Shown: positions 1 through 64,000 of the stretch, piece by piece
Layout: the number at the start of each line of letters is the position of its first letter
How positions within the stretch are numbered: position 1 is the first letter of the stretch
DNA from: a bacterium
GTDB taxonomy: Bacteria > Armatimonadota > UBA5829
Length of the DNA stretch: 64,000 nucleotides
NCBI GenBank assembly: GCA_021371935.1
Contig: JAJFVF010000009.1
Span: forward strand, 131,803-195,802
Reading direction: 5' to 3'
The notes under the pieces: model-generated
The model's input: the letters and a program-made list of their open reading frames with translations, nothing else
What the model was told of the DNA's origin: nothing
The model's database searches: none
Made by a program: the position numbers and the translations under genes

Positions 1-2
1 CA

Positions 3-1010
3 GTGGCTGTCGCTTATCTGCTGTGGGTAATATTCGGTCCGCGTTTTGCCCATATGGACAAGCTTTCTGCGGCAGACAGCGATTATCTGATAAACAGTGC
101 GGTCATGGCATGCAAGGGACTCACAATCGCGAGTATTGCGATAGTTGCCTCGGTGATGATCCGTCTGTTTTATGATGAGATAGTCGGTCAGACACTCTCT
201 GTGCTGGGTCTGTTGCTGTATTTCGGCACACCCGAGGCTCTTGCTCGTTTTGTTCATGTGCAAAATGCGCGTGCTGCGTCGTTGGCCCTTGCGATTGTAA
301 ACGAGTTCTGCATTGTCGGCGCAATATGTGTGTTGCCTGGGCTGGTGCTTGTAGTCAGAGACGGCATACTGCGCATCTGGCGCGGCATATCCGTCAGGCG
401 TGTATTGGAATCGCGCTGGGGAGATGAGAGAGAGCGCGAGAAGAAAAAGAAGCCGAAGATATACGGCAACTGCTGGGACATGGCCTATTGCCGTGATTTT
501 GTGAGGCGGGTATGTCCAGCCTTTAAGAAGAAGCGGCCATGTTGGCGGATTAAGGTCGGCTGTTATTGCGACGAGCACACAATCCTGATGGCAATGGCCA
601 GTCAGGGCGACGGCAACGAGAGTTACGAAGGCATACTGCACAGTCTGGGTATTGACGGGCAGAGTAAGCAGCCCAAGGTGAGCGCAAAAGTCAAGCGGAT
701 CAGGTGCCGTAGGTGCGGGATTTATGCCGAGCATCAGAGGCAGAAATATCGCCTGCTGAGCCCGATGGTCTTTCCTGCCATGATATTTGCTGTCTATCTG
801 TTATACGGCCATATAGCACGCTATGTGTCGGTTGCATTGGAGAAGACCGATCAGTTCATTGGTTTTCTTTCATATAAATCAGTTGCAAGCGCGTCATATG
901 CATCCGACAGTCATGTGCTGACCAATATAGCAGTGGTCTGGCTGACTATAATCCTCATCAGCTATACGCTGCGGACTCTTGAATATCTGATTTTTGATTT
1001 GCAGGTCTAA
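3..1010 (+). CDS. Cys-rich polytopic membrane protein (5' end possibly cut by window edge)
   Basis: I do not recognise a named family. The frame is open to the first bases, so the GTG at position 3 may be internal and the N-terminus missing. Hydrophobic segments lie near residues 1-18, 33-55, 58-75, 92-118, 255-275 and 308-328. Between them is a basic soluble region (about 135-245) with many cysteines, including paired motifs CWDMAYC, CPAF, CW and CYCDE, then CRRC, which suggests metal binding or disulfides. It ends 5 bp before accB and is probably co-transcribed with it, which gives no clear functional hint. Confidence 0.75.
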   Translation: MAVAYLLWVIFGPRFAHMDKLSAADSDYLINSAVMACKGLTIASIAIVASVMIRLFYDEIVGQTLSVLGLLLYFGTPEALARFVHVQNARAASLALAIVNEFCIVGAICVLPGLVLVVRDGILRIWRGISVRRVLESRWGDEREREKKKKPKIYGNCWDMAYCRDFVRRVCPAFKKKRPCWRIKVGCYCDEHTILMAMASQGDGNESYEGILHSLGIDGQSKQPKVSAKVKRIRCRRCGIYAEHQRQKYRLLSPMVFPAMIFAVYLLYGHIARYVSVALEKTDQFIGFLSYKSVASASYASDSHVLTNIAVVWLTIILISYTLRTLEYLIFDLQV

Positions 1011-1015
1011 TTATT

Positions 1016-1426
1016 ATGGATGTAAAAAAGATCGAAGAACTCATAAAAGTGCTGGAGAGTTCGCGCACACAGGAGCTGTCGGTGCGCAAGGGCGCTTTCA
1101 GCGTACACATCGTCAAGGGCAGTGCTGCCAAACCTGCCGCATCTCGGAAAAAGATGCCCAAAGCGGCTCATTCGCAGACTGTGACACCGGAACCGGATAG
1201 CGCTTCATATATACTCGCGCCAATGGTCGGGATATTTCACAGCGTCGACGGAATCACCAAGACCGGCTCGAAAGTCGAGTCGGGCCAGGTAGTTGGTGCG
1301 ATAGAGTCCATGAAACTGCTTAATGACGTGGTCTCGGATATCTCCGGCACGGTAGTTGAGGTCATGGTCGAGGAAGGCACACCCGTCGAATACGGCCAGC
1401 CGCTTTGCAAAGTAGAAGCAGCGTAG
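1016..1426 (+). CDS. accB: Biotin carboxyl carrier protein of acetyl-CoA carboxylase
   Basis: AccB carries the biotin that shuttles carboxyl groups between biotin carboxylase and carboxyltransferase in the first step of fatty-acid synthesis. The protein is 136 residues, within the usual range. It has an N-terminal helical region, an Ala/Pro/Lys-rich linker (about 36-62) and a C-terminal biotinyl domain (about 65-136). The biotinylation motif ESMKL puts the modified lysine at residue 100. The gene follows the upstream membrane protein by 5 bp, and accC lies about 580 bp downstream, separated only by a small pseudopilin-like gene. The carboxyltransferase genes are not in the window. Confidence 0.95.
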   Translation: MDVKKIEELIKVLESSRTQELSVRKGAFSVHIVKGSAAKPAASRKKMPKAAHSQTVTPEPDSASYILAPMVGIFHSVDGITKTGSKVESGQVVGAIESMKLLNDVVSDISGTVVEVMVEEGTPVEYGQPLCKVEAA

Positions 1427-1541
1427 CTAATTTAGTATTGAGTATTTTGTATTGATTATTGTTCTTGTTGCAAAATACTAGACTTGCTACTTCTCCTGGA
1501 GGAGAATGTTGGGGTAAGGGCACAAACTAAGGATCAAGGAA

Positions 1542-1937
1542 ATGAAGATCAACAATCGCGGGAACTGGACTCTCATAGGTATGCTTGCGGCCGTGGCTAT
1601 AATTTGCGTTGTGGCTGCAATGATGTTTACGGGCGACAATATGTCCACTGTCAAGAAAGACAGCCCGCTGCTGGATAAGAGCAGTAATAAGCAGACGGTA
1701 TATGGCAAAGCGCTTGACACTGCCAAGGGTGAAGACTGCCGCCAGCGCTTAAACCAGGTCAGGACGGCCATTGAAAACCAAAAGGCGGTAAGCACGACCG
1801 AGGGTAACCCGAAGTCTCTGAATGAGTTGGGTCTTGGGGCGGGCTATCTCAGGTGTCCGGTCAGCAATCAGGCATATGTCTATGACCCTGCGACCGGCGC
1901 TGTTCACTGTCCCTATCCGGCGCATGCTAATTTTTGA
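1542..1937 (+). CDS. Pseudopilin-like small membrane-anchored protein between accB and accC
   Basis: This is a 131-residue protein. Its start, a short polar stretch with GNWTLIGMLAAVAII followed by a long hydrophobic helix, mimics type IV prepilin/type II pseudopilin N-termini (compare GFTLIELLVVIAII), but the Glu at position +5 is missing. The extracytoplasmic part contains DCRQRLNQVRTAIE and a tail with CPVSNQAY and HCPYPAH, like short pseudopilins that end in a Cys-containing beta region. The AAGGAA ribosome site sits just before the ATG, and a TTCTCC/GGAGAA hairpin lies at 1491-1506. Placement between accB and accC looks like an insertion into a conserved operon. Function is unknown. Confidence 0.7.
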   Translation: MKINNRGNWTLIGMLAAVAIICVVAAMMFTGDNMSTVKKDSPLLDKSSNKQTVYGKALDTAKGEDCRQRLNQVRTAIENQKAVSTTEGNPKSLNELGLGAGYLRCPVSNQAYVYDPATGAVHCPYPAHANF

Positions 1938-2007
1938 TTGTGTATTTTATATTTGATATTTGAACGCACCAGCAATTCAGAATTTATAATTCCCGAGGGG
2001 GGTTAGC

Positions 2008-3354
2008 TTGTTTAAGAAGATATTAATCGCCAACCGCGGCGAGATAGCCATAAGAATAATACGGGCGTGCAAAGAGATGAAGATTGCCACTGTCGCCATC
2101 TACTCCGAGGCAGACAAAGACTCGCTGCATGTTCGCATGGCGGATGAAGCGATCTGTGTTGGTCCACCAGCCAACAAAGAGAGCTATCTGAACATGCCCA
2201 ACATCATCTCTGCTGCGACCATAACCGGTGCGGAGGCGATCCATCCTGGTTACGCTTATTTTTCCGAGCAGGCGAGTTTCGCCGAGGCATGCGAGGCGTG
2301 CAATCTCAAGTTCATAGGTCCGAAAGCGAGCGCTATCGAGCTTATGGGTGACAAAGCCCGCGCCAAGGAGACTGCGGCCAAGGCCGGAGTCCCGGTCATT
2401 CCGGGCAGCAAAGGCACCATTCAGAGCGAGCAGGACGCATTCAAGACTGCCCGTAAGATGGGTTATCCGGTCAGGCTCAAGGCTACCGCGGGCGGCGGCG
2501 GACGTGGGATCCGCGTGGTCCACAGTGAGGACGAACTCGCAAGCCAGCTCAGAGTGGCGATTGCTGAGGCCGAGTCGGCATTCGGCAACGGCGAGATGTA
2601 TATCGAGAAAGAGATCGAGGACCCGCGCCATGTCGAGATTCAGATCATAGGTGACGAACACGGTCATTATGTCTATCTCGGCGAGCGCGAGTGTTCCATT
2701 CAGCGCCGGAATCAGAAGCTCCTTGAGGAGGCGCCTTCGGTGGCGGTGACCCCTGCAATCCGCAGCAAGATGGGCGATGCGGCTGTCAAACTGGCCAAGG
2801 CTGTTGGTTATGCAAATGCGGGCACGGTCGAGTTCCTGCTGGACAAGAACGGCGATTTCTATTTCATGGAGATGAACACCCGTGTTCAGGTCGAGCATCC
2901 GGTGACTGAGTTTGTGACTGGTATGGACATCGTCAAGGAGCAGATCAGGGTTGCTTCCGGCGAAAAGCTCGATGTAAGCCAGAAGGATATCAAGATCAAC
3001 GGCCACTCCATCGAATGCCGCATCATTGCCGAGGACCCGTCAAACAACTTCGCTCCGTCTGTGGGCACGATCCGCCACCTCGCGGTGCCTGGAGGCATCG
3101 GTGTGCGGGTCGATACACATATATACGGCGGCTACGAGATTCCGCCGTATTATGACGCCATGCTTGCCAAGCTGATAGTCTGGGGCAAGGATCGCGATGA
3201 AGCCATAGCGCGAATGATGCGCTGCCTGTCTGAATATGAGATAGAGGGGGTCAAGACCAACATTTCGTATCAGATGGAGATTCTGTCCAACGCATATTTC
3301 CGAAAAGGAGAGCTTTCGACTAGCTTCATTCCGAGAAGGATGAATGTAGCATAG
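2008..3354 (+). CDS. accC: Acetyl-CoA carboxylase, biotin carboxylase subunit
   Basis: ATP-dependent carboxylation of AccB-bound biotin with bicarbonate. The 448-residue length is standard. It starts with TTG behind GAGGGGGG, beginning LFKKILIANRGEIAIRII as in the family. It contains the biotin carboxylase N-terminal domain, an ATP-grasp domain with the glycine-rich loop TAGGGGRGIR, the metal/bicarbonate site EMNTRVQVEHPVTE, and the C-terminal domain ending near residue 445. Just before the Gly-rich loop the residues are VRLKATA, where VIIKATA is usual. The next gene starts 19 bp downstream. Confidence 0.96.
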   Translation: MFKKILIANRGEIAIRIIRACKEMKIATVAIYSEADKDSLHVRMADEAICVGPPANKESYLNMPNIISAATITGAEAIHPGYAYFSEQASFAEACEACNLKFIGPKASAIELMGDKARAKETAAKAGVPVIPGSKGTIQSEQDAFKTARKMGYPVRLKATAGGGGRGIRVVHSEDELASQLRVAIAEAESAFGNGEMYIEKEIEDPRHVEIQIIGDEHGHYVYLGERECSIQRRNQKLLEEAPSVAVTPAIRSKMGDAAVKLAKAVGYANAGTVEFLLDKNGDFYFMEMNTRVQVEHPVTEFVTGMDIVKEQIRVASGEKLDVSQKDIKINGHSIECRIIAEDPSNNFAPSVGTIRHLAVPGGIGVRVDTHIYGGYEIPPYYDAMLAKLIVWGKDRDEAIARMMRCLSEYEIEGVKTNISYQMEILSNAYFRKGELSTSFIPRRMNVA

Positions 3355-3373
3355 GTAAACACGGAGGCTTGAT

Positions 3374-3661
3374 ATGAATTATTCCTGTATCAAAAGTTGT
3401 CCTCAGTGCAAATGCTCTTTAGAACAAGGCTTCGCAGCGAAAGCCGCTGGTCTTTCATTCGTTGCGCCAGAAAAGTTTGAGCATTACATCTTTCTTGATG
3501 AGGATATTTCTAAAGCGGGACTCAAGAAATTTTTACCGTCCAACGCGGAATATTATCGTTCATTCCTATGTCGATCTTGCAAGCTCTATATCATCGACTA
3601 TAGCAGAACTTATTCTCGGAGTGATGCAGAAGATCTTGTTCAGAAATTACAGGAGCCTTAG
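3374..3661 (+). CDS. Small zinc-ribbon protein (DUF6487-like)
   Basis: A 95-residue soluble protein with two cysteine pairs, CPQC near the N-terminus and CRSC near residue 74, which probably bind zinc. The second pair is followed by KLYIIDY, the pattern of small 'GY...CRKC-L-I-Y' zinc-ribbon proteins such as DUF6487. Family assignment is from memory and tentative. The start ATG is preceded by GGAGG at good spacing. Base composition is more AT-rich than the neighbours, and it sits between accC and nusB, so it may be a later insertion. Confidence 0.7.
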   Translation: MNYSCIKSCPQCKCSLEQGFAAKAAGLSFVAPEKFEHYIFLDEDISKAGLKKFLPSNAEYYRSFLCRSCKLYIIDYSRTYSRSDAEDLVQKLQEP

Positions 3662-3701
3662 TCTTTCAGCTATCAAAGGGAGTGAATGACATTCTATAAT
3701 T

Positions 3702-4160
3702 ATGAAAAAGACCAGACGAGCGGCGAGGGAACTCGCCCTTAATATTTTATATCAAGCCGGTTCCTGCGGTGTGCCATTTGATGAGGCACTTGAGACAGCC
3801 AAGGAGTTTGTTGACCTGACCGGACTCAGGGCGAAGAATGCCGAGAAAGCGGATGATGTGCGAGCATATGCCGACCTGCTTGCCAGGGGTGTCTATGAGC
3901 ACCAGGCTGAGCTAGACTCGCATATCTCAAGATTGGCACAGGACTGGCCGGTGGACCGTCAGCCTGCTGTGGACCGCAACATACTTCGCATGGCAATTTT
4001 TGAGATAGACCATGTAGATTCGGTTCCTCCGATTGTGGCGGTGGATGAGGCAGTAGAGATGGCAAAGAAGTTCTCTACGGCTGAGTCGGGCAAGTTCGTA
4101 AACGGCGTATTGGCGGCGTATCTGAAAGAGAAGGCCGCCGGGGAGGAAGAGATTGGCTAA
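3702..4160 (+). CDS. nusB: Transcription antitermination factor NusB
   Basis: NusB binds boxA RNA with NusE/S10 in rRNA antitermination complexes. The protein is 152 residues, starts MKKTRRAARELALNILYQ, and has the all-helical fold with the typical tail (LRMAIFEIDH, PPIVAVDEAVEMAKKFST, GKFVNGVLAAY). Its last codons overlap the TTG start of folD by 8 bp, indicating translational coupling. Confidence 0.95.
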   Translation: MKKTRRAARELALNILYQAGSCGVPFDEALETAKEFVDLTGLRAKNAEKADDVRAYADLLARGVYEHQAELDSHISRLAQDWPVDRQPAVDRNILRMAIFEIDHVDSVPPIVAVDEAVEMAKKFSTAESGKFVNGVLAAYLKEKAAGEEEIG

Positions 4161-5001
4161 GATTCTTGACGGCAGCGCAACTGCAAAAGAGATTCGCACA
4201 GAGCTTGCCGGGCGTGTCGAGAAGCTCAAGAGCGAAAAGGACATCACTCCCAGGCTGTCTGTGATCCTTGTCGGCAATGACCCTGCTTCGGTCACATACA
4301 CCCGCATGAAGAAGAAAGCATGCGAGGCCACAGGCATGATTTCAGACCTGATCGAGCTTCCCGCCGAGAGCACTCAGCAGCAGGTAAAAGACATCATAAA
4401 AAAACTAAATGATGATCCTTCCGTGCACGGGATCATGGTTCAACACCCTGTCCCGTCCCATCTTGATGAGTTGGACATTCTTGCGACTGTATCGGTTGAT
4501 AAGGATGTGGACGGGATCAGCGCGTTGAGCCTCGGTAGACTGGTTCTGGGCACTGCCGACTTTGTGTCATGCACTCCTTTGGGAATCGTCACACTGCTCG
4601 AGCGATATGGCATTGAGATCAAGGGCAAGGAAGCTGTTGTCGTGGGACGAAGTATTATACTCGGCAAGCCGGTTGCATTAGCCCTGATTGAGAGGCATGC
4701 TACGGTGACAATCTGCCACTCCCGGACGCAGAACCTTGCGGATGTAGTCGGCAGGGCTGATATCTTGGTTGCTGCGATAGGCAAGCCTGAGTTTATTAAG
4801 GGCAGTTGGATCAAAGAAGGTGCGGTAGTGGTCGATGCGGGTTATAACAAGGTCGAGGGCACTTCCCACGACGTCGGAGACGTAGAATTCGATGAAGCGG
4901 CGAAGAGGGCGAGTTATATCACGCCGGTCCCCGGCGGTGTCGGTCCGATGACTATAGCCATGCTGCTTTCTCAGACCGTAAAGTCGGCGGAAAAATGCTA
5001 A
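4153..5001 (+). CDS. folD: Bifunctional methylenetetrahydrofolate dehydrogenase/cyclohydrolase
   Basis: FolD interconverts 5,10-methylene- and 10-formyl-tetrahydrofolate, supplying the one-carbon units used by the AICAR transformylase encoded further right. The 282-residue protein has the substrate-site Lys in the YTRMKKKACE region, the GIMVQHPVP loop, the DVDGI segment, a Rossmann nucleotide site (VVVGRSIILGKPVA) and the terminal PVPGGVGPMTIAML signature. Start is TTG, overlapping nusB by 8 bp with GGAGG in the nusB tail as ribosome site. Its end overlaps the next gene by 7 bp. Confidence 0.95.
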   Translation: MAKILDGSATAKEIRTELAGRVEKLKSEKDITPRLSVILVGNDPASVTYTRMKKKACEATGMISDLIELPAESTQQQVKDIIKKLNDDPSVHGIMVQHPVPSHLDELDILATVSVDKDVDGISALSLGRLVLGTADFVSCTPLGIVTLLERYGIEIKGKEAVVVGRSIILGKPVALALIERHATVTICHSRTQNLADVVGRADILVAAIGKPEFIKGSWIKEGAVVVDAGYNKVEGTSHDVGDVEFDEAAKRASYITPVPGGVGPMTIAMLLSQTVKSAEKC

Positions 5002-6035
5002 AGTGCGAAGACTGTAACATAATCCTGGACGAAGGCACACACTTTTGCCCGAAGTGCGGAAAAGACCTGACTTCAACAGATGGGACGAGCCGGATGCCCA
5101 AGCTCGAAGTGGGCGCGTATCTCACATCTGCCAATCTTCATCGCATCCGAAAAGAGTGGGATGAAGCCGTAGCCGATGCCACCGAAGCTCTGCGCATCGA
5201 TCAGAACAATGCGGACATTGCATCGCTTCTGGGTGTGATATACCAGGAGCGGGGCATGCTTGATGATGCGGTGATATGGTTCCAGATGGCTCTCGAGATG
5301 AACCCCAACAGCGCTTATGATCGCGCGCGGCTCAAGCAGGTGAAGGATTTGATTGCTCAGGGCGGCAAGGCAAGTGGGTCGCAGGATCGCCTCAGGACGT
5401 TTGAGAATCGAACTCGCATCTGGGCAATAGGTATGGCGGCTGTTTTTATTATCGTGCTGATACTTGCCTTGATTATCACCGGCAGACACAAGACTGATAA
5501 TTATGGCTCACAGTCAAGCATCGATCCAAATGCCCAAACGGCTGCCCAAGACATAGACCAAACAAATCCGCCCATCCGCACACCGGCAAAGGCCATGACC
5601 ACCAAATCAGCACGTTCCTCATCGGGCTCTTTGTCCGGTTCATCTGCCGGTTCAACCAGGACTCCAGCCGAGGTAAAGATCAATCATGATGTGTCCGCGG
5701 CAGATAGCATAGGTTCTGCCAAGGTAGATGATGTCATTGCCGATCCACGCCAGTCCATCGTGATCGTTACGTATACCATTCCCGCCGCCTCGGCAAACAA
5801 AGGCTCCATTATGATCACGTCCGCAGCCATTGCACGAGCTGCATTTGCAGCCAATGCGGAGGTCAAGACGGTCACCGCGCGCTGTGTCATCAGTCCTGGC
5901 GGGCAGTCTTCCACACAGATTGCGTTCATGGGCGACATAACCCGCCGAGCATTGGAAGCGCTGGGGGCAAATTCAACCTCCGATCAGATTGAGGCGTCCT
6001 TCACCGGTATTTGGTGGAACCCTCAAATCAAGTAA
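4995..6035 (+). CDS. Zinc-ribbon/TPR membrane protein
   Basis: Unnamed 346-residue protein. Order of parts: an N-terminal zinc ribbon with CEDC and CPKC (residues 4-20), a TPR-like helical region (about 38-115, including AVADATEALRIDQNNADIASL), one transmembrane helix (about 137-160), a low-complexity Ser/Thr/Ala linker (165-225) and a C-terminal beta-rich domain (230-346). The topology suggests a cytosolic zinc/TPR part and an external C-terminal domain. The ATG overlaps the folD stop (ATGCTAA), so it is in the nusB-folD transcription unit. Confidence 0.8.
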   Translation: MLKCEDCNIILDEGTHFCPKCGKDLTSTDGTSRMPKLEVGAYLTSANLHRIRKEWDEAVADATEALRIDQNNADIASLLGVIYQERGMLDDAVIWFQMALEMNPNSAYDRARLKQVKDLIAQGGKASGSQDRLRTFENRTRIWAIGMAAVFIIVLILALIITGRHKTDNYGSQSSIDPNAQTAAQDIDQTNPPIRTPAKAMTTKSARSSSGSLSGSSAGSTRTPAEVKINHDVSAADSIGSAKVDDVIADPRQSIVIVTYTIPAASANKGSIMITSAAIARAAFAANAEVKTVTARCVISPGGQSSTQIAFMGDITRRALEALGANSTSDQIEASFTGIWWNPQIK

Positions 6036-6116
6036 TAACCGGCAAACTTCGTGTTTATGTTCTCTCCTGTCCAGGTATTATATTCCCGATATCTCAGGCC
6101 AAAGGAGGCGCTCGTC

Positions 6117-6296
6117 ATGCCCAAAGACCCGGTATGCGGACAGTATGTATCTGCTGATACTCCATACAAGAGCGAGTATGAAGGAGAAATATATTACTTT
6201 TGCAGCGCAGTGTGCGAAGAGGAGTTCGACTGTAATTCTGAGGAGTATATTTTCATCGAGGAGCCTCGAGCTGAGCGTGCCGAAGCAGAGGACTGA
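6117..6296 (+). CDS. YHS-domain protein
   Basis: A 59-residue protein with the YHS metal-binding signature: MPKDPVCGQYV, then YKSEYEGEIYYFCSAVCEEEF. YHS domains occur in heavy-metal ATPases and as free proteins. The start is fixed by AAAGGAGG about 8 bp before this ATG; an upstream in-frame start at 6051 has no ribosome site. The acidic tail (EEPRAERAEAED) is dispensable-looking. It probably binds a metal in the cytosol. Confidence 0.85.
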   Translation: MPKDPVCGQYVSADTPYKSEYEGEIYYFCSAVCEEEFDCNSEEYIFIEEPRAERAEAED

Positions 6297-6319
6297 TTCG
6301 ATCAAATGTGTGTTTGGCA

Positions 6320-6427
6320 TGTAAAGCGGGCGGGTATAAAGGCCTTGCCTACGGGACGGTGCCGACCTGGCAAGATAGCCGTCCTCTATTGCCCCAAGCA
6401 GGTGGTATCCTGACCATGCCACCTGCT
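6320..6427 (+). other. Structured intergenic segment, possible small RNA
   Basis: This non-coding stretch before the cstA promoter is GC-rich and folds well by eye. A nested hairpin GGACGG-TGCC/GGCA-CCGTCC spans about 6345-6383, flanked by GGGC/GCCC, and is followed by a perfect 9-bp hairpin (6397-6427). It ends well upstream of the cstA promoter, so it is either the 3' end of the YHS transcript or an independent RNA. Neither strand matches a riboswitch class I know. Confidence 0.35.
6397..6427. terminator. Terminator-like hairpin
   Basis: AGCAGGTGG pairs with CCACCTGCT (9 bp, 13-nt loop) followed on the plus strand by CATTTTG. The T-run is short, so termination is likely but not certain. 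It would end the accB-YHS side before cstA. Confidence 0.5.
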
Positions 6428-6489
6428 CATTTTGTATTCTCTATTCCAACTGATAATTAGGTTACGTCGGCACTCTCCTATGCGTATGG

Positions 6490-6526
6490 TTGACACATTA
6501 GCAATCCGGCGAGATAATTGTGTCAA
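6490..6526 (+). promoter_or_regulatory. cstA promoter inside a perfect inverted repeat
   Basis: TTGACA (6490-6495), 17-bp spacer, GATAAT (6513-6518) is a near-consensus housekeeping promoter about 40 bp upstream of cstA. The -35 element is part of TTGACACA (6490-6497), which is exactly repeated in inverse as TGTGTCAA (6519-6526) right after the -10 box. The half-sites lie about 29 bp apart centre to centre, a plausible regulator operator or stem. Confidence 0.65.
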
Positions 6527-6557
6527 ATAAACCTCTACTATATTACCGGGTGGTATC

Positions 6558-8390
<1,833 letters not shown>

Positions 8391-8475
8391 GGATAGAATA
8401 TAGTGTATGAAGTTACGCTGATATCCATTGCAAAATAAGCATTTTCCTCCCATGATGCGATTGCTGGGAGGGCGA

Positions 8476-8540
8476 GGCTCCAGCCGAGCCTTTATTGGGC
8501 GGTTTTTGACTAGACTGCCTGTTTGACGGGCTAGTATAAT
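8476..8540 (+). promoter_or_regulatory. cstA-pepF intergenic: weak hairpin then -10 box
   Basis: GGCTC-CAGCC-GAGCC (8476-8490) followed by TTTATT could end cstA transcription. A TATAAT box at 8535-8540 lies about 41 bp before the pepF start; I see no good -35 at proper spacing. Confidence 0.35.
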
Positions 8541-8580
8541 GTGGCATATATTGATAGGTTTTAACCTCAAGGAGATAGAT

Positions 8581-10383
8581 ATGCCTGATATGACCAAAGT
8601 TTCCTGGGATTTGCGCGATCTCTATCAGGGGATCGATGATCCCAAAATTGATGAAACTCTCGACAAATCTCTTGCCCGCGCGAAGCGGTTCGCCGGCACC
8701 TATCGCGGCAAGATAGACAGTGACGACCTGACCGCCAAGATTCTGTTCGAGTCGATTAAAGATTACGAGGACATGGTTCAGGAGATGGCCAAGCCGATGA
8801 ACTATGCCTCGCTGGTCTTTTCGGCCGACACGAGCAATCCCGAGCATGGCGCTCTGCTCCAGCACATCCAGGAGCGCCAGACCGAGATAGCGCTGGAGTT
8901 GCTGTTCTTCGATCTGGAGCTTATGGCCGCCAAGCCCGAGATAATCGACCGACTGATGCAGGATGATATATTGGCTTGCTATCGACATTTTATATGGGCT
9001 ATGCGCCTCTTCCGGGAGCACAGGCTTTCCGAGCCTGAGGAGAAGATTCTTGAAGAGAAGGCCAACACCGGTGGCCGTGCCTTCGAGCGTCTCTTCGAGG
9101 AGATGGTTTCGGACATAGCGTTCAAGGTCACGGTCAACGGTGAGGAGAAGACAATGACCGAACCAGAAGTCCTTGCCCTTTTGCGCGACCCGAACCGTGA
9201 AACTCGCAAAGCCGCTGCAGCATCTCTATCGGAGGGTCTGACCGCCAATGGCCATCTTCTGACGTTCATATTCAACACACTGGTATATGATAAAGCAGTC
9301 AACGACCGCCTCCGCCGCTACGAATATCCCGAGCAGGCGCGAAACATGTCCAACGAACTCGACGCCCAGACAGTCGAGACTGTGATCTCAACTTGTGTCG
9401 ACAACTATGGTCTTGTCGCCAGATATTATAGGACCAAGCGCGAGATTTTGGGTCTCGACAAACTCATGCACTACGACCGATACGCGCCCCTCTTTGAGTC
9501 CAAGAAAGAATTTTCTTTCGATGAGGCAAAGGAAACGGTGCTCACCTCCTTTGGCAGGTTCTCGCAGACTATGGCGGAGACGGCAGAGAAATTCTTTGAT
9601 AACAACTGGATAGACGCCGAGCCGCGCAAAGGCAAGCGGGGTGGGGCGTTTTGTTCTTATGTCACTGCCGACCTGCATCCATATGTGCTGCTGAGCTATC
9701 TCAACCGTCAGGACGATATTATGACCCTGGGTCATGAACTGGGTCATGGCGTTCATGCATATCTGGCTCGTCCACTGGGTTATTTGAATATGCACAGCGT
9801 GCTGCCGGTGGCTGAGCTTGCAAGCACATTCGGCGAGATGCTGGTGTTTGAAAGCATAGTCTCCAAGGCCGATCTTGAGGACAAACTCGCTTTATATGCC
9901 GAGAAGATAGAGGGCAACTTTGCGACAATCTTCCGCCAGGCAGCCATGTATCGGTTCGAGCAGGAGCTTCACAAATCGCGCCGAGAGATGGGCGAGCTGA
10001 CCACGGACGAGATCAGCGATATGTGGCAGCGAAATATCCAGGCTATGTTTTTGGATTCGGTAGAGATGGGCGAGGAGCACAAAATCTGGTGGATGTATGT
10101 GAACCACTTCATAGGTTCACCGTTTTATGTCTACGCCTATTCCTTCGGCGAACTGCTGGTGCTTGCGCTCTATTCCATGTATCGCGAGCAGGGTGAGTCA
10201 TTTGTTCCCAAGTTCATCTCTCTGCTTGAGGCAGGCGGTTCATGTTCACCGGAGGAACTGCTGGGACGAGTCGATATCGACATCAAGAGCCCTGAGTTCT
10301 GGCGCGGAGGCATGAATGTGATGGAGCGGCTAATAGCCGACTTCGAGGGCATATATTCTCAGTGGAAGGCAAAGCGAGCTTAA
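8581..10383 (+). CDS. pepF: Oligoendopeptidase F-like M3 metallopeptidase
   Basis: Cytosolic zinc peptidase degrading short peptides. The 600-residue protein has the M3 active site HELGHGVHAY (first His near residue 385), followed by the downstream ligand region ELASTFGEML, and the long helical N-terminal part of the M3B group. Start chosen at the ATG with AAGGAG 8 bp upstream; an in-frame ATG at 8539 lacks a ribosome site. It follows cstA, itself linked to peptide uptake, so peptide use may be a shared theme, which is inference. Confidence 0.9.
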   Translation: MPDMTKVSWDLRDLYQGIDDPKIDETLDKSLARAKRFAGTYRGKIDSDDLTAKILFESIKDYEDMVQEMAKPMNYASLVFSADTSNPEHGALLQHIQERQTEIALELLFFDLELMAAKPEIIDRLMQDDILACYRHFIWAMRLFREHRLSEPEEKILEEKANTGGRAFERLFEEMVSDIAFKVTVNGEEKTMTEPEVLALLRDPNRETRKAAAASLSEGLTANGHLLTFIFNTLVYDKAVNDRLRRYEYPEQARNMSNELDAQTVETVISTCVDNYGLVARYYRTKREILGLDKLMHYDRYAPLFESKKEFSFDEAKETVLTSFGRFSQTMAETAEKFFDNNWIDAEPRKGKRGGAFCSYVTADLHPYVLLSYLNRQDDIMTLGHELGHGVHAYLARPLGYLNMHSVLPVAELASTFGEMLVFESIVSKADLEDKLALYAEKIEGNFATIFRQAAMYRFEQELHKSRREMGELTTDEISDMWQRNIQAMFLDSVEMGEEHKIWWMYVNHFIGSPFYVYAYSFGELLVLALYSMYREQGESFVPKFISLLEAGGSCSPEELLGRVDIDIKSPEFWRGGMNVMERLIADFEGIYSQWKAKRA

Positions 10384-10390
10384 TCACTGA

Positions 10391-10471
10391 GTTAGCCCGC
10401 ATTATTCACGAGAAACGTGAATAATGCTCTCTGAGACCCGAATTATGAAGTAAGCGCATAATCCGGGTTAG
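10391..10471. repeat. Two-hairpin dispersed repeat, copy 1
   Basis: An 81-bp element made of two hairpins. The first is a perfect 12-bp stem GCATTATTCACG/CGTGAATAATGC (10399-10427). The second pairs an ATTATG strand with CATAAT near 10441-10463. A clearly related 81-bp copy lies at 55657-55737. Both lie in intergenic DNA just after a gene end or before the next unit, as REP/BIME-like elements do. Confidence 0.7.
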
Positions 10472-10485
10472 TTAAGCATGCAGTT

Positions 10486-10524
10486 AAAGATCGTCCGGGG
10501 CAGGAATGCCCCGGACTTATCTTT
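10486..10524. terminator. Strong bidirectional hairpin terminator between pepF and AICARFT gene
   Basis: TCCGGGGCA pairs with TGCCCCGGA around a GGAA loop, and the outer AAAGAT/ATCTTT extends the stem and supplies T-runs on both strands. The flanking genes are convergent, so it can end both. Confidence 0.8.
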
Positions 10525-10554
10525 CTGAAGCTTTCTACTACGGCTATGATTGGA

Positions 10555-11733
10555 TCAGTGATGAAACAGCCTAATCCCGTTAAAGACCATAGCCATCTCA
10601 TAATCGTCAGCAGCCGCAATCACATCATCATCCCTGTTCGATCCGCCCGGCTGAGCAATATATTTCACGCCGCTACGGGCGGCACGGTCTATGCTGTCTC
10701 GGAACGGAAAGTATGCATCCGAGCCCAACGAGACATCAGTTAGTCCGTCCAACCAATCGATTTTATCGCTTTTGCTGAGCCTTGCGGTATCTTCTTGCAA
10801 ACCGGCTTTTAATAACTCTTCTTCGGGCAGAGTTATATCTTCAGAGAGGAACAGATCGATCACATTATTCTTTTCCGCCCGTGACAACCCTTCAGCAAAT
10901 TGCAATCCCAGCACTCTCGGGTGCTGCCTCAGCCACCACATATCAGCCTTGCCGCCTGCAAGACGCGTGCAGTGTACCCTTGACTGTTGTCCTGCGCCAA
11001 CGCCGATTGTCTGGCCATCTTTTGCGTAGCAGACGGAATTAGACTGAGTATATTTGAGAGTAATTAGCGCGACAATAAGGTCTCTGGCAGCTTCCGCAGT
11101 AATATCTTTTTGCCTTGTGACTACGTTTGCCAAAGCGGACTGATTGATACTGATTTCGTTGCGCTTCTGTTCAAGAACGACCCCGAATATCTCTCGCCTT
11201 TCCATTGCCGGCGGTTCATAATTTGGGTCGATTTGCAGTATCAGGTATGATCCGCCGAGCTTCTTTTTGAGAATAGGAAGCGCCTCATTATCATAACCTG
11301 GAGCAATAATGCCATTGGATACTTCGCGCCCGATCAATTTTGCAGTCGATACATCGCATATATCGCTCAAGGCAACAAAGTCGCCGAATGATGAAACTCT
11401 GTCTGCGCCTCTTGCGCGAGCATAAGCTGTGGCTAGAGGAGACAGTTCGCCCATGTCGTCTACGAAATAGGTTTTCCGTAACGCATCACTCAATGGGATT
11501 GCAACAGCCGCGCCTGCAGGGCTCACGTGCTTAAACGAAGCTGCTGCAGGCATGTTTAGGGCAGTCTTGAGTTCACGTACTAATTGCCACCCATTGAGCG
11601 CATCAAGGATATTGATATAACCTGGCTCACCGTTAATGATGTCGATTGCTGGGCTGCTTTTGGTAAAGATAAGTTGAGATGGTTTCTGGTTTGGGTTAAT
11701 GCCATATCTGAGAGGAATATTGTTTTGATTCAT
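10555..11733 (-). CDS. Stand-alone AICAR transformylase (PurH C-terminal type)
   Basis: Catalyses formyl transfer from 10-formyl-tetrahydrofolate to AICAR, the penultimate step of purine synthesis. The 392-residue protein has the transformylase signatures SFKHVSPAGAAV and KYTQSNSVCYAKDGQTIGVGAGQQSRV, and the tail IAQPGGSNRDDDVI. The IMP cyclohydrolase domain (about 200 residues) found at the N-terminus of usual PurH is absent, so the last step must be done elsewhere. Start ATG is preceded by GGAGG at 7 bp. A ZTP riboswitch lies in the leader, fitting this exact substrate pathway. Confidence 0.9.
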   Translation of the reverse strand: MNQNNIPLRYGINPNQKPSQLIFTKSSPAIDIINGEPGYINILDALNGWQLVRELKTALNMPAAASFKHVSPAGAAVAIPLSDALRKTYFVDDMGELSPLATAYARARGADRVSSFGDFVALSDICDVSTAKLIGREVSNGIIAPGYDNEALPILKKKLGGSYLILQIDPNYEPPAMERREIFGVVLEQKRNEISINQSALANVVTRQKDITAEAARDLIVALITLKYTQSNSVCYAKDGQTIGVGAGQQSRVHCTRLAGGKADMWWLRQHPRVLGLQFAEGLSRAEKNNVIDLFLSEDITLPEEELLKAGLQEDTARLSKSDKIDWLDGLTDVSLGSDAYFPFRDSIDRAARSGVKYIAQPGGSNRDDDVIAAADDYEMAMVFNGIRLFHH

Positions 11734-11780
11734 TCATGCACCTCCGCGTAAGCCCGGCCAAAATATACGACTGGGTGATA

Positions 11781-11852
11781 TGCCCAGGCGATCGGCATGA
11801 ATGTTCTGACGCTCCCTTGCGGTTATATCCGCCATGTTCGCCAGTTGCGTCA
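11781..11852 (-). promoter_or_regulatory. ZTP riboswitch (pfl motif)
   Basis: On the minus strand, TGACGC (11852-11847) pairs with GCGTCA further on to form P1. Inside are the conserved AACTGGCGAACA, a small GCGG/CCGC P2 hairpin and AGGGAGC. After a short linker comes CCGATCGCCTGGGCA, the pseudoknot half typical of this class. CTGGG then re-pairs with CCCAG just downstream, followed by TATATTTT, a likely switching terminator. ZTP derives from AICAR, the substrate of the enzyme encoded next. Confidence 0.93.
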
Positions 11853-11857
11853 TGAGA

Positions 11858-11886
11858 ATCATAGCCATCAAGGCGCTTTGTGTCAA
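11858..11886 (-). promoter_or_regulatory. Promoter of the ZTP riboswitch/AICARFT transcript
   Basis: Minus strand TTGACA (11886-11881), 17-bp spacer, TATGAT (11863-11858). The expected transcription start falls immediately before the P1 stem of the riboswitch, which supports both calls. Confidence 0.8.
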
Positions 11887-11932
11887 TAAGTTTTGAGAAG
11901 CGTATGCGCAAATTGCATATAAAAGAGCCAAT

Positions 11933-11964
11933 GATCGTCCGGGGCATTCCTGCACCGGACGATC
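11933..11964. terminator. Hairpin after the sugar isomerase-like gene
   Basis: GATCGTCCGG pairs with CCGGACGATC (10 bp). It lies just after the stop of the minus-strand gene to the right; the minus-side T-run (CTCTTTT) starts several bases later. The core closely matches the hairpin at 10486-10524 at the other end of the AICARFT gene. Confidence 0.6.
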
Positions 11965-11971
11965 TTTATTT

Positions 11972-12796
11972 TTAGCACAACGGCTCAAGAATAGCAATAG
12001 CCTTCTTGATATCTTCAATCTGCTTATCACCGGTGATCTCGCGCTCGATTGTGATAGGACCTGTGTATCCCAGCGATTTCAGCTTAGGAATCAGGACAGG
12101 GAAGTTGACCCGTCCCTCGCCGAGAGCTTTTTCCATGCCCAGGCTGTCGGGTTCGGTCGGATATTCACCGTCTTTGGCATGAACACCCTTCACGTAGGTT
12201 CCGATGATATCCAGCGCATCAACAGGGTTGGCCTTTCCGTACAGCAGCAAGTTGGCCGGGTCGAGGTTCACCCCGACGTTGCCGGTCCCGATATCCTTCA
12301 TCACGCGCAGCAATGTGATCGGTGTTTCCTGGCCAGTCTCGAAATAAAACCCGATTCCGAGTTCTTTACATCTGCGTGCGACCTTTGTCAACGCCTCGAC
12401 CGTTCCCTCATATAGCGCGTCTTTGGGGTTTTCAGGTATAAAGCCTGCGTGTGTGGTTATTGACGCAATGCCGAGTCCGGCTGCAAATTCAGCGCCCGCG
12501 ATCAGGTCCAAGACACGCTGGTCACGATATTCCGGCGGTGTAAGGCCGATGGTTGATGGCCCCTCGGTGAAATTCCAATGTGCGGGACCCGAATAGCCCG
12601 TCCACAGCGTTGATATCTCGACGCCATACTCTTTTCGTGCCTGATCGACTGCTTTTGCATTATCTGTGGTATACTTTTCCGGGTCCCAACACGCCATTTG
12701 AGTGCTTTGGAGTCCAAAGTTCTTGACTGTTTTAAGTTCGGCGTCCACATCCGGGCGCAGGGATGTCATTACGCCAATTTTGAGTTTGTCTGCCAT
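11972..12796 (-). CDS. Sugar phosphate isomerase/epimerase-like TIM-barrel protein
   Basis: A 274-residue xylose-isomerase-like TIM barrel. Visible landmarks are the N-terminal KIGVMTSLRP strand, SITTHAGFIPENP, GFYFETGQETP, GVNLDPANLLLYG, GVHAKDGEYP, and the terminal ITIEREI. The Glu/Asp/His residues in these motifs are the usual divalent-metal ligands. Substrate is unknown. The ATG at 12796 is chosen because GGAG lies 9 bp upstream; an in-frame ATG five codons earlier has no ribosome site. Confidence 0.85.
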   Translation of the reverse strand: MADKLKIGVMTSLRPDVDAELKTVKNFGLQSTQMACWDPEKYTTDNAKAVDQARKEYGVEISTLWTGYSGPAHWNFTEGPSTIGLTPPEYRDQRVLDLIAGAEFAAGLGIASITTHAGFIPENPKDALYEGTVEALTKVARRCKELGIGFYFETGQETPITLLRVMKDIGTGNVGVNLDPANLLLYGKANPVDALDIIGTYVKGVHAKDGEYPTEPDSLGMEKALGEGRVNFPVLIPKLKSLGYTGPITIEREITGDKQIEDIKKAIAILEPLC

Positions 12797-12919
12797 TGCT
12801 GCATTCTCCATTTTCTAATTTCATGAGAGTCATGCAACACTTATATACCAAAACTCAATCTCCTTCGTTGGGAACAACCAAGCTAATGATTTAAGTAGAT
12901 AATTCGGAGGAGAATATTA

Positions 12920-13840
12920 TTGGATACATCTGTAAATGCAAGAATCGCCATGGCAATCATTCTCTTTGGCGTGGTTTGGATAATTGCATACGAGAATTTG
13001 CGAACCATCTGCCTTGTAATTCTCAGGCGCAAAGTCAACCGTTTTGCCAGAATATTATGGCTCATCGCAGCTCTGGCGGTCGTCTTTTGTGCAGTAGACG
13101 CATTTCGCATAGAGCCGAACCGGGTTCAGGTAACCCATCACACCATTCAAACAAGAAAACTTCCATCAGGGGCAAGGCTGCGAATCGTTCAGTTGTCAGA
13201 CCTGCACATGTGCTGCATAGGCAAGCGTGAACGCGAGATGATACGCTTGACGGCAGGCTGCAAGCCCGACATAATAGTGATGACGGGCGATTATCTTAAC
13301 ATAAAAGACCCTGCCGGTTTTGCCGGGCTTACACGTATCGGCAGGCAGCTTTCAAAGATTGCTCCCACATATGCCGTTGAGGGAAATTGGGACAATTACA
13401 AGCATATCCAAGCCCTTGAAGACGGTGGGGTGAAGTCAATTACCGGATGGGATATCATTCCAATCCGAAAGGGCGGCAAGGTTGCATTAGGACACTTATG
13501 GTGGTCTATGCCGGTGTCTGCGGTCTATGTGCCGCCGAATGTCGAGCCGCTCTATAAAGTTCTGCTCTGCCACAAGCCCGATACCTTTAATCAGGCGTCA
13601 AAAAAGGGCATCGATATGATGCTCTCAGGTCACACTCACGGTGGTCAGGTCAGGCTGCCCATATTTGGAGCAATTTTGCCAGATCGTAATATGATAGGCA
13701 GATACCAGGCCGGTCTATATAGGAGAGGTAGAAGCACACTATACGTGAATCGTGGGCTGGGAATGGAATCGGTGGCGCCGCAAGTGAGGTTCTGCTGTCG
13801 ACCGGAAGTCAGCGCCATTGATTTAGTATCTAGTAATTGA
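12920..13840 (+). CDS. Membrane-anchored metallophosphoesterase with GNWD in place of GNHD
   Basis: Calcineurin-like phosphoesterase of 306 residues, similar in plan to YkuE-type enzymes. Two N-terminal transmembrane helices (about 8-25 and 42-65) precede the catalytic domain. Metal-binding motifs are QLSDLHMC, TGDYLN, GNWD, LLCHKPD and SGHTHGGQ. The usual catalytic His of GNH(D/E) is replaced by Trp, so activity may be altered. Starts with TTG, with GGAGG 9 bp upstream. Divergent from the isomerase gene. Confidence 0.85.
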   Translation: MDTSVNARIAMAIILFGVVWIIAYENLRTICLVILRRKVNRFARILWLIAALAVVFCAVDAFRIEPNRVQVTHHTIQTRKLPSGARLRIVQLSDLHMCCIGKREREMIRLTAGCKPDIIVMTGDYLNIKDPAGFAGLTRIGRQLSKIAPTYAVEGNWDNYKHIQALEDGGVKSITGWDIIPIRKGGKVALGHLWWSMPVSAVYVPPNVEPLYKVLLCHKPDTFNQASKKGIDMMLSGHTHGGQVRLPIFGAILPDRNMIGRYQAGLYRRGRSTLYVNRGLGMESVAPQVRFCCRPEVSAIDLVSSN

Positions 13841-13862
13841 TATTGATTATTAAGGAGATTGC

Positions 13863-15515
13863 ATGCTTCGAGCGTTTTGGACATGGGATCCGGTATCGTG
13901 CATTAAGTACAATGCCTATTGTGAGCCGGCGGCATATCAGGACAACAAGTGGTTCTTCGATAAGAGCGTCTGGCAGAGAATGCTTCGCACTATGGCCGAG
14001 TGCGGTTTTGACTCTTTGATACTGGCAAACACTCACCCATTTCCATTCATGATAGACCTTTCTGCACAATACCCCGAGTCCGCGGTAATCGATGAGACTG
14101 GGCTTTCTCGATATCAGAACATGCACCACTGGATATTTGAAAATGCCCTGGATTATGACATCGCTCCTCACTTGTTCTTCTCTCCAGGCTGTTTGCCGGA
14201 CAGCTTCACAAGCATGCATAAGCTGGAGCCGGATACCAAACAACTGCCTGATGTCGCGACAGAGTACACTCATATGTGTGTCCGCACTCTGCTGGAAAAT
14301 TACCCGGAGCTTTCAGGGCTGTTTGTGTCAGTGGACAGAGCGGATGCTGGGTTCGTGCAGCAGACAGTTGTCGATGCAATAGATGCGATCAGACCCGACG
14401 CCCCGCTCTATGTGTGTGTCGATCAAGCTGCGCCTGATGCCATCCTCGACAAAATATCACGCCGGGCAGATAGGCCAATCCGCTATTCGGTCAAATATAC
14501 GGCGGATCACCTGGTCGATGCTGATCCCGACACCTCGTTCGTACGATGGATCGAGGCTGCAGGGTCAGAAAATACCATTGCCGAGTTTCACATGTCCAAC
14601 TTCGAGCCGTGGACAAGTTTCTCATTCGACACTGTCGAGGGTGTGCTCTCCAATTTGAACCAGATCGGCTGCGGCGGGCTTTCGGTCATGCCGCTTTCGG
14701 TCAGTGACTGGCCGCGCACATCGGACGCATACTTCAAATACCAGTTCCAACGCGATTTCGTCTGGTACAGCGTATGGGCGGGCAGCAGTGTATCGCAGCT
14801 GCTCCGTGAAGGACAGCCCAAATGGCTCCTGAGGAACAAGCGTATTATTGACGGGTTCCAGGCAGGCTCGCGCATACTCGAGCTTTTGAGCCTGTATATC
14901 GCTGGCGATAAGACTGACGCATGGCGGCCTCAATTCTGCTGTATGTTCGATCACGATACGAACAAGCCCCATCTGCTTTCAATCGAGGATATACTCCATA
15001 TCGATGATGATCCTGCCTTCTCCGGCAGGCGCTGGTGGACAGAGGTGACGGGCGATAAAGTAGTCCATCCGGCGGAGTATGTGGGTTCCGGCACACCGGA
15101 GAACGCCTATGGTCCTGATGAGCTGATCGAGGAGTTGGCCGATCTCTCCGAACAGGCTGTTGCATCCGGCGAGAAGGGGATGCGCAACAATTCCGGCGAA
15201 AAAGAGCTTCCCGGTCTGACCAGAGATGCATTTTGTATGGGCAGACTGGGCGAGTTTTATGTGGAACGGCTGAAGGCGGCCCTGGCACATGCGCGCGGCG
15301 AGGACAAAGAATCCCTGGAACATATGGCGCGGGCGCTTGGGCTGTACCGTGAGATCAGGGGAGTAGACTCATTCCACAGAGGCGATATTATGATAGTCGT
15401 GGGTCGTGAGTGCGTGCAGATGAGCTGGACATCTGTGACAAAGGCTCTGGAGGCCGAATATGCGGATGCATCGCATGGCGACTACAGATCCGGCAATAAT
15501 TATCCCATAGGGTGA
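13863..15515 (+). CDS. Uncharacterised protein with glycoside-hydrolase-like TIM barrel
   Basis: A 550-residue cytosolic protein; no signal peptide. Alternating strand/helix pattern with motifs such as FDSLILANTHPFPF, APHLFFSPGCLPDSF, LSGLFVSVDRADAGF and IAEFHMSNFEPWTSF resembles glycan-processing TIM barrels (residues about 30-350). The C-terminal 150 residues are helical. I could not place it in a family. AAGGAG precedes the ATG by 5 bp, and the gene is 22 bp after the phosphoesterase, so they are likely co-transcribed. Confidence 0.6.
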   Translation: MLRAFWTWDPVSCIKYNAYCEPAAYQDNKWFFDKSVWQRMLRTMAECGFDSLILANTHPFPFMIDLSAQYPESAVIDETGLSRYQNMHHWIFENALDYDIAPHLFFSPGCLPDSFTSMHKLEPDTKQLPDVATEYTHMCVRTLLENYPELSGLFVSVDRADAGFVQQTVVDAIDAIRPDAPLYVCVDQAAPDAILDKISRRADRPIRYSVKYTADHLVDADPDTSFVRWIEAAGSENTIAEFHMSNFEPWTSFSFDTVEGVLSNLNQIGCGGLSVMPLSVSDWPRTSDAYFKYQFQRDFVWYSVWAGSSVSQLLREGQPKWLLRNKRIIDGFQAGSRILELLSLYIAGDKTDAWRPQFCCMFDHDTNKPHLLSIEDILHIDDDPAFSGRRWWTEVTGDKVVHPAEYVGSGTPENAYGPDELIEELADLSEQAVASGEKGMRNNSGEKELPGLTRDAFCMGRLGEFYVERLKAALAHARGEDKESLEHMARALGLYREIRGVDSFHRGDIMIVVGRECVQMSWTSVTKALEAEYADASHGDYRSGNNYPIG

Positions 15516-15584
15516 TGGCACGCTTTATTGCGGCGCAGGACGGGTGTATAATAATTTTTAGTCAGCCTGAAATTGCGGAACGAG

Positions 15585-16799
15585 ATGATCCAAGAAGCCA
15601 AATCAAAGAAGCCTGAGTTTCCGTATGCGGTGGTTACTATTATCGCGGTCAACGTGATACTGGCCATCATATTCAGCCGCGACTTCGACAATGCTGCGCG
15701 TGACTTCGGCCTTATCCCCAATACGTTCAGAGTGGGCAGGCTGATTACGTCCTGCTTTCTGCATGATGGTCCCATCCACCTCATCATCAATATGGCTCTG
15801 CTCTACATATTCGGGGCGGATATAGAGCGTGCCATCGGCAAGCTGGAGTTTGTGCTGTTTTACATCGGGGCTTGCCTTGCGTCGTCCATCCTGCATATAG
15901 CGATTGTGCTGGCGTCTTTGGACCCATATTACGCAAGCAGAGCAGTGGTCGGCGCATCGGGAGCGATTGCAGGCGTGATGGGCCTGTATGCGGTCAGGTT
16001 CCACAGGCGAATCTTCAAACTTGATGGCATAGAGGTATCGGCGCTGTTTCTGATCATGTGCTGGCTGGTTATTCAGCTCGGGCTGGGGCTTGTGGCGCTG
16101 TATCGTGATGATCTATTCGGCCTTCGGCTAAAATATGTGGCATATTGGAGTCACCTTGGCGGTTTCACATTCGGCATAGTGACCGCCATGATCGCCAATA
16201 TGGCTCTGCAGGGCGAAAGAGAGTATCTGACCAAGAAAGGAAAACAGGATTACGACCAGGGCAACATGCTCGAAGCTGCCCAGGACTATGACTCCCTGAT
16301 AAAATATGACCCGGATAACGCATTTGCCCATGCCCAGCTCGGCAGGCTCTGGGCGATTATGGATGAGGAAACACAGTCTCTGCCATACTATCGAAGCGCT
16401 ATTGAGCTGTATATCCATCAGGGCAAGGAAGAGGAAGCCATCACGACGGCCGCGGAGATGAAGCAGTATTGGCCGGAGGTGCACCTGGACGCTGGTTGGA
16501 GGTTCAGGCTGGCATCTTTCCAGGAGGAGAACGGACAGTATGAAAGTGCTGTCGCGGCATTTCATGAGATTGCCCATCAGGAGCCGGAGAGCGCCGAAGC
16601 TCAGATGTCGCTGCTGAAGATTGCGCACCTGCAGCTCAGCTCATTGCAAGCCCCATCTGCGTCAATAGCCACAATAAATACATTCCTGGAACGCTACCCC
16701 AAGAGCGAATGGCGCAGCTTTGCTGAAAAGACCCTCAGACAAGCAAAAGATATGGCATTCCAGAAACGGATGATTTTTCCCCGCAGCGCTGCAGAATAG
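15585..16799 (+). CDS. Rhomboid-family intramembrane serine protease fused to TPR domain
   Basis: 404-residue protein. Residues about 10-215 form a rhomboid domain with the nucleophile motif GASGAIAG and a membrane His in YWSHLGGF, so both catalytic residues are present; INMALLYIFG is the TM2 landmark. Residues about 220-400 are TPR-like repeats (for example DYDSLIKYDPDNAFAHAQLGRLWA). It probably cleaves transmembrane substrates, with the cytosolic repeats recruiting partners. Start taken at ATG 15585; an in-frame TTG at 15573 is possible and neither has a strong ribosome site. Confidence 0.88.
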   Translation: MIQEAKSKKPEFPYAVVTIIAVNVILAIIFSRDFDNAARDFGLIPNTFRVGRLITSCFLHDGPIHLIINMALLYIFGADIERAIGKLEFVLFYIGACLASSILHIAIVLASLDPYYASRAVVGASGAIAGVMGLYAVRFHRRIFKLDGIEVSALFLIMCWLVIQLGLGLVALYRDDLFGLRLKYVAYWSHLGGFTFGIVTAMIANMALQGEREYLTKKGKQDYDQGNMLEAAQDYDSLIKYDPDNAFAHAQLGRLWAIMDEETQSLPYYRSAIELYIHQGKEEEAITTAAEMKQYWPEVHLDAGWRFRLASFQEENGQYESAVAAFHEIAHQEPESAEAQMSLLKIAHLQLSSLQAPSASIATINTFLERYPKSEWRSFAEKTLRQAKDMAFQKRMIFPRSAAE

Positions 16800-16880
16800 A
16801 CTTTTGTCAAAACGAACTGAGCGTAAAACCTAAAAAATTGAGCGTGGGGAGTTCGTTTTGGCGGCTTTTTTATGTGTTGT

Positions 16881-17252
16881 TTACCTCTTCCTCTCAAGAG
16901 CCGCGATTGCACGATATAAATGGACATCGATGGAGCGTTCATAGCGGGCGATGCGCTCATACGATGTGGTCGGGCGAAGGGGGTCCATCTGGCGGCACAT
17001 TACACGGTTCTCCATTGCACGCGCTCGCTCCAACCTGCACAGGCAGTCGGCTATACGCTTGACCAGTTCCTCCTCCAGCGCGTCCTCCGGCTGATAATGG
17101 TCCCGCATGCACTCGTGAATCTGGCGGGAGTTGACGTAAAGCTCCTCGGCAAGCCTTTCCAGGGCATGCGGAGCCTTGGCTGTGAGGCCGTGTTTCATGG
17201 CATTGAGAGAACTGCGCTTCTTTCCCTCTTCTGTTTTGGGTCCTGTGGCCAT
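16881..17252 (-). CDS. Small protein with GPKTEEGK...NAMKHGLTAK motif
   Basis: A 123-residue basic protein. Its N-terminus MATGPKTEEGKKRSSLNAMK, then HGLTAK, is a pattern seen in many short bacterial hypothetical proteins often found near mobile elements; function unknown. The rest is helical (RLAEELYVNSRQIHE, then repeated Arg-rich helices). Start is fixed by GAGGAGG just upstream, which lies inside the end of the preceding gene. The ATG follows that gene's stop by 1 bp, so the two form one operon. Confidence 0.7.
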   Translation of the reverse strand: MATGPKTEEGKKRSSLNAMKHGLTAKAPHALERLAEELYVNSRQIHECMRDHYQPEDALEEELVKRIADCLCRLERARAMENRVMCRQMDPLRPTTSYERIARYERSIDVHLYRAIAALERKR

Positions 17253-17253
17253 T

Positions 17254-17484
17254 TTAGTCCTCCTCATCGTCCATTTGTGCGCGTTTGATAATTTCGGCAA
17301 GAGCTTCAGACGGGTCGACCTGGGGCGCGGGCATAGTGATCTGAGTCTTGATGATACCGGCTACGATCTCGGCGGCGACCTCCACCTCTGACTGGGCAAG
17401 CAGGGCCGGGAAATCGTCGATCACCTGGGCAAGGACACGAGTGCACTTGCGCGCTATCTTCTGGTGCTGGGTTGGGTTTAGCAT
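17254..17484 (-). CDS. Small helical protein, first gene of the orphan pair
   Basis: 76 residues, mostly helical and acidic at the end (MDDEED). Unrecognised. AAGGAGGAG lies 5 bp before the ATG. It is directly coupled to the downstream 123-residue protein. A remote similarity to phage-type helical adaptor or small-subunit proteins is possible but not supported by a motif. Confidence 0.6.
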   Translation of the reverse strand: MLNPTQHQKIARKCTRVLAQVIDDFPALLAQSEVEVAAEIVAGIIKTQITMPAPQVDPSEALAEIIKRAQMDDEED

Positions 17485-17839
17485 AATTTCTCCTCCTTAA
17501 ATTTATTGGCAGATGACGGTCGTTTGTCGTCAGTCGGCTTGTTATGGTGGTGGAATATGGATGACCGGCAATGCAGTTGGGAAAATGCCTTCCACAATTA
17601 TAAGACAACAACTCGGAGAGGCTCTTAGAATAAGTTTAGTATGTTTTCATCAAATCCCCATATTTCGACAAGTGATTGCATTATAAACCAGAATAAATGC
17701 TAATATTTTCCAATTTGTAAGAGGTTATAGAGCATATGGTGGCTAATACGCATGTAGTGTAAACAACCTCGGCCGTAATAATAGGTCTGCCCGTATATAC
17801 TTGAATCTAGTTGGATTATTGTATAGGAGGTCCTACTTT
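17485..17839. other. Intergenic 355 bp between divergent units
   Basis: AT-rich DNA separating the orphan pair (minus) and the secreted protein gene (plus). I see only a short TGACG/CGTCA hairpin near 17516 and no convincing promoter pair or RNA motif. Confidence 0.4.
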
Positions 17840-18511
17840 ATGAGGTCTATTTGTGTATTGCTCCTGCTATTGTTCTGTGCAGTAATTCTCTCAATGACCA
17901 CCATTGTTGTCCAGGCTCAAACCCAGTCGTGGGACGATAGATCGGATTTTTCGTTGGATAAAAACCCGAATGGTGTTTGGACCTACGGCTATCTGGACAA
18001 AGATGGCTGTTTTGCTCCTTACAACAGCATCTTTAATCTTGGTGACGGCATAGTCGGTTGGGCAATGAATGATGATCCAGACTTTGCGGGCAATGTTACG
18101 ATAAACACATCCGCTAAAACTGTCGAGAAATTCGGCATCGTGTGGGAGCCTGGTCAGATATGCCTGCATCCGGGTCTGTTTGGTTGTAAAGTGGTGTTCA
18201 GATGGACCTCTCCAGTCTCGGGGACAATAAGTCTCAATGCTAATATCGCAGGACAATCCAAGCATGGTGCACCCGCTAATGTCGAGATCAAGTATAAGGA
18301 TGAATCTGTTACTGAGGCAGTCGTAGAGGGTTTTGCCGGTGTAGGCGAATATAAGAGTGGTCGTTTCGGAGATGAACCTGAACAAGACTTTTCGTCTGCC
18401 ATTTATGTAAATAAAGGCGAGACAATCGACATAGTAGTCTCTGACACTCAAATAGGTGTGGTCGGTCATATAGCAATAAACGCTGCGATAATAGTGACGG
18501 AGAAAGGATAG
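17840..18511 (+). CDS. Secreted beta-sandwich-like protein upstream of the RHS gene
   Basis: 223 residues. A signal peptide (about 1-27, MRSICVLLLLLFCAVILSM then VQAQ) precedes an all-beta domain beginning SWDDRSDFSLDKNPNGVWTYG. This opening is common in secreted proteins of Planctomycetes-like and Armatimonadota genomes; there is no PEP-CTERM tail. AGGAGG sits 9 bp before this ATG, so the in-frame ATG at 17801 is not used. The stop is 6 bp before the giant RHS gene, indicating an operon. Confidence 0.75.
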   Translation: MRSICVLLLLLFCAVILSMTTIVVQAQTQSWDDRSDFSLDKNPNGVWTYGYLDKDGCFAPYNSIFNLGDGIVGWAMNDDPDFAGNVTINTSAKTVEKFGIVWEPGQICLHPGLFGCKVVFRWTSPVSGTISLNANIAGQSKHGAPANVEIKYKDESVTEAVVEGFAGVGEYKSGRFGDEPEQDFSSAIYVNKGETIDIVVSDTQIGVVGHIAINAAIIVTEKG

Positions 18512-18517
18512 CCACAG

Positions 18518-21500
18518 ATGAGACGTATAACCATACTGCTTATTGCATCTTCTTTTGCGTGGTTGATCTTTATTCAGTCTGCATTTTCCGATGTTCACTA
18601 CGTTGTGCCAAACGGAAGCGGTGATGGGTCCAGCTGGACCAATGCCAGATCGTCTATACAGACGGCAATTGACAATGCCACAAGTGGCGATGAGGTCTGG
18701 GTTGCGGCGGGCACGTATGAAGAACAGCTAACATTGCAAGAGGGAGTTTGCATCTACGGTGGCTTTGCAGGCGATGAGACGAGCCGGACTCCTCGAGGCG
18801 CTTGTCCGCCGTCAGGGTCAATTTCCAATGAGACAATTATCAGCAGCAATACCGGTGGTCCCGTTGTATATTCATTGTCTGGGATCACGAATGCGACTGT
18901 GATCGATGGCTTCACCATTAAGAACAAACCAAACCTCGGGAGTGGCATAGTATGCACTTCGTCTTCTCCGATAATAAGCCACAATCGTATAGAGCGTAAC
19001 AATTCGTATGGTGTATACGCATCAACCGGAAGCCCCATTATCGAATACAATGTGATAATTAACAACACAGGTGGCGGTGTTTTCTGTGGCACGTATGCCG
19101 CAGCTAGTGTAAAGAACAACATCATACGCGGCAACAAAGGGCCTGGTGTCTATTGCTGCAGTGACTCGACTGTAAGAGGCAATTTCATCTGTGGCAATGG
19201 CGGATATGGTAATGGCGGCGGCATCTATTGCAGCGGTAGTGCGACAATTGTAAACAATACAGTTGTGTCGAACTTTTCCTGCTTGGATGGCGGCGGTATA
19301 TACATCTACGGTTCTCCAATACTGTCCAATAACATAGTTGCATACAACTCGTCAGGGATAATAGCCGTTTCCGGCACACCCTCACTCAGTTGCAATTGCG
19401 TCTATGGGAATGTCGCCTATGCTTACTCGGGGCTATCTGCAGGCACTGGCGACATTGATGATGATCCAGAGCTTATTGATTTCGAATATGGCAATCTCCA
19501 TATATCCGGCATTTCGCCATGCATCGATGGTGGTGATGACAATGCCGGCACATCCGGCTATGACATCGATGGCGAGGCAAGGAAGACTGGCAATTATGTC
19601 GATATCGGCGCTGACGAGTACTATTCGAATGCATATTCCCAGACGGGTCCTGAGGTCATTGCCATGGTGGATGCAAACGGCAGCGACAACAATGACGGAC
19701 TGTCATGGACTACTCCAAAAGCTACTATCCAGGCTGCAATCGATGTGGCGGCGCGGCAGGGCGGTGAAGTATGGGTCAAGGATGAGACATATGATGAGAA
19801 CCTGACACTGTATGCCTATGTGTATCTGTATGGCGGTTTTCACAATAGTGAGACACAGCTATCTCAGCGAGACTGGCAAAGTTACACTACGACAATAGAT
19901 GGATCGTATGGCAGCGATCCGGTTGTATGCGCAGACTTTGTGGGTCATATGGTCAATTGTATTGATGGGTTTTCGGTAGTAAATGGTGACAATGACCTTG
20001 GTGCGGGCATTCGATGTAAATTTGCCTCCACACGCATATCGAACAATATCATCGAATACAATGACTCTCACATCTGTGGCGGCGGAATATATTGCGGTCA
20101 GGGTTCATTTACTGATATATCCAATAATATCATACGGCACAACACTTGTGATTATGACACAGAAAAGGATCCGTTCGGCGGCGGTGGCATAGGCTGCAGA
20201 CTTGCTTATCCGACCATTACGAATAACCTGATATATCAAAACACCAATGGCGGCGGTGTGTATATTTCCAGAAACGGCGTTTCAACAAGCCTTGCACCTG
20301 CGCTGACGAACAATACGATAGTCAATAATTCGGATATCTACAGCAAGGCTGGGATATATTGCTATTACTGCCCGGCATCCATCAATAATAATATTATTGC
20401 AAGCAACACCGGCTATGGCGTATATTGCGACGGTTCCGGTTCCTCGCTGCCGACGCTGTATAATAACGACTTCTACGGCAACACTACGGCTTGTTATCCC
20501 ACCGGCATCTGGAATACGACTAACATTACCAGCGTCCCGGGGTTCGTCAACACTTCAGCAGGCAACTATCATCTTTCGTCCACTTCAAATTGCATCAACA
20601 ACGGCTTGAATACCGCGGCGGGAATACCAAGTATAGAATTTGATGGCGGGCCACGTATAGTGCCTACTAATGGAACAGTTGACATTGGTGCAGATGAATA
20701 TAGTGACTCCGTACCAACAGGAAGTATACTAGTCAATTCTGGTGATGAAACGACCAGCAGCATAAATGTTGTGCTCAGTTTGTCGGCAACCGATGGTGGA
20801 AGCGGTATAGATCAAATGCAAATCAGCAATGATGGTGTATTTGACACTGAACCTTGGGAGGCATACACAAGAACAAAACAATGGGCACTGGCAGAAGGAC
20901 CAAATGGTATTCGGACAGTGTATGCAAGATTTAAGAACTATATTAGCAATATCTCAAGTACGTATTCCGACACTATTTTACTCGGTAATGGCGAGCAAGT
21001 GTATTGTGTCAGCAATTCCGGTGATAACACATCTGGTATCGGTTGGGATCATGCTCTACATAATATCCAGGATGCGATAGATACTGCGCAGTCTGGTGAT
21101 GAGGTATGGGTAGATAGTGACAGCTATTGTGAATGCATTATACTCACTTCTGGTGTGAAATTGTATGGTGGTTTTTCGTATGGAGACACTTCAAAAGAAG
21201 ATAGATACACACATGAATATTTGATACCGACTTATCTCTCCCCAGGTCAAGGCAGCACAATAACAGTTGAATCTGGCGCAACTAGTACGACTGTCATAGA
21301 TGGATTCAGTATATCAAGGGGAATAGGTACATACAACGGAGGAGCATATTACGGCGGCGCTATATTTTGTAATCAGGCTTCTCCCACGATATCACATAAT
21401 TACATCTATAATAGTGGTTCCTTTCAGGATGCATGCTATGGTGGTGGGATTTATTGCAGCTATGCGTCACCCGTGATTACAAACAATCTCATACTCAGCA

Positions 21501-24500
21501 ATGATTCTACAATAGACGCTGTGGCGGTTTGGTGTTCAAATACAGAACTGACTTTTGTAAACAATACAGTTGCAGCCAATCGGACGAGCATGTATGGTGG
21601 TGGTTTGTACCTCGACCATTGTACAGGACTTGTGGCGAATAACATAATTAGTGATAACTTACTATCCGGCATTCATACTGTTGGCACCACATTCCCAACA
21701 TTTGAAAATAACTGTGTTTCTCGAAATGGCGATTATTGGGTAGTGGCAGATAACTACACAGGTGATATGGCAGAGCCTACTGGTAATGGGAATATCTCCC
21801 TTGACCCACTGTTCGATAATTATGGTTATTACAACCTCACTGTTCTGTCTCCATGTATTGATGCTGGTGACGATACCGCAGCTGGCTCCATCCTGGTCGA
21901 TATATTCTGGCAGACAAGGAAGTTTGATACAAAGCGGGGAAGCGATCTTGTAGATATGGGAGCAGTAGAATACGTTGATACAGTTCCCCCAACAGTAGCC
22001 TCAGTTCATCCAGAAGGTGTATCATCAAACTCTTGCACCTGCTCCACGTCTCAGCTATATGCAACGTGGAGTGTATATAATACGGATGCTGCTACCGAAT
22101 GCCAATATGCCATAGGTGAATCGGCTTCATATCCTCCAAGCACCTATATAGTCGACTGGACTTCGGATGGAGTAACTTGCGATGAGGACCATTACAGTTA
22201 TTGTGTCAGAAAGACAGGCTTGAATCTTCAGTCTGGGCATACTTATTACTTCTACATCAAAGCTATTGATGGTGCAGGAAATGAAAGCGATGTGGCTGTT
22301 GCAGAAGTTACCGTAGGATGCTCCACTCCAACCATAGAGGATGCGCTCAGGTGTGCAGATGGTGAGATTGTAAGCTGCACACTAAACAATCTGATCGTGA
22401 CCGCTGGTACTTCGCAGTTCAATGCCAACGGCGAATACCACATGTATGTATATGATAGCAGTCCGGGAAGAGTAAATACTACTAAATATTATGGTCTTCG
22501 TGTTGATTTTGAAAACGGTACACCTGCATCTTGCCAGCCTGAAGATTATGTGTCGATCAAAGGCAGAATGACCACCATTGGCGGCGAGCGCGTAATGGTG
22601 ATTGACCTTAGCGATCAGTATGACTATTACTATGCCGTTACGAGTGCCAGCAATCAGTTTTCTGTTGAGCGTGTTACAGATCTCTTCCATATTGCTCCCA
22701 ACTCCTATCTGGTTATAAATGGAATCACGATGCCGGGAGTAACCCGTCCTGTTGGTGGTAGTGCATTAAAGGGTAAGCTCGTATCTCCATCAGACATCAA
22801 TTTAGGTGGCTGGTACTATTTCGTAACGTACAAAGATACGGTAAATAAATTCCTTTATGTAGATGATACGAGTGTGAGAGGTCTTGGTCTAGATTCTGAA
22901 GGGAATTCATGCCCTACGGACGGTAACGGCCTCAATAACGGAGTATGCGCTGAAGGTATAAGAGTAGACTACAGTTGGATGGCTGATAGTTTGCCCGTCT
23001 GTGATGTGGGAAGCGGCGTAAAGATTACCGGATTGTGCGCAAGCACCGAAATTGAAACTTATGACCAAGAGAATGAAGACGTAAGGCTCGTAAGGCTGCG
23101 CCAGAATGCAGACCTCCAAGTTGGCCCAACAATCACTTCACCAACACTAAACCAGATCGTGCAATCGGCATATCCAATAATTGTGTTTACTGATCCTATC
23201 AATCTTAAAAACGAAGTAAATGGTTCTGTCCAGAGCAGTCACCAGTTCATACAACTTTCAATCGGAACGGAAGACAATCCTGATGGGACATGTCCAATAC
23301 TGCAGAATTCGACTAATACAGTGCAGTGGCCGGAGACAGACGATGAGTGGATGACTCTACAAGCCGGGATAGATTACTATGCTTTTGTAAGAGTCACCAA
23401 TGATGAGAATTACGAGTCCAATCCGGATTCATGGAGTCCGTGGAGTCCTCATGGGCTTAAGTTCAGAGTGGCACCGACCAGAATCATTACGCCTGTCGAT
23501 GAGTCCACAATCTGGGATGTGACACCGCTGATAAGTTGGAGATATGACAGTGCTTCGGAGTCGGGTGACACATTCCAGGCTAAGGTGACATCAGAAAATG
23601 GCCAAACTCAGTATTGGAGCGGAAGCGTTACGGGTGACGATCATTTGACATGCACCACGGAGCTTTCGTCCGGCACGTATCATGCCTACCTGAAGAAGTC
23701 ATCTGAGACCGAATGGGAAATACATACATTCACAGTCCATACGAACGCATCAGATGCGGGTCAGACCGAAACAGGCACTGCGGAGTATACGTATGATCGA
23801 TATGGAAACCTTGAGACTATGGTCGATTGGCGTGGAACGACAACATACTATTACGATGGGTTGAACAGGCTAATTAAGACGCACCTGACATCCGCCATGC
23901 AAGAGTGGGATGGTCAGGAAGTAATCTACAAACATGGGTCAAATGGCGATAAGAGTGGTTATGACTTGAAGGGTAACCGCACCAGGATGGTTACAGTGAG
24001 TCTTTCTCCGTCATTCACTCATCCGACTAAATATGACTATACGGACCTCGGGCAGCTTGCGAAGGTAACTGACCAGCTTGACGGCGAGACGAAATATACC
24101 TATAACAATATGGGGTTGGTATCGGGCATTACATATCCGAACAACACGTATAGTGTTTATACATACGATGATGCCAGGTACTGGCTCACCAATATCACTC
24201 ATATGAAATCGGACGATGTAACCATAATCGGCAGCTTCACATATGGCTATGATACGGCCAGTGTCGGTAACAATGGAACGCGGACGTCTGTTACGGAAAA
24301 TATTCTGAAGCCTGACGACAGCCGCATACAGTCAGCGGTGACATATTCTTATGATGATCTGTATCGCCTCACAAGCGAGGTTCGGACCGGCAGTGAAGCT
24401 TACAGCAAGTCCTACTATTACGATCTTGCGGGCAACCGCACTTCGATGGTGGATGGCGCGACAACGACCACCTACTTCTACGATGCTGCGAATAAATTGA

Positions 24501-25480
24501 CCTCATCAGTTACCGGTTCCAGCACGACGTTGTATAAATATGATGGCGCGGGAAACATAAGAACAGCCACGACAGATTTTACTGATGTCACCACCTATAC
24601 CTGGGGATTCAGGAATATGATGACCAAGTGGGAGAAGACTGGCGAGACGACTGTTGAGTATGGATATGATGGATATGGGATGAGAGTAATAGTAGTCCCA
24701 GACGGCGGTACGGCTACACGATTCTTGCTTGATCGAAAGGAAATTGCTGAAGAGATTACCGGATCAACTTCTACAACCTACGTAGGACCAGGATTGATTA
24801 GCCAGATATCCGGTGAAACTCGAACAATCTATCATGCCGATGGTCTGGGCAGCACAAGGGCTATAACTAATGGAACTCAGACTGTAATCGAAGCTGGAGT
24901 CTATAGCGCTTATGGCAATCTGGAGGCAGAATACGGTGCTTATTCTAGTGATGGTTTTGGATTTGCAGGACAATACAGATATTATTCCGATGCCACGGGT
25001 CTATATTATATCAAGGCCAGGTACTATAACACCATTCATGGTTCGTTCACAGCACGTGACACAATTGGTGACGTTGCTGGATATAATCTGTACATATACT
25101 GTGACGGCAATCCAGCAAATAACGTTGATCCAACTGGAAATATATATATACCTTTACCTGGCTGGGGTGAAACGACGTTTGAATGGTTGCATTTTATGAA
25201 ATGCATTAATAAAATCATAGAAGAGGCGACTGAAATGCATCGCACAAACGACAAGTTGGCGCATTGTTATTCTGCATGTTCAATCTTACAAAGATGCGTA
25301 CCGCCAATAGGTAAATCAATAAAAGATATTCTTGCTCTAATAGGCGAAATATATAGTTGGGATAATGATATGTATGACAATATAGCCAACAGTATAGGAG
25401 CAGGCCTCGGTGCATCTGGAATGCCATGTTCTTGTGCATGTGAAATTGCAACATCCACTTTGCCCAACAACCCAGGATAA
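18518..25480 (+). CDS. Giant secreted beta-helix/YD-repeat RHS protein with variable C-terminal tip
   Basis: 2320 residues. Signal peptide (1-24) is followed by three right-handed beta-helix modules (about 25-370, 383-731 and 827-1150). Each opens with a GSGDGSSW/AIDNA/GDEVWVAAGTY-type motif and ends near VDIGADEY. Fibronectin- and OB-like beta domains fill about 733-825 and 1150-1745. YD repeats start near 1753 (EYTYDRYGNLETMVDW). The RHS core (about 2146-2207, GFAGQYRYYSDATGLYYIKA to NNVDPTGN) precedes a 113-residue tip with Cys motifs AHCYSAC and GLGASGMPC. By analogy with RHS proteins the tip would be a released effector; its activity is unknown. AAAGGA precedes the ATG. Confidence 0.88.
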   Translation: MRRITILLIASSFAWLIFIQSAFSDVHYVVPNGSGDGSSWTNARSSIQTAIDNATSGDEVWVAAGTYEEQLTLQEGVCIYGGFAGDETSRTPRGACPPSGSISNETIISSNTGGPVVYSLSGITNATVIDGFTIKNKPNLGSGIVCTSSSPIISHNRIERNNSYGVYASTGSPIIEYNVIINNTGGGVFCGTYAAASVKNNIIRGNKGPGVYCCSDSTVRGNFICGNGGYGNGGGIYCSGSATIVNNTVVSNFSCLDGGGIYIYGSPILSNNIVAYNSSGIIAVSGTPSLSCNCVYGNVAYAYSGLSAGTGDIDDDPELIDFEYGNLHISGISPCIDGGDDNAGTSGYDIDGEARKTGNYVDIGADEYYSNAYSQTGPEVIAMVDANGSDNNDGLSWTTPKATIQAAIDVAARQGGEVWVKDETYDENLTLYAYVYLYGGFHNSETQLSQRDWQSYTTTIDGSYGSDPVVCADFVGHMVNCIDGFSVVNGDNDLGAGIRCKFASTRISNNIIEYNDSHICGGGIYCGQGSFTDISNNIIRHNTCDYDTEKDPFGGGGIGCRLAYPTITNNLIYQNTNGGGVYISRNGVSTSLAPALTNNTIVNNSDIYSKAGIYCYYCPASINNNIIASNTGYGVYCDGSGSSLPTLYNNDFYGNTTACYPTGIWNTTNITSVPGFVNTSAGNYHLSSTSNCINNGLNTAAGIPSIEFDGGPRIVPTNGTVDIGADEYSDSVPTGSILVNSGDETTSSINVVLSLSATDGGSGIDQMQISNDGVFDTEPWEAYTRTKQWALAEGPNGIRTVYARFKNYISNISSTYSDTILLGNGEQVYCVSNSGDNTSGIGWDHALHNIQDAIDTAQSGDEVWVDSDSYCECIILTSGVKLYGGFSYGDTSKEDRYTHEYLIPTYLSPGQGSTITVESGATSTTVIDGFSISRGIGTYNGGAYYGGAIFCNQASPTISHNYIYNSGSFQDACYGGGIYCSYASPVITNNLILSNDSTIDAVAVWCSNTELTFVNNTVAANRTSMYGGGLYLDHCTGLVANNIISDNLLSGIHTVGTTFPTFENNCVSRNGDYWVVADNYTGDMAEPTGNGNISLDPLFDNYGYYNLTVLSPCIDAGDDTAAGSILVDIFWQTRKFDTKRGSDLVDMGAVEYVDTVPPTVASVHPEGVSSNSCTCSTSQLYATWSVYNTDAATECQYAIGESASYPPSTYIVDWTSDGVTCDEDHYSYCVRKTGLNLQSGHTYYFYIKAIDGAGNESDVAVAEVTVGCSTPTIEDALRCADGEIVSCTLNNLIVTAGTSQFNANGEYHMYVYDSSPGRVNTTKYYGLRVDFENGTPASCQPEDYVSIKGRMTTIGGERVMVIDLSDQYDYYYAVTSASNQFSVERVTDLFHIAPNSYLVINGITMPGVTRPVGGSALKGKLVSPSDINLGGWYYFVTYKDTVNKFLYVDDTSVRGLGLDSEGNSCPTDGNGLNNGVCAEGIRVDYSWMADSLPVCDVGSGVKITGLCASTEIETYDQENEDVRLVRLRQNADLQVGPTITSPTLNQIVQSAYPIIVFTDPINLKNEVNGSVQSSHQFIQLSIGTEDNPDGTCPILQNSTNTVQWPETDDEWMTLQAGIDYYAFVRVTNDENYESNPDSWSPWSPHGLKFRVAPTRIITPVDESTIWDVTPLISWRYDSASESGDTFQAKVTSENGQTQYWSGSVTGDDHLTCTTELSSGTYHAYLKKSSETEWEIHTFTVHTNASDAGQTETGTAEYTYDRYGNLETMVDWRGTTTYYYDGLNRLIKTHLTSAMQEWDGQEVIYKHGSNGDKSGYDLKGNRTRMVTVSLSPSFTHPTKYDYTDLGQLAKVTDQLDGETKYTYNNMGLVSGITYPNNTYSVYTYDDARYWLTNITHMKSDDVTIIGSFTYGYDTASVGNNGTRTSVTENILKPDDSRIQSAVTYSYDDLYRLTSEVRTGSEAYSKSYYYDLAGNRTSMVDGATTTTYFYDAANKLTSSVTGSSTTLYKYDGAGNIRTATTDFTDVTTYTWGFRNMMTKWEKTGETTVEYGYDGYGMRVIVVPDGGTATRFLLDRKEIAEEITGSTSTTYVGPGLISQISGETRTIYHADGLGSTRAITNGTQTVIEAGVYSAYGNLEAEYGAYSSDGFGFAGQYRYYSDATGLYYIKARYYNTIHGSFTARDTIGDVAGYNLYIYCDGNPANNVDPTGNIYIPLPGWGETTFEWLHFMKCINKIIEEATEMHRTNDKLAHCYSACSILQRCVPPIGKSIKDILALIGEIYSWDNDMYDNIANSIGAGLGASGMPCSCACEIATSTLPNNPG
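24506..24687 (+). repeat. 182-bp RHS homology block, copy 1
   Basis: This segment within the giant gene is repeated at 27149-27330 with only three mismatches by eye. It covers the last YD repeats before the core. Beyond it the two copies diverge. Confidence 0.95.
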
Positions 25481-25494
25481 AGGAGAATTATTCC

Positions 25495-25881
25495 GTGTTG
25501 AATACTAAACAAATTGGTCTTCTCTTATTGTGTTTTTTTATCGGACTTACAGTTGGACTATTGCCAAGTCAGCCTGTTGCGTGGAAAACCCATGAAATGG
25601 AACGCCAGCGCCACGAAGCAGTGCTATTACTTACTATGACAGGTGTAGGACAGGCACAAGAAGATGTCCACAGGTGGCTAGGAAAACCAAACGATATCTA
25701 CAGAAACAACTTGGAACTCACACTCAGCAATCCAGGAGTATTTGTTCCAACCCGCCCAGTTCAGAATTCAACTGTTTGGTTTTTTTCTAAAGATGCTTTT
25801 GTGGTTTATGTTTATATGTCTCCATCGGGAACAGTACAGACCTCTTATGTGGTGCCGCGTGAGAATTGGAGAAGCAGATGA
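25495..25881 (+). CDS. Small membrane-anchored BamE/SmpA-like protein (paralogue 1 of 6)
   Basis: 128 residues with an N-terminal transmembrane or signal helix (6-24) and an external domain containing GVGQAQEDVHRWLGKPND, later VWFFSKDAFVVYVYMSPSG. The pattern 'G-x4-DV-x3-LG-x-P ... YVY-x3-G' recurs in five more genes nearby and resembles the BamE/SmpA fold. GTG start with AAAGGAG upstream. It directly follows the RHS tip, the usual place for an immunity gene; that role is inference. Confidence 0.65.
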   Translation: MLNTKQIGLLLLCFFIGLTVGLLPSQPVAWKTHEMERQRHEAVLLLTMTGVGQAQEDVHRWLGKPNDIYRNNLELTLSNPGVFVPTRPVQNSTVWFFSKDAFVVYVYMSPSGTVQTSYVVPRENWRSR

Positions 25882-26210
25882 AGTTGATAGGCTTATATGC
25901 ATTGTTCACGTTAGTTTTGGTTGGCATCCTATATGAGTGTTATCTTGTTTATGGCCAATACCTTCTTTTGGAAGTGTATCCTTCAAGACAAGAAATGGCG
26001 TATAGAACAATACCAATGATTAGACCCGGCATTATGGACGATGATCTAGTAAAGCTGGCGGGGTCTCCAACTGCCAAAACAATAGGGCGTTCACGCACTT
26101 CTAAAGATGCGGCTTACATATGGGAATATCGCCAGTGGCCAAGTTGTGCTGCATATGTGTATATCGACACACATGGACTTGTGGTTGCTGTCAGATATGT
26201 GCCGACTTAA
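25878..26210 (+). CDS. Small membrane-anchored BamE/SmpA-like protein (paralogue 2 of 6)
   Basis: 110 residues: one membrane helix (3-25), then IRPGIMDDDLVKLAGSP and CAAYVYIDTHGLVVAV, matching the shared pattern. Its ATG overlaps the previous stop (ATGA), with GGAG 6 bp upstream, so the pair is translationally coupled. Confidence 0.6.
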   Translation: MKLIGLYALFTLVLVGILYECYLVYGQYLLLEVYPSRQEMAYRTIPMIRPGIMDDDLVKLAGSPTAKTIGRSRTSKDAAYIWEYRQWPSCAAYVYIDTHGLVVAVRYVPT

Positions 26211-26362
26211 TAAGGATGATAGCAAGCATACGTCTTAGCGACCGTGGTTGTGGTGTATGTTAATAAAAGTATGGAATCACCTCGGCGCATCTCTTGGACA
26301 AGACATCTGTGTAGACTGTGATGAAGCGTGTGTTGAGGCAGTCAGCATATAAGGTGAATATT

Positions 26363-26797
26363 ATGGTCAATATTATTATGCCGTTAGTTTTGTTGGTGGC
26401 TTTCTTCGGTGTGCTGGCATTATATCTTGCTAAGTTACTCGATTTGATCAAGATGTCAGGATGCGTTCTGCTTGTAACCGTACCCATTGCCATGTTGCTA
26501 TACATAGGTCTAATTTTGGGACCATTGAATGAACTTAAATGGTACGCGCCGTACATTTCAGTGAGTGGATTGCACCGTCATGATGTTGTTACGCAATTAG
26601 GAGAGCCAGACAAAGTAATGCCGGCTGGGACATCATTTTGTCCTGTTTATAAGCAGGAAGAAGTATGGTTGTATAACGACGGTCCAAGAATTGCGTCGCG
26701 TACATTTTGCATATTTATATCTAAGAAAGGTAATGTGAGCGCAGTGTTTTCTGCGCGCTATTTCAACGATAATGACCAACACATCAATTCTAGATAG
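26363..26797 (+). CDS. Small membrane BamE/SmpA-like protein, type X (paralogue 3 of 6)
   Basis: 144 residues with two N-terminal membrane helices (about 5-25 and 35-57) ending in a LGPL motif, followed by VSGLHRHDVVTQLGEPDK and EVWLYNDG, then FCIFISKKGNVSAV. It pairs best with the protein at 28175 (same two-helix start and LGPL). Start taken at the ATG after AAGGTG; an upstream GTG at 26318 is possible. It overlaps the next gene by 26 bp. Confidence 0.6.
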   Translation: MVNIIMPLVLLVAFFGVLALYLAKLLDLIKMSGCVLLVTVPIAMLLYIGLILGPLNELKWYAPYISVSGLHRHDVVTQLGEPDKVMPAGTSFCPVYKQEEVWLYNDGPRIASRTFCIFISKKGNVSAVFSARYFNDNDQHINSR

Positions 26798-27137
26798 ACC
26801 ATTGTCAGACAGGAAATTACGTATTGTCATTTTAGCTATAATAATGCTCATTATAATTATACAGTGGGCTTGGATAGCAACGCTGTCTGAATTATATGAG
26901 CTGATGTCAGGTGGTTCTGTGGGGCTTAGGGAGAAGGATGTGCGTAATAAACTTGGTGCTCCTGTGGATGTGGCGCATGATTCTGTTCCACATTTGCCGG
27001 GATTTTATCCTATTCCATCACAAAAAGCGGAACACCAAGGGAAAATCCTAATCTATAAACGCTTTCGTTATTGCGCATACATTTACATAAGCAAATCTGA
27101 TCGAGTGACTGCAAATTTTATTGCGCATAGATTCTGA
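26772..27137 (+). CDS. Small membrane BamE/SmpA-like protein, type Y (paralogue 4 of 6)
   Basis: 121 residues with one membrane helix (about 18-36), LSELYELMSGGSVG, then LREKDVRNKLGAPVD and ILIYKRFRYCAYIYI. It is clearly homologous to the protein at 28595 (shared TLSELY/SLSELY, GLxEKDVR, YHPIP/YPIP, FRYCAY, FIA-RF tail). It overlaps the preceding type X gene, as an X-Y module. Confidence 0.65.
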   Translation: MTNTSILDRPLSDRKLRIVILAIIMLIIIIQWAWIATLSELYELMSGGSVGLREKDVRNKLGAPVDVAHDSVPHLPGFYPIPSQKAEHQGKILIYKRFRYCAYIYISKSDRVTANFIAHRF

Positions 27138-27148
27138 CTATATGTTTT

Positions 27149-27330
27149 TCAGTTACCGGTTCCAGCACGACGTTGTATAAATATGATGGCGCGGGAAACA
27201 TAAGAACAGCCACGACAGATTTTACTGATGTCACCACCTATACCTGGGGATTCAGGAATATGATGACCAAGTGGCAGAAGACTGGCGAGACAACTGTTGA
27301 GTATGGATATGATGGATATGGGATGCGAGT
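27149..27330 (+). repeat. 182-bp RHS homology block, copy 2
   Basis: Near-identical to 24506-24687 (offset 2643 bp, three mismatches seen). It begins 12 bp after the stop of the type Y gene. Confidence 0.95.
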
Positions 27331-28144
27331 GAGGAAAACACCTAGTGGTGGTACACCGACTGATTATTTACTGGATGTTAGTGAAGTTGTCGAAGAGATA
27401 TCGACAACAAATGTGACTTCGTACGCAAGACCATGGTTACCTATTAAGATTTCAGGGACAGCCTATATGGTTTTCTATGCTGATTGCCTTGGTAGCACAC
27501 GGATTATTGCAAATGCAAACTCGATTGTTCAAATGGCGGCTGCATATGATGCATTCGGCAATCCGATTAATGGCATTGCGGAAAGTTTTGGTTTTGCGGG
27601 ACAGTACCGCTATAGCTTGGATTCGATCAACATATATTACCTGAAAGCAAGATATTATAACCCAGAGGTTGGCCGATTCACAAGTAGAGACCCATTAGGT
27701 TATAGGGGTGGAATAAACCTCTATGAATATGCTGGAAACAATCCAGTTATGCGCATTGATCCAACTGGACTTGTGAAGTGGTGGGTACCTTTTGTACCGG
27801 CGTGGATAATGACCTTGATTGATTCACCGTGTTTTGCAAATGCAATTGGTACAGGGCAAGGGTGGAGAGATGGCCATAACAATAATATGGCTCATTGCAC
27901 TCTGACTTGTGAATTGGCAAGGTGTCCTGGATTATCATATGGTGATTCTCAAATACTGGAAGGACTATTCGAGGAATTACAATGGCTATTTGGTCCTTTT
28001 AATAATCCGTGGTGGGATGCTGCAGCTTTTTATGATGCTGTTGGTGATGGATTAGGTAGTTATGGCGATCCTTGTAAATCATGCACGGATCTTTGCCAGC
28101 AAGCTTGGGGTGATGGGATGTTGGACTATACGCCTGCGAACTAA
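27149..28144 (+). pseudogene. Orphan RHS core plus C-terminal tip cassette, no start codon
   Basis: The open frame encodes the last YD repeats, an RHS core (GFAGQYRYSLDSINIYYLKA to NPVMRIDPTG) and a distinct tip. The first 182 bp match the giant RHS gene. There is no ATG and no ribosome site near the beginning; only a TTG inside the homology block. The tip (about 120 residues) keeps the Cys layout of the active tip (MAHCTLTCELARC, GLGSYGDPC) but differs elsewhere. This fits a displaced 'orphan tip' that could replace the current tip by recombination through the 182-bp block. Confidence 0.85.
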
Positions 28145-28174
28145 CATGTTTGTTTAGTGAGGATCAGTAAATTG

Positions 28175-28585
28175 ATGTTTATAGCTGCTGTAGTTATCAT
28201 TTGTTGCACGATGCTGCTTATAGCAATTAGCATTGCACATGTGTTTTCTGTAGTGCGGTTGCCTAAATATTTATTGGTACTTTGCGCTACATTAGGTGTT
28301 GCCTTGTACATTATACTTGGTCCGTTACAACTCCAGAAACTCAGTGCATATGCTTCTTATTTAGGTGTTGTTGGATTAAATACTCGTGATACACGTGCGC
28401 TTCTCGGCGCCCCCAGTCATGTTATTGCTGGATTTCAAGAAACAACTTGGCCGGAACTACACCTGCAGCAGGCAGGGAAGATATGGATATATGATTCTGA
28501 TTTGATGTATGGTTATTCTGTTTACGTTGTATTCAATAAAAGTAATTGCCAGGTAGACACAGTCGCATTAATACGAGAAATATGA
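28175..28585 (+). CDS. Small membrane BamE/SmpA-like protein, type X (paralogue 5 of 6)
   Basis: 136 residues, two N-terminal membrane helices ending in LGPLQLQKL, then VGLNTRDTRALLGAPSH and KIWIYDSD, YSVYVVFNKSN. Homologous to the 26363 gene. GAGG lies upstream; TTG at 28172 or ATG at 28175 is the likely start. It follows the orphan tip by about 30 bp, matching the tip-then-X-then-Y order. Confidence 0.6.
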   Translation: MFIAAVVIICCTMLLIAISIAHVFSVVRLPKYLLVLCATLGVALYIILGPLQLQKLSAYASYLGVVGLNTRDTRALLGAPSHVIAGFQETTWPELHLQQAGKIWIYDSDLMYGYSVYVVFNKSNCQVDTVALIREI

Positions 28586-28594
28586 GGAAGGGAC

Positions 28595-28966
28595 TTGGTA
28601 GAGAAAATGCCGGTTTGGAAAATGCTAACTTCTAGTCGTTCATTGCGTTTTGCCTTTTTTGTGATTATTGTTCTTGCAATAGCTGTACAAATTATATGGT
28701 CAGCTTCATTAAGCGAGCTATACAATTTACTTTCAGGAAGTACAGTTGGTCTTAATGAAAAAGATGTGCGTTTTTATTTGGGTAAACCAACATTGATTGA
28801 GGAGCGTGGTGCAGTTTTCGTTTTCAAAGATTATCATCCAATTCCTACAGATAAGATTAATGCTGGCGAGAAAGTATTGATTTACAAAAAAATACGATAT
28901 TGTGCCTATGTATATATCGACCGTAATGACCATGTCAGATGTAATTTTATTGCGCGTAGATTTTAA
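28595..28966 (+). CDS. Small membrane BamE/SmpA-like protein, type Y (paralogue 6 of 6)
   Basis: 123 residues, one membrane helix (about 20-40), SLSELYNLLSGSTVG, then LNEKDVRFYLGKPTL and VLIYKKIRYCAYVYI, FIARRF. Close homologue of the 26772 protein. TTG start with GAGG 7 bp upstream; an ATG four codons later is the alternative. It follows the type X gene by 9 bp. Confidence 0.65.
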   Translation: MVEKMPVWKMLTSSRSLRFAFFVIIVLAIAVQIIWSASLSELYNLLSGSTVGLNEKDVRFYLGKPTLIEERGAVFVFKDYHPIPTDKINAGEKVLIYKKIRYCAYVYIDRNDHVRCNFIARRF

Positions 28967-29287
28967 TCATGACATTTCGGTATTTTGAGAACTTGGAAGC
29001 CATCTCACAAGTATCAAAGGACCAGTTTTTAGCAAATTTTGACATACCCAAAATGCCTTGTAAATGCTGCGAGGCAGATTCCTGGTCAATCTCGCTTTGC
29101 TAGTTTCTTAACGATTGGGCTAATCTAGTTTTGAAACAGCTTCCTTGTTCCCGAAACGGGGAGGCATAATGCCGAAGAAGAAAGCCTATCAATACAACCC
29201 GATATAACGCAATGAAATGGAAGAACTGCGATGCCGGGGTTACACCCCATCAAGATATAGCTATATAAAAAAAGAGAGGAGAATGAA
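28967..29287. other. Intergenic 321 bp before the second RHS gene
   Basis: No long gene. At 29169-29207 a 12-codon frame (MPKKKAYQYNPI) follows GGGGAGG, and further on GGGGT-TAC-ACCCC forms a short hairpin (about 29236-29248). These could be a leader or remnants of an earlier gene; neither is certain. Confidence 0.35.
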
Positions 29288-32200
29288 ATGAATCTCAGGT
29301 CATTGGTTTTTGTGCTTATTGTATCATGTGCATTTATTTTGCAGTCTGCTGGCTCTTTGTTGGCAGTGGATGAAAAGATCACTCCCACAAACAATAGGGT
29401 CATTGACAGGGAAGACAAAGAGTTCAATAACGCTATGCGGGTGTGGTATCAGCATCGTTATGAAGAAGGCGCAAATCTCCTCCAGAAGTTTGTGCAGGAC
29501 TACCCGGACAGCCGCTGGGCTGCCGAAGCAGTGATGCACATCGGTTGTCTGTGCGTATATCAAAAAAAATACGATGAGGCAAAAACGATTTTCAATAACT
29601 TGCTTGCAGAGCATCCAAATGATGAGATCGGAGTCAAGTGCAATCTGCGGCTCGGTAATATTGCCGAGGCAACGGCCGATTACAGCGAAGCTGTCAATAT
29701 GTATAATGCTGCTTTGCGTTGCCCAATGACTTGGGATCAATACAAATATCTTAATGAAAAACTCAAATATTCTGTTAGCGAAAAAGAGACCAGACTAATG
29801 CGGATCAATTGCGGGTCTGTGGCCCTGGCCGCATGCTTGGAAGCAATGGGTAAAGATAATGAAGCTGCAAAGGCAAAAGCTTTCGTTCCTGACCCGGAGG
29901 GTGATTCATTTTATAAGCTGCAATATGAATCGGCGTCGCTTGGAGTTGATGCCAAAGCTGTTGAGATGACAATAGACCAGCTCAAACAGGCAAAGCTGCC
30001 TGTAATAGGCCATGTAAATACAAATCACTTTATTGCCGTGCTAAGCATAAAAAATGGCATGGTTCGAGTTAAGGATTCTATAAAGGGCGAATATCTTATT
30101 TCGCTGTCTGATCTTAGTGTCAAATGGACAGGTAAGGCTCTCACATTCGATACATCGTCTGACCTACAGTCCCTTGACCTGGCAACATCACTTGAAACAC
30201 TGGGAGGCTGCTGTGGTGTTCCAAGTGGCAGAGGTGGTTGTGCTACCTGTCCAGGTGGCGCAAGCCAGGGTGGTAGTAGTGATGGTGGTAGTAGCGCTTG
30301 CGGTCCTTCGGGCTGTGGTGAAATTGTCTCGAGGGGTAGACCTACCCATGATGTCTGGCTGCTTCAGCAGGTGATAAAAGTAACTGATACACCGATATGG
30401 TATAATCCGGGGCGCGGCCCATCGCCGAGCTTTACGATAAATTATGACAACGACTATTCAAGCTCGGGCATCTTCGGCAGCGGCAGCAAAAGCATATTTG
30501 ATTCAAAAGTATACTTTTTGCCAAGCTCAAATGGAGTAAGCACAAAGCTTTCAGCTTCAATCACTTCTTCATCACCTGCCAATAATGGTAGTCTGAGTGT
30601 TATGTCGATCTCCGGCTTTCCGACGAGCGGAGCTGTGGTTGTGACTGACGGCACTAACGCCGAGGTAATTAAATACACCTCAACATCAGAAAACTCTTTC
30701 AACAATATCACTCGCGGTGCAAATCCTATAAGCGTTGATATGAATAGCCAAGATCAGAGTGTCTATTATTCTATAAACGATTTGCAGGTACATCGTGAAG
30801 ATACAAGAGAACTGGATTATCAGTGGAATACATCCAGCCTTAAGTATGTCACCAGTTCAGGTATCTATGGCGAGCTTATAGATGTTGATATGAGACAGCC
30901 CATGGATGATACAATCATGGGCAGAATTGTTGTTATTACACTAAGGAACGGAACCAAATACTATTATCTGTCTGCCAACGAGCCGATAACCACTCAGCAG
31001 GGGCGACTACAGATCATTGAGGATCCTATCGGGCCGCCTGTGACAACCCTTGGTTCAAGTATCAGTACATCGCAGCCGATAGATGGTGGTTCGATAGCTC
31101 TGACAAGCGCATCTCAACTTGCATCCAAGGGTGCAATAATGATTACAAACAGCTCCGACGAAAGTGAGATAATCACATACACGGCAATATCCGGCAATTC
31201 GATTATGAATATTACAAGAGGCGCTCAGGGTACGAGCAAGATAGCTGCAGTTGCAACTGATCCTGTAACACGACTTCTTCGCCTGACTATGAATTACAAT
31301 CAAAGCACTGGTGTAATTGAATCCATTACGGATGCCAACGGTCAAGACACTATCATAGGGACCCAAGGGCAAGACAGCAGTGAGCGAGTGACAAGCATTA
31401 CACTTCCGGATGATCCTCAGAGTCCCACCCAGGCTACTTTTACATATAGTCCTGAAGGTTTTTTGATAGAAAGCACAGATGCTGCAGGCGTTACATCAAG
31501 AATTGATCCTTATGGCGTGGTACATGGCACAAACGCCAGAACAACACTATCAGACGCAATATCGGCGCAAAGCCCAAGCAGTGGGGGGAATTTACAGGTT
31601 GCATCTACCGAGGGACTTCCATACACCGGCTGGGTCAAGATCGGCGGAGTTTTCGGTGAGGTCGTGAAATATAATAGCATTGATTATCAAGCGAATACAC
31701 TTAATCAAATTACGAGAATAAATCCGAGTGCACATGTTGCTGGGACATATGTTGAATATGCTATACCGTCCATCGGTGCGATCGAGACACCATCTATGAA
31801 GACATTCTTTGCATATCATACTATGGGATGGAATGACTACGGTGCTACTCCGGGCACAGAACTCTGGGCTACCTATGAACGTGGCCCTGGTGAGAGTTGG
31901 CCTGACATTTATAGTTCAGATGATAAGCCGACCTGGGGATACGCAATCAATAGTGAGCTGGAAGAATGGCTGTATCATTATCCGACTACTTATGATATCA
32001 ACGCACAGGTGTGGACCGGTGGAATTGCCAAACAATACTGGTTTAATAGCTCTGGTGGAAGTAGCGGGTATAATTTTGTCGCCTCAATGACAGATGCAGA
32101 AGGAAATTCAGTTGGATACACCTATGATGAACACCAAAACAGGACTGCAACAGCCGGAACTGGAGATGGTTCTACATACGAGTTTGATGATCATAGAATA

Positions 32201-33493
32201 GTGTCGAAATACGACACACGGGGTAACAAGTGGGTCAATACATATGATCCCAACACGAAGGACCTCACTGAAGTCAAATGTTACGACAGCAACACTTTGA
32301 GTCTTCTCAAGTATGTGCATAAAATGGACTATTCTTATGGCCTTGTTACCAAAACGGAGATTACAGATCCTGACAATCCGACAATGACGCTGCCTCAGAG
32401 CGAGACTTCCTATTTGTTCGACAGAAAGCCCGCATATACAGATACATACATTATGCATAACACTCTTGCCACTGCACCGATCAGCACTGAGATATACCTA
32501 AATGATGTGTCAGGCTTTCCAACAAGCGGATTGGTTCGCGTCGGCACAGAAATCATTGCCTATAGCAACAAGGATGCGACCTACAATAAGCTTACTGGTC
32601 TGACACGAGCGGTTCTGAACTCGACAACATATAATGCCAGCGTTGATGACCGCGTTTCTGCATTCAACCGCCAGGCTTTTCACTATGATGAAACATATAA
32701 CCAGGAAACGGAGAATCGAGGTTTCTTAACCTCGATAGAGCAGTTAACCGTTGATTCTACCGGCTCCATAGATTCAATATTTACTCGCTACAGATACGAT
32801 GGGAAAGGGCGTCGGGTAAAGGTTATAGATGCTAATGACAATGAAACCGACTATGAATATGATGATCTCGACCGGGTTACCCAAGTAACCAATCCTGACA
32901 GCACGACGAAGAAAACAGAATACACATGTTGCCATAAAATATGGGAAGAAGATGAGAATGGACATCGAGTATATTATGTCTATGATGCAAAAGGACGTCT
33001 AGTAAAAGAAGTGCAGTCAGGCGCATCAACTATTCTGCTATATCCCATAGATGATACACAGACGAATGTTACTGTAAACGATGGAAGCGTTCTGTCCAGC
33101 AGTGGAGCTGTTGTGATAGATAATGAGATTGTTGAGTATTCCAGTAATGTTAACAATATCCTTACTGTAAGCCAAAGAGGTGCTCAGAACTCAATTGCTG
33201 CCAGCCATGACTCGGCAAACGCGGTCGGAAAAGTTTCTGCAGCTGTATCATATGTATACGATCCAATCATACAAAATCGAAAAACAGGGCTCATAGATCC
33301 CGAAAACCATGAGACTACATACGACTACTACGTTAATAACAAGCTCAAGAAAATCAATTATCCCGATGGTACTTGGGAGCAGTATACATATGACGGCTCA
33401 GGAAACATGATTCGTAAGCTCTCAAGTAGTGGTATTGTCATTAATTACACCTATGATTCTGATGGGAAACTGCATAAGGAATCATCTATGTGA
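29288..33493 (+). CDS. Secreted RHS-type protein with TPR and C39-like domains, lacking core and tip
   Basis: 1401 residues. Signal peptide (1-27), TPR-like repeats (about 40-160), then a C39 peptidase-like domain with Cys175 (INCGSVALAACLE), His247 (NHFIAVL) and Asp263, the spacing of a bacteriocin-type cysteine peptidase. A Gly/Cys-rich linker beginning LGGCCG (about 300-345) follows. The rest has YD repeats interrupted by five copies of a 60-70-residue 'SGxxxIxxEIxxYxxxxxNxLxxxTRG' beta module. It stops in a YD repeat (INYTYDSDGKLHKESSM) with no RHS core. GAGAGGAG precedes the ATG. Confidence 0.8.
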   Translation: MNLRSLVFVLIVSCAFILQSAGSLLAVDEKITPTNNRVIDREDKEFNNAMRVWYQHRYEEGANLLQKFVQDYPDSRWAAEAVMHIGCLCVYQKKYDEAKTIFNNLLAEHPNDEIGVKCNLRLGNIAEATADYSEAVNMYNAALRCPMTWDQYKYLNEKLKYSVSEKETRLMRINCGSVALAACLEAMGKDNEAAKAKAFVPDPEGDSFYKLQYESASLGVDAKAVEMTIDQLKQAKLPVIGHVNTNHFIAVLSIKNGMVRVKDSIKGEYLISLSDLSVKWTGKALTFDTSSDLQSLDLATSLETLGGCCGVPSGRGGCATCPGGASQGGSSDGGSSACGPSGCGEIVSRGRPTHDVWLLQQVIKVTDTPIWYNPGRGPSPSFTINYDNDYSSSGIFGSGSKSIFDSKVYFLPSSNGVSTKLSASITSSSPANNGSLSVMSISGFPTSGAVVVTDGTNAEVIKYTSTSENSFNNITRGANPISVDMNSQDQSVYYSINDLQVHREDTRELDYQWNTSSLKYVTSSGIYGELIDVDMRQPMDDTIMGRIVVITLRNGTKYYYLSANEPITTQQGRLQIIEDPIGPPVTTLGSSISTSQPIDGGSIALTSASQLASKGAIMITNSSDESEIITYTAISGNSIMNITRGAQGTSKIAAVATDPVTRLLRLTMNYNQSTGVIESITDANGQDTIIGTQGQDSSERVTSITLPDDPQSPTQATFTYSPEGFLIESTDAAGVTSRIDPYGVVHGTNARTTLSDAISAQSPSSGGNLQVASTEGLPYTGWVKIGGVFGEVVKYNSIDYQANTLNQITRINPSAHVAGTYVEYAIPSIGAIETPSMKTFFAYHTMGWNDYGATPGTELWATYERGPGESWPDIYSSDDKPTWGYAINSELEEWLYHYPTTYDINAQVWTGGIAKQYWFNSSGGSSGYNFVASMTDAEGNSVGYTYDEHQNRTATAGTGDGSTYEFDDHRIVSKYDTRGNKWVNTYDPNTKDLTEVKCYDSNTLSLLKYVHKMDYSYGLVTKTEITDPDNPTMTLPQSETSYLFDRKPAYTDTYIMHNTLATAPISTEIYLNDVSGFPTSGLVRVGTEIIAYSNKDATYNKLTGLTRAVLNSTTYNASVDDRVSAFNRQAFHYDETYNQETENRGFLTSIEQLTVDSTGSIDSIFTRYRYDGKGRRVKVIDANDNETDYEYDDLDRVTQVTNPDSTTKKTEYTCCHKIWEEDENGHRVYYVYDAKGRLVKEVQSGASTILLYPIDDTQTNVTVNDGSVLSSSGAVVIDNEIVEYSSNVNNILTVSQRGAQNSIAASHDSANAVGKVSAAVSYVYDPIIQNRKTGLIDPENHETTYDYYVNNKLKKINYPDGTWEQYTYDGSGNMIRKLSSSGIVINYTYDSDGKLHKESSM

Positions 33494-33551
33494 TGTCAAC
33501 TGATCGGAGCAATAAATAACACTGATTGCACAGCAGGAGAAATGTTTGATG

Positions 33552-33594
33552 GCTCAGGCATATGGTGACAGCTTTCGGAAGCTAGTGCCTGAGC
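33552..33594. repeat. Large two-level inverted repeat
   Basis: GCTCAGGCA (33552-33560) pairs with TGCCTGAGC (33586-33594). Inside, AGCTT-TCGG-AAGCT (33570-33583) forms a second stem capped by a stable tetraloop. No T-run follows, so it is not a standard terminator. The rest of 33494-33704 shows a CTGTAA/TTACAG hairpin near 33674 and nothing else. Confidence 0.6.
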
Positions 33595-33704
33595 TACCTG
33601 TAATTAACTCGAAATTATAGCGTTGTCATAATTTGCTCAGCATAGATAATCATTACACAAGGTGAAAACCCTCTGTAAAAAAACTTACAGAATCTGACCT
33701 ATAA

Positions 33705-33905
33705 AAAGCACTCTTCTTCGAGCCTGATGCCTTAGTCCTATATTTCGAAGAAGAAGCAGCCAAGAGTGCCGGTAAGACAAGCAGAGTTAAGGGCTACAAG
33801 GTCAAGCTAAAATATGTGCCGCTCCAAGAAGAAGAGAAGAAGCTCAAGCGGCAGGCTATAGTACAGATTGTTCTCAAGGCTTTCCGACGTGACAAGCGGA
33901 AGTAA
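33705..33905 (+). pseudogene. Remnant of a basic recombinase-associated-like protein
   Basis: An open frame after the stop at 33702 encodes 66 residues with no usable start: FEPDALVLYFEEEAAK, then YKVKLKYVPLQEEEKKLKRQ and a basic tail ending RRDKRK. Small proteins with a 'V-x-Y-x-P-(V/L)-x-EEE' pattern and basic tail accompany serine recombinases in mobile elements; that link is from memory. It probably marks an element edge next to the RHS block. Confidence 0.4.
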
Positions 33906-34326
33906 ACAGACTTTGAAGCTGTTTTTGGTTACTCTTTGTAGGAACGACTTTGCCGTTTTCCCAGAGTGAAATAGTCGCAGAGGTAACACCTAAATGCTTT
34001 GCAGCTTCCTTTGTATTAAGCCCCAGGAGTTTTCGGCACATCCTTATTTTCTCCTCGTTATCCAAGGCAGAACAGTCGCCAAATGGGTTATAACCAAGGA
34101 ACTCAATTACATTTGGCATCACTTTTATTGTTGGGAAGAACTTGCCTTTCTCCCAATCTGATACTGAGCGATATGATACATCGAGCAGCCTTTCGACGTC
34201 TTTTAGGGTCAATCTCAAATCCAACCGCCGTTTTCTTATGTGCTCCCCAAGTGTCTTTGGATTGTGTGGATAGCACAATTGATGCGGTTTTTGAGCTTGA
34301 ATGACTATATGGCAAAATGGCAACAC
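33874..34326 (-). CDS. Double helix-turn-helix (XRE-type) regulator
   Basis: 150 residues with two HTH units. The first follows PKTLGEHIRKRRLDLRL (about 25-80), including LTLKDVERLLDVSYRSVSDWEKG. The second (about 95-145) is LNTKEAAKHLGVTSATISLWENG. The N-terminal CYPHNPKTLGEHIRKRR opening is common in a family of short XRE regulators. It starts with GTG; internal starts are possible. It overlaps the recombinase remnant by 32 bp on the other strand. It may control the adjacent restriction enzyme. Confidence 0.8.
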   Translation of the reverse strand: MLPFCHIVIQAQKPHQLCYPHNPKTLGEHIRKRRLDLRLTLKDVERLLDVSYRSVSDWEKGKFFPTIKVMPNVIEFLGYNPFGDCSALDNEEKIRMCRKLLGLNTKEAAKHLGVTSATISLWENGKVVPTKSNQKQLQSLFTSACHVGKP

Positions 34327-34549
34327 AACCAGGGCAAAATGTGGTGAAATTGCCGGTATGTTTCAGCTAAATGTTGTTCAATAATAGCGAACACGCAAAT
34401 GGTGTCAGGTGTTGGGGTTGCGCGTTCGGAGGCTTCGGCAGGGGGGTTGGCGGAGATTGGAATGATGTGCAAAATTTGCTGCTGGCCGAAGCAATGAAAA
34501 CTACTTATTTACGAGTTGGTTCAATACCAAATAAACAAATTTCAGTTTT

Positions 34550-37500
34550 CTATTTGTTATGCGGCCAGGGATAGGTATTGTCTTTGACAAGATTGTAATT
34601 GGCATCCAGCTTGGTTTCCAAGAGAAGTATGGCAGCTATGCGGCGGGCTATGTTGGTCACTTCCAGCGCTTCTTCGGGCTTTAGAGGGCGTTTGAGCAAG
34701 CCGAACTCGCGATAGCTGAGCCATTTTTTGATGACTTGATATCCGCCGATATGATAGTCCCAGACCCTGGCGGGAATGTTTTTCCAGTATGCCTTATTGT
34801 TGAGATAGACATCAAAAGTAGACTCGCCGAAACCGCATTTATCGCAGACTCCCCTAGATTCGAGCTTGCCTTTGCCGGGCATAGTCACTCCGTCTTTGCC
34901 AGAGTGCCCCCAACCTACCGTAAGAGCCAAGTCTCCGGCGTCCGGGTTCAGAGAATCTCCACAGGACGCCGTAAGCACGGCTATACTTTGAAGCTCGGGC
35001 ATGATCGAACCGGAAGTTACGCCTGGAACATCCTTTTCAGTATCCAGCAGTGCGGCAATCTTTGTGCCGAGTTCGGCTGAGGCGAAAAGCAAGTTTTTTG
35101 AGTTTGGCAGAGGTATACGCGGCCAGTCCTGACGGATGCCGTCTGCATTCTCGCTGAGATACAGAGGCGAGTAACCTATGGCAAGAACATGCATCCAAAT
35201 CAAACCGGCAATTTGAACATCCGAATCGGGATTGGAGATGCCGAGGCTACTGAGATAAGTACGCGCTTGTGGCGAAAGGTTTGCAGTTGAATTTTTACAT
35301 TCTGACAAAATTCCAGGAAGATCCATATTTGTGGTTGATGGGCAAGAAGAATTAGCAATAAAAACAGGGAAAGCTCCTGGATTGCGGCTAATGGTTTGCT
35401 TATCGAATAGACCAGACGATATAAATATCGGCACGCCTTCAGGTGATGATTGAACATTAGATCGGCTTATTATAAAAGTGTTGTTTCGCTTGCACTGTTC
35501 ATATAGTGAAGGGCGAGGCCTGTTCCAAAGTGGAGGAATAGCTGAGTAATAGCAATATCTTGTCTCGAATGGACGGACAAGATAAGGCATAATATGTTCG
35601 CATGAAAAGCTCTCGGTGCTTAGTAGCTTTTGCCTTGCAGACTTTGCATTGAATGAGCGTGTACTTATAGTCAATTTAGTCTCATAGGCAGCGAGTGAAT
35701 TCCAGTCAACACTTGGATCATAGTAGTCACGCATTCTATCAGCCAGTCGATCCTTGTCAATATCAATCAATGCACCGCCGCGACATTCCTCAAGACCAAC
35801 AAAAGCAGATTTACCTGCAAAAGCAGGCATGCTTGGCCACGCTCGATAATGCGACGCCACAACCCCCGGCCTGAATGAATATCTGTTTTCGGGCTTAGGC
35901 TCGGCTAATTGGTAGTATGCATTAAGGTCTGCATTTGCAAGGCTGTCTTTGACATCTTGGCGTTTGGTAACTCCCCAAAACTGCCGAAATCGGACAGCCT
36001 GATTATTAACTTCTGCACCTTTGCGGACCATCAAACCAATAGTGGTACCTAAGCGTATGCCTTCGCGATTATACTGCGTAGAAAAAACGCTTGGGTCCGG
36101 TTTGCCATCAGGGGTCAGCTTTCCGGTCTCCCGACTATCACCGTTCATACAATCAAACCATAATGAATCAAATCCATTGAGAAAGCGCTGACGCATAACC
36201 ACGTATGATGCATCACTCAGATAAGAGTAATTTGATATGTAGCAGACTATCCCTTTTCCGGTTTTCTCCGCAATTCTCCTTTCGGCCAAGCGGAAGAAAC
36301 GGATATACAAGTCATCCATATTGAACTTTTTAATGCCCCACTCAGAGATCAGACCCTCCTTGTACGGCTCGACAAGACCCTGCTCCTCTTTCGGACTTGT
36401 GCCCGCAAATGCGTTATACGGCGGATTCCCCAGAATCACTAAAATTGGCTTATCACGTTTAACCTCATCAGCGGCGTCACGCTCCTGTTCGAGTTCTGGC
36501 CAAAGCAGTTGGGTCTTGGGTTCCTGTGGAGGTTCCCAACCAGTGAGGGCATTGGTGAGATATACCCCGGCACGCTCGGAACCATCTTCTTTGAGCGGTG
36601 CGGACAAGCCTTGCAAAAACAAGCCAAGCTGCATGTGCGCAATAACAAACGGCGCGGGGAGAATCTCGAAACCAAAAACACGGGTGGTAGCGGCTTTCTT
36701 TATATCGTGGCCTATCAGGGCATCATTGCGCTTACTTTTAAGAGTCTTTTCTATGCGCTTGAGGACTTCCACCAGATATGCACCTGTGCCGCAGCAGGGG
36801 TCGAGTATATAGACACTCGGATCGGCAAGGCCGTCGGCAATATCCAACTCCTCGCGGAGAACGGTATCGACTCGCTCAACCATATATTCAATGATTTCAG
36901 GAGGGGTATACCATACGCCCATTTCTTTACGGAGTTCGGGATCGAATGCCTCAAGGAACGGCTCATAGAAATATTGAACAGCATGCTCCTCCTGGAAACG
37001 ATCAAAAAATACGGCACGGTCAACACGGTTAAGTGTCTCACCCGCCCAGGTCATGATGTCTTCCAATTGAAGCGGCCCGAGCTTTGACGGTGCGGATATC
37101 TGCTCAAAAAGTACCCGGATCATTGGGACATGCAGTGACCACTGAGCCATACGCCAGTCAAATCGGGCGGACGCGTTATCTTTGTTTTGTTTGCACCACA
37201 GCACCCATGCAGAAAAGAGGCCATAAAAGAGTGTCTGAACCAGGGTCGAACGGAAGAAATGCTCACCCTTTTCATCCTTGAACTGAAGACCTAGCGCCTC
37301 TTCCAACGCAGCACGAATTGACTTAAGCGCATCCATGTCTTTTGCTGATTCGATCCGCGCCTTGGCGTCACGAGCATATGAAGCAAGAAACCATGCAAGG
37401 TCTTTGGGGTCGGCAAGAGGGGCATTGCGCTGCATGACGCGCTTGAGATATTCTATGAACTGTTCGCCATACCGTTCTGCCATACTCCGCGGATGAGCTG

Positions 37501-37960
37501 CTTCACGCCAGAATTGCTCATGCGAATCAGCTATAGTGCAGCGCTCAAGATTTGTATGAATGCCGTTATCGCCGCGCTGAATGAGCAGGAAATCTCTGTA
37601 ATTGGTAACCAACACAAGGCCATAACGCTCCACGTAATCTTTGACCTGTTTGGTCTGTGAGATATGCAGCACATCCTCTGATGTGCCCTTTACTTCGATT
37701 GCACCGCGGGAAGGAATTTGATCAAAAACAGTATCTATGTCTGAATTCTTGCGCAATTGATCGGGTGTAAAAAGTCCGCCATCCGGCAAGCCTGCACCCT
37801 GATTGCGCAAGTTTATTACACAATTGACCTTGGGTTTGAGTGTCTTGCCGATTTCGTTTGAGAGATTGGCAAGAGCGCCGTAATACGAAGTCTCTGCAAC
37901 ATTTGCACCAGTTGCGTGTGCTGTGTAGAGTTCTCGAATATAGGTCTCAAATGGATTCAT
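34550..37960 (-). CDS. Type ISP/IIG-like restriction-modification enzyme
   Basis: 1136 residues combining cleavage and N6-adenine methylation in one chain. An N-terminal PD-(D/E)xK-like nuclease shows DGGLF (about 61) and AIEVKG (about 85). A helical linker follows, then a methyltransferase with motif I DPCCGTGAY (about 385) and motif IV NPPYNAF (about 509), preceded by GVWYTPPEII. The C-terminal part (about 650-1136) should be the target recognition domain. The helicase of full type ISP enzymes (about 1600 residues) is missing. ATG at 37960 follows GGGGGAG. The enzyme is consistent with phage defence. Confidence 0.85.
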   Translation of the reverse strand: MNPFETYIRELYTAHATGANVAETSYYGALANLSNEIGKTLKPKVNCVINLRNQGAGLPDGGLFTPDQLRKNSDIDTVFDQIPSRGAIEVKGTSEDVLHISQTKQVKDYVERYGLVLVTNYRDFLLIQRGDNGIHTNLERCTIADSHEQFWREAAHPRSMAERYGEQFIEYLKRVMQRNAPLADPKDLAWFLASYARDAKARIESAKDMDALKSIRAALEEALGLQFKDEKGEHFFRSTLVQTLFYGLFSAWVLWCKQNKDNASARFDWRMAQWSLHVPMIRVLFEQISAPSKLGPLQLEDIMTWAGETLNRVDRAVFFDRFQEEHAVQYFYEPFLEAFDPELRKEMGVWYTPPEIIEYMVERVDTVLREELDIADGLADPSVYILDPCCGTGAYLVEVLKRIEKTLKSKRNDALIGHDIKKAATTRVFGFEILPAPFVIAHMQLGLFLQGLSAPLKEDGSERAGVYLTNALTGWEPPQEPKTQLLWPELEQERDAADEVKRDKPILVILGNPPYNAFAGTSPKEEQGLVEPYKEGLISEWGIKKFNMDDLYIRFFRLAERRIAEKTGKGIVCYISNYSYLSDASYVVMRQRFLNGFDSLWFDCMNGDSRETGKLTPDGKPDPSVFSTQYNREGIRLGTTIGLMVRKGAEVNNQAVRFRQFWGVTKRQDVKDSLANADLNAYYQLAEPKPENRYSFRPGVVASHYRAWPSMPAFAGKSAFVGLEECRGGALIDIDKDRLADRMRDYYDPSVDWNSLAAYETKLTISTRSFNAKSARQKLLSTESFSCEHIMPYLVRPFETRYCYYSAIPPLWNRPRPSLYEQCKRNNTFIISRSNVQSSPEGVPIFISSGLFDKQTISRNPGAFPVFIANSSCPSTTNMDLPGILSECKNSTANLSPQARTYLSSLGISNPDSDVQIAGLIWMHVLAIGYSPLYLSENADGIRQDWPRIPLPNSKNLLFASAELGTKIAALLDTEKDVPGVTSGSIMPELQSIAVLTASCGDSLNPDAGDLALTVGWGHSGKDGVTMPGKGKLESRGVCDKCGFGESTFDVYLNNKAYWKNIPARVWDYHIGGYQVIKKWLSYREFGLLKRPLKPEEALEVTNIARRIAAILLLETKLDANYNLVKDNTYPWPHNK

Positions 37961-38062
37961 CGACTCCCCCGGCGACAAACAAGCGCCGATGATATGTTCG
38001 ACTTGGAATCAAAAAATCCCTTTGTAAAGATATGTATTCGGAAATCGCCATAGGTAAAATAG

Positions 38063-38089
38063 AAAAAGCCCCTCGCAACAGCAAGGGGC
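38063..38089 (-). terminator. Intrinsic terminator of ftsH
   Basis: On the minus strand GCCCCTTGC-TGTT-GCGAGGGGC is followed by TTTTTCTATTTT, just after the ftsH stop. Confidence 0.9.
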
Positions 38090-38103
38090 TTGAATAGACT
38101 ATA

Positions 38104-40038
38104 TCAGGCCACGCCGGGTTCCAGCCTGGGTTTGGTCTCTTTCTTGCACTCCACTTTTTCTTCTGAAGTGCCGTCGGATTCATGCGGCGTGGCGGCAGTG
38201 GGTGTTTGGCCTGCCGAATCCTCCGCAAGGCTGGCGCCTTCCATCAAAGCCTCGAACTCCTCGCGCTCCAGGGTCTCTTTCTCCAGAAGAACCTTTACTA
38301 TCATATCCATCTTCTCGCGGTTTTCTAGGAGTATGCTGCGTGCACGTTCGTATGCCGCATCCATTATCGATCTTATTTCTTTGTCGATCTGCTGCGCAAT
38401 CTCATCGCTGTAGTTGCGGTCCTCCATGACATCACGACCCAGGAACGGGTTGCCATGACGTTTGCCGACCGTGAGTGGACCGATGGTGTCGCTCATGCCG
38501 TATTCACAGACCATCGCGCGGACGGTCTCAGTGGCACGCTCAAGATCATTGTGCGCGCCGGTCGATGCTTCGTTGAAGATGATCTCCTCGGCAACACGTC
38601 CGCCAAGTAGTCCCGCGACATCGTCCAGCAGCTCACTCTTCGTGGTCAGATATTTATCCTGAGCAGGGAGCATAATGGTATAACCGAGAGCCATTCCCCT
38701 TGGCAGGATCGAGACCTTGTGCACAGGGTCGGCATTAGGCAAAAGCTCACCGACTATGGCGTGGCCGACCTCATGATAGGCAACCATTTCCTTTTCTTTG
38801 TCGCTGATCAGGCGGCTTTTGCGCTCGGGACCGGCGATTACGCGGTCTATGGAGTCTTCAAAATCGGCCATGAATATCTTGGTCTGCTCCCGTCGTGCAG
38901 CAAGCAGGGCAGCCTCATTGACCAGGTTGGCAAGGTCGGCGCCGGAAAAACCGGGCGTCCTGCGCGCAAGAGAATTGACATTCACGTCATCTGCAAGCGG
39001 CTTGCCCTTTATGTGTACATTAAGAATTGCTTCACGGCCCGTTGCATCCGGGTTGTCGACAACCACGCGGCGGTCGAACCTGCCGGGTCTGAGCAGAGCC
39101 GGGTCGAGCACGTCTGGGCGGTTTGTCGCGGCGATCATAATTACACCGGAGTTTGGATCGAAACCGTCCATCTCGACCAACAGTTGGTTAAGGGTCTGTT
39201 CACGTTCATCATGGCCTCCGCCAAGACCAGCGCCCCGCTGGCGGCCTACCGCGTCGATCTCGTCTATAAAGATCAAGCTCGGGCGATTGGCCTTTGCAGT
39301 GTCGAAGAGGTCCCTTACACGTGAAGCGCCCACGCCGACGAACATCTCAACAAAGTCTGAGCCGCTGATATGGAAGAACGGCACTCCTGCCTCGCCTGCA
39401 ATTGCGCGTGCGAGCAGGGTCTTGCCGCAGCCGGGAGGTCCCAGAAGCAGGACACCTTTTGGGATCTTTGCGCCCAGAGCCTGGAATTTCTTGGCGTTTT
39501 TGAGGAACTCGACAACTTCCTCGAGTTCCTGTTTGGCTTCTTCAACTCCGGCCACGTCCTCGAAAGTGATCTTCGGGACGTTTTCATTGACCTTCTTTGC
39601 GCGGCTGCGACCGAACGACATCGCCTGATTGCCGCCCGCCTGAGCCTGTCTCATAAACAGCATCCACAACACTATAATGAAGCCCAGCGGCAATAGAGTG
39701 TATAGGAGAGACATGATGCCGTCGGATATCCACGGCCTCTCGATGCTGAACGTGACGTTGTGTTCGCGCAAATGATCCTGGAACTTGGAACGCTCCTGCG
39801 GAGCGCTCGGGTCGAGATTGGTCAGATACTTCTTTTTGTCTTTTGTCTGATAACTAAACTGATCCTTGTTAAATTTGCCCTCTTTGACTTTATCCTCGGC
39901 AACCTGTTTCCAGGCGGTCGAATAGGCGACCGTTTTTGTCGGGGCGATAGAGCGAGTCAACTGATCGCGTCCCATCAGGAACATAATTATGAGTGCAATG
40001 AATATAAATGCAGCTATGTTTTTAATATATCGGTTCAC
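38104..40038 (-). CDS. ftsH: ATP-dependent zinc metalloprotease FtsH
   Basis: Membrane AAA+ protease that removes misfolded and regulatory membrane and cytosolic proteins. 644 residues. Two N-terminal transmembrane helices (about 7-23 and 112-131), an external domain between them, Walker [13 protein letters not shown] (about 200), Walker [12 protein letters not shown], the second region of homology [21 protein letters not shown], and the zinc site HEVGHA (about 421). Starts with GTG behind GGAGG. A c-di-GMP-I riboswitch lies about 265 bp upstream on the same strand. Confidence 0.97.
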
Positions 40039-40149
40039 TTACCCATTTCCTCCGGTGCGCATCGATTGCACTATTCGATTATACCACTACCAATATTCGC
40101 CCGCAAATCAGCAGGTGAGCAGTGTTGACATGGGTGTGTACAGGGGAAC

Positions 40150-40176
40150 GGCGCCGGAGCAGCCATCCCCGGCGCC
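40150..40176. repeat. GC-rich hairpin in the ftsH leader
   Basis: GGCGCCGG and CCGGCGCC form an 8-bp stem with an 11-nt loop. No T-run on either side, so termination would not be canonical. Confidence 0.5.
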
Positions 40177-40301
40177 GAAAACTTAGAGGAGCCTTCCATA
40201 CAATCAGCCAAGACGCATAGCGAAGTCCCTGTCAGCGGAGATACAAACCACATAACGCTCAAATTGCGGCTCACTGTAATCTCCGTCAACATGGAACGCT
40301 T

Positions 40302-40398
40302 GGAGTTTCGGCAGCCAGACCACCATAGCCACTAAGGCCGTAGGCTCAAGGCTTTGCGTCCCTGCCTTTCGACAGGTTTGCCAGTATCGGTCTCCTCC
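40302..40398 (-). promoter_or_regulatory. Cyclic di-GMP-I (GEMM) riboswitch
   Basis: Minus strand: GGCAAACC, a hairpin with GAAA tetraloop (CCTGTCGAAAGGCAGG), GGGACGCAAAGCC, then GCCTAC...CTATGG, the tetraloop receptor arm, and GGCTGCC closing the base. GGAG/CTCC flank the outer helix. These are the landmarks of class I c-di-GMP aptamers. The next firm gene in this direction is ftsH. Two small frames lie in between: 40 codons (40326-40204, whose ATG lies inside the aptamer) and a GTG-started frame ending at 40071 with GGAG upstream; neither looks like a known protein. Confidence 0.9.
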
Positions 40399-40467
40399 AG
40401 CTTAACCACAATAGTTTTGCCACGTGTTCGATGCAGGTGCTACTGATTCAATTACGGGTTTTTGCAG

Positions 40468-41208
40468 CTAATCGAGTTTTCCGATGCCGCCCAGCAGTTT
40501 TCTCAATCGCGCAAACGGCTTTGAACTGTATGCTGAGCACTCTCCGTTTATGATAGCTTCTCTGACCGCTTCCAGGGTCGGCTCGGGCAGTTTCATCACT
40601 GTGTAACACGTGCCGACACCGTTTACGTAGTGAGTGTCGCTGGAACCGAACTTGGTTACCGACTTTAGTTTTGGACTATGTGCAAGAGTATGGTTGCACC
40701 TAATCAACCCTTCCTTGAAAACTGCTCCACACTCTATTTCCACTGCGTCGAAAGGAGCATCGAATACTCTTTCACCAACACCCGTGGAATGATATGGATG
40801 AACAGCCACCGCCAGCCCGCCGCAGTCATGGATAATATCCACTGTCTGCTTAATGCTTTGAGACATGGGCAGAGTTTCGTCTACAAACAGAGCGCCTATA
40901 TGGCCATGATCGCTGCTTACCTCGACACCGGGAATGACAAGAAAATCGTCAGGTATAAGCCCTCGTCTCTTGAGATCGTATGAGCACTCAACCGTATTTC
41001 GCGAACCCTCTATATTGTTGTGGTCCATTACGCATATGGCGCTAATACCGAGCTTAACCGCTCTGAGAATTATCGCTTCCGGCTGCGATATGGAACAGTG
41101 AGAAAACAGGCTGTGAATATGGGGGTCCATCGCAATTTCATCGCGGCCTACTACAATGCGTGGTTCTCCAGCACATTTCAGCGCACCATTCACAATGTGG
41201 TCCCACAT
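40468..41208 (-). CDS. PHP-domain phosphoesterase
   Basis: 246 residues from the chosen ATG. Polymerase/histidinol-phosphatase metal motifs are visible: DPHIHSLFSHCS, MDHNN, GVEVSSDHGH, AVHPYH and FGSSDTHY. Enzymes of this type hydrolyse phosphoesters using several bound metals; substrate unknown. GGTGG lies 6 bp before this ATG; a GTG at 41280 is an alternative start and lies 13-20 bp after the likely transcription start. Confidence 0.85.
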   Translation of the reverse strand: MWDHIVNGALKCAGEPRIVVGRDEIAMDPHIHSLFSHCSISQPEAIILRAVKLGISAICVMDHNNIEGSRNTVECSYDLKRRGLIPDDFLVIPGVEVSSDHGHIGALFVDETLPMSQSIKQTVDIIHDCGGLAVAVHPYHSTGVGERVFDAPFDAVEIECGAVFKEGLIRCNHTLAHSPKLKSVTKFGSSDTHYVNGVGTCYTVMKLPEPTLEAVREAIINGECSAYSSKPFARLRKLLGGIGKLD

Positions 41209-41299
41209 ATCAAACCACCAATATTTGCATTCACGTACGGATTTGTCGGGAGTACGGTAAACCAGAGCCAACGATTGCACCTCGCAATGTATCGCTGCT

Positions 41300-41329
41300 A
41301 GTATACCAGCTTGCGAGTGCTGTTGTCAC
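41300..41329 (-). promoter_or_regulatory. Likely promoter of the PHP gene
   Basis: Minus strand GTGACA (41329-41324), 18-bp spacer, TATACT (41305-41300). Confidence 0.5.
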
Positions 41330-41339
41330 GGCGCAATAC

Positions 41340-42071
41340 TCAATATATGCCTAAAGGCTCACCTATTATTCTTGCGCGCTCATCGGGAAAATGATCGCGC
41401 AGGCGCATTGGGGTGATTCGTCCCGGTTTATTCATTACGTAGTTTCGAGTATATTCATCCGGCGATGTGAGCTGAACACCGGTCAGATTATTCTTTCTGA
41501 TAAATTCGGCAACCCGATCGGTTACCAGCAATGTGAAAGCAAAAGGCCATGCTATGAAGAAATCACAGCCGTCCCATATATCCCAATCCACCACGCGACT
41601 CCAGTCCGGGAAGCCCTCCCAGAAATTTGTGTTTGCTACCCTGGTCACACCAGATTCTTCTTTAGCCATGCCGCCCCATCCGGTTACCAATATCTCCCAG
41701 AACATTGGCGAGTCGTCATCAGATGAGAGTTCCGGCAGTTCGCGATCGCCATCATAATCCGAATCGGCTGCAGATGTGTCCCACCTGACAATCGCACGCC
41801 TGGCTTCAAAACCCGTAAATCTCTCCTTGGTCATCATCTCAAGTGTCTGGTTGCGAGCCAGGCAGTCGGTGAGCGTCCAGATGAAGTCGGGAATGCCGGG
41901 ACACTGCAAGATGACCCTCAATTCAGAAATGCGGTTCGCCGGACCTCCAAAGGAGATATATTTGCCGCCATGAGTATGGTTGAGATAGTCGCTTTTACGC
42001 CATATGTTGCCCTTGTCCCATCTCGCAGTCCTTTTTTCGGGTGATTCCAGTATCCAGAATTTTTCAGCCAT
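41340..42071 (-). CDS. Immunity-like protein of the 'WDxxxGCDxF' type
   Basis: 243-residue soluble protein starting MAEKFWILE. It ends with a module DWDIWDGCDFFIAWPFAFTL, then VTDRVAEFIRKNNLTGVQL, a pattern I associate with DUF1629/Imm-type immunity proteins of toxin systems; the assignment is tentative. Start chosen by GGGAG 6 bp upstream. It is transcribed divergently from an HTH/ImmA pair through a 168-bp region with promoters on both strands. No cognate toxin is visible next to it. Confidence 0.65.
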   Translation of the reverse strand: MAEKFWILESPEKRTARWDKGNIWRKSDYLNHTHGGKYISFGGPANRISELRVILQCPGIPDFIWTLTDCLARNQTLEMMTKERFTGFEARRAIVRWDTSAADSDYDGDRELPELSSDDDSPMFWEILVTGWGGMAKEESGVTRVANTNFWEGFPDWSRVVDWDIWDGCDFFIAWPFAFTLLVTDRVAEFIRKNNLTGVQLTSPDEYTRNYVMNKPGRITPMRLRDHFPDERARIIGEPLGIY

Positions 42072-42116
42072 CTGTGTCTCCCAGTATAATATAGCAACAA
42101 CAATAGTGGTGGTATT

Positions 42117-42146
42117 ATTATATATTGCAGCCTGGCTGTTTGTCAA
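42117..42146 (-). promoter_or_regulatory. Promoter of the immunity-like gene with palindrome in the spacer
   Basis: Minus strand TTGACA (42146-42141), 18-bp spacer, TATAAT (42122-42117). The spacer carries the palindrome CAGCCTGGCTG (42128-42138), a candidate operator for the divergent HTH protein. Confidence 0.65.
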
Positions 42147-42178
42147 CAATAATATAGATGCAAGTTCGCGGACAAAAT

Positions 42179-42207
42179 TTGCATAGACAGGCTTTGGAGC
42201 ATATAAT
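42179..42207 (+). promoter_or_regulatory. Promoter of the HTH-ImmA operon
   Basis: TTGCAT (42179-42184), 17-bp spacer, TATAAT (42202-42207), about 30 bp before the gene. Confidence 0.7.
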
Positions 42208-42239
42208 AATCCGGTAGAACGAATGCTGCAGTGGTGAAA

Positions 42240-42620
42240 ATGACTGATAATTTGCGAGGCAGACGACAAACCAGATACGAGCCCGAATTAGCGCAATCAG
42301 CCACCAAAATGCTGGAAGCGTCTGGGCTTACACGCGAGGAAGTTGCCAGGCGAAGCAACATTAGTCCCGAGTGGCTTCGTCAACTGCTCAATCTTGGGCG
42401 GGTGATATCCGATGACCTGCTGGCAGATTTTGCGGAAGTAGTCGGTGGTGATGTCGATGAGCTTCTTGTGGCAGCGGGCCGCAAACAGCCGCCATCCGGG
42501 GATTTGGTTAAGACTGTCGAGCTTGCCCTGCGCAGTGTTTCCGGCCTCTCAAAGGAAGACACTGATGATATTATGAAGATCGTGGTCGAGGTCTCCCGCA
42601 GAGACCGTGGTCAGCCATAA
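42240..42620 (+). CDS. XRE-family HTH regulator
   Basis: 126 residues. The HTH (about 20-70) includes LTREEVARRSNISPEWLRQLLNLGR. The C-terminal part is helical (LSKEDTDDIMKIVVEVSR). The ribosome site is weak; GTG at 42231 is an alternative start. The stop overlaps the next ATG (TAATG), the common arrangement of an HTH regulator with an ImmA/IrrE protease that can relieve its repression. Confidence 0.85.
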   Translation: MTDNLRGRRQTRYEPELAQSATKMLEASGLTREEVARRSNISPEWLRQLLNLGRVISDDLLADFAEVVGGDVDELLVAAGRKQPPSGDLVKTVELALRSVSGLSKEDTDDIMKIVVEVSRRDRGQP

Positions 42621-43105
42621 TGAGGGGCGCAATGGAGATACCGTTCGGTATTCGCCTGATACCCAGACACATAGAACCTCCGCTCGACCTGAACTGGCTG
42701 GCTGAGTGGTTCGGCGTGGAGATCGAGATAAGGCCGCTGCCGAAAAACGTCGCAGGCATGTATCTGCGCACCGAGGAATACGCGCATATAATCCTCAATT
42801 CAAACGATTCCCCCGAACGCCAGAGATGGACGACCGCCCATGAGCTTGCTCACCACGTTTTATGCATAGGTCGGCAGTCACCTGAAGACGCATTTCGGAT
42901 AAAGACTGATGGAGCTGATAAAGACGAAAGCCTGTGTGATCGGTTCGCATCTGAAATTCTGATGCCTGCGGCGCTGGTCAGAAGAAAAGCAGCCGAGGTA
43001 AAGCATGGGCGCTTCGACAAAAGCGCGCTGCTTGCCAATATGTTCGAGGTCAGCACCACCGCAATGCGCATCAGGCTCAGAGAACTCGGCCTGCGCATGA
43101 ACTAA
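42620..43105 (+). CDS. ImmA/IrrE family metallo-endopeptidase
   Basis: 161 residues. Zinc motif HELAHHVL near residue 75 (preceded by WTTA), with the downstream DRFASEILMP segment containing the third ligand region. Such proteases cleave XRE repressors in mobile elements or antitoxins in toxin-antitoxin loci. The gene overlaps the preceding XRE gene by one base. A second possible ATG lies four codons in. Confidence 0.9.
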   Translation: MRGAMEIPFGIRLIPRHIEPPLDLNWLAEWFGVEIEIRPLPKNVAGMYLRTEEYAHIILNSNDSPERQRWTTAHELAHHVLCIGRQSPEDAFRIKTDGADKDESLCDRFASEILMPAALVRRKAAEVKHGRFDKSALLANMFEVSTTAMRIRLRELGLRMN

Positions 43106-43128
43106 GCAATTTGCGGTCAGCAAATTGC
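43106..43128. terminator. Hairpin between convergent ImmA and transporter genes
   Basis: GCAATTTGC pairs with GCAAATTGC (9 bp, 5-nt loop). It directly follows the ImmA stop; T-runs are poor. Confidence 0.5.
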
Positions 43129-43202
43129 ACGATTGTATGTGGTTTTACTGGTGTGAAACACTATAGTGGTATGCAAGCGACCAACCGTGATTTACTTAGC
43201 GT

Positions 43203-44309
43203 TCATTTGGAGCTGTTCTTGATCGCGGGAACGACAATCTCCTTTATCAGCACCTGCAGCGCCGCAGCGATTGGAATTGCAAGCAGTGCTCCCACTATAC
43301 CGAGCAGTGTTGCGCCGGCAAGCAGCGCGATTATGGTCATAAGGGGGCTGAGTCCGACATGTTTTTGCATGATCTTCGGAGCCAGGAAATTGTTTTCTGT
43401 CTGGGTCAGCAAAAAGAAGAAGACTATCACGGATGGAAGCTGCCAGTGCCAGTTCGGGCTGAACAGTGAAATTATAACTGCGGGCACTGCTGCGGCGACC
43501 GGTCCGACCATCGGGATGACCTCGCCAACCGCGCCCACAACGCCTATTACCGCTGCGTAAGGCACACGCAGCGCCCACATGGCCAGCGATACGGACAAGC
43601 CGATTATAATTGCCAGGGTGATCTGTCCACGCAGCCATCCGCCCATTGCCATACCCATATGGCTGAAAGTCGCGCCGATCTTTTTCGCATGTTTGGCGGG
43701 AAAGAGCGATAGGAATGAATCACGTATATTTTCTCGTGTGAGGAGGATGTAAAATGTCATTACCGCCACGGACAAAAACGCAATCACGCTGCCGAAGAAC
43801 CCGAATACTGCCGGTGCGGAGCTGATTACGTAATTACCTGCAGCGTCCACCTGAGACTTTGCCTTGTCGACCAGCCCGGCGTAGTCCGGTATGTATGAGT
43901 ATTGATGGTGCATATCGGCAAGCCATGTCTTTGCGCCGTCCATATATTCCGGCAGATGGTTGGAAAACCTGATGCTCTCCTTTACCAGAGGGACGGCGAT
44001 AAGCCCGATGGCGGTCAACAATATCGCGAGCGCCGCAATGTACACGAGGAGTATTGCCAGGCCTCTGGGCATCTTTCGACCGCGAGGCATGCGCCGTCTT
44101 TCAAGCCATGCGACAGCCGGAGCCAGGCCGCATGCAAAGACGATGGATATAACAACCAGCACGACGATCGGCTTGAGCTTTACGATCAGCCAAAGCCCCA
44201 GTATGATTCCCAGAATTGAGATAAATGTCACTATATACCGGCCAATCGAGCTTTGCTGTGTCGGCTTGGCGAGTTGATCGGGATTCTCTTTTATCTGTTT
44301 AGCAGGCAT
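43203..44309 (-). CDS. AI-2E family transporter
   Basis: 368-residue polytopic inner-membrane protein of the AI-2E/TqsA family (PF01594), whose members export autoinducer-2 or act as sodium-proton antiporters. Hydrophobic helices are at about 25-75, 85-115, 170-200 and 225-340. Family features include SIVFACGLAPAVAWLERR, the long external stretch (about 120-165) and the GEVIPMVGPVAAAVPA loop. The substrate is not predictable. Transcribed toward the ImmA gene. Confidence 0.9.
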   Translation of the reverse strand: MPAKQIKENPDQLAKPTQQSSIGRYIVTFISILGIILGLWLIVKLKPIVVLVVISIVFACGLAPAVAWLERRRMPRGRKMPRGLAILLVYIAALAILLTAIGLIAVPLVKESIRFSNHLPEYMDGAKTWLADMHHQYSYIPDYAGLVDKAKSQVDAAGNYVISSAPAVFGFFGSVIAFLSVAVMTFYILLTRENIRDSFLSLFPAKHAKKIGATFSHMGMAMGGWLRGQITLAIIIGLSVSLAMWALRVPYAAVIGVVGAVGEVIPMVGPVAAAVPAVIISLFSPNWHWQLPSVIVFFFLLTQTENNFLAPKIMQKHVGLSPLMTIIALLAGATLLGIVGALLAIPIAAALQVLIKEIVVPAIKNSSK

Positions 44310-44457
44310 ACACTAATCTTCGACATGTCATGGCAAATTCCTTGTCGGCCCATGTAATAACAATAGCTCAGTGTGTGCGATAGTGTAGTTTTTGGGCACT
44401 TTAAGGGAGTTATAGCGTCTTATAAACGTATGCAGTTTTTCTATGATTCCTCTTGTG

Positions 44458-44472
44458 AGCTATACTATAGCT
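44458..44472. promoter_or_regulatory. 15-bp palindrome upstream of the first M48 gene
   Basis: AGCTATACTATAGCT is a palindrome with one central base, about 36 bp before the start codon. It may be an operator; the rest of 44310-44507 shows no clear promoter pair. Confidence 0.35.
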
Positions 44473-44507
44473 TGTAAATGTATTTTGATCGGAGGACGGA
44501 TCGAATA

Positions 44508-46082
44508 ATGAGAGCGGCAAGCAGCACCCGAAGCATTATATGGACATTGGCATTACTGGTCATCACCTGCGCTTTTGTCACTGCACCGGTGAGCGCGACT
44601 ACTCTGGAAGAAGAGATAGACCTCGGCAAGAAGCTGGACGTCGAGATCCTCAGAGAGTATGAACAGGTCAAAGATGAAGCCTCGATCAAGGAGATCGATG
44701 AATACGGCCAGCAGTTGGTAAAAGGCAGCAGCATCAACAGACCGGAGATCAAATACACATTCAGGATATTGAAGCAGGATGATTTGAATGCATTTTCCAC
44801 CCCTGGCGGATATGTATATTTTTCGAGCCATCTGTGGGATGTGCTCAGGCCGAATGAACGAAAAGGTGTCATTGCGCACGAGATAGTCCATATCGACAGG
44901 CGGCATGCCATAGACGCAGCATCCAAAGCCAACCGGCAATCTATGTGGATCGGAGCGATTTTGACGGTGCTTGGCGCGAACCGCAGTGTGGGTGATCTGA
45001 TCGGCATGGCTCATAACTTCGCCGTGCTCAACTATTCGCGTGGTGATGAGAAGCAGGCTGATGAGGTAGGCGTCCAGCTGCTTCATGAGGCCGGCTATAA
45101 CCCTGCGGGTCTGCTTTTGGCTATGCGCAAGATCAACAGGTTTCAGATTGAAGCGGGTGGAGAGGGCCCAAAATATCTAAGCAACCATCCCCTTACAAAA
45201 GAAAGGCTCGCCTACCTGACTGCTGATCTAGAGAAAATGGGGGTGCCGGTCCCGGCTGAAGACGTCAATGAGATACCCAACCCAAATACGATCGGCAGTG
45301 TTACTTCCGTCTCAGGCATGACCGTGCAATTCAGCTCGTCAAAGAAACTGCGCCCTGGAGACATAGTGTGGCTGATGGGTCAAGGCTGGGACTATCGTTA
45401 TGAGAACCATATCGCAGTGCCGGTCGCCAGGGGTTCGGTGACGGATGCAGGCAGCTCATACTCTGCGCAAATAGCCTTGATGTCGGGTGTAAAGGCCGAC
45501 AAGATCGCAGTCGGCACGGATGTATGTGCTCTTCCTGCGCCCGAAGCGGCCAGCGGAATAGCAACTATGGAGAATGGGAAAGTAATATCAAAGTCGCAGA
45601 TGAAGAAGTTCGACAGACTGGTTGCGCTGCAGCAGGTGTGGAACGATACTTCGGACAAGGTGGTCAACGATAATGCGGGCTATGTGATCATCACCGATCC
45701 AAAGAATCCAACTGGTTATGTTGCCGCCACGCGCTCTGAGTATTCATATGCGCCTGTTGAGAGGGGATCGGTGCTCGTCAAGTTGAACGATCCCGATGAA
45801 AAGCGTTGGGCCGGGACAATAATCTCGATAGGTCGGGGCGGCCAGACGATAGAGGTATTGCCGGATAAGGGTTTGAACACGGATACCACGTATGAGGTCA
45901 CTTATCCTGCATGGAACAGCAAAGCCAAGTATGATGATCGAGTGATCGGGACCGCGAAGCTCTCATCTGCGAGCGGCAAGATTGTGATGAAGATGAGGAT
46001 GTTCATGCCGGGCAGGAGTATGGCAGACATTCAAAACGGCTTCGACGTATACGAAGAAAAAAATCGGCCTGAAACAAAGTGA
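44508..46082 (+). CDS. Secreted M48-family metalloprotease with C-terminal beta domains
   Basis: 524 residues. Signal peptide about 1-29 (ending APVSA). The M48 domain has HEIVHIDRRH (124-133) and a downstream Glu in GDEKQADEVGVQLL as zinc ligand. A helical segment ending LSNHPLTKERLAYL follows, typical of BepA/LoiP-like envelope proteases. Residues about 270-524 add beta-rich repeats unlike these. GGAGG lies 12 bp before this ATG. It may act in envelope protein quality control. Confidence 0.88.
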   Translation: MRAASSTRSIIWTLALLVITCAFVTAPVSATTLEEEIDLGKKLDVEILREYEQVKDEASIKEIDEYGQQLVKGSSINRPEIKYTFRILKQDDLNAFSTPGGYVYFSSHLWDVLRPNERKGVIAHEIVHIDRRHAIDAASKANRQSMWIGAILTVLGANRSVGDLIGMAHNFAVLNYSRGDEKQADEVGVQLLHEAGYNPAGLLLAMRKINRFQIEAGGEGPKYLSNHPLTKERLAYLTADLEKMGVPVPAEDVNEIPNPNTIGSVTSVSGMTVQFSSSKKLRPGDIVWLMGQGWDYRYENHIAVPVARGSVTDAGSSYSAQIALMSGVKADKIAVGTDVCALPAPEAASGIATMENGKVISKSQMKKFDRLVALQQVWNDTSDKVVNDNAGYVIITDPKNPTGYVAATRSEYSYAPVERGSVLVKLNDPDEKRWAGTIISIGRGGQTIEVLPDKGLNTDTTYEVTYPAWNSKAKYDDRVIGTAKLSSASGKIVMKMRMFMPGRSMADIQNGFDVYEEKNRPETK

Positions 46083-46149
46083 ATGAACTATCGTTTATCG
46101 TTAATCATTGGATAGCGATAATACGATACGATAAATTGCGGGGGAAGTC

Positions 46150-47163
46150 TTGGGGCGATATTTGCTTGCAGGAATGATGATAGCAGCCCTGCTGACTATG
46201 TGTGTCGGCGCGACGGCGTTCTCGATCGAGGATGAGAATAAACTCGGGGAAAAGGCGTCCAAAGAAGTCGAGAAGGAGATGCCGCCCTCCGAAAACCAGA
46301 CGTGGCAGCAGGATATTGCTCAGATGGGCGCAAGGCTTGTGCCGTTCGTCGGGCGTAAACAGATCAATTACCACTTTACGATCATTCAGAACAAAGACGA
46401 AATCAATGCATTCGCTCTGCCCGGCGGATATGTCTACTTCACCGAGCGGATGTGGCAGATCATGACCCCCGATGAGCGCGGCGCCATACTCGCGCACGAA
46501 ATGACCCACTGCGACCGGCGCCACGGCGTGGATATGATGCTCAAGAGCCAGCAGCGTGCTTTGTGGTTGCTGCCTGTCATAATTCTTGGAGGAGGCGCGC
46601 TTGGCAATATTGCTGTCTGGGGAAATGCAGCCATCACTCAGCGATATTCGCGGATTATGGAGCGCGAAGCCGACGAGATGGGCATCAAGATGGCCGCCAA
46701 AGCCGGATTCAACCCGACGGGCGCAGTGACATCCATGAAGAAGCTCCTTAATATCGAGAGCAACCTTAACCGATATGAGGTCTCTGCGATATTTGCCAGC
46801 CACCCGGACACCCAAAAGCGCATCGACTATTTGACCACCGAGGCAATTGCGCTTGGAGCCAAAGACAAAGATATGGAACTCAAAGCGATCGACGATCCGC
46901 GCAGGCTTGGCAATATCATTCGCCGCATGCCGGAGGTCAACACTATATATGCCCGCACGACCACTCCTCTCAACTATGGCACAGCCGTCAGCATAAAGAA
47001 GATGCTATGGGATGATGAAACACAGTCCTTGAGGCCAAAGACAGTCGCCACGGCAACAGTCCTCACACCAGGCATCCATCCAATTCTGCTGCTCAAGACA
47101 AATAAAGATGATGCTCTTGCCGAGATCATGGAGGGTGACGGAGTGTATCCGGTCGAAGACTAG
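46150..47163 (+). CDS. Second secreted M48-family metalloprotease
   Basis: 337 residues, homologous to the preceding protease: signal peptide (about 1-25), HEMTHCDRRH (116-125), EREADEMGIKMAAKAGF, then ASHPDTQKRIDYL. A shorter C-terminal extension (about 245-337). It follows the first after 67 bp, so a tandem duplication is likely. The start is uncertain (TTG 46150 after GGGGGAA, or ATG 46174). Confidence 0.87.
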   Translation: MGRYLLAGMMIAALLTMCVGATAFSIEDENKLGEKASKEVEKEMPPSENQTWQQDIAQMGARLVPFVGRKQINYHFTIIQNKDEINAFALPGGYVYFTERMWQIMTPDERGAILAHEMTHCDRRHGVDMMLKSQQRALWLLPVIILGGGALGNIAVWGNAAITQRYSRIMEREADEMGIKMAAKAGFNPTGAVTSMKKLLNIESNLNRYEVSAIFASHPDTQKRIDYLTTEAIALGAKDKDMELKAIDDPRRLGNIIRRMPEVNTIYARTTTPLNYGTAVSIKKMLWDDETQSLRPKTVATATVLTPGIHPILLLKTNKDDALAEIMEGDGVYPVED

Positions 47164-47171
47164 GAAAGCCT

Positions 47172-47624
47172 CTACAAATCCATTACCATTTCTGTATCGA
47201 GCGGCTTGAAACCCAGCCGCTCATAAACTGATCTGCCCATCTCAGATGCATGAAGAGAGATACGCTTTGCGGGAGTGGTTTTTACATAATCAATAATGTG
47301 TTTCATCAGCATTGTCGCCACTCCCTTTCCGCGCCATTCGGGTATCGTATACATGTTGAGTATATAGGGATGGCGTTCGTAAGGACGAGTGTATAGTGGC
47401 GGCCTGATAAAAAAGATTAGGCCGCCGGTCCCGATGACGCGTCCTTCTTCCTCTGCTAGCCAGACCATGAACTCGCCTTTGGGCAATTTATCGGCGATAT
47501 ATCGGCGAGTCAAGTCCACGAAATCAGGAGACTCAGGCGCTTTTTGAAACTCTCGAACAAAAGCCATCCGCAGCGCAACAATTTGTTCTATATCATCGAT
47601 ATCGGCAAGGCGAATTTTGAGCAT
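47172..47624 (-). CDS. GNAT-family N-acetyltransferase
   Basis: 150 residues. Acetyl-CoA site in motif A, IPEWRGKGVATMLM, and motif B with LHASEMGRSVYERLGF. Substrate unknown. The start ATG is set by GGGAG 8 bp upstream, and agrees with a promoter whose transcription start would fall about 28 bp earlier. Confidence 0.9.
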   Translation of the reverse strand: MLKIRLADIDDIEQIVALRMAFVREFQKAPESPDFVDLTRRYIADKLPKGEFMVWLAEEEGRVIGTGGLIFFIRPPLYTRPYERHPYILNMYTIPEWRGKGVATMLMKHIIDYVKTTPAKRISLHASEMGRSVYERLGFKPLDTEMVMDL

Positions 47625-47658
47625 GTAATATTCTCCCATAGCCCATCCGGCACGCTGC

Positions 47659-47687
47659 ATTATATCATTATGAGGCGATCACAACAA
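47659..47687 (-). promoter_or_regulatory. Promoter of the GNAT gene
   Basis: Minus strand TTGTTG (47687-47682), 17-bp spacer, TATAAT (47664-47659). A GGCGAT/ATCGCC inverted repeat overlaps the -35 region. Confidence 0.65.
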
Positions 47688-47767
47688 TGGTATTTCATCG
47701 CCTGCCCAGGGCAAACGCACGAGTGTTCTTTGTGTGACTGCAAATGAACAACAAGCGACGTGTTGAT

Positions 47768-47853
47768 CGGGCGTTATATCCGATGACGCCCGAAACAGAA
47801 CTTTAGGGATTTGAAATCCCGAGATTCCGTTTCGCACGCGATCAGATATCGCG
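47768..47853. repeat. Array of three consecutive hairpins
   Basis: Hairpin I: CGGGCGT/ACGCCCG (47768-47792). Hairpin II: CGAAAC/GTTTCG with inner GGGATT/AATCCC (47791-47834). Hairpin III: CGCGAT/ATCGCG (47837-47853). It lies between the GNAT promoter and the erm stop and may terminate erm or be a REP-like element. Confidence 0.6.
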
Positions 47854-47890
47854 CGCGATCAAGTTGGCGACATGCACGTTCACAATTCTA

Positions 47891-48784
47891 TTATTGATGC
47901 GTTCGCCCTGATCGCCTGCCGGTGCGACTTCTATGTATTTTCTCGAGCCGATCTTGCTGCCGCTTAAGCTTTATATAGGCGCCTTTGACCAGCTTTTGCT
48001 TTTCTGGTGAAACCCTCTCTGAATAGCATGAAAATATCGACAGCCATTGATCGAATGACAGGTCAATGAGTCCGGCTGCCGTTGAAAACCGCAGTTGGTC
48101 GCCCAAACGCCTTAGTTGGGTTTTCGTAAATATCGATCTCGTCCTTTCTCCAATGGTTTTGCCCCGCTGTGAAAACACATAACACAGGAAGTCTTTGTAT
48201 CTCCGATAATCATTATCCATCAACAATGGAGCCGGTCTTTTGTGCAGGTGCACAAATACGACGCGAACGCTGGGTGCGGGTGAAAAGTCTGTGCTGCGAA
48301 AGTTGTGTATTATTGAAAGCTCAAAGCGCGGCTTGATGAGGAGCGATTTTAGCGACTCCGTGGAATAAGGCAGTCCCAAGTACTTCTTGGCTGCTTCTTT
48401 TTGCATTATAAGATAGGCATCTGTTGGCTGATGAATGCTATTTGTGATATGAGCTACAATGGCGGACGTAATATTGAACGGTATGCTGGCAAATATTTTG
48501 AACTTCCGGCTTGAAAGATCGAATGCAAGGAAGTCGCCATGGTGGATCGCGACATTATTGATGGACCTGAAGTCTTGCACAAGATTGTTATATAAGTCGG
48601 TGTCATACTCAACAGCTATCACCTGTGAGCAGACCCGGGCGAGCTGCCGGGTAATGATCCCTTTGCCAGGGCCGATTTCAACGATGATATCGGCTTGCTT
48701 GATATTTGCTAAGTTTATGAGCTCCATTACCAGCGTGCGACTGTGCAGGAAATTTTGTGAATGCGATAACTCGGGATGGTACAT
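47891..48784 (-). CDS. Erm-type 23S rRNA adenine-N6 methyltransferase
   Basis: 297 residues from the chosen ATG. SAM-binding motif EIGPGKGIITRQL, acidic EYDTDL, and catalytic motif IPFNITS, with SQNFL at the N-terminus, the Erm hallmark (KsgA/RsmA usually has QHFL). Erm enzymes methylate A2058 and give macrolide-lincosamide-streptogramin B resistance; the C-terminal extension is basic. GGAGG is the ribosome site for this ATG; an in-frame TTG at 48796 would lie inside it. The RBS is in a hairpin. Confidence 0.85.
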   Translation of the reverse strand: MYHPELSHSQNFLHSRTLVMELINLANIKQADIIVEIGPGKGIITRQLARVCSQVIAVEYDTDLYNNLVQDFRSINNVAIHHGDFLAFDLSSRKFKIFASIPFNITSAIVAHITNSIHQPTDAYLIMQKEAAKKYLGLPYSTESLKSLLIKPRFELSIIHNFRSTDFSPAPSVRVVFVHLHKRPAPLLMDNDYRRYKDFLCYVFSQRGKTIGERTRSIFTKTQLRRLGDQLRFSTAAGLIDLSFDQWLSIFSCYSERVSPEKQKLVKGAYIKLKRQQDRLEKIHRSRTGRRSGRTHQ

Positions 48785-48786
48785 GT

Positions 48787-48816
48787 TCGCCTCCAAAATA
48801 GGTGTGTCGGAGGCGA
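48787..48816 (-). promoter_or_regulatory. RBS-sequestering hairpin before erm
   Basis: Minus strand TCGCCTCC (48816-48809) pairs with GGAGGCGA (48794-48787) across a 14-nt loop. The second arm contains the Shine-Dalgarno site of erm. Erm genes are classically controlled by such translational attenuators, often with a leader peptide; a frame ATG TCG CCT CCG runs through this hairpin. Confidence 0.7.
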
Positions 48817-49121
48817 CATTCCGGGCGAAGTCAAGATGACGACCAGCCGCGCGAATGCGGGATTATATGGTGATTATAAGCGTGGTTAAGTGCCACCTCG
48901 GAATGCAGGAATGAACGCCCCGACAGGCGACCGTGCATAATGCGCACGGCAACCTGAATGAGAACCGTTTATGGTTCATATCAGATTGTTCATATCCTCT
49001 GCTTCAATCCCGTGGCTCCTTTGTTGTAGTGGCGACCGGCAGCAAGGATTTTGCGGGGTCACATTATGATATAGCCAAGCCGACAGATGTTACTAAATGA
49101 CATATGATATTTTGTCCGGAG
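48817..49121. other. Intergenic region upstream of erm
   Basis: Two minus-strand TATAAT boxes (48878-48873 and 48867-48862) may drive erm, but -35 matches are poor. A CCGTGC/GCACGG hairpin lies at 48931-48949. No gene seen. Confidence 0.4.
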
Positions 49122-52100
49122 TCACTCAGTTGTCGGTCGAGCTACAGTTGAAATGTCCTCAGTCGACCTGACTACGGTGGCTGTTTCGGAGTCGGACATC
49201 TCCCTGCAGACTATTCCCGTCACGATTACATAGTCACCGGTCTCGAACTGGCTTGTGTCTTCATCTGTTCTGATCTCTATTCCCGATGCGCTGCGTTCGG
49301 ATACTGATTTCGACCCGTCGGATATGACTAAATACCCTTCACCGGAGTCTGTCACCATGCCGCATACTCTGACCAGCAGACCGGTCGGGTCGAGGTATGG
49401 CAGAGTAATGAAGCTGCTGCGCATATAAAACGGTTTGATCTCACTTTGGAGAGTCGTATCCGTCAACACAGCCGAATCGATCATCTTCTCACCATAGCGC
49501 TCGCTCATCACGCCGGATACATTGACCAGTGCGCCGGGCTCAAGACTGCTGACGGTTGCGCATCTGATCCCGGATGTTCTGTTGAGTTCCTCGACATATA
49601 CGCAGTTATCAAACACAGCCGAGACGACTTTTCCCTTTAATAGGATCGAACCGCTTGAGCCTTGCTTAGCCTGGCCGATTGAGTTTTCAGCAGTGTCGAG
49701 AATGATGGTAAAAGGCTCTGAAGAACCGGCGCTGCTCGTAAGCGACGCCCAATTTGTCGCTTTGATGCAGACGTAATATACGGCTCCAGCTTCGATTGGC
49801 TGTGTAGAAATCGCCGCCGATACTGATCTGCCTGCGGTCTTCCAGCCGATAACGTCACTGCAGCCCGGCTGAGTCCCAATGGCATATGAATAGTATTGTA
49901 TGCCGGATTCAGGATCGGAGGCCGACCATGAACAATCGAGAGTCTGCCCGCTGGTCAGTATCTGATCGTCAATCGTGACCGCCGGTGTTGCCGGAGCGGT
50001 GGTATCACCCGATGCGCTGTCCCTGAAGCAGTAGACGCAGCCGTCATCCGAACCGATGATGACGGACCCGTCCGGTCCGAGAGCAGGTGAAGACATGATC
50101 GACTGCGAGACCTTATGCTTCCATATCTGTGTGCCGTCGGGGTCAACCGCATACATCGAGCCGTCCGCGCAGCCGAAGTATATAATGCCGTCATGAGCAA
50201 TCGCCGGTGAAGATTTTACTGCACCCGACAGGCTCATATGCCAAAGCGTTGTTCCGTTTGAATCAAGAGCATAAAACACGCCCGTGCTGCCGACGATTCC
50301 CGCTCCGAAATAGATATTGCCATCTGAGTCTATGGCGGCTGATGAGTCCGGTATAAAGCCGATATATTTGCTCCACTTCTTCGTGCCGTCTGAGTTGAGT
50401 GCATAGAAAACGGAGTCGCCCGAGCCTATGTATACAACTCCGTTTGCATCCACTGCCGGTGATGAATCGATGGCGCTGCCAGTCTGATATGTCCACTTCG
50501 TAGAGCCGCTGGAGGTCAGAGCATAGACTTTGCTGTCACTACAGCCGAAGTATATGGAGCCGTCAGTCCCTATAGCGGGCGATGACCATACCGCGCCGCC
50601 AGCCGTATATTTCCATTTTACGGTCCCGTCGGCTTTGACGGCGTATATGCGGCCATCCTGACAGCCGAATATGATCGTGCCGTCGGATGCAAGGTTTGGC
50701 GATGACCAGATCATGCCGCCGGCCTGATATTTCCATCTCAACTCGCCGGTCGAGCTGATGCAGTAGAGACAGCCGTCATATGAGCCCACATAGATATTGC
50801 CGCAGGAGTCGATGGCGGGCGATGAGTCTATGCAGCCGCCTGTCTGATACGACCAGCGCAGTGTTCCCAATGAATTGAAAGCATAGAGCACACCGTCGCT
50901 GGAGCCGATATATATCGTGCCATCAGCCGCGATTGCGGCGGACGATTCGACATATCCCTGAGTCTGATGATACCAGAGTATGTTGCCGGTCAGGCTTGCG
51001 GAGACGACTGAGCAGCCGGTATTTGCCGAGTCACAGCGATATTTCGGCCATACTGTGACCCCATGTTGATATTCTATCCCGTCACTGTATCCCGGCTCGC
51101 TGGTCAGCCCGGCATTGTTTTTTGCCTTGACTGTGAAATAATACTGCATATCGGTTTGAAGGCTCAGACCCGAGACTGTCGCACCGGCTTGTGAACCGCT
51201 CGATTGCCAGCAGGCAATATCGGATGCGCCGGCAGTGGTTCCCACACAGAAGAGATACTCATATATGCCGGACTCATTGTCGGTCGATGTCCATGCCGCG
51301 TGCAGGCTGTCGGAAGAGTATGTAAAGTCTCCGTCATCAGTGACAACCGGAGTCGATGGCGCAGTCGTATCTATCGTAATGCCGTCGGATGAGCCGTTCT
51401 CGCTCTCCAGTCCTGCGCCATTCGTGGCTCGGATGGTAAAGTAGTATGCGCCGCCATTTGAGAGAGCCAAGCCGGTAAGGGTTACGGAATTTTGAGTCGT
51501 GATCATCCAGGCAACTGTGTCGCTCGAACCGGCGGACGTGCCCACACAGTAGGCATATTGTTTGATCCCGGATTCAGCATCTTGTGAGCTCCAGCTTGCA
51601 TGCAGGCTGGTTGCATCCGTCGAGTATGCGCCGTCATCCGTCACGATAGGCGTCGAAGGCGCGGTATCATCGACTTGTATCGGGTCACTGACTTCCGCAT
51701 CGCTCCATACTCCCACGCTGTTTTGTGCACGCGCTGCCAAATAATAAGTCGTATTCCAGTCGAACGAGCCGTTTATCACGAACTCCTGGCCTGATACTGC
51801 GGACTGCCAGTCAGGTGAAGACGGCACGTCGGGTGAGGTCAACAGAGCGTATTGAGTCTCTGATATCCCTGACTCAGGATCGGATGCGCTTATTGTCGCT
51901 TTGAGCTGAGTGGAGGTCGCGCTCGTCGTGATATTGTCTATGACAGGCTTGGTCAAGTCAGGCTTGATGCCGCCGGAGTGCCCCTCACTCATCAACCCGG
52001 CATGGTTGTATGCTCGCACGCTGGCATAATATGAGACTCCATGGCTGAGAGCGAGGCCGGTTATGGTCCGCTCTTTGGTCGTGCCGGAATCCGTCCAACC

Positions 52101-53675
52101 GAAAATGTCGCTTAGCCCGGCTGCTGTTCCAATGGAATATTCATATCGCTCTATTCCGGATTCCGTGTCACCTGAACCGAATACGATATGCAGTTGACCC
52201 GAAGAACTCGTCCAGTCGCCGTCATCTATTACCAGGGGTGTCGTCGGAGGCGTATAGTCGACCCTGATCCCATCCGAAGTCCCGACATCACCGACCAGTC
52301 CCACTCTGTTTGTGGCGCGAACGCTGAAGTAGTAATCGGCTCCGTTTACCAGGGCAATATCTGCGCAGGTTATCTCAGTCGCCGTGCCGACACTAGTGAA
52401 CGCCACGAGGTCATCCTCGCCAGGTGCGGTCCCTATGGCATATTCATATTGCTTTATACCGGACTCGGGGTCGTCACATGCCCATGATGCGTGCAGTGTG
52501 GTTGGCAGCGTGGAGTATACTCCGTCATCAGTCACGGTTGGCGCAGGCGGCGGAGTGGTATCGCTGCCGAACGCGCTTAGAGTTCCATCATAGCTTAGGA
52601 CATACAGCGTGCCCTGGTCGCCTATGGCGGGTGATGAAGTCACACCGGTACCCATAGACGCCGACCAGATCAGCGAACCCGATTCGTCCAGCGCATATAC
52701 GGACCCGCCACTCGAACCGAAGTAGACATTGCCGACAGAATCTATCGCGGCAGATGAATCGACATAGCTGCCCACGTAGTATTTCCATTGTTGTGAGCCG
52801 CTCGTATTCAAACAATACAGCGAGCCGTCCCTGCTGCCGAAGATGATAGAACCATCTGATGCTATTGCGGGCGATGATACTATCGCTCCCGATGACGCAA
52901 ACCTCCAGATTTGCGTGCCTGCTGGGCGGACCGCATACATGTGCCCGGCCATGGTGCCGAAATAGATTCTACCATCCGAACCGATAGCCGGAGAACTTTT
53001 AATAGCGGCGCTTGAGGCTGCTGCAAACTTCCATTTCAGTGATCCGTTTGAGTATAGCGCATAAAGATAGCCGTCTTCGCAGCCGAAATAAATTGTGCCG
53101 TCGGACGCAATTGCAGCAGAAGACGAGATCACGCCCCCTGACGTATAGCAGAACTTTTGAGTCCCGCTGGCATAAAATGCAAGGAGCTTTTTTGCGCTCC
53201 CGCCGACATAGATCGTGCCGTCAGTGCCGATAGTCGGTGAGCAATCCGATGCGCCCTGCAGACTCTTTTTCCAGACGAGTGAGCCGCTTGATGAGACGGC
53301 ATACAGGTAGCCGTTACTCGACGCCACATAGACCGTGCCGTTCGAGGCAATCGCGGGGGACGAAGAGCCTGTGCTGCCGCAGTCATATGACCAGAGCACT
53401 TCCCCGCTGAAGCTGACGGCGATAAGCAGCCCGCTGGAGACGACATATATGCGGTCGTCACCCACGGCAGGGGAAGCCAACCCAGTGCCGCCGACCTGGT
53501 TTGTCCAGGTCAGGACCCCGCTTGTAGGACCTGTATATTCACTTCTTGCGCTGTGGAACTGGTCATGCCTGAAGCATGGCCATGGCGAGTCGGCCAGTTG
53601 TGCACATGTCTGTCCGCAGCAAACGAGAAGTGCTGCAATAAATGGTAATATTGTAGGAAAAGCTCTGCCGCGCAT
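49122..53675 (-). CDS. Secreted PQQ-propeller and fibronectin-like repeat protein
   Basis: 1517 residues. Signal peptide about 1-26 (MRGRAFPTILPFIAALLVCC, then AQ). Two beta-propeller sections built of repeated 'SSPAIxxDGTIYxGSxDGxLYAL...G-W' blades (about 30-330 and 900-1230) flank five fibronectin-like domains of about 95-100 residues, each with SGI-YxY-IGT. A sixth such domain and two OB-like domains end the protein. Domain styles recur in the giant RHS protein. The role is unknown, probably surface or extracellular binding. GGGGG lies 7-12 bp before the ATG. Confidence 0.85.
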   Translation of the reverse strand: MRGRAFPTILPFIAALLVCCGQTCAQLADSPWPCFRHDQFHSARSEYTGPTSGVLTWTNQVGGTGLASPAVGDDRIYVVSSGLLIAVSFSGEVLWSYDCGSTGSSSPAIASNGTVYVASSNGYLYAVSSSGSLVWKKSLQGASDCSPTIGTDGTIYVGGSAKKLLAFYASGTQKFCYTSGGVISSSAAIASDGTIYFGCEDGYLYALYSNGSLKWKFAAASSAAIKSSPAIGSDGRIYFGTMAGHMYAVRPAGTQIWRFASSGAIVSSPAIASDGSIIFGSRDGSLYCLNTSGSQQWKYYVGSYVDSSAAIDSVGNVYFGSSGGSVYALDESGSLIWSASMGTGVTSSPAIGDQGTLYVLSYDGTLSAFGSDTTPPPAPTVTDDGVYSTLPTTLHASWACDDPESGIKQYEYAIGTAPGEDDLVAFTSVGTATEITCADIALVNGADYYFSVRATNRVGLVGDVGTSDGIRVDYTPPTTPLVIDDGDWTSSSGQLHIVFGSGDTESGIERYEYSIGTAAGLSDIFGWTDSGTTKERTITGLALSHGVSYYASVRAYNHAGLMSEGHSGGIKPDLTKPVIDNITTSATSTQLKATISASDPESGISETQYALLTSPDVPSSPDWQSAVSGQEFVINGSFDWNTTYYLAARAQNSVGVWSDAEVSDPIQVDDTAPSTPIVTDDGAYSTDATSLHASWSSQDAESGIKQYAYCVGTSAGSSDTVAWMITTQNSVTLTGLALSNGGAYYFTIRATNGAGLESENGSSDGITIDTTAPSTPVVTDDGDFTYSSDSLHAAWTSTDNESGIYEYLFCVGTTAGASDIACWQSSGSQAGATVSGLSLQTDMQYYFTVKAKNNAGLTSEPGYSDGIEYQHGVTVWPKYRCDSANTGCSVVSASLTGNILWYHQTQGYVESSAAIAADGTIYIGSSDGVLYAFNSLGTLRWSYQTGGCIDSSPAIDSCGNIYVGSYDGCLYCISSTGELRWKYQAGGMIWSSPNLASDGTIIFGCQDGRIYAVKADGTVKWKYTAGGAVWSSPAIGTDGSIYFGCSDSKVYALTSSGSTKWTYQTGSAIDSSPAVDANGVVYIGSGDSVFYALNSDGTKKWSKYIGFIPDSSAAIDSDGNIYFGAGIVGSTGVFYALDSNGTTLWHMSLSGAVKSSPAIAHDGIIYFGCADGSMYAVDPDGTQIWKHKVSQSIMSSPALGPDGSVIIGSDDGCVYCFRDSASGDTTAPATPAVTIDDQILTSGQTLDCSWSASDPESGIQYYSYAIGTQPGCSDVIGWKTAGRSVSAAISTQPIEAGAVYYVCIKATNWASLTSSAGSSEPFTIILDTAENSIGQAKQGSSGSILLKGKVVSAVFDNCVYVEELNRTSGIRCATVSSLEPGALVNVSGVMSERYGEKMIDSAVLTDTTLQSEIKPFYMRSSFITLPYLDPTGLLVRVCGMVTDSGEGYLVISDGSKSVSERSASGIEIRTDEDTSQFETGDYVIVTGIVCREMSDSETATVVRSTEDISTVARPTTE

Positions 53676-53785
53676 TGTCAAACCCCCTATAGCAGGCATA
53701 CACAAGATCGTAAAGCTGATACCCTGCCAACCGGGCGTTCAAACATGTCACAAGCTCAACAAACAAACTGCTGAGATACAGCAAA

Positions 53786-53808
53786 GGCCGGGGTTTTGAA
53801 CCTCGGCC
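53786..53808 (-). terminator. Terminator after the glycerophosphodiesterase gene
   Basis: On the minus strand GGCCGAGG-TTCAAAA-CCCCGGCC is followed by TTTGC. It separates this gene from the PQQ-repeat gene. Confidence 0.75.
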
Positions 53809-53838
53809 CAGTAAGTAGACTAATTTGAATGTCGGAAA

Positions 53839-54633
53839 CTATTGAGTTTTGTAGTGCCTGAGTACGTTATTGGCGACATCCGGGCGGTTTGTGGTGATCC
53901 CATTCACACCCGCGTCAATCATGCGCTTCATTTCGAGTGGATTGTCCACAGTCCAGACATAGGTCTTCAGACCTGCAGATCTTATCGCGTCGACAAGAGG
54001 CTTATCCACTGCCTTGAACCCGAGGTCCACACCGTCGAGACAATGCTCTTTGACCAGCTTTATGATGGCGGCGCTGTCATATTGCGGCTTGGAGCAGAGC
54101 CAATAAACCGGGATGGTCGGTATAATCTTCTTGAAGGCGGTTATGACATCGATATCGAAACCTATGATATGCACAATGTCCTGCTTGCCGCTGGACTTGA
54201 TTGCATCACACAGGACCGGCAGCACATCCTGGCCGCACTTGATCTCAATAAAGATAATCCGGTCTTTGGGCTGAGCAGCGAGCACTTCTTCAACAAACGG
54301 GATTTTCTCACCGGCAAATTTTTTGTCCTTGTGGCTGCCGACATCCACTGTGCGCAGAACCGCGGAATCAGTGGATGGAATTGAGTAATCTTTGTCTGAG
54401 ACTCTGGCTGTGTCGGCATCATGAATGACCATTGCCCTGCCATCTTTTGATCGCTGGATATCCAGCTCTATACCGTCCGCCCAATTCCAGCCGAGCTCAA
54501 ATGAAGCCATAGTGTTTTCAGGCGCAGCATATGAAGCGCCTCTGTGCGCAATTATTGTAATTGGATTTGCAGACACATCAATGCCTCCCAGGCTCAAAAT
54601 AAACACGACAACATATGCAGCGAATCCGCGCAT
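53839..54633 (-). CDS. Secreted glycerophosphodiester phosphodiesterase
   Basis: 264 residues. A signal peptide (about 1-22) precedes the GDPD TIM barrel. Catalytic motifs are AHRGASYAAPENT, WADGIELDIQRSKDG and VIHDADTARV. It hydrolyses glycerophosphodiesters to glycerol-3-phosphate and alcohols outside the membrane, supplying phosphate and carbon. It lies 33 bp after the pseudopilin gene and may be co-transcribed. A cytosolic-type relative is at 61672. Confidence 0.93.
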   Translation of the reverse strand: MRGFAAYVVVFILSLGGIDVSANPITIIAHRGASYAAPENTMASFELGWNWADGIELDIQRSKDGRAMVIHDADTARVSDKDYSIPSTDSAVLRTVDVGSHKDKKFAGEKIPFVEEVLAAQPKDRIIFIEIKCGQDVLPVLCDAIKSSGKQDIVHIIGFDIDVITAFKKIIPTIPVYWLCSKPQYDSAAIIKLVKEHCLDGVDLGFKAVDKPLVDAIRSAGLKTYVWTVDNPLEMKRMIDAGVNGITTNRPDVANNVLRHYKTQ

Positions 54634-54666
54634 AAATTGAGGTCCTTTCTTTGGGGTATAAAGTTA

Positions 54667-55467
54667 TTACTTTTCTGAACTAATCTCAGTTGCGGTATGC
54701 CAGCGGCTTAACTGCTGCAGTCTTGCTTCGAGGTGATCGGTTCCCCTGACGCGTGAGGCATGCCCATCTGCAAAGAGAGTATTGGAGTAAGCAACACAGT
54801 TATCAGGCGTCTGGTCGCCGAGATGCCAGAGGCATAAGTCCCCGATAACTGCTTTTTTTGTCGGATATGTAATGCACTTATATGGCGCTCCCACCCGCTG
54901 CTTGCCGGAGGTGCCTGCCAGCAACGGCGAGAGTGATGTCCACGGCACCGCTACATTTGAATGGGTCCAATCTTCTTGCACGGACGCGTAGTATTCATAG
55001 CTGCTGCCGGTCGATCTCCAGACGGGCATACCTTTCTGGATGCCGTAAGCACATATGTTATTGTCCGTCACACCTGTGTCGCTGGGACAGCGGAAAACGC
55101 CCGCATTGGCGTAGACCTTCTTCCCGTTGACTTTTTCCCAGAACATTCCGCTGGTCACATAAGGTTGAAGAAGTTCCTGCAGAGTGTGGCGATTTCTAGT
55201 TTGCCAGTAATCAGGGGACCCAAAGCTTACAGCGGAGGGGAAGCGATCTCCGTAATCGTCCATGTACATGCGCAGACCCGCGCCGATCTGCCTCATGTTC
55301 GACAGACACTCAGAGATTTTCGCAGTTTCTTTCGACTTAGTTAAGACGGGAAACAGGATTGTCCCGAGGACGGCGACAACCATCATTACCACAAGCAGTT
55401 CCACAAGCGTAAAACCGCGTGCAGTTCTTTTTAATAATTCTTTGCTATTCACACTTCCCACTTGCAT
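54667..55467 (-). CDS. Type II pseudopilin (prepilin-type N-terminal domain, DUF1559-like)
   Basis: 266 residues. The N-terminus has the prepilin peptidase site GFTLVELLVVMMVVAVLG (cleavage after Gly18) with the +5 Glu. External domain includes CLSNMRQIGAGLRMYMDDYGDRFP, CPSDTGVTDNN and the terminal LFADGHASRV typical of DUF1559-type pseudopilins. Such proteins are numerous in Planctomycetes-like and Armatimonadota genomes. AAAGG precedes the ATG by 8 bp. Confidence 0.92.
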   Translation of the reverse strand: MQVGSVNSKELLKRTARGFTLVELLVVMMVVAVLGTILFPVLTKSKETAKISECLSNMRQIGAGLRMYMDDYGDRFPSAVSFGSPDYWQTRNRHTLQELLQPYVTSGMFWEKVNGKKVYANAGVFRCPSDTGVTDNNICAYGIQKGMPVWRSTGSSYEYYASVQEDWTHSNVAVPWTSLSPLLAGTSGKQRVGAPYKCITYPTKKAVIGDLCLWHLGDQTPDNCVAYSNTLFADGHASRVRGTDHLEARLQQLSRWHTATEISSEK

Positions 55468-55882
55468 TGTCTAGCCTTTCGCATGCCGGTGCCCACCCGC
55501 ACTGCGACAAGCATGACCTGCCTATATACGCATATTACATTACTTTTTGCCAGCAGTCAACGGGTATTACTGCCCATAGTGAAAAAAATAATTGCAATAG
55601 CGTTATAGCAGTAAGTCTGTCCTGTTCTTTATTCGCAAGTCGCAGTGTGCAGCCGCCTAACCCGCATTATTCACGAAGATCGTGAATGATGCTCTCGGAG
55701 CCCCGGATTATGCGGGAAACGCATAATCCTGACTAAGCGGGATTTTTCAAAGATCAGCGAATTACACCCATATTATCAGCAAAATGCAGGCTGTTCTTTA
55801 TGTGATGTTGAGCTTGACACTGACTTAACCTATTCATATAATGGACTCAACTACTTAAATTTGAAATTCAGTTGTAAATCGA
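55468..55882. other. Intergenic 415 bp containing the second two-hairpin repeat
   Basis: Mostly AT-rich DNA between divergent genes. Contains the dispersed repeat copy at 55657-55737. No promoter is obvious; no gene seen. Confidence 0.4.
55657..55737. repeat. Two-hairpin dispersed repeat, copy 2
   Basis: The 81-bp relative of 10391-10471. Hairpin 1: GCATTATTCACG/CGTGAATGATGC (55664-55692), with one G-T pair. Hairpin 2: GGATTATGCG/CGCATAATCC (about 55705-55729), here perfect. Changes between copies are partly compensatory, which supports selection on structure. Confidence 0.7.
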
Positions 55883-56326
55883 ATGTCCACGCGAACTGAT
55901 CCCACGAAGGCCGATAATGAGGTTGTGTTGAGTTGGAATGTGCATCTTGCCAGGCAATATCCCACGAAGCTGGCGATTCTGGCAGGACTGACCGCATTCG
56001 TGTCGATTGCCGCATATTGGTGGATCGGGGCTTTGGCGGTCGCGGCGGTGGCGGTTGTGATGATCGCAGGATTTGCGGACTTTGTCTTCCCCATAAACTA
56101 CGTTCTCACGCATGAGAGCGCTTTATGCCGCACCAAGTTCAAGCAGAGTGAGATAAAGTGGGAAAATGTCCGGCACTGTTATCTCGATAATCTGGGCGTT
56201 AAGCTCAGTCCACTGGACCGGCAATCGCGCTTGGAGGCGTTCAGAGGAGTATATCTACGGTTCGCTGATAATAGAAATGACGTGATCGACGCTGTGAAGG
56301 CTTTACGGGTGAAAGATGCCGCTTGA
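55883..56326 (+). CDS. Membrane protein, first gene of the DUF6754 cluster
   Basis: 147 residues with two adjacent transmembrane helices (about 28-50 and 52-72), then a cytosolic PH-like beta domain (about 75-147, FPINYVLTHESALCRTKFKQ). The fold is inferred by pattern only. No clear ribosome site. The stop overlaps the next gene by 11 bp. Confidence 0.7.
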   Translation: MSTRTDPTKADNEVVLSWNVHLARQYPTKLAILAGLTAFVSIAAYWWIGALAVAAVAVVMIAGFADFVFPINYVLTHESALCRTKFKQSEIKWENVRHCYLDNLGVKLSPLDRQSRLEAFRGVYLRFADNRNDVIDAVKALRVKDAA

Positions 56327-56642
56327 AATAAGTTTGCCTCTCAGCGAGGAAGAACGTGACTCGCTGATTAACTCCATATCGGAAAAGATCGTCTCAAGGC
56401 GGTTGGAGGCTCCGGCTGTGCTCTTTCTGGAGACACACAAGCCGCTCTCGTTTATCGCCAGCCAGGCTGCGCTTGTGGCGATGCCTTTTCTGGGACCGCT
56501 GGTCGGAGCAAAAGGAATGGCGGATCTGAGCAGACTGCTTGCGGACCGGCATAATGTTGACCTGCTTATCGATCGCATCGAGGAGATGAGTCTGGAAGCC
56601 GGGCAGTCACAAAGTCAAGAGGTTGAAGAGTCAAAAAGTTAG
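56316..56642 (+). CDS. Small protein of the DUF6754 cluster
   Basis: 108 residues, acidic helical N-terminus (PLSEEERDSLINSISEKIV), a hydrophobic segment (about 48-68) and an acidic tail. Unrecognised. Overlaps the upstream gene, implying coupling. Confidence 0.65.
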   Translation: MPLEISLPLSEEERDSLINSISEKIVSRRLEAPAVLFLETHKPLSFIASQAALVAMPFLGPLVGAKGMADLSRLLADRHNVDLLIDRIEEMSLEAGQSQSQEVEESKS

Positions 56643-56702
56643 AAAACAGGGTCAATAAACCAAAGAGTTGCCGATGCTGTCCACTCTTGGATAGGAAATA
56701 CA

Positions 56703-57509
56703 ATGGGCGATTACGCAAACAAAGCGGTATATGTCGTCGAAGGGTTACTCTGCTTCTTTATACTATATAAGATTTTCTCAGCGCGGCTGGGACGTGAACT
56801 GTATATAAGACGAATAGCGGGCTTATCGGCGCTGGACGAAGCCGTCGGGCGCGCGACCGAGATGGGTAAGCCGATGCTTTTCGTGCCTGGGTTGAGCGGG
56901 CTGGACATAATAGGCCTGCAGGCAATGTCGGTCCTCTCGCATGTCACAAAGCATGCGGCAAAATACGGCACGCGGGTGATTGTTCCACTTGCGGATGCAG
57001 TGCTATATACCGTTGCCGAAGAGGTGGTAAAGGATGCCTATGCTGATGCAGGCAGACCTGAGATGTTCGACATCGATGACATCAGATACCTCTCGGGACG
57101 GCAGTTTGCCTGGGCATCGGGAGTAATTGGAATAATCTACCGCGAACAGATCGCCACAGTTTTCTACTTCGGGTACTTTGCCGCCGAAGCCCTGGTTTTA
57201 ACCGAAAACGGCCAGCAGGCCGGAGCGATTCAGATAGCGGGCACGACCGAGACGACACAGGTGCCGTTTTTGCTGGCTTCATGTGATTACACGATCATCG
57301 GTGACGAGTATTACGCCACAAGCGCATATCTTTCGAGGGAACCGACACTGTTGGGCAGCCTTGTGGGTCAGGACTGGGGCAAAATACTCATTATTGCGAT
57401 AATAATACTTGGCTCAATCACAGCCACACTCGCTCTCACCATGCCGGGCAACGCGATTGCACACTTCCTGCAATGCCACTTCTTCAAATTCTTTGGCGGA
57501 GGGCTCTAA
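56703..57509 (+). CDS. DUF6754-family membrane protein, copy 1
   Basis: 268 residues. One N-terminal helix (about 6-24), a soluble alpha/beta domain (30-225) and one C-terminal helix (about 228-250). Landmarks: RRIAGLSALDEAVGRATEMG, MLFVPGLSGLDII, SVLSHVTKHAAKYGTRVIVP, ASCDYTIIGDEYYATSAYLS. Function not known. A tandem paralogue follows. Confidence 0.85.
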   Translation: MGDYANKAVYVVEGLLCFFILYKIFSARLGRELYIRRIAGLSALDEAVGRATEMGKPMLFVPGLSGLDIIGLQAMSVLSHVTKHAAKYGTRVIVPLADAVLYTVAEEVVKDAYADAGRPEMFDIDDIRYLSGRQFAWASGVIGIIYREQIATVFYFGYFAAEALVLTENGQQAGAIQIAGTTETTQVPFLLASCDYTIIGDEYYATSAYLSREPTLLGSLVGQDWGKILIIAIIILGSITATLALTMPGNAIAHFLQCHFFKFFGGGL

Positions 57510-57661
57510 AATAAAAAATTCCCTGTTTGCAAGGAAGTACGAGCCGGGCTCACTAATTTCATACTTAATGGTCGGGATAATACACACCCGATCTAGACGT
57601 ATACACAAGTGTTGCAATTGATAATGGATACGCAACCTATGAAGTGAAGTAAGGATTATAC

Positions 57662-58468
57662 ATGGGCGATTATGCAAATGGAGCGGTCTATATAGTCGAA
57701 GGACTGCTCACGTTCTTCATTCTGTTCAAAATACTCTCCGCTCGGCGCGGACGGGAGCTTTTTATCAGGCGAATACCGGGATTGTCTGTTCTGGATGAAG
57801 CGGTTGGGCGAGCAACTGAGATGGGACGTCCAATGCTGTATGTGCCCGGCCTATGCGGGCTGGATATAGTGGGGCTTCAATCCATGGCGGTCCTTTCGCA
57901 TGTCACCAAGCATGCCGCCAAATACGGCACGCGGGTAATCGTTCCGCTTTATGACGCGGTGCTCTATACTGTTGCGGAAGAAGTCTCCAAAGATGCATAT
58001 ACGGCAGAAGGCAAGCCGGAACAGTTTAACCCGGACGACGTCAGATATCTCTCGGGGCGACAGTTTGCATATGCATCTGGAGTTATAGGGACGATGTATC
58101 GTGAGAAAGTCGCCACGATCTTCTATTGCGGGAGTTTTGCCGCAGAAGCCCTGGTAATGTCGGAAAACGGCCATAATGCGGGCGCAATCCAGATAGCGAG
58201 CCTGGCCGGGACCGTTCAAATCCCATTTTTCCTTGCCTCTTGTGATTACACGATATTCGGCGAAGAATATTATGCTGCAAGCGCATACCTCTCAAGAGAA
58301 CCTACTCTGCTGGGTTCTCTGGTCGGCCAGGACTGGGGCAAGCTCGTTATAGTAGGCATAATCATACTCGGTGCAATCACCGTCACGGTTTCTCAAGTTG
58401 TTCCGGGCAATCCGGTGGTCGAGTTTTTGCAACACAATTTCTTTAGGTTTTTCTGCAAAGGACTATAG
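57662..58468 (+). CDS. DUF6754-family membrane protein, copy 2
   Basis: 268 residues, same length and layout as copy 1 and highly similar throughout (GLSVLDEAVGRATEMG, VLSHVTKHAAKYGTRVIVP, ASCDYTIFGEEYYAASAYLS). A recent-looking tandem duplication kept at identical length suggests a heteromeric complex. GTAAGGA precedes the ATG. The 152-bp gap before it holds no recognised gene. Confidence 0.85.
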   Translation: MGDYANGAVYIVEGLLTFFILFKILSARRGRELFIRRIPGLSVLDEAVGRATEMGRPMLYVPGLCGLDIVGLQSMAVLSHVTKHAAKYGTRVIVPLYDAVLYTVAEEVSKDAYTAEGKPEQFNPDDVRYLSGRQFAYASGVIGTMYREKVATIFYCGSFAAEALVMSENGHNAGAIQIASLAGTVQIPFFLASCDYTIFGEEYYAASAYLSREPTLLGSLVGQDWGKLVIVGIIILGAITVTVSQVVPGNPVVEFLQHNFFRFFCKGL

Positions 58469-58472
58469 ATAG

Positions 58473-59294
58473 ATGCATGGCAGTTTGATGACATTTTTAA
58501 CTATGCCGCGCCACGGTTGGCAATTGGTGGCATTCATTATGGGGGTGCTGGTAGTCGGCGCAATGGCACTGTGGTTTCTGACCATGGTCCCGGCACGCCA
58601 CCGCAAGAACCTGGTCGCCGTGATCACGTTTATTGGCGGTCTGTACTATTCGCTGGAATTCTTGATTCCGCCTGCAGCCTGGCACCTGCACCCCACAAGA
58701 AACCCACTCACCGATATGCGGCCTCTGGTTGGACAGATAGTGCAGATCATATGGAGCTTTGCGCTGTTTCTGGGCATTTGGAACCTCTTCCAGTTGCACG
58801 GCAGAGCCGTAGGCAAAAGGGGGCCGGGTTGGTATAACAGTGCAGCTTTCTTCGTGGCGTTTTTCGGCATCCTCATTTCGGGGCTTATGAAGAACGCAAA
58901 TAACCATGCCGCAGACAGCATGTTCACGATACTTTTCACCGGTTTCCTCACGTCCCTTGATGCGACAATGTTCTCGTTGATCGCGTTCTATATAGTGTCG
59001 GCGGCATTCCGCGCGTTCAGAATACGCTCCACCGAATCGGTGCTGATGATGGCGGCCGCCGCAATCATTATGCTGGCTCTGGTTCCGGTAGGCGTAGTGC
59101 TGACAAATTGGCTTCCCGATACTGGTTTTCTTTCCATCTTCAGACTGGAGAAGATCGGCTATTGGCTGCTGATATGGCCGAACATGGCTGTTCAGCGAGC
59201 GATAGCCTTTGGAGTGGCAGTCGGCGCGCTGGCGATGGGACTTAGAATATGGCTGAACCTTGAGAGAGGCAGTTACTTCGACAGGCAGTTGTAA
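58473..59294 (+). CDS. Polytopic membrane protein of the DUF6754 cluster
   Basis: 273 residues with about seven transmembrane helices (for example 15-36, 47-66, 83-103, 119-140, 155-180, 188-212, 232-262). No family known to me. Follows copy 2 after 4 bp and abuts the next gene directly. Confidence 0.75.
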   Translation: MHGSLMTFLTMPRHGWQLVAFIMGVLVVGAMALWFLTMVPARHRKNLVAVITFIGGLYYSLEFLIPPAAWHLHPTRNPLTDMRPLVGQIVQIIWSFALFLGIWNLFQLHGRAVGKRGPGWYNSAAFFVAFFGILISGLMKNANNHAADSMFTILFTGFLTSLDATMFSLIAFYIVSAAFRAFRIRSTESVLMMAAAAIIMLALVPVGVVLTNWLPDTGFLSIFRLEKIGYWLLIWPNMAVQRAIAFGVAVGALAMGLRIWLNLERGSYFDRQL

Positions 59295-60146
59295 ATGAAT
59301 ATATTTGCGAAACTACAAAACATAGACAGACGTATTTTGTATCTGCTGGTGGCGCTAGTGATAATAATTCCGCTTGTGCGCAAACCTGCAAGACACCCCC
59401 GCACCATTTTCAAAGAGGTGCAGAGTGCTTATGACACGATCCAGGCAGTGCCGAACGATAAGCTCGTAATATTGTCCAGTTACTTCGATGCTGGCACGGT
59501 TGCCGAAAACGGCCCTCAGGTGGAGGCGATGATGCGGCATCTATTCAGGAAAGGCACCAAGTTTGCCACTGTCACCTGGGACCCGGTGGGAGCGGAGCTT
59601 GTCAGCAAAATCGGCAAGCAAGTGTCCGGGCAGATGCATAAGCAATATGGCCGTGACTGGGTCGATCTCGGTTACAACCCCGGCCCAATGTATGTGATCG
59701 TCAGCGGAATGGCCAAAGATTTCCAGAAGGTTATCAAGCAGGACAAATACGGCACAAAGCTTGCCGACATCTCTGCCACGAAAGATGTCAAAAGCGCCAA
59801 GCAGATCGGGACGGTTATCGAGGTGACTGCAAGCGGGACGGTGCCGGTTTGGATCGCATACTTCAATATGCCTAATAACATCCCTCTGGTCTATTGTCCG
59901 ACGGCAGTTATGGCAGCTGAGGCATATCCATATCTTGATTCCGGGCAGCTCAACGGAATGCTCAATGGAGTGATTGGTTCGGCGCAGTATGAGACGCTGT
60001 TGGGTATGGGAAATGAGGCGACATATTCATCGGCGGCATCTTGGGCGCTGTCGACGGCTCATATATTCATTATAGTGCTCCTGATTATCGGAAATATCGG
60101 CTACTTCGCCGCAAATCGGGCACGAGGAGGTCGGCGACATGGCTAA
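59295..60146 (+). CDS. Two-helix membrane protein with external alpha/beta domain
   Basis: 283 residues. N-terminal helix (about 14-28), a large alpha/beta domain (35-240, e.g. AENGPQVEAMMRHLFRKGTK) and a C-terminal helix (about 257-275). The N-terminal topology suggests the domain faces outside. Unrecognised. No spacer from the upstream gene; overlaps the next by 8 bp. Confidence 0.75.
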   Translation: MNIFAKLQNIDRRILYLLVALVIIIPLVRKPARHPRTIFKEVQSAYDTIQAVPNDKLVILSSYFDAGTVAENGPQVEAMMRHLFRKGTKFATVTWDPVGAELVSKIGKQVSGQMHKQYGRDWVDLGYNPGPMYVIVSGMAKDFQKVIKQDKYGTKLADISATKDVKSAKQIGTVIEVTASGTVPVWIAYFNMPNNIPLVYCPTAVMAAEAYPYLDSGQLNGMLNGVIGSAQYETLLGMGNEATYSSAASWALSTAHIFIIVLLIIGNIGYFAANRARGGRRHG

Positions 60147-60891
60147 TTGGATTATTGCGCATGCAAATGCGATAACGATATGGTGCGCCGCAATATCGAC
60201 TTTTGCCATCTACAGTGTGCTCTATGCTGAGAATAAATTCTACAGGTTCTTCGAGCATGTGTTCATCGGGCTTGCTTCCGGTTACAGTATGTATATTACA
60301 TGGAACGAGGTCATCTACCCGAAATGGTGGAAGCTGATGGTCAATGACGGCCAGTGGTATTGGGCATTCGCTGCGGTCCTGGGAAGCATGTTCTACTTTA
60401 TGTACAGCCGCAAACACGCCTGGGTAAGCCGGGTGATCTTCGGGTTGTTTATGGGGCTCGGCGCGGGAGGCGCATTCAGAGAGTTCTATCAGATCTACTT
60501 CCCGCAGATCGGCGCATCCATGAAGCCGGTTGTCGGCGGAGGCATGTCTGTTTGGGACACTCTGAATATAGTGATATTCTATGTGATACTCTTTGCCTCT
60601 ATGTCATACTTCTTCTTCAGCTTCGACCACAAGAGCGCTGCGATCAAGCATACGGCCATGGCCGGCAGATGGTTTCTCATGATCGGTTTCGGCGCAATGT
60701 TTGGCGCGACGGTCATGGGCAGGATGACACTCTTTATCGGACGGTTCAACTTCTTGGTCAATGACTGGTTTCCGCAGGCAAAAAGCGACTGGTCCAGCGG
60801 AATATTCAGAGCGCTTGTCAGCCTGTTTGCTCTCGCGCTGATTGTAATGATCGTTCGAGCCATCCGCAGGCCGAAGGTCAAACACGAATAG
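60139..60891 (+). CDS. Polytopic membrane protein ending the DUF6754 cluster
   Basis: 250 residues with seven or so transmembrane helices (about 9-27, 33-53, 71-89, 94-116, 138-158, 170-193, 220-240). Aromatic-rich. Overlaps the previous gene by 8 bp, using its GGAGG as ribosome site. The next gene starts 3 bp later. Confidence 0.75.
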   Translation: MANWIIAHANAITIWCAAISTFAIYSVLYAENKFYRFFEHVFIGLASGYSMYITWNEVIYPKWWKLMVNDGQWYWAFAAVLGSMFYFMYSRKHAWVSRVIFGLFMGLGAGGAFREFYQIYFPQIGASMKPVVGGGMSVWDTLNIVIFYVILFASMSYFFFSFDHKSAAIKHTAMAGRWFLMIGFGAMFGATVMGRMTLFIGRFNFLVNDWFPQAKSDWSSGIFRALVSLFALALIVMIVRAIRRPKVKHE

Positions 60892-60894
60892 CCC

Positions 60895-61581
60895 ATGTCC
60901 ATTTTCGCGATATCCGACCTGCATCTGTCTCTGGGCAAAGAGAAGCCTATGGACATCTTCGGCGATGCCTGGAGGGACCATGCAGCCAAGATCGCGGACA
61001 ACTGGGACATGGCAGTCAGCAGTGACGATACAGTGCTGCTGGCGGGTGACCTGTCATGGGCGCTGAAGTTTGAAGAGGCGACTCCCGATATCGAGTATAT
61101 TACCGCTCGGCCCGGCAGGAAAATATTGATTCGCGGAAACCATGATTACTGGTGGAGGCGCGAATCCACAAATCGCATTCAAAAGATGCTGCCCGAATCA
61201 ATCACTCTGTTGCTCGGCAGAGGGATTGTGGTGGGCGATATCGGTATAACCGGCACCCGTGGATGGAGGGTGGAAGAAGGTCAGACTGGCATAGAAGCAG
61301 GCGACCAGCGTGTGATGAAACGGGAACTGGCCTACCTGGAGCGTGGGCTGAGCGAAATACCTGACAATGTATCCAAAAAGATTGTCATGCTCCATTATCC
61401 TCCGTTCGACGCAGACCTCCAACCCAATACTTTTGCACAGGTCATAAAAGATCATGGTGTGGACATAGTCATATACGGTCATATACATTCAGGCGCGTTT
61501 ATAGAAGGTGATGTGGACGGGGTGGCATATCATCTTGCGGCTGTGGACCACACCGGTTTTAGACCACTGTTAATCATATGA
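60895..61581 (+). CDS. Cytosolic metallophosphoesterase
   Basis: 228 residues, calcineurin-like fold. Motifs ISDLHLS, LLAGDLSWA, RGNHDYWW, MLHYPPF, YGHIHSG show a full set of metal and catalytic residues, unlike the enzyme at 12920. No signal or membrane segment. Substrate unknown. Its position, 3 bp after the DUF6754 cluster, suggests co-expression. Confidence 0.92.
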   Translation: MSIFAISDLHLSLGKEKPMDIFGDAWRDHAAKIADNWDMAVSSDDTVLLAGDLSWALKFEEATPDIEYITARPGRKILIRGNHDYWWRRESTNRIQKMLPESITLLLGRGIVVGDIGITGTRGWRVEEGQTGIEAGDQRVMKRELAYLERGLSEIPDNVSKKIVMLHYPPFDADLQPNTFAQVIKDHGVDIVIYGHIHSGAFIEGDVDGVAYHLAAVDHTGFRPLLII

Positions 61582-61671
61582 ACGGGCAATTATCGGCATG
61601 CTGCTCAACGTTGTTATCATTGACGTCGCTGCGCTCTGCCTTGCCTGTGTTCGGGAGGTGAATACACTCAG

Positions 61672-62478
61672 ATGCCTTCGCATATCATACAGTCTCACCG
61701 TGGAGCAGGCGACCTGGCTCCTGAAAATACACTTCCCTCATTTGAGCTGGCATGGCGGATCGGCACAATTCCCGAGGCTGATGTGCGGTCCACAAGCGAC
61801 GGAGTGATCGTGGCGTTTCACGACGAGAACCTTGAACGGCTTGCCCCGTCTGCAGACCCTGAAATCCGGTCAAAGAGTGTCAATGATCTTGACTGGGACG
61901 TGGTCTCAAAACTTGATGTGGGTTCATATAAAGGTGAAGAGTATAAGGGTCAGCATATTCCGCGCATAAGCGAAGTGCTGGATTGTATGCAAGGCCGCAA
62001 AGACCGCATGCTGTATATGGATGTCAAGAAGGTTCCGCTGGATAAACTCGCAGCTCTTGTGCGAGAAAGAGGCGTGGACGAACAGGTAATTTTGGCTACC
62101 CCGCACTATGACGAAATACATGAATGGAAAAGACTGCTCCCCAAGTCACAGACGCTCCTGTGGAATGGCAGAGAAGAGACCCGCCTCCGCGAGCAGATGA
62201 CGGAATTGAAAAAAGCAGATTTTGCCGATATAACTCAGCTTCAGATACACGTCCATGTCCTTGACCTGAACGCATCGGAGCCATTTGATCCATCAAGTGA
62301 TTTCCTGCGTGAGGTTAGACAAGAGATACAGCCCAGGGGCATTTTGTTCCAAGTGCTTGTGATAGGCTCGGATAATCCTGAAGCATACAAAAAGCTGATG
62401 GACATCGGCATAATGTCGTTTGCGACTGATAACCCGATGGTGGCATTGAAGGTTATGAGCGAGTATAATAGTAGGTAA
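61672..62478 (+). CDS. Glycerophosphodiester phosphodiesterase
   Basis: 268 residues, no signal peptide. GDPD motifs QSHRGAGDLAPENT and VAFHDENLERL; the central metal motif E(L/I)D is changed to EADVRSTSDGVIV. The final SFATDNP strand is standard. Probably acts in the cytosol on glycerophospholipid head-group products. GGAGGTG lies 11 bp upstream. Only distantly related to the secreted protein at 53839. Confidence 0.9.
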   Translation: MPSHIIQSHRGAGDLAPENTLPSFELAWRIGTIPEADVRSTSDGVIVAFHDENLERLAPSADPEIRSKSVNDLDWDVVSKLDVGSYKGEEYKGQHIPRISEVLDCMQGRKDRMLYMDVKKVPLDKLAALVRERGVDEQVILATPHYDEIHEWKRLLPKSQTLLWNGREETRLREQMTELKKADFADITQLQIHVHVLDLNASEPFDPSSDFLREVRQEIQPRGILFQVLVIGSDNPEAYKKLMDIGIMSFATDNPMVALKVMSEYNSR

Positions 62479-62552
62479 GCACATCCGCAGCCCATCCTCG
62501 ATATTGAATGTGTTCAAACACAGCCTTAGGTGTTGATTTGAAAGGATTTACT

Positions 62553-63614
62553 ATGCGTGCTCTCAGACTCCATGGTCCTAGAGACCTTAGAATGCACGAT
62601 GAACCTGTGCCGCAGCCTGGTCCGGGAGAGGTGCAGATACAGATCAAATCAGTTGGAATTTGTGCGTCCGATCTGCACTATTATCGTGATGGACGGATCG
62701 GCTCCACAGCCATTACTGCACCGATAGTAATGGGGCATGAAGCATCCGGTGTCATTACGGCGCTTGGGGCGGGAGTCGATTCGCTGAGGGTCGGTGACAG
62801 GGTCGCCATCGAACCTGCTAAGCCATGCGGCAAGTGCGTTTACTGCAAGTCAGGCCACTTCAATGTCTGTCGTGACGTTCAGTTTTTCGGGACTCCACCG
62901 GTTGACGGTTGCCTTCGCGACTATATTGCCTGGCCTGCAAAACTGGCTCTCAAGGTCCCGGACGCTCTGACTTTTGATGAGGCTGCCATGGTGGAGCCTC
63001 TCGCGGTGGGTGTTTATGCAGTTGAACTGGCCTCTCCGGTTGCCGGCAACACGATCATGATCCTTGGCAGTGGCGCCATAGGGTTATCGGTTTTGCAGGC
63101 GGCGAAGGTGGCTGGAGTCGGAAAAATAATTGTGACGGACCCTGTGCCGGAAAGACGAAAACTTGCGCTCGAGTTGGGAGCCGATGCTGCGCTCGACCCC
63201 GGCACAATTGATATAGAACAAGAGGTAGAGCGGCTGACCGATTGCCGTGGTGTGGATACAGCCTTTGAGTGCGCCGGTGTGCCGGAGACACTGATTGATG
63301 CCGGCAGGGTGGTGCACCCATTGGGGAAGGTAGTGGTAGTAGGAATACCGGACGAAGATAAATATTTTTTTGAGGCTTCCAACGCCAGGCGCAAGCAACT
63401 TTTTGTTATTTTTGTTCGGCGCAGCAACTTGACCGCTGAAAGATCAATCGAGCTGATTGCCGGTGGGAAGGTAGACGTAAAGTGCTACGGTGCACACAAT
63501 TTTACACTGGAGAGCACAGCGGATGCTATGGAATCTGCAATCACAAAAGCAGATGGTATCATAAGAGCAATTGTGAAAAGTAACCGAAACGCACACAAAA
63601 ATAACACGATCTAA
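62553..63614 (+). CDS. Zinc-dependent polyol/alcohol dehydrogenase (MDR family)
   Basis: 353 residues, NAD(P)-dependent medium-chain dehydrogenase of the sorbitol/L-iditol type. Catalytic-zinc residues in GICASDLHYY and GHEASGVI, structural-zinc cysteines CGKCVYCKSGHFNVC, and the Rossmann motif ILGSGAIGLSVLQAAK. AAAGGA lies 6 bp before this ATG, so the frame upstream (from 62508) is not used. Substrate unproven; the following GntR regulator may control sugar use. Confidence 0.93.
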   Translation: MRALRLHGPRDLRMHDEPVPQPGPGEVQIQIKSVGICASDLHYYRDGRIGSTAITAPIVMGHEASGVITALGAGVDSLRVGDRVAIEPAKPCGKCVYCKSGHFNVCRDVQFFGTPPVDGCLRDYIAWPAKLALKVPDALTFDEAAMVEPLAVGVYAVELASPVAGNTIMILGSGAIGLSVLQAAKVAGVGKIIVTDPVPERRKLALELGADAALDPGTIDIEQEVERLTDCRGVDTAFECAGVPETLIDAGRVVHPLGKVVVVGIPDEDKYFFEASNARRKQLFVIFVRRSNLTAERSIELIAGGKVDVKCYGAHNFTLESTADAMESAITKADGIIRAIVKSNRNAHKNNTI

Positions 63615-63636
63615 CATATCGTTGCTAAGTTTGCTA

Positions 63637-63665
63637 TTGACAAAAAGTAAATTTGAAGCAATAAT
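63637..63665 (+). promoter_or_regulatory. Promoter of the GntR regulator gene
   Basis: TTGACA (63637-63642), 17-bp spacer, AATAAT (63660-63665), about 34 bp before the ATG. Confidence 0.7.
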
Positions 63666-63698
63666 ACATAATAGTGCATATAATAATGGTGGCAATTG

Positions 63699-64000
63699 AT
63701 GAATAATACAACTGAACAGGTTATTGAAAACAAGCAGACAACTTCTGAATATGCCTATATTAGGCTTCGTAATATGATAGAATCCGGCGAACTAAAGCCG
63801 GGAATGAGATTAATACATCGCGAGCTTGCAAAAAGACTGGATACGAGCAATATACCGATAATTTTAGCAATAAGCAGATTGGAACATGATGGTTTAGTGG
63901 TATCAGTGCCGAACCATGGTGCTCAGGTGGTTGATTGGACATACGAAGAAATGGAATGTGCAATACTGATTCGTTCGCATCTTGAGCAGATGGCTGCGAA
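63699..64000 (+). CDS. GntR-family regulator, cut by window end
   Basis: The first 100 residues are present. Winged-helix region (about 15-85): AYIRLRNMIESGELKPGMRL, RELAKRLDTSNIPI, LEHDGLVVSVPNHGAQVV, then the FadR/FCD-type opening WTYEEMECAILIRSHLEQMA. It likely binds a metabolite in the missing C-terminal domain. GGTGG precedes the ATG by 6 bp. Confidence 0.85.
   Translation, partial: MNNTTEQVIENKQTTSEYAYIRLRNMIESGELKPGMRLIHRELAKRLDTSNIPIILAISRLEHDGLVVSVPNHGAQVVDWTYEEMECAILIRSHLEQMAA

What the first reader, a model, noticed from the sequence alone, without database searches (positions are those of the whole stretch)
24506..28966. RHS tip switching: a 182-bp near-identical block links the expressed RHS gene to an orphan core-plus-tip
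Seen: 24506-24687 and 27149-27330 match with three differences, then diverge into two cores with different C-terminal tips. The second copy has no start codon. Known: displaced orphan tips occur in rhs loci. Inference: recombination through the block would replace tip A with tip B and delete the 2.6 kb carrying tip A's small genes. Such a switch in a beta-helix/RHS hybrid from this lineage seems undescribed.
Basis: partly seen in the sequence, partly recalled or inferred. Interest (0 to 1): 0.75.

Follow-up and report, generated by a model that had tools for sequence, protein, structure and literature searches.

The report
RHS toxin gene with orphan tip
A bacterial surface-toxin gene sits next to a spare, start-less toxin end that shares a nearly identical 182-base stretch with it, so one recombination event could swap the ends; the trick is known from Salmonella, and here the ends look like lipid-attacking 'lipocone' toxins with membrane-anchored antidotes.

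Summary
In detail: 24506-24687 and 27149-27330 match at 179 of 182 bases, are in the same reading frame, and occur nowhere else in the genome. After the block the two RHS cores fall to 60% nucleotide identity. The second copy has no usable start.

This is a polymorphic RHS toxin locus with a displaced orphan core-plus-tip. (1) Tips A and B are homologous; their family carries the Lipocone signature (DKxxH...E...D..N..G). (2) The six small genes are membrane-anchored BamE-like proteins, the reported immunity type for Lipocone toxins. (3) A 3' relic of a third tip probably lies between them. (4) Orphan arrays with repeated core blocks occur in nine other genomes of the phylum and on another contig of this genome.

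Switching by homologous recombination is plausible but not seen here. It was demonstrated in Salmonella in 2014 through 522 bp at 95% identity. So this is a new member of a known kind.

A side finding may be newer: the RHS shell looks split over two genes, an RHS-core-tip half on a beta-helix protein and a TPR-C39-RHS half downstream, shared by four genomes.

The parts
18518..25480 (+). main gene, 2320 aa: signal peptide, right-handed beta-helix and choice-of-anchor Q repeats, RHS repeats (aa ~1757-2128), RHS core (aa 2129-2207), tip A (aa 2208-2320)
24506..24687 (+). recombination block, copy 1, inside the main gene just before the RHS core
24902..25138 (+). RHS core A (TIGR03696)
25139..25480 (+). 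tip A, Lipocone-like toxin domain (DKLAHC, E, D, ANxxG, Cys)
25495..25881 (+). g1, TM-anchored BamE-like small protein, probable immunity
25878..26210 (+). g2, TM-anchored BamE-like small protein, probable immunity
26275..26352 (+). relic of a third tip (C): last ~25 codons, NHLGASLGQDICVDCDEACVEAVSI-stop
   Evidence: 17 of 3000 shuffles score as high; tentative
26363..26797 (+). g3, two-TM BamE-like protein, paralogue of g5
26772..27137 (+). g4, TM-anchored BamE-like protein, 47% identical to g6
27149..27330 (+). recombination block, copy 2, start of the orphan cassette
27331..27769 (+). rest of the orphan RHS core region (TIGR03696 at 27545-27772, 80 bits)
27770..28144 (+). tip B, Lipocone-like toxin domain, start-less orphan
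28157..28585 (+). g5, two-TM BamE-like protein (likely start ATG 28175), probable immunity of tip B
28595..28966 (+). g6, TM-anchored BamE-like protein, probable immunity of tip B; AlphaFold model matches BamE, OsmE, BLIP-like and BtiO
29288..33493 (+). TPR - C39 peptidase - RHS protein without core or tip, possible N-terminal half of a split RHS shell

Best explanation
The locus encodes a surface-exported RHS polymorphic toxin whose C-terminal end is exchangeable. The expressed gene ends in tip A, followed by two membrane-anchored immunity proteins. Earlier ends have been pushed downstream: a 3' relic of tip C with its two immunity genes, then an intact but start-less core plus tip B with its two immunity genes. 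The tips most likely act as Lipocone enzymes on lipid head groups in the envelope of rival cells, and the BamE-like immunity proteins block them at the periplasmic membrane face. The orphan probably arose when a new core-tip-immunity module entered by homologous recombination on its left and a non-homologous join on its right, leaving the 182 bp duplicated. RecA-type recombination between the two blocks would put tip B in frame on the main gene and remove core A, tip A and g1-g4. Shown: anatomy, homologies, frame, uniqueness, similar arrays in relatives. Inferred: toxicity, immunity, order of events, and that switching occurs.
For: Block identity, frame and uniqueness. RHS core before both tips. 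Tip family of 25 aligned members: His 24/25, Asp 25/25, Gly 25/25, four Cys 25/25, Glu 21/25, DK before the His in most, the pattern published for Lipocone domains. One member reaches DUF6973 at E 4.7e-4. Small genes: all six have a TM segment; the g6 model matches BamE/OsmE/BLIP-like/BtiO at Z 6-7.7. In the loci of relatives all ten hits of the small-gene profile lie directly after a Lipocone-like tip, five of them (one marginal) not used to build it; the window's six follow tips A, relic C and B in pairs. The Lipocone paper reports membrane-anchored BamE-like proteins as the most widespread immunity for such toxins. Relic C: 17/3000 shuffles score as high. Orphan arrays with repeated core blocks. 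Experimental precedent for the switch, PMC3967940.
Against: No switched junction was seen. The tip's AlphaFold model is poor (pLDDT 49), so the fold is not confirmed. Z values for BamE are in the range that can be a common arrangement. Each tip has two small genes here instead of the one seen in relatives. G016's main gene with such a tip has no BamE-like gene directly after it, and several more distant tips have other membrane partners. Relic C is short.
Confidence: 0.75

Rival explanations
1. The orphan is a decaying displaced remnant and the block is only a by-product of the insertion that created it; no switching occurs, and what selection keeps is the immunity genes.
For: No start codon or Shine-Dalgarno for the orphan; relic C shows that displaced tips decay while the small genes stay; contig C19 of the same genome has orphan cores with stop codons; retention of orphan immunity genes is known (PMC5361080).
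Against: Orphan B is open over 337 codons, keeps a canonical core (80 bits, more than core A) and the conserved tip residues; 126 bp of perfect identity remain in frame.
Confidence: 0.4
2. The block is an assembly duplication or misjoin.
For: Multi-contig assembly, no reads available; a 182-bp repeat can confuse an assembler.
Against: Three differences, unique flanks on all four sides, an unbroken 2320-codon frame through copy 1, position inside a 267 kb contig; similar arrays in other genomes.
Confidence: 0.05
3. The duplication arose inside the genome: a tandem duplication of the 3' end of the main gene, followed by divergence of core and tip.
For: Tips A and B are homologous (30%) and g4/g6 are paralogues (47%).
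Against: Divergence jumps from 1.6% to 40% at the block's right edge, so core and tip cannot have diverged since the block was copied unless the block was exchanged later.
Confidence: 0.08

Closest known systems
Salmonella Typhimurium LT2 rhs main / rhs-CT orphan (Koskiniemi et al. 2014, PMC3967940)
   Same: Main gene and downstream start-less orphan tip share a near-identical stretch; recombination fuses them and removes the main immunity gene; linked immunity gene
   Different: 522 bp at 95% there, 182 bp at 98.4% here; there recombination was shown by Southern blot, qPCR and PCR sequencing; here the carrier is a signal-peptide beta-helix protein and the tips are Lipocone-like
Lipocone polymorphic toxins with BamE-like immunity (eLife 2025, PMC12419801)
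   Same: His-Glu-Asp pattern, DK before His, sNxxG in many members, membrane-anchored BamE-like partner directly downstream
   Different: Extra conserved Cys pairs; two immunity genes per tip; which Lipocone family (Min-Wnt, CapCone, ClaspCone or other) is not resolved
Tip displacement and immunity arrays of polymorphic toxins (Zhang et al. 2012, PMC3482391; Vibrio T6SS, PMC5361080)
   Same: Tip plus immunity as one cassette; strings of older immunity genes on the 3' side
   Different: Here a probable remnant of one displaced tip and a full orphan core-plus-tip are both kept
Tc toxin B/C subunits (general knowledge)
   Same: RHS shell made from two polypeptides, one of which carries core and variable tip
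   Different: C39 peptidase and TPR on the N-half, beta-helix carrier on the C-half, tip gene first and immunity genes between the two; a resemblance only

Membership tests
RHS polymorphic toxin with orphan module | RHS repeats and RHS-associated core followed by a tip | tested here: met
   TIGR03696 at aa 2129-2207 of the main gene and in the orphan
RHS polymorphic toxin with orphan module | Orphan lacks start and export signal but shares sequence with the main gene | tested here: met
   182 bp at 98.4%, no start with Shine-Dalgarno
RHS polymorphic toxin with orphan module | Tip differs between relatives at the same locus | tested here: met
   G005:C62, G016:C212, G024:C276 carry other tips
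RHS polymorphic toxin with orphan module | Tip is toxic and the neighbouring gene protects | not testable with these tools
   needs expression tests
RHS polymorphic toxin with orphan module | Recombination fuses main gene and orphan | not tested
   no reads or sister strains held
Lipocone toxin domain | His in helix 2 (DK four before), Glu in helix 3, Asp in helix 4, Gly capping helix 4 | tested here: met
   25-member alignment against the published pattern; helix assignment rests on a weak model
Lipocone toxin domain | Four-helix cone fold | tested here: inconclusive
   AlphaFold pLDDT 49, helices in the expected order
Lipocone toxin domain | Profile match to a named Lipocone family | tested here: inconclusive
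   only DUF6973 at E 4.7e-4, below its cut-off, in one member; whether DUF6973 is a Lipocone family was not tested
BamE-like immunity protein | Membrane anchor plus the helix and strands of BamE | tested here: met
   TM in g1-g6; g6 model pLDDT 78, best matches BamE, BtiO, BLIP-like, OsmE at Z 6-7.7; no Pfam hit
BamE-like immunity protein | Linked to a Lipocone tip | tested here: met
   all profile hits in window and relatives lie after such tips

The most novel reading that the evidence does not exclude
The locus is a two-gene (split) RHS toxin. Its shell is completed by a second protein, a TPR-C39 peptidase-RHS half encoded downstream. Only the tip-bearing half, on a beta-helix surface protein, undergoes tip switching, and the orphan array sits between the two halves.
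Probability: 0.35. Interest if true: 0.55.

Novelty: new member of a known kind. Interest (0 to 1): 0.36.

Why it matters
It extends tip displacement and orphan cassettes of RHS toxins to a little-studied lineage, and ties them to the recently proposed Lipocone toxins with BamE-like immunity. The block is short and nearly perfect, which makes switching directly testable by PCR or long reads. The split RHS arrangement, if real, shows a second way to build a two-part RHS shell.

Tried and rejected
A scan of named genomes with the core-tip alignment found only remote RHS proteins and did not name the lineage. PDB sequence searches with tip and small-gene profiles gave nothing meaningful. The tip model (pLDDT 49) was not used for fold searches. 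Full-length orthologues of the main gene in the same genus: none. g4/g6 relatives in 27 other genomes of the class with the two-row profile: none; a wider profile on loci of relatives found them only after tips. Papers on DUF6973, BtiO, split Rhs, or RHS with C39: none held. Chance was rejected as the source of the block (98.4% over 182 bp, in frame, unique in the genome).

Full report
OBSERVATION. The repeat is real. 24506-24687 and 27149-27330 match at 179 of 182 bases, differing at 24632, 24649 and 24683, with a longest perfect run of 126 bp. A search of the 3.54 Mb genome finds these two places only, on one 267 kb contig. Left of the block the two places are unrelated (43% identity, the shuffled level). 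Right of it both continue as RHS core but at 60% nucleotide identity. Both copies are in the same reading frame. The orphan frame is open for 337 codons; its first ATG, GTG or TTG is a TTG at 27173 without a Shine-Dalgarno sequence.

ANATOMY. The main gene encodes a signal peptide, beta-helix and choice-of-anchor Q repeats, RHS repeats, RHS core and tip A. The orphan encodes the block, an RHS core with a higher score than core A, and tip B. Tips A and B align at 30% with shared His, Cys, Asp and Gly residues. Six small genes lie in pairs: g1-g2 after tip A, g3-g4 before the orphan, g5-g6 after tip B. g4 and g6 are 47% identical, g3 and g5 26%. Between g2 and g3 a frame ends in NHLGASLGQDICVDCDEACVEAVSI-stop, ten bases before the likely start of g3, resembling the last part of tips A and B. 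17 of 3000 dinucleotide shuffles of the region score as well. I read it as the relic of a third tip, C, whose small genes are g3-g4. This is tentative but fits the pairing.

WHAT THE TIPS ARE. Searching 291 genomes of the phylum with eight tips gave matches in 17 genomes. In 25 aligned members the His is kept in 24, four Cys, the Asp and the Gly seven residues on in all 25, a Glu between them in 21, and DK stands four residues before the His in most. This is the pattern described for the Lipocone superfamily: His in helix 2 with DK upstream, Glu in helix 3, Asp in helix 4, small-Asn after it, and a capping Gly (PMC12419801). The AlphaFold model has helices in the right order but low confidence (pLDDT 49), so the fold is not confirmed.

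WHAT THE SMALL GENES ARE. All six have one or two TM segments at the N-terminus and a G-x-P motif, mostly LGxP. The g6 model (pLDDT 78) matches BamE, the Bacteroides T6SS immunity protein BtiO, a beta-lactamase-inhibitor-like protein and OsmE best (Z 6-7.7); Z in this range alone would be weak, but most of the top rows are of that one fold. A profile of these genes hits the six window genes and ten places in the loci of relatives, each of the ten directly downstream of a Lipocone-like tip; five of the ten (one marginal) were not used to build the profile. The Lipocone paper reports membrane-anchored BamE-like proteins as the most widespread immunity of such toxins. Toxin and immunity are therefore the best reading, though untested.

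RELATIVES. Orphan core-plus-tip arrays with repeated core blocks occur in G002, G003, G004 (same genus), G005, G007, G010, G015, G020 and G044, and on contig C19 of the same genome, with block identities of about 65-94%. G007 has the same tip-immunity pairs, one tip without any core. G044 has a string of cassettes with unlike tips. The window's block is the most similar of those seen. At the syntenic locus in G005, G016 and G024 the tip is different and there is no orphan.

MECHANISM. A module entering by homologous recombination on the left and by a non-homologous join on the right, just upstream of the crossover, would duplicate a short stretch and leave the old core and tip as an orphan. 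That explains the sharp left edge 11 bp after g4's stop and the sharp loss of identity at the right edge. Such homology-facilitated events, and retention of old immunity genes, are proposed for Vibrio (PMC5361080) and for polymorphic toxins in general (PMC3482391). The reverse event through the block would put tip B on the main gene. In Salmonella this was shown with 522 bp at 95% identity (PMC3967940), probably after duplication of the locus so that the main immunity gene is not lost. Here no junction was seen.

SPLIT RHS. A 1533-aa protein in G016 (L043) carries TPR, C39 peptidase, DUF6531, RHS repeats, core and a Lipocone-like tip in one chain. The G024 C39-RHS protein (aa 71-1000) aligns to its residues 92-1009, and the window's main gene (aa 1757-2319) to its residues 1017-1533. 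The four C39-RHS proteins end at the same alignment position without core or tip, always downstream of an RHS-core-tip gene and small genes. In 291 genomes this N-half occurs in these four genomes only, with two further full-length versions in G016. The two genes thus look like halves of one RHS shell. This is an inference from sequence.

VERDICT. The lineage could not be named with the tools at hand.

Noticed in passing
window 29288-33493; L045, L047, L048, L043: TPR-C39 peptidase-RHS protein without core or tip, conserved downstream of the RHS-tip gene in four genomes; together they tile a full-length RHS protein of G016, suggesting a split RHS shell.
   Followed up: partly
L173 (G000:C19:205000-224000): Second RHS locus of the same genome: 1285-aa main gene with an unrelated, HNH-like looking tip and downstream orphan cores at 86% and 78% identity, some with stop codons.
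   Followed up: partly
L046 (G044:C52:1-8000): String of five orphan core-tip cassettes with unlike tips, mostly followed by their own small genes; core segments up to 94% identical.
   Followed up: partly
L042 8844-8889 and 12773-12818 (G007:C256): A ~40-bp repeat scattered at dozens of places in G007 sits at the left edge of its orphan cassettes; a possible join site.
   Followed up: no
window 34550-37978, - strand: Type ISP restriction-modification enzyme (Type_ISP_C, N6_Mtase) close to the toxin locus.
   Followed up: no
L120 3605-4519 (G020:C31): Tip with a weak DUF6973 match whose downstream partner looks like an ankyrin-type protein instead of a BamE-like one.
   Followed up: no
window 29288-33493, aa 306-309: An invariant GGCC motif follows the C39 domain of the C39-RHS proteins; C39 peptidases cut after double glycine, so self-processing is possible.
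   Followed up: no
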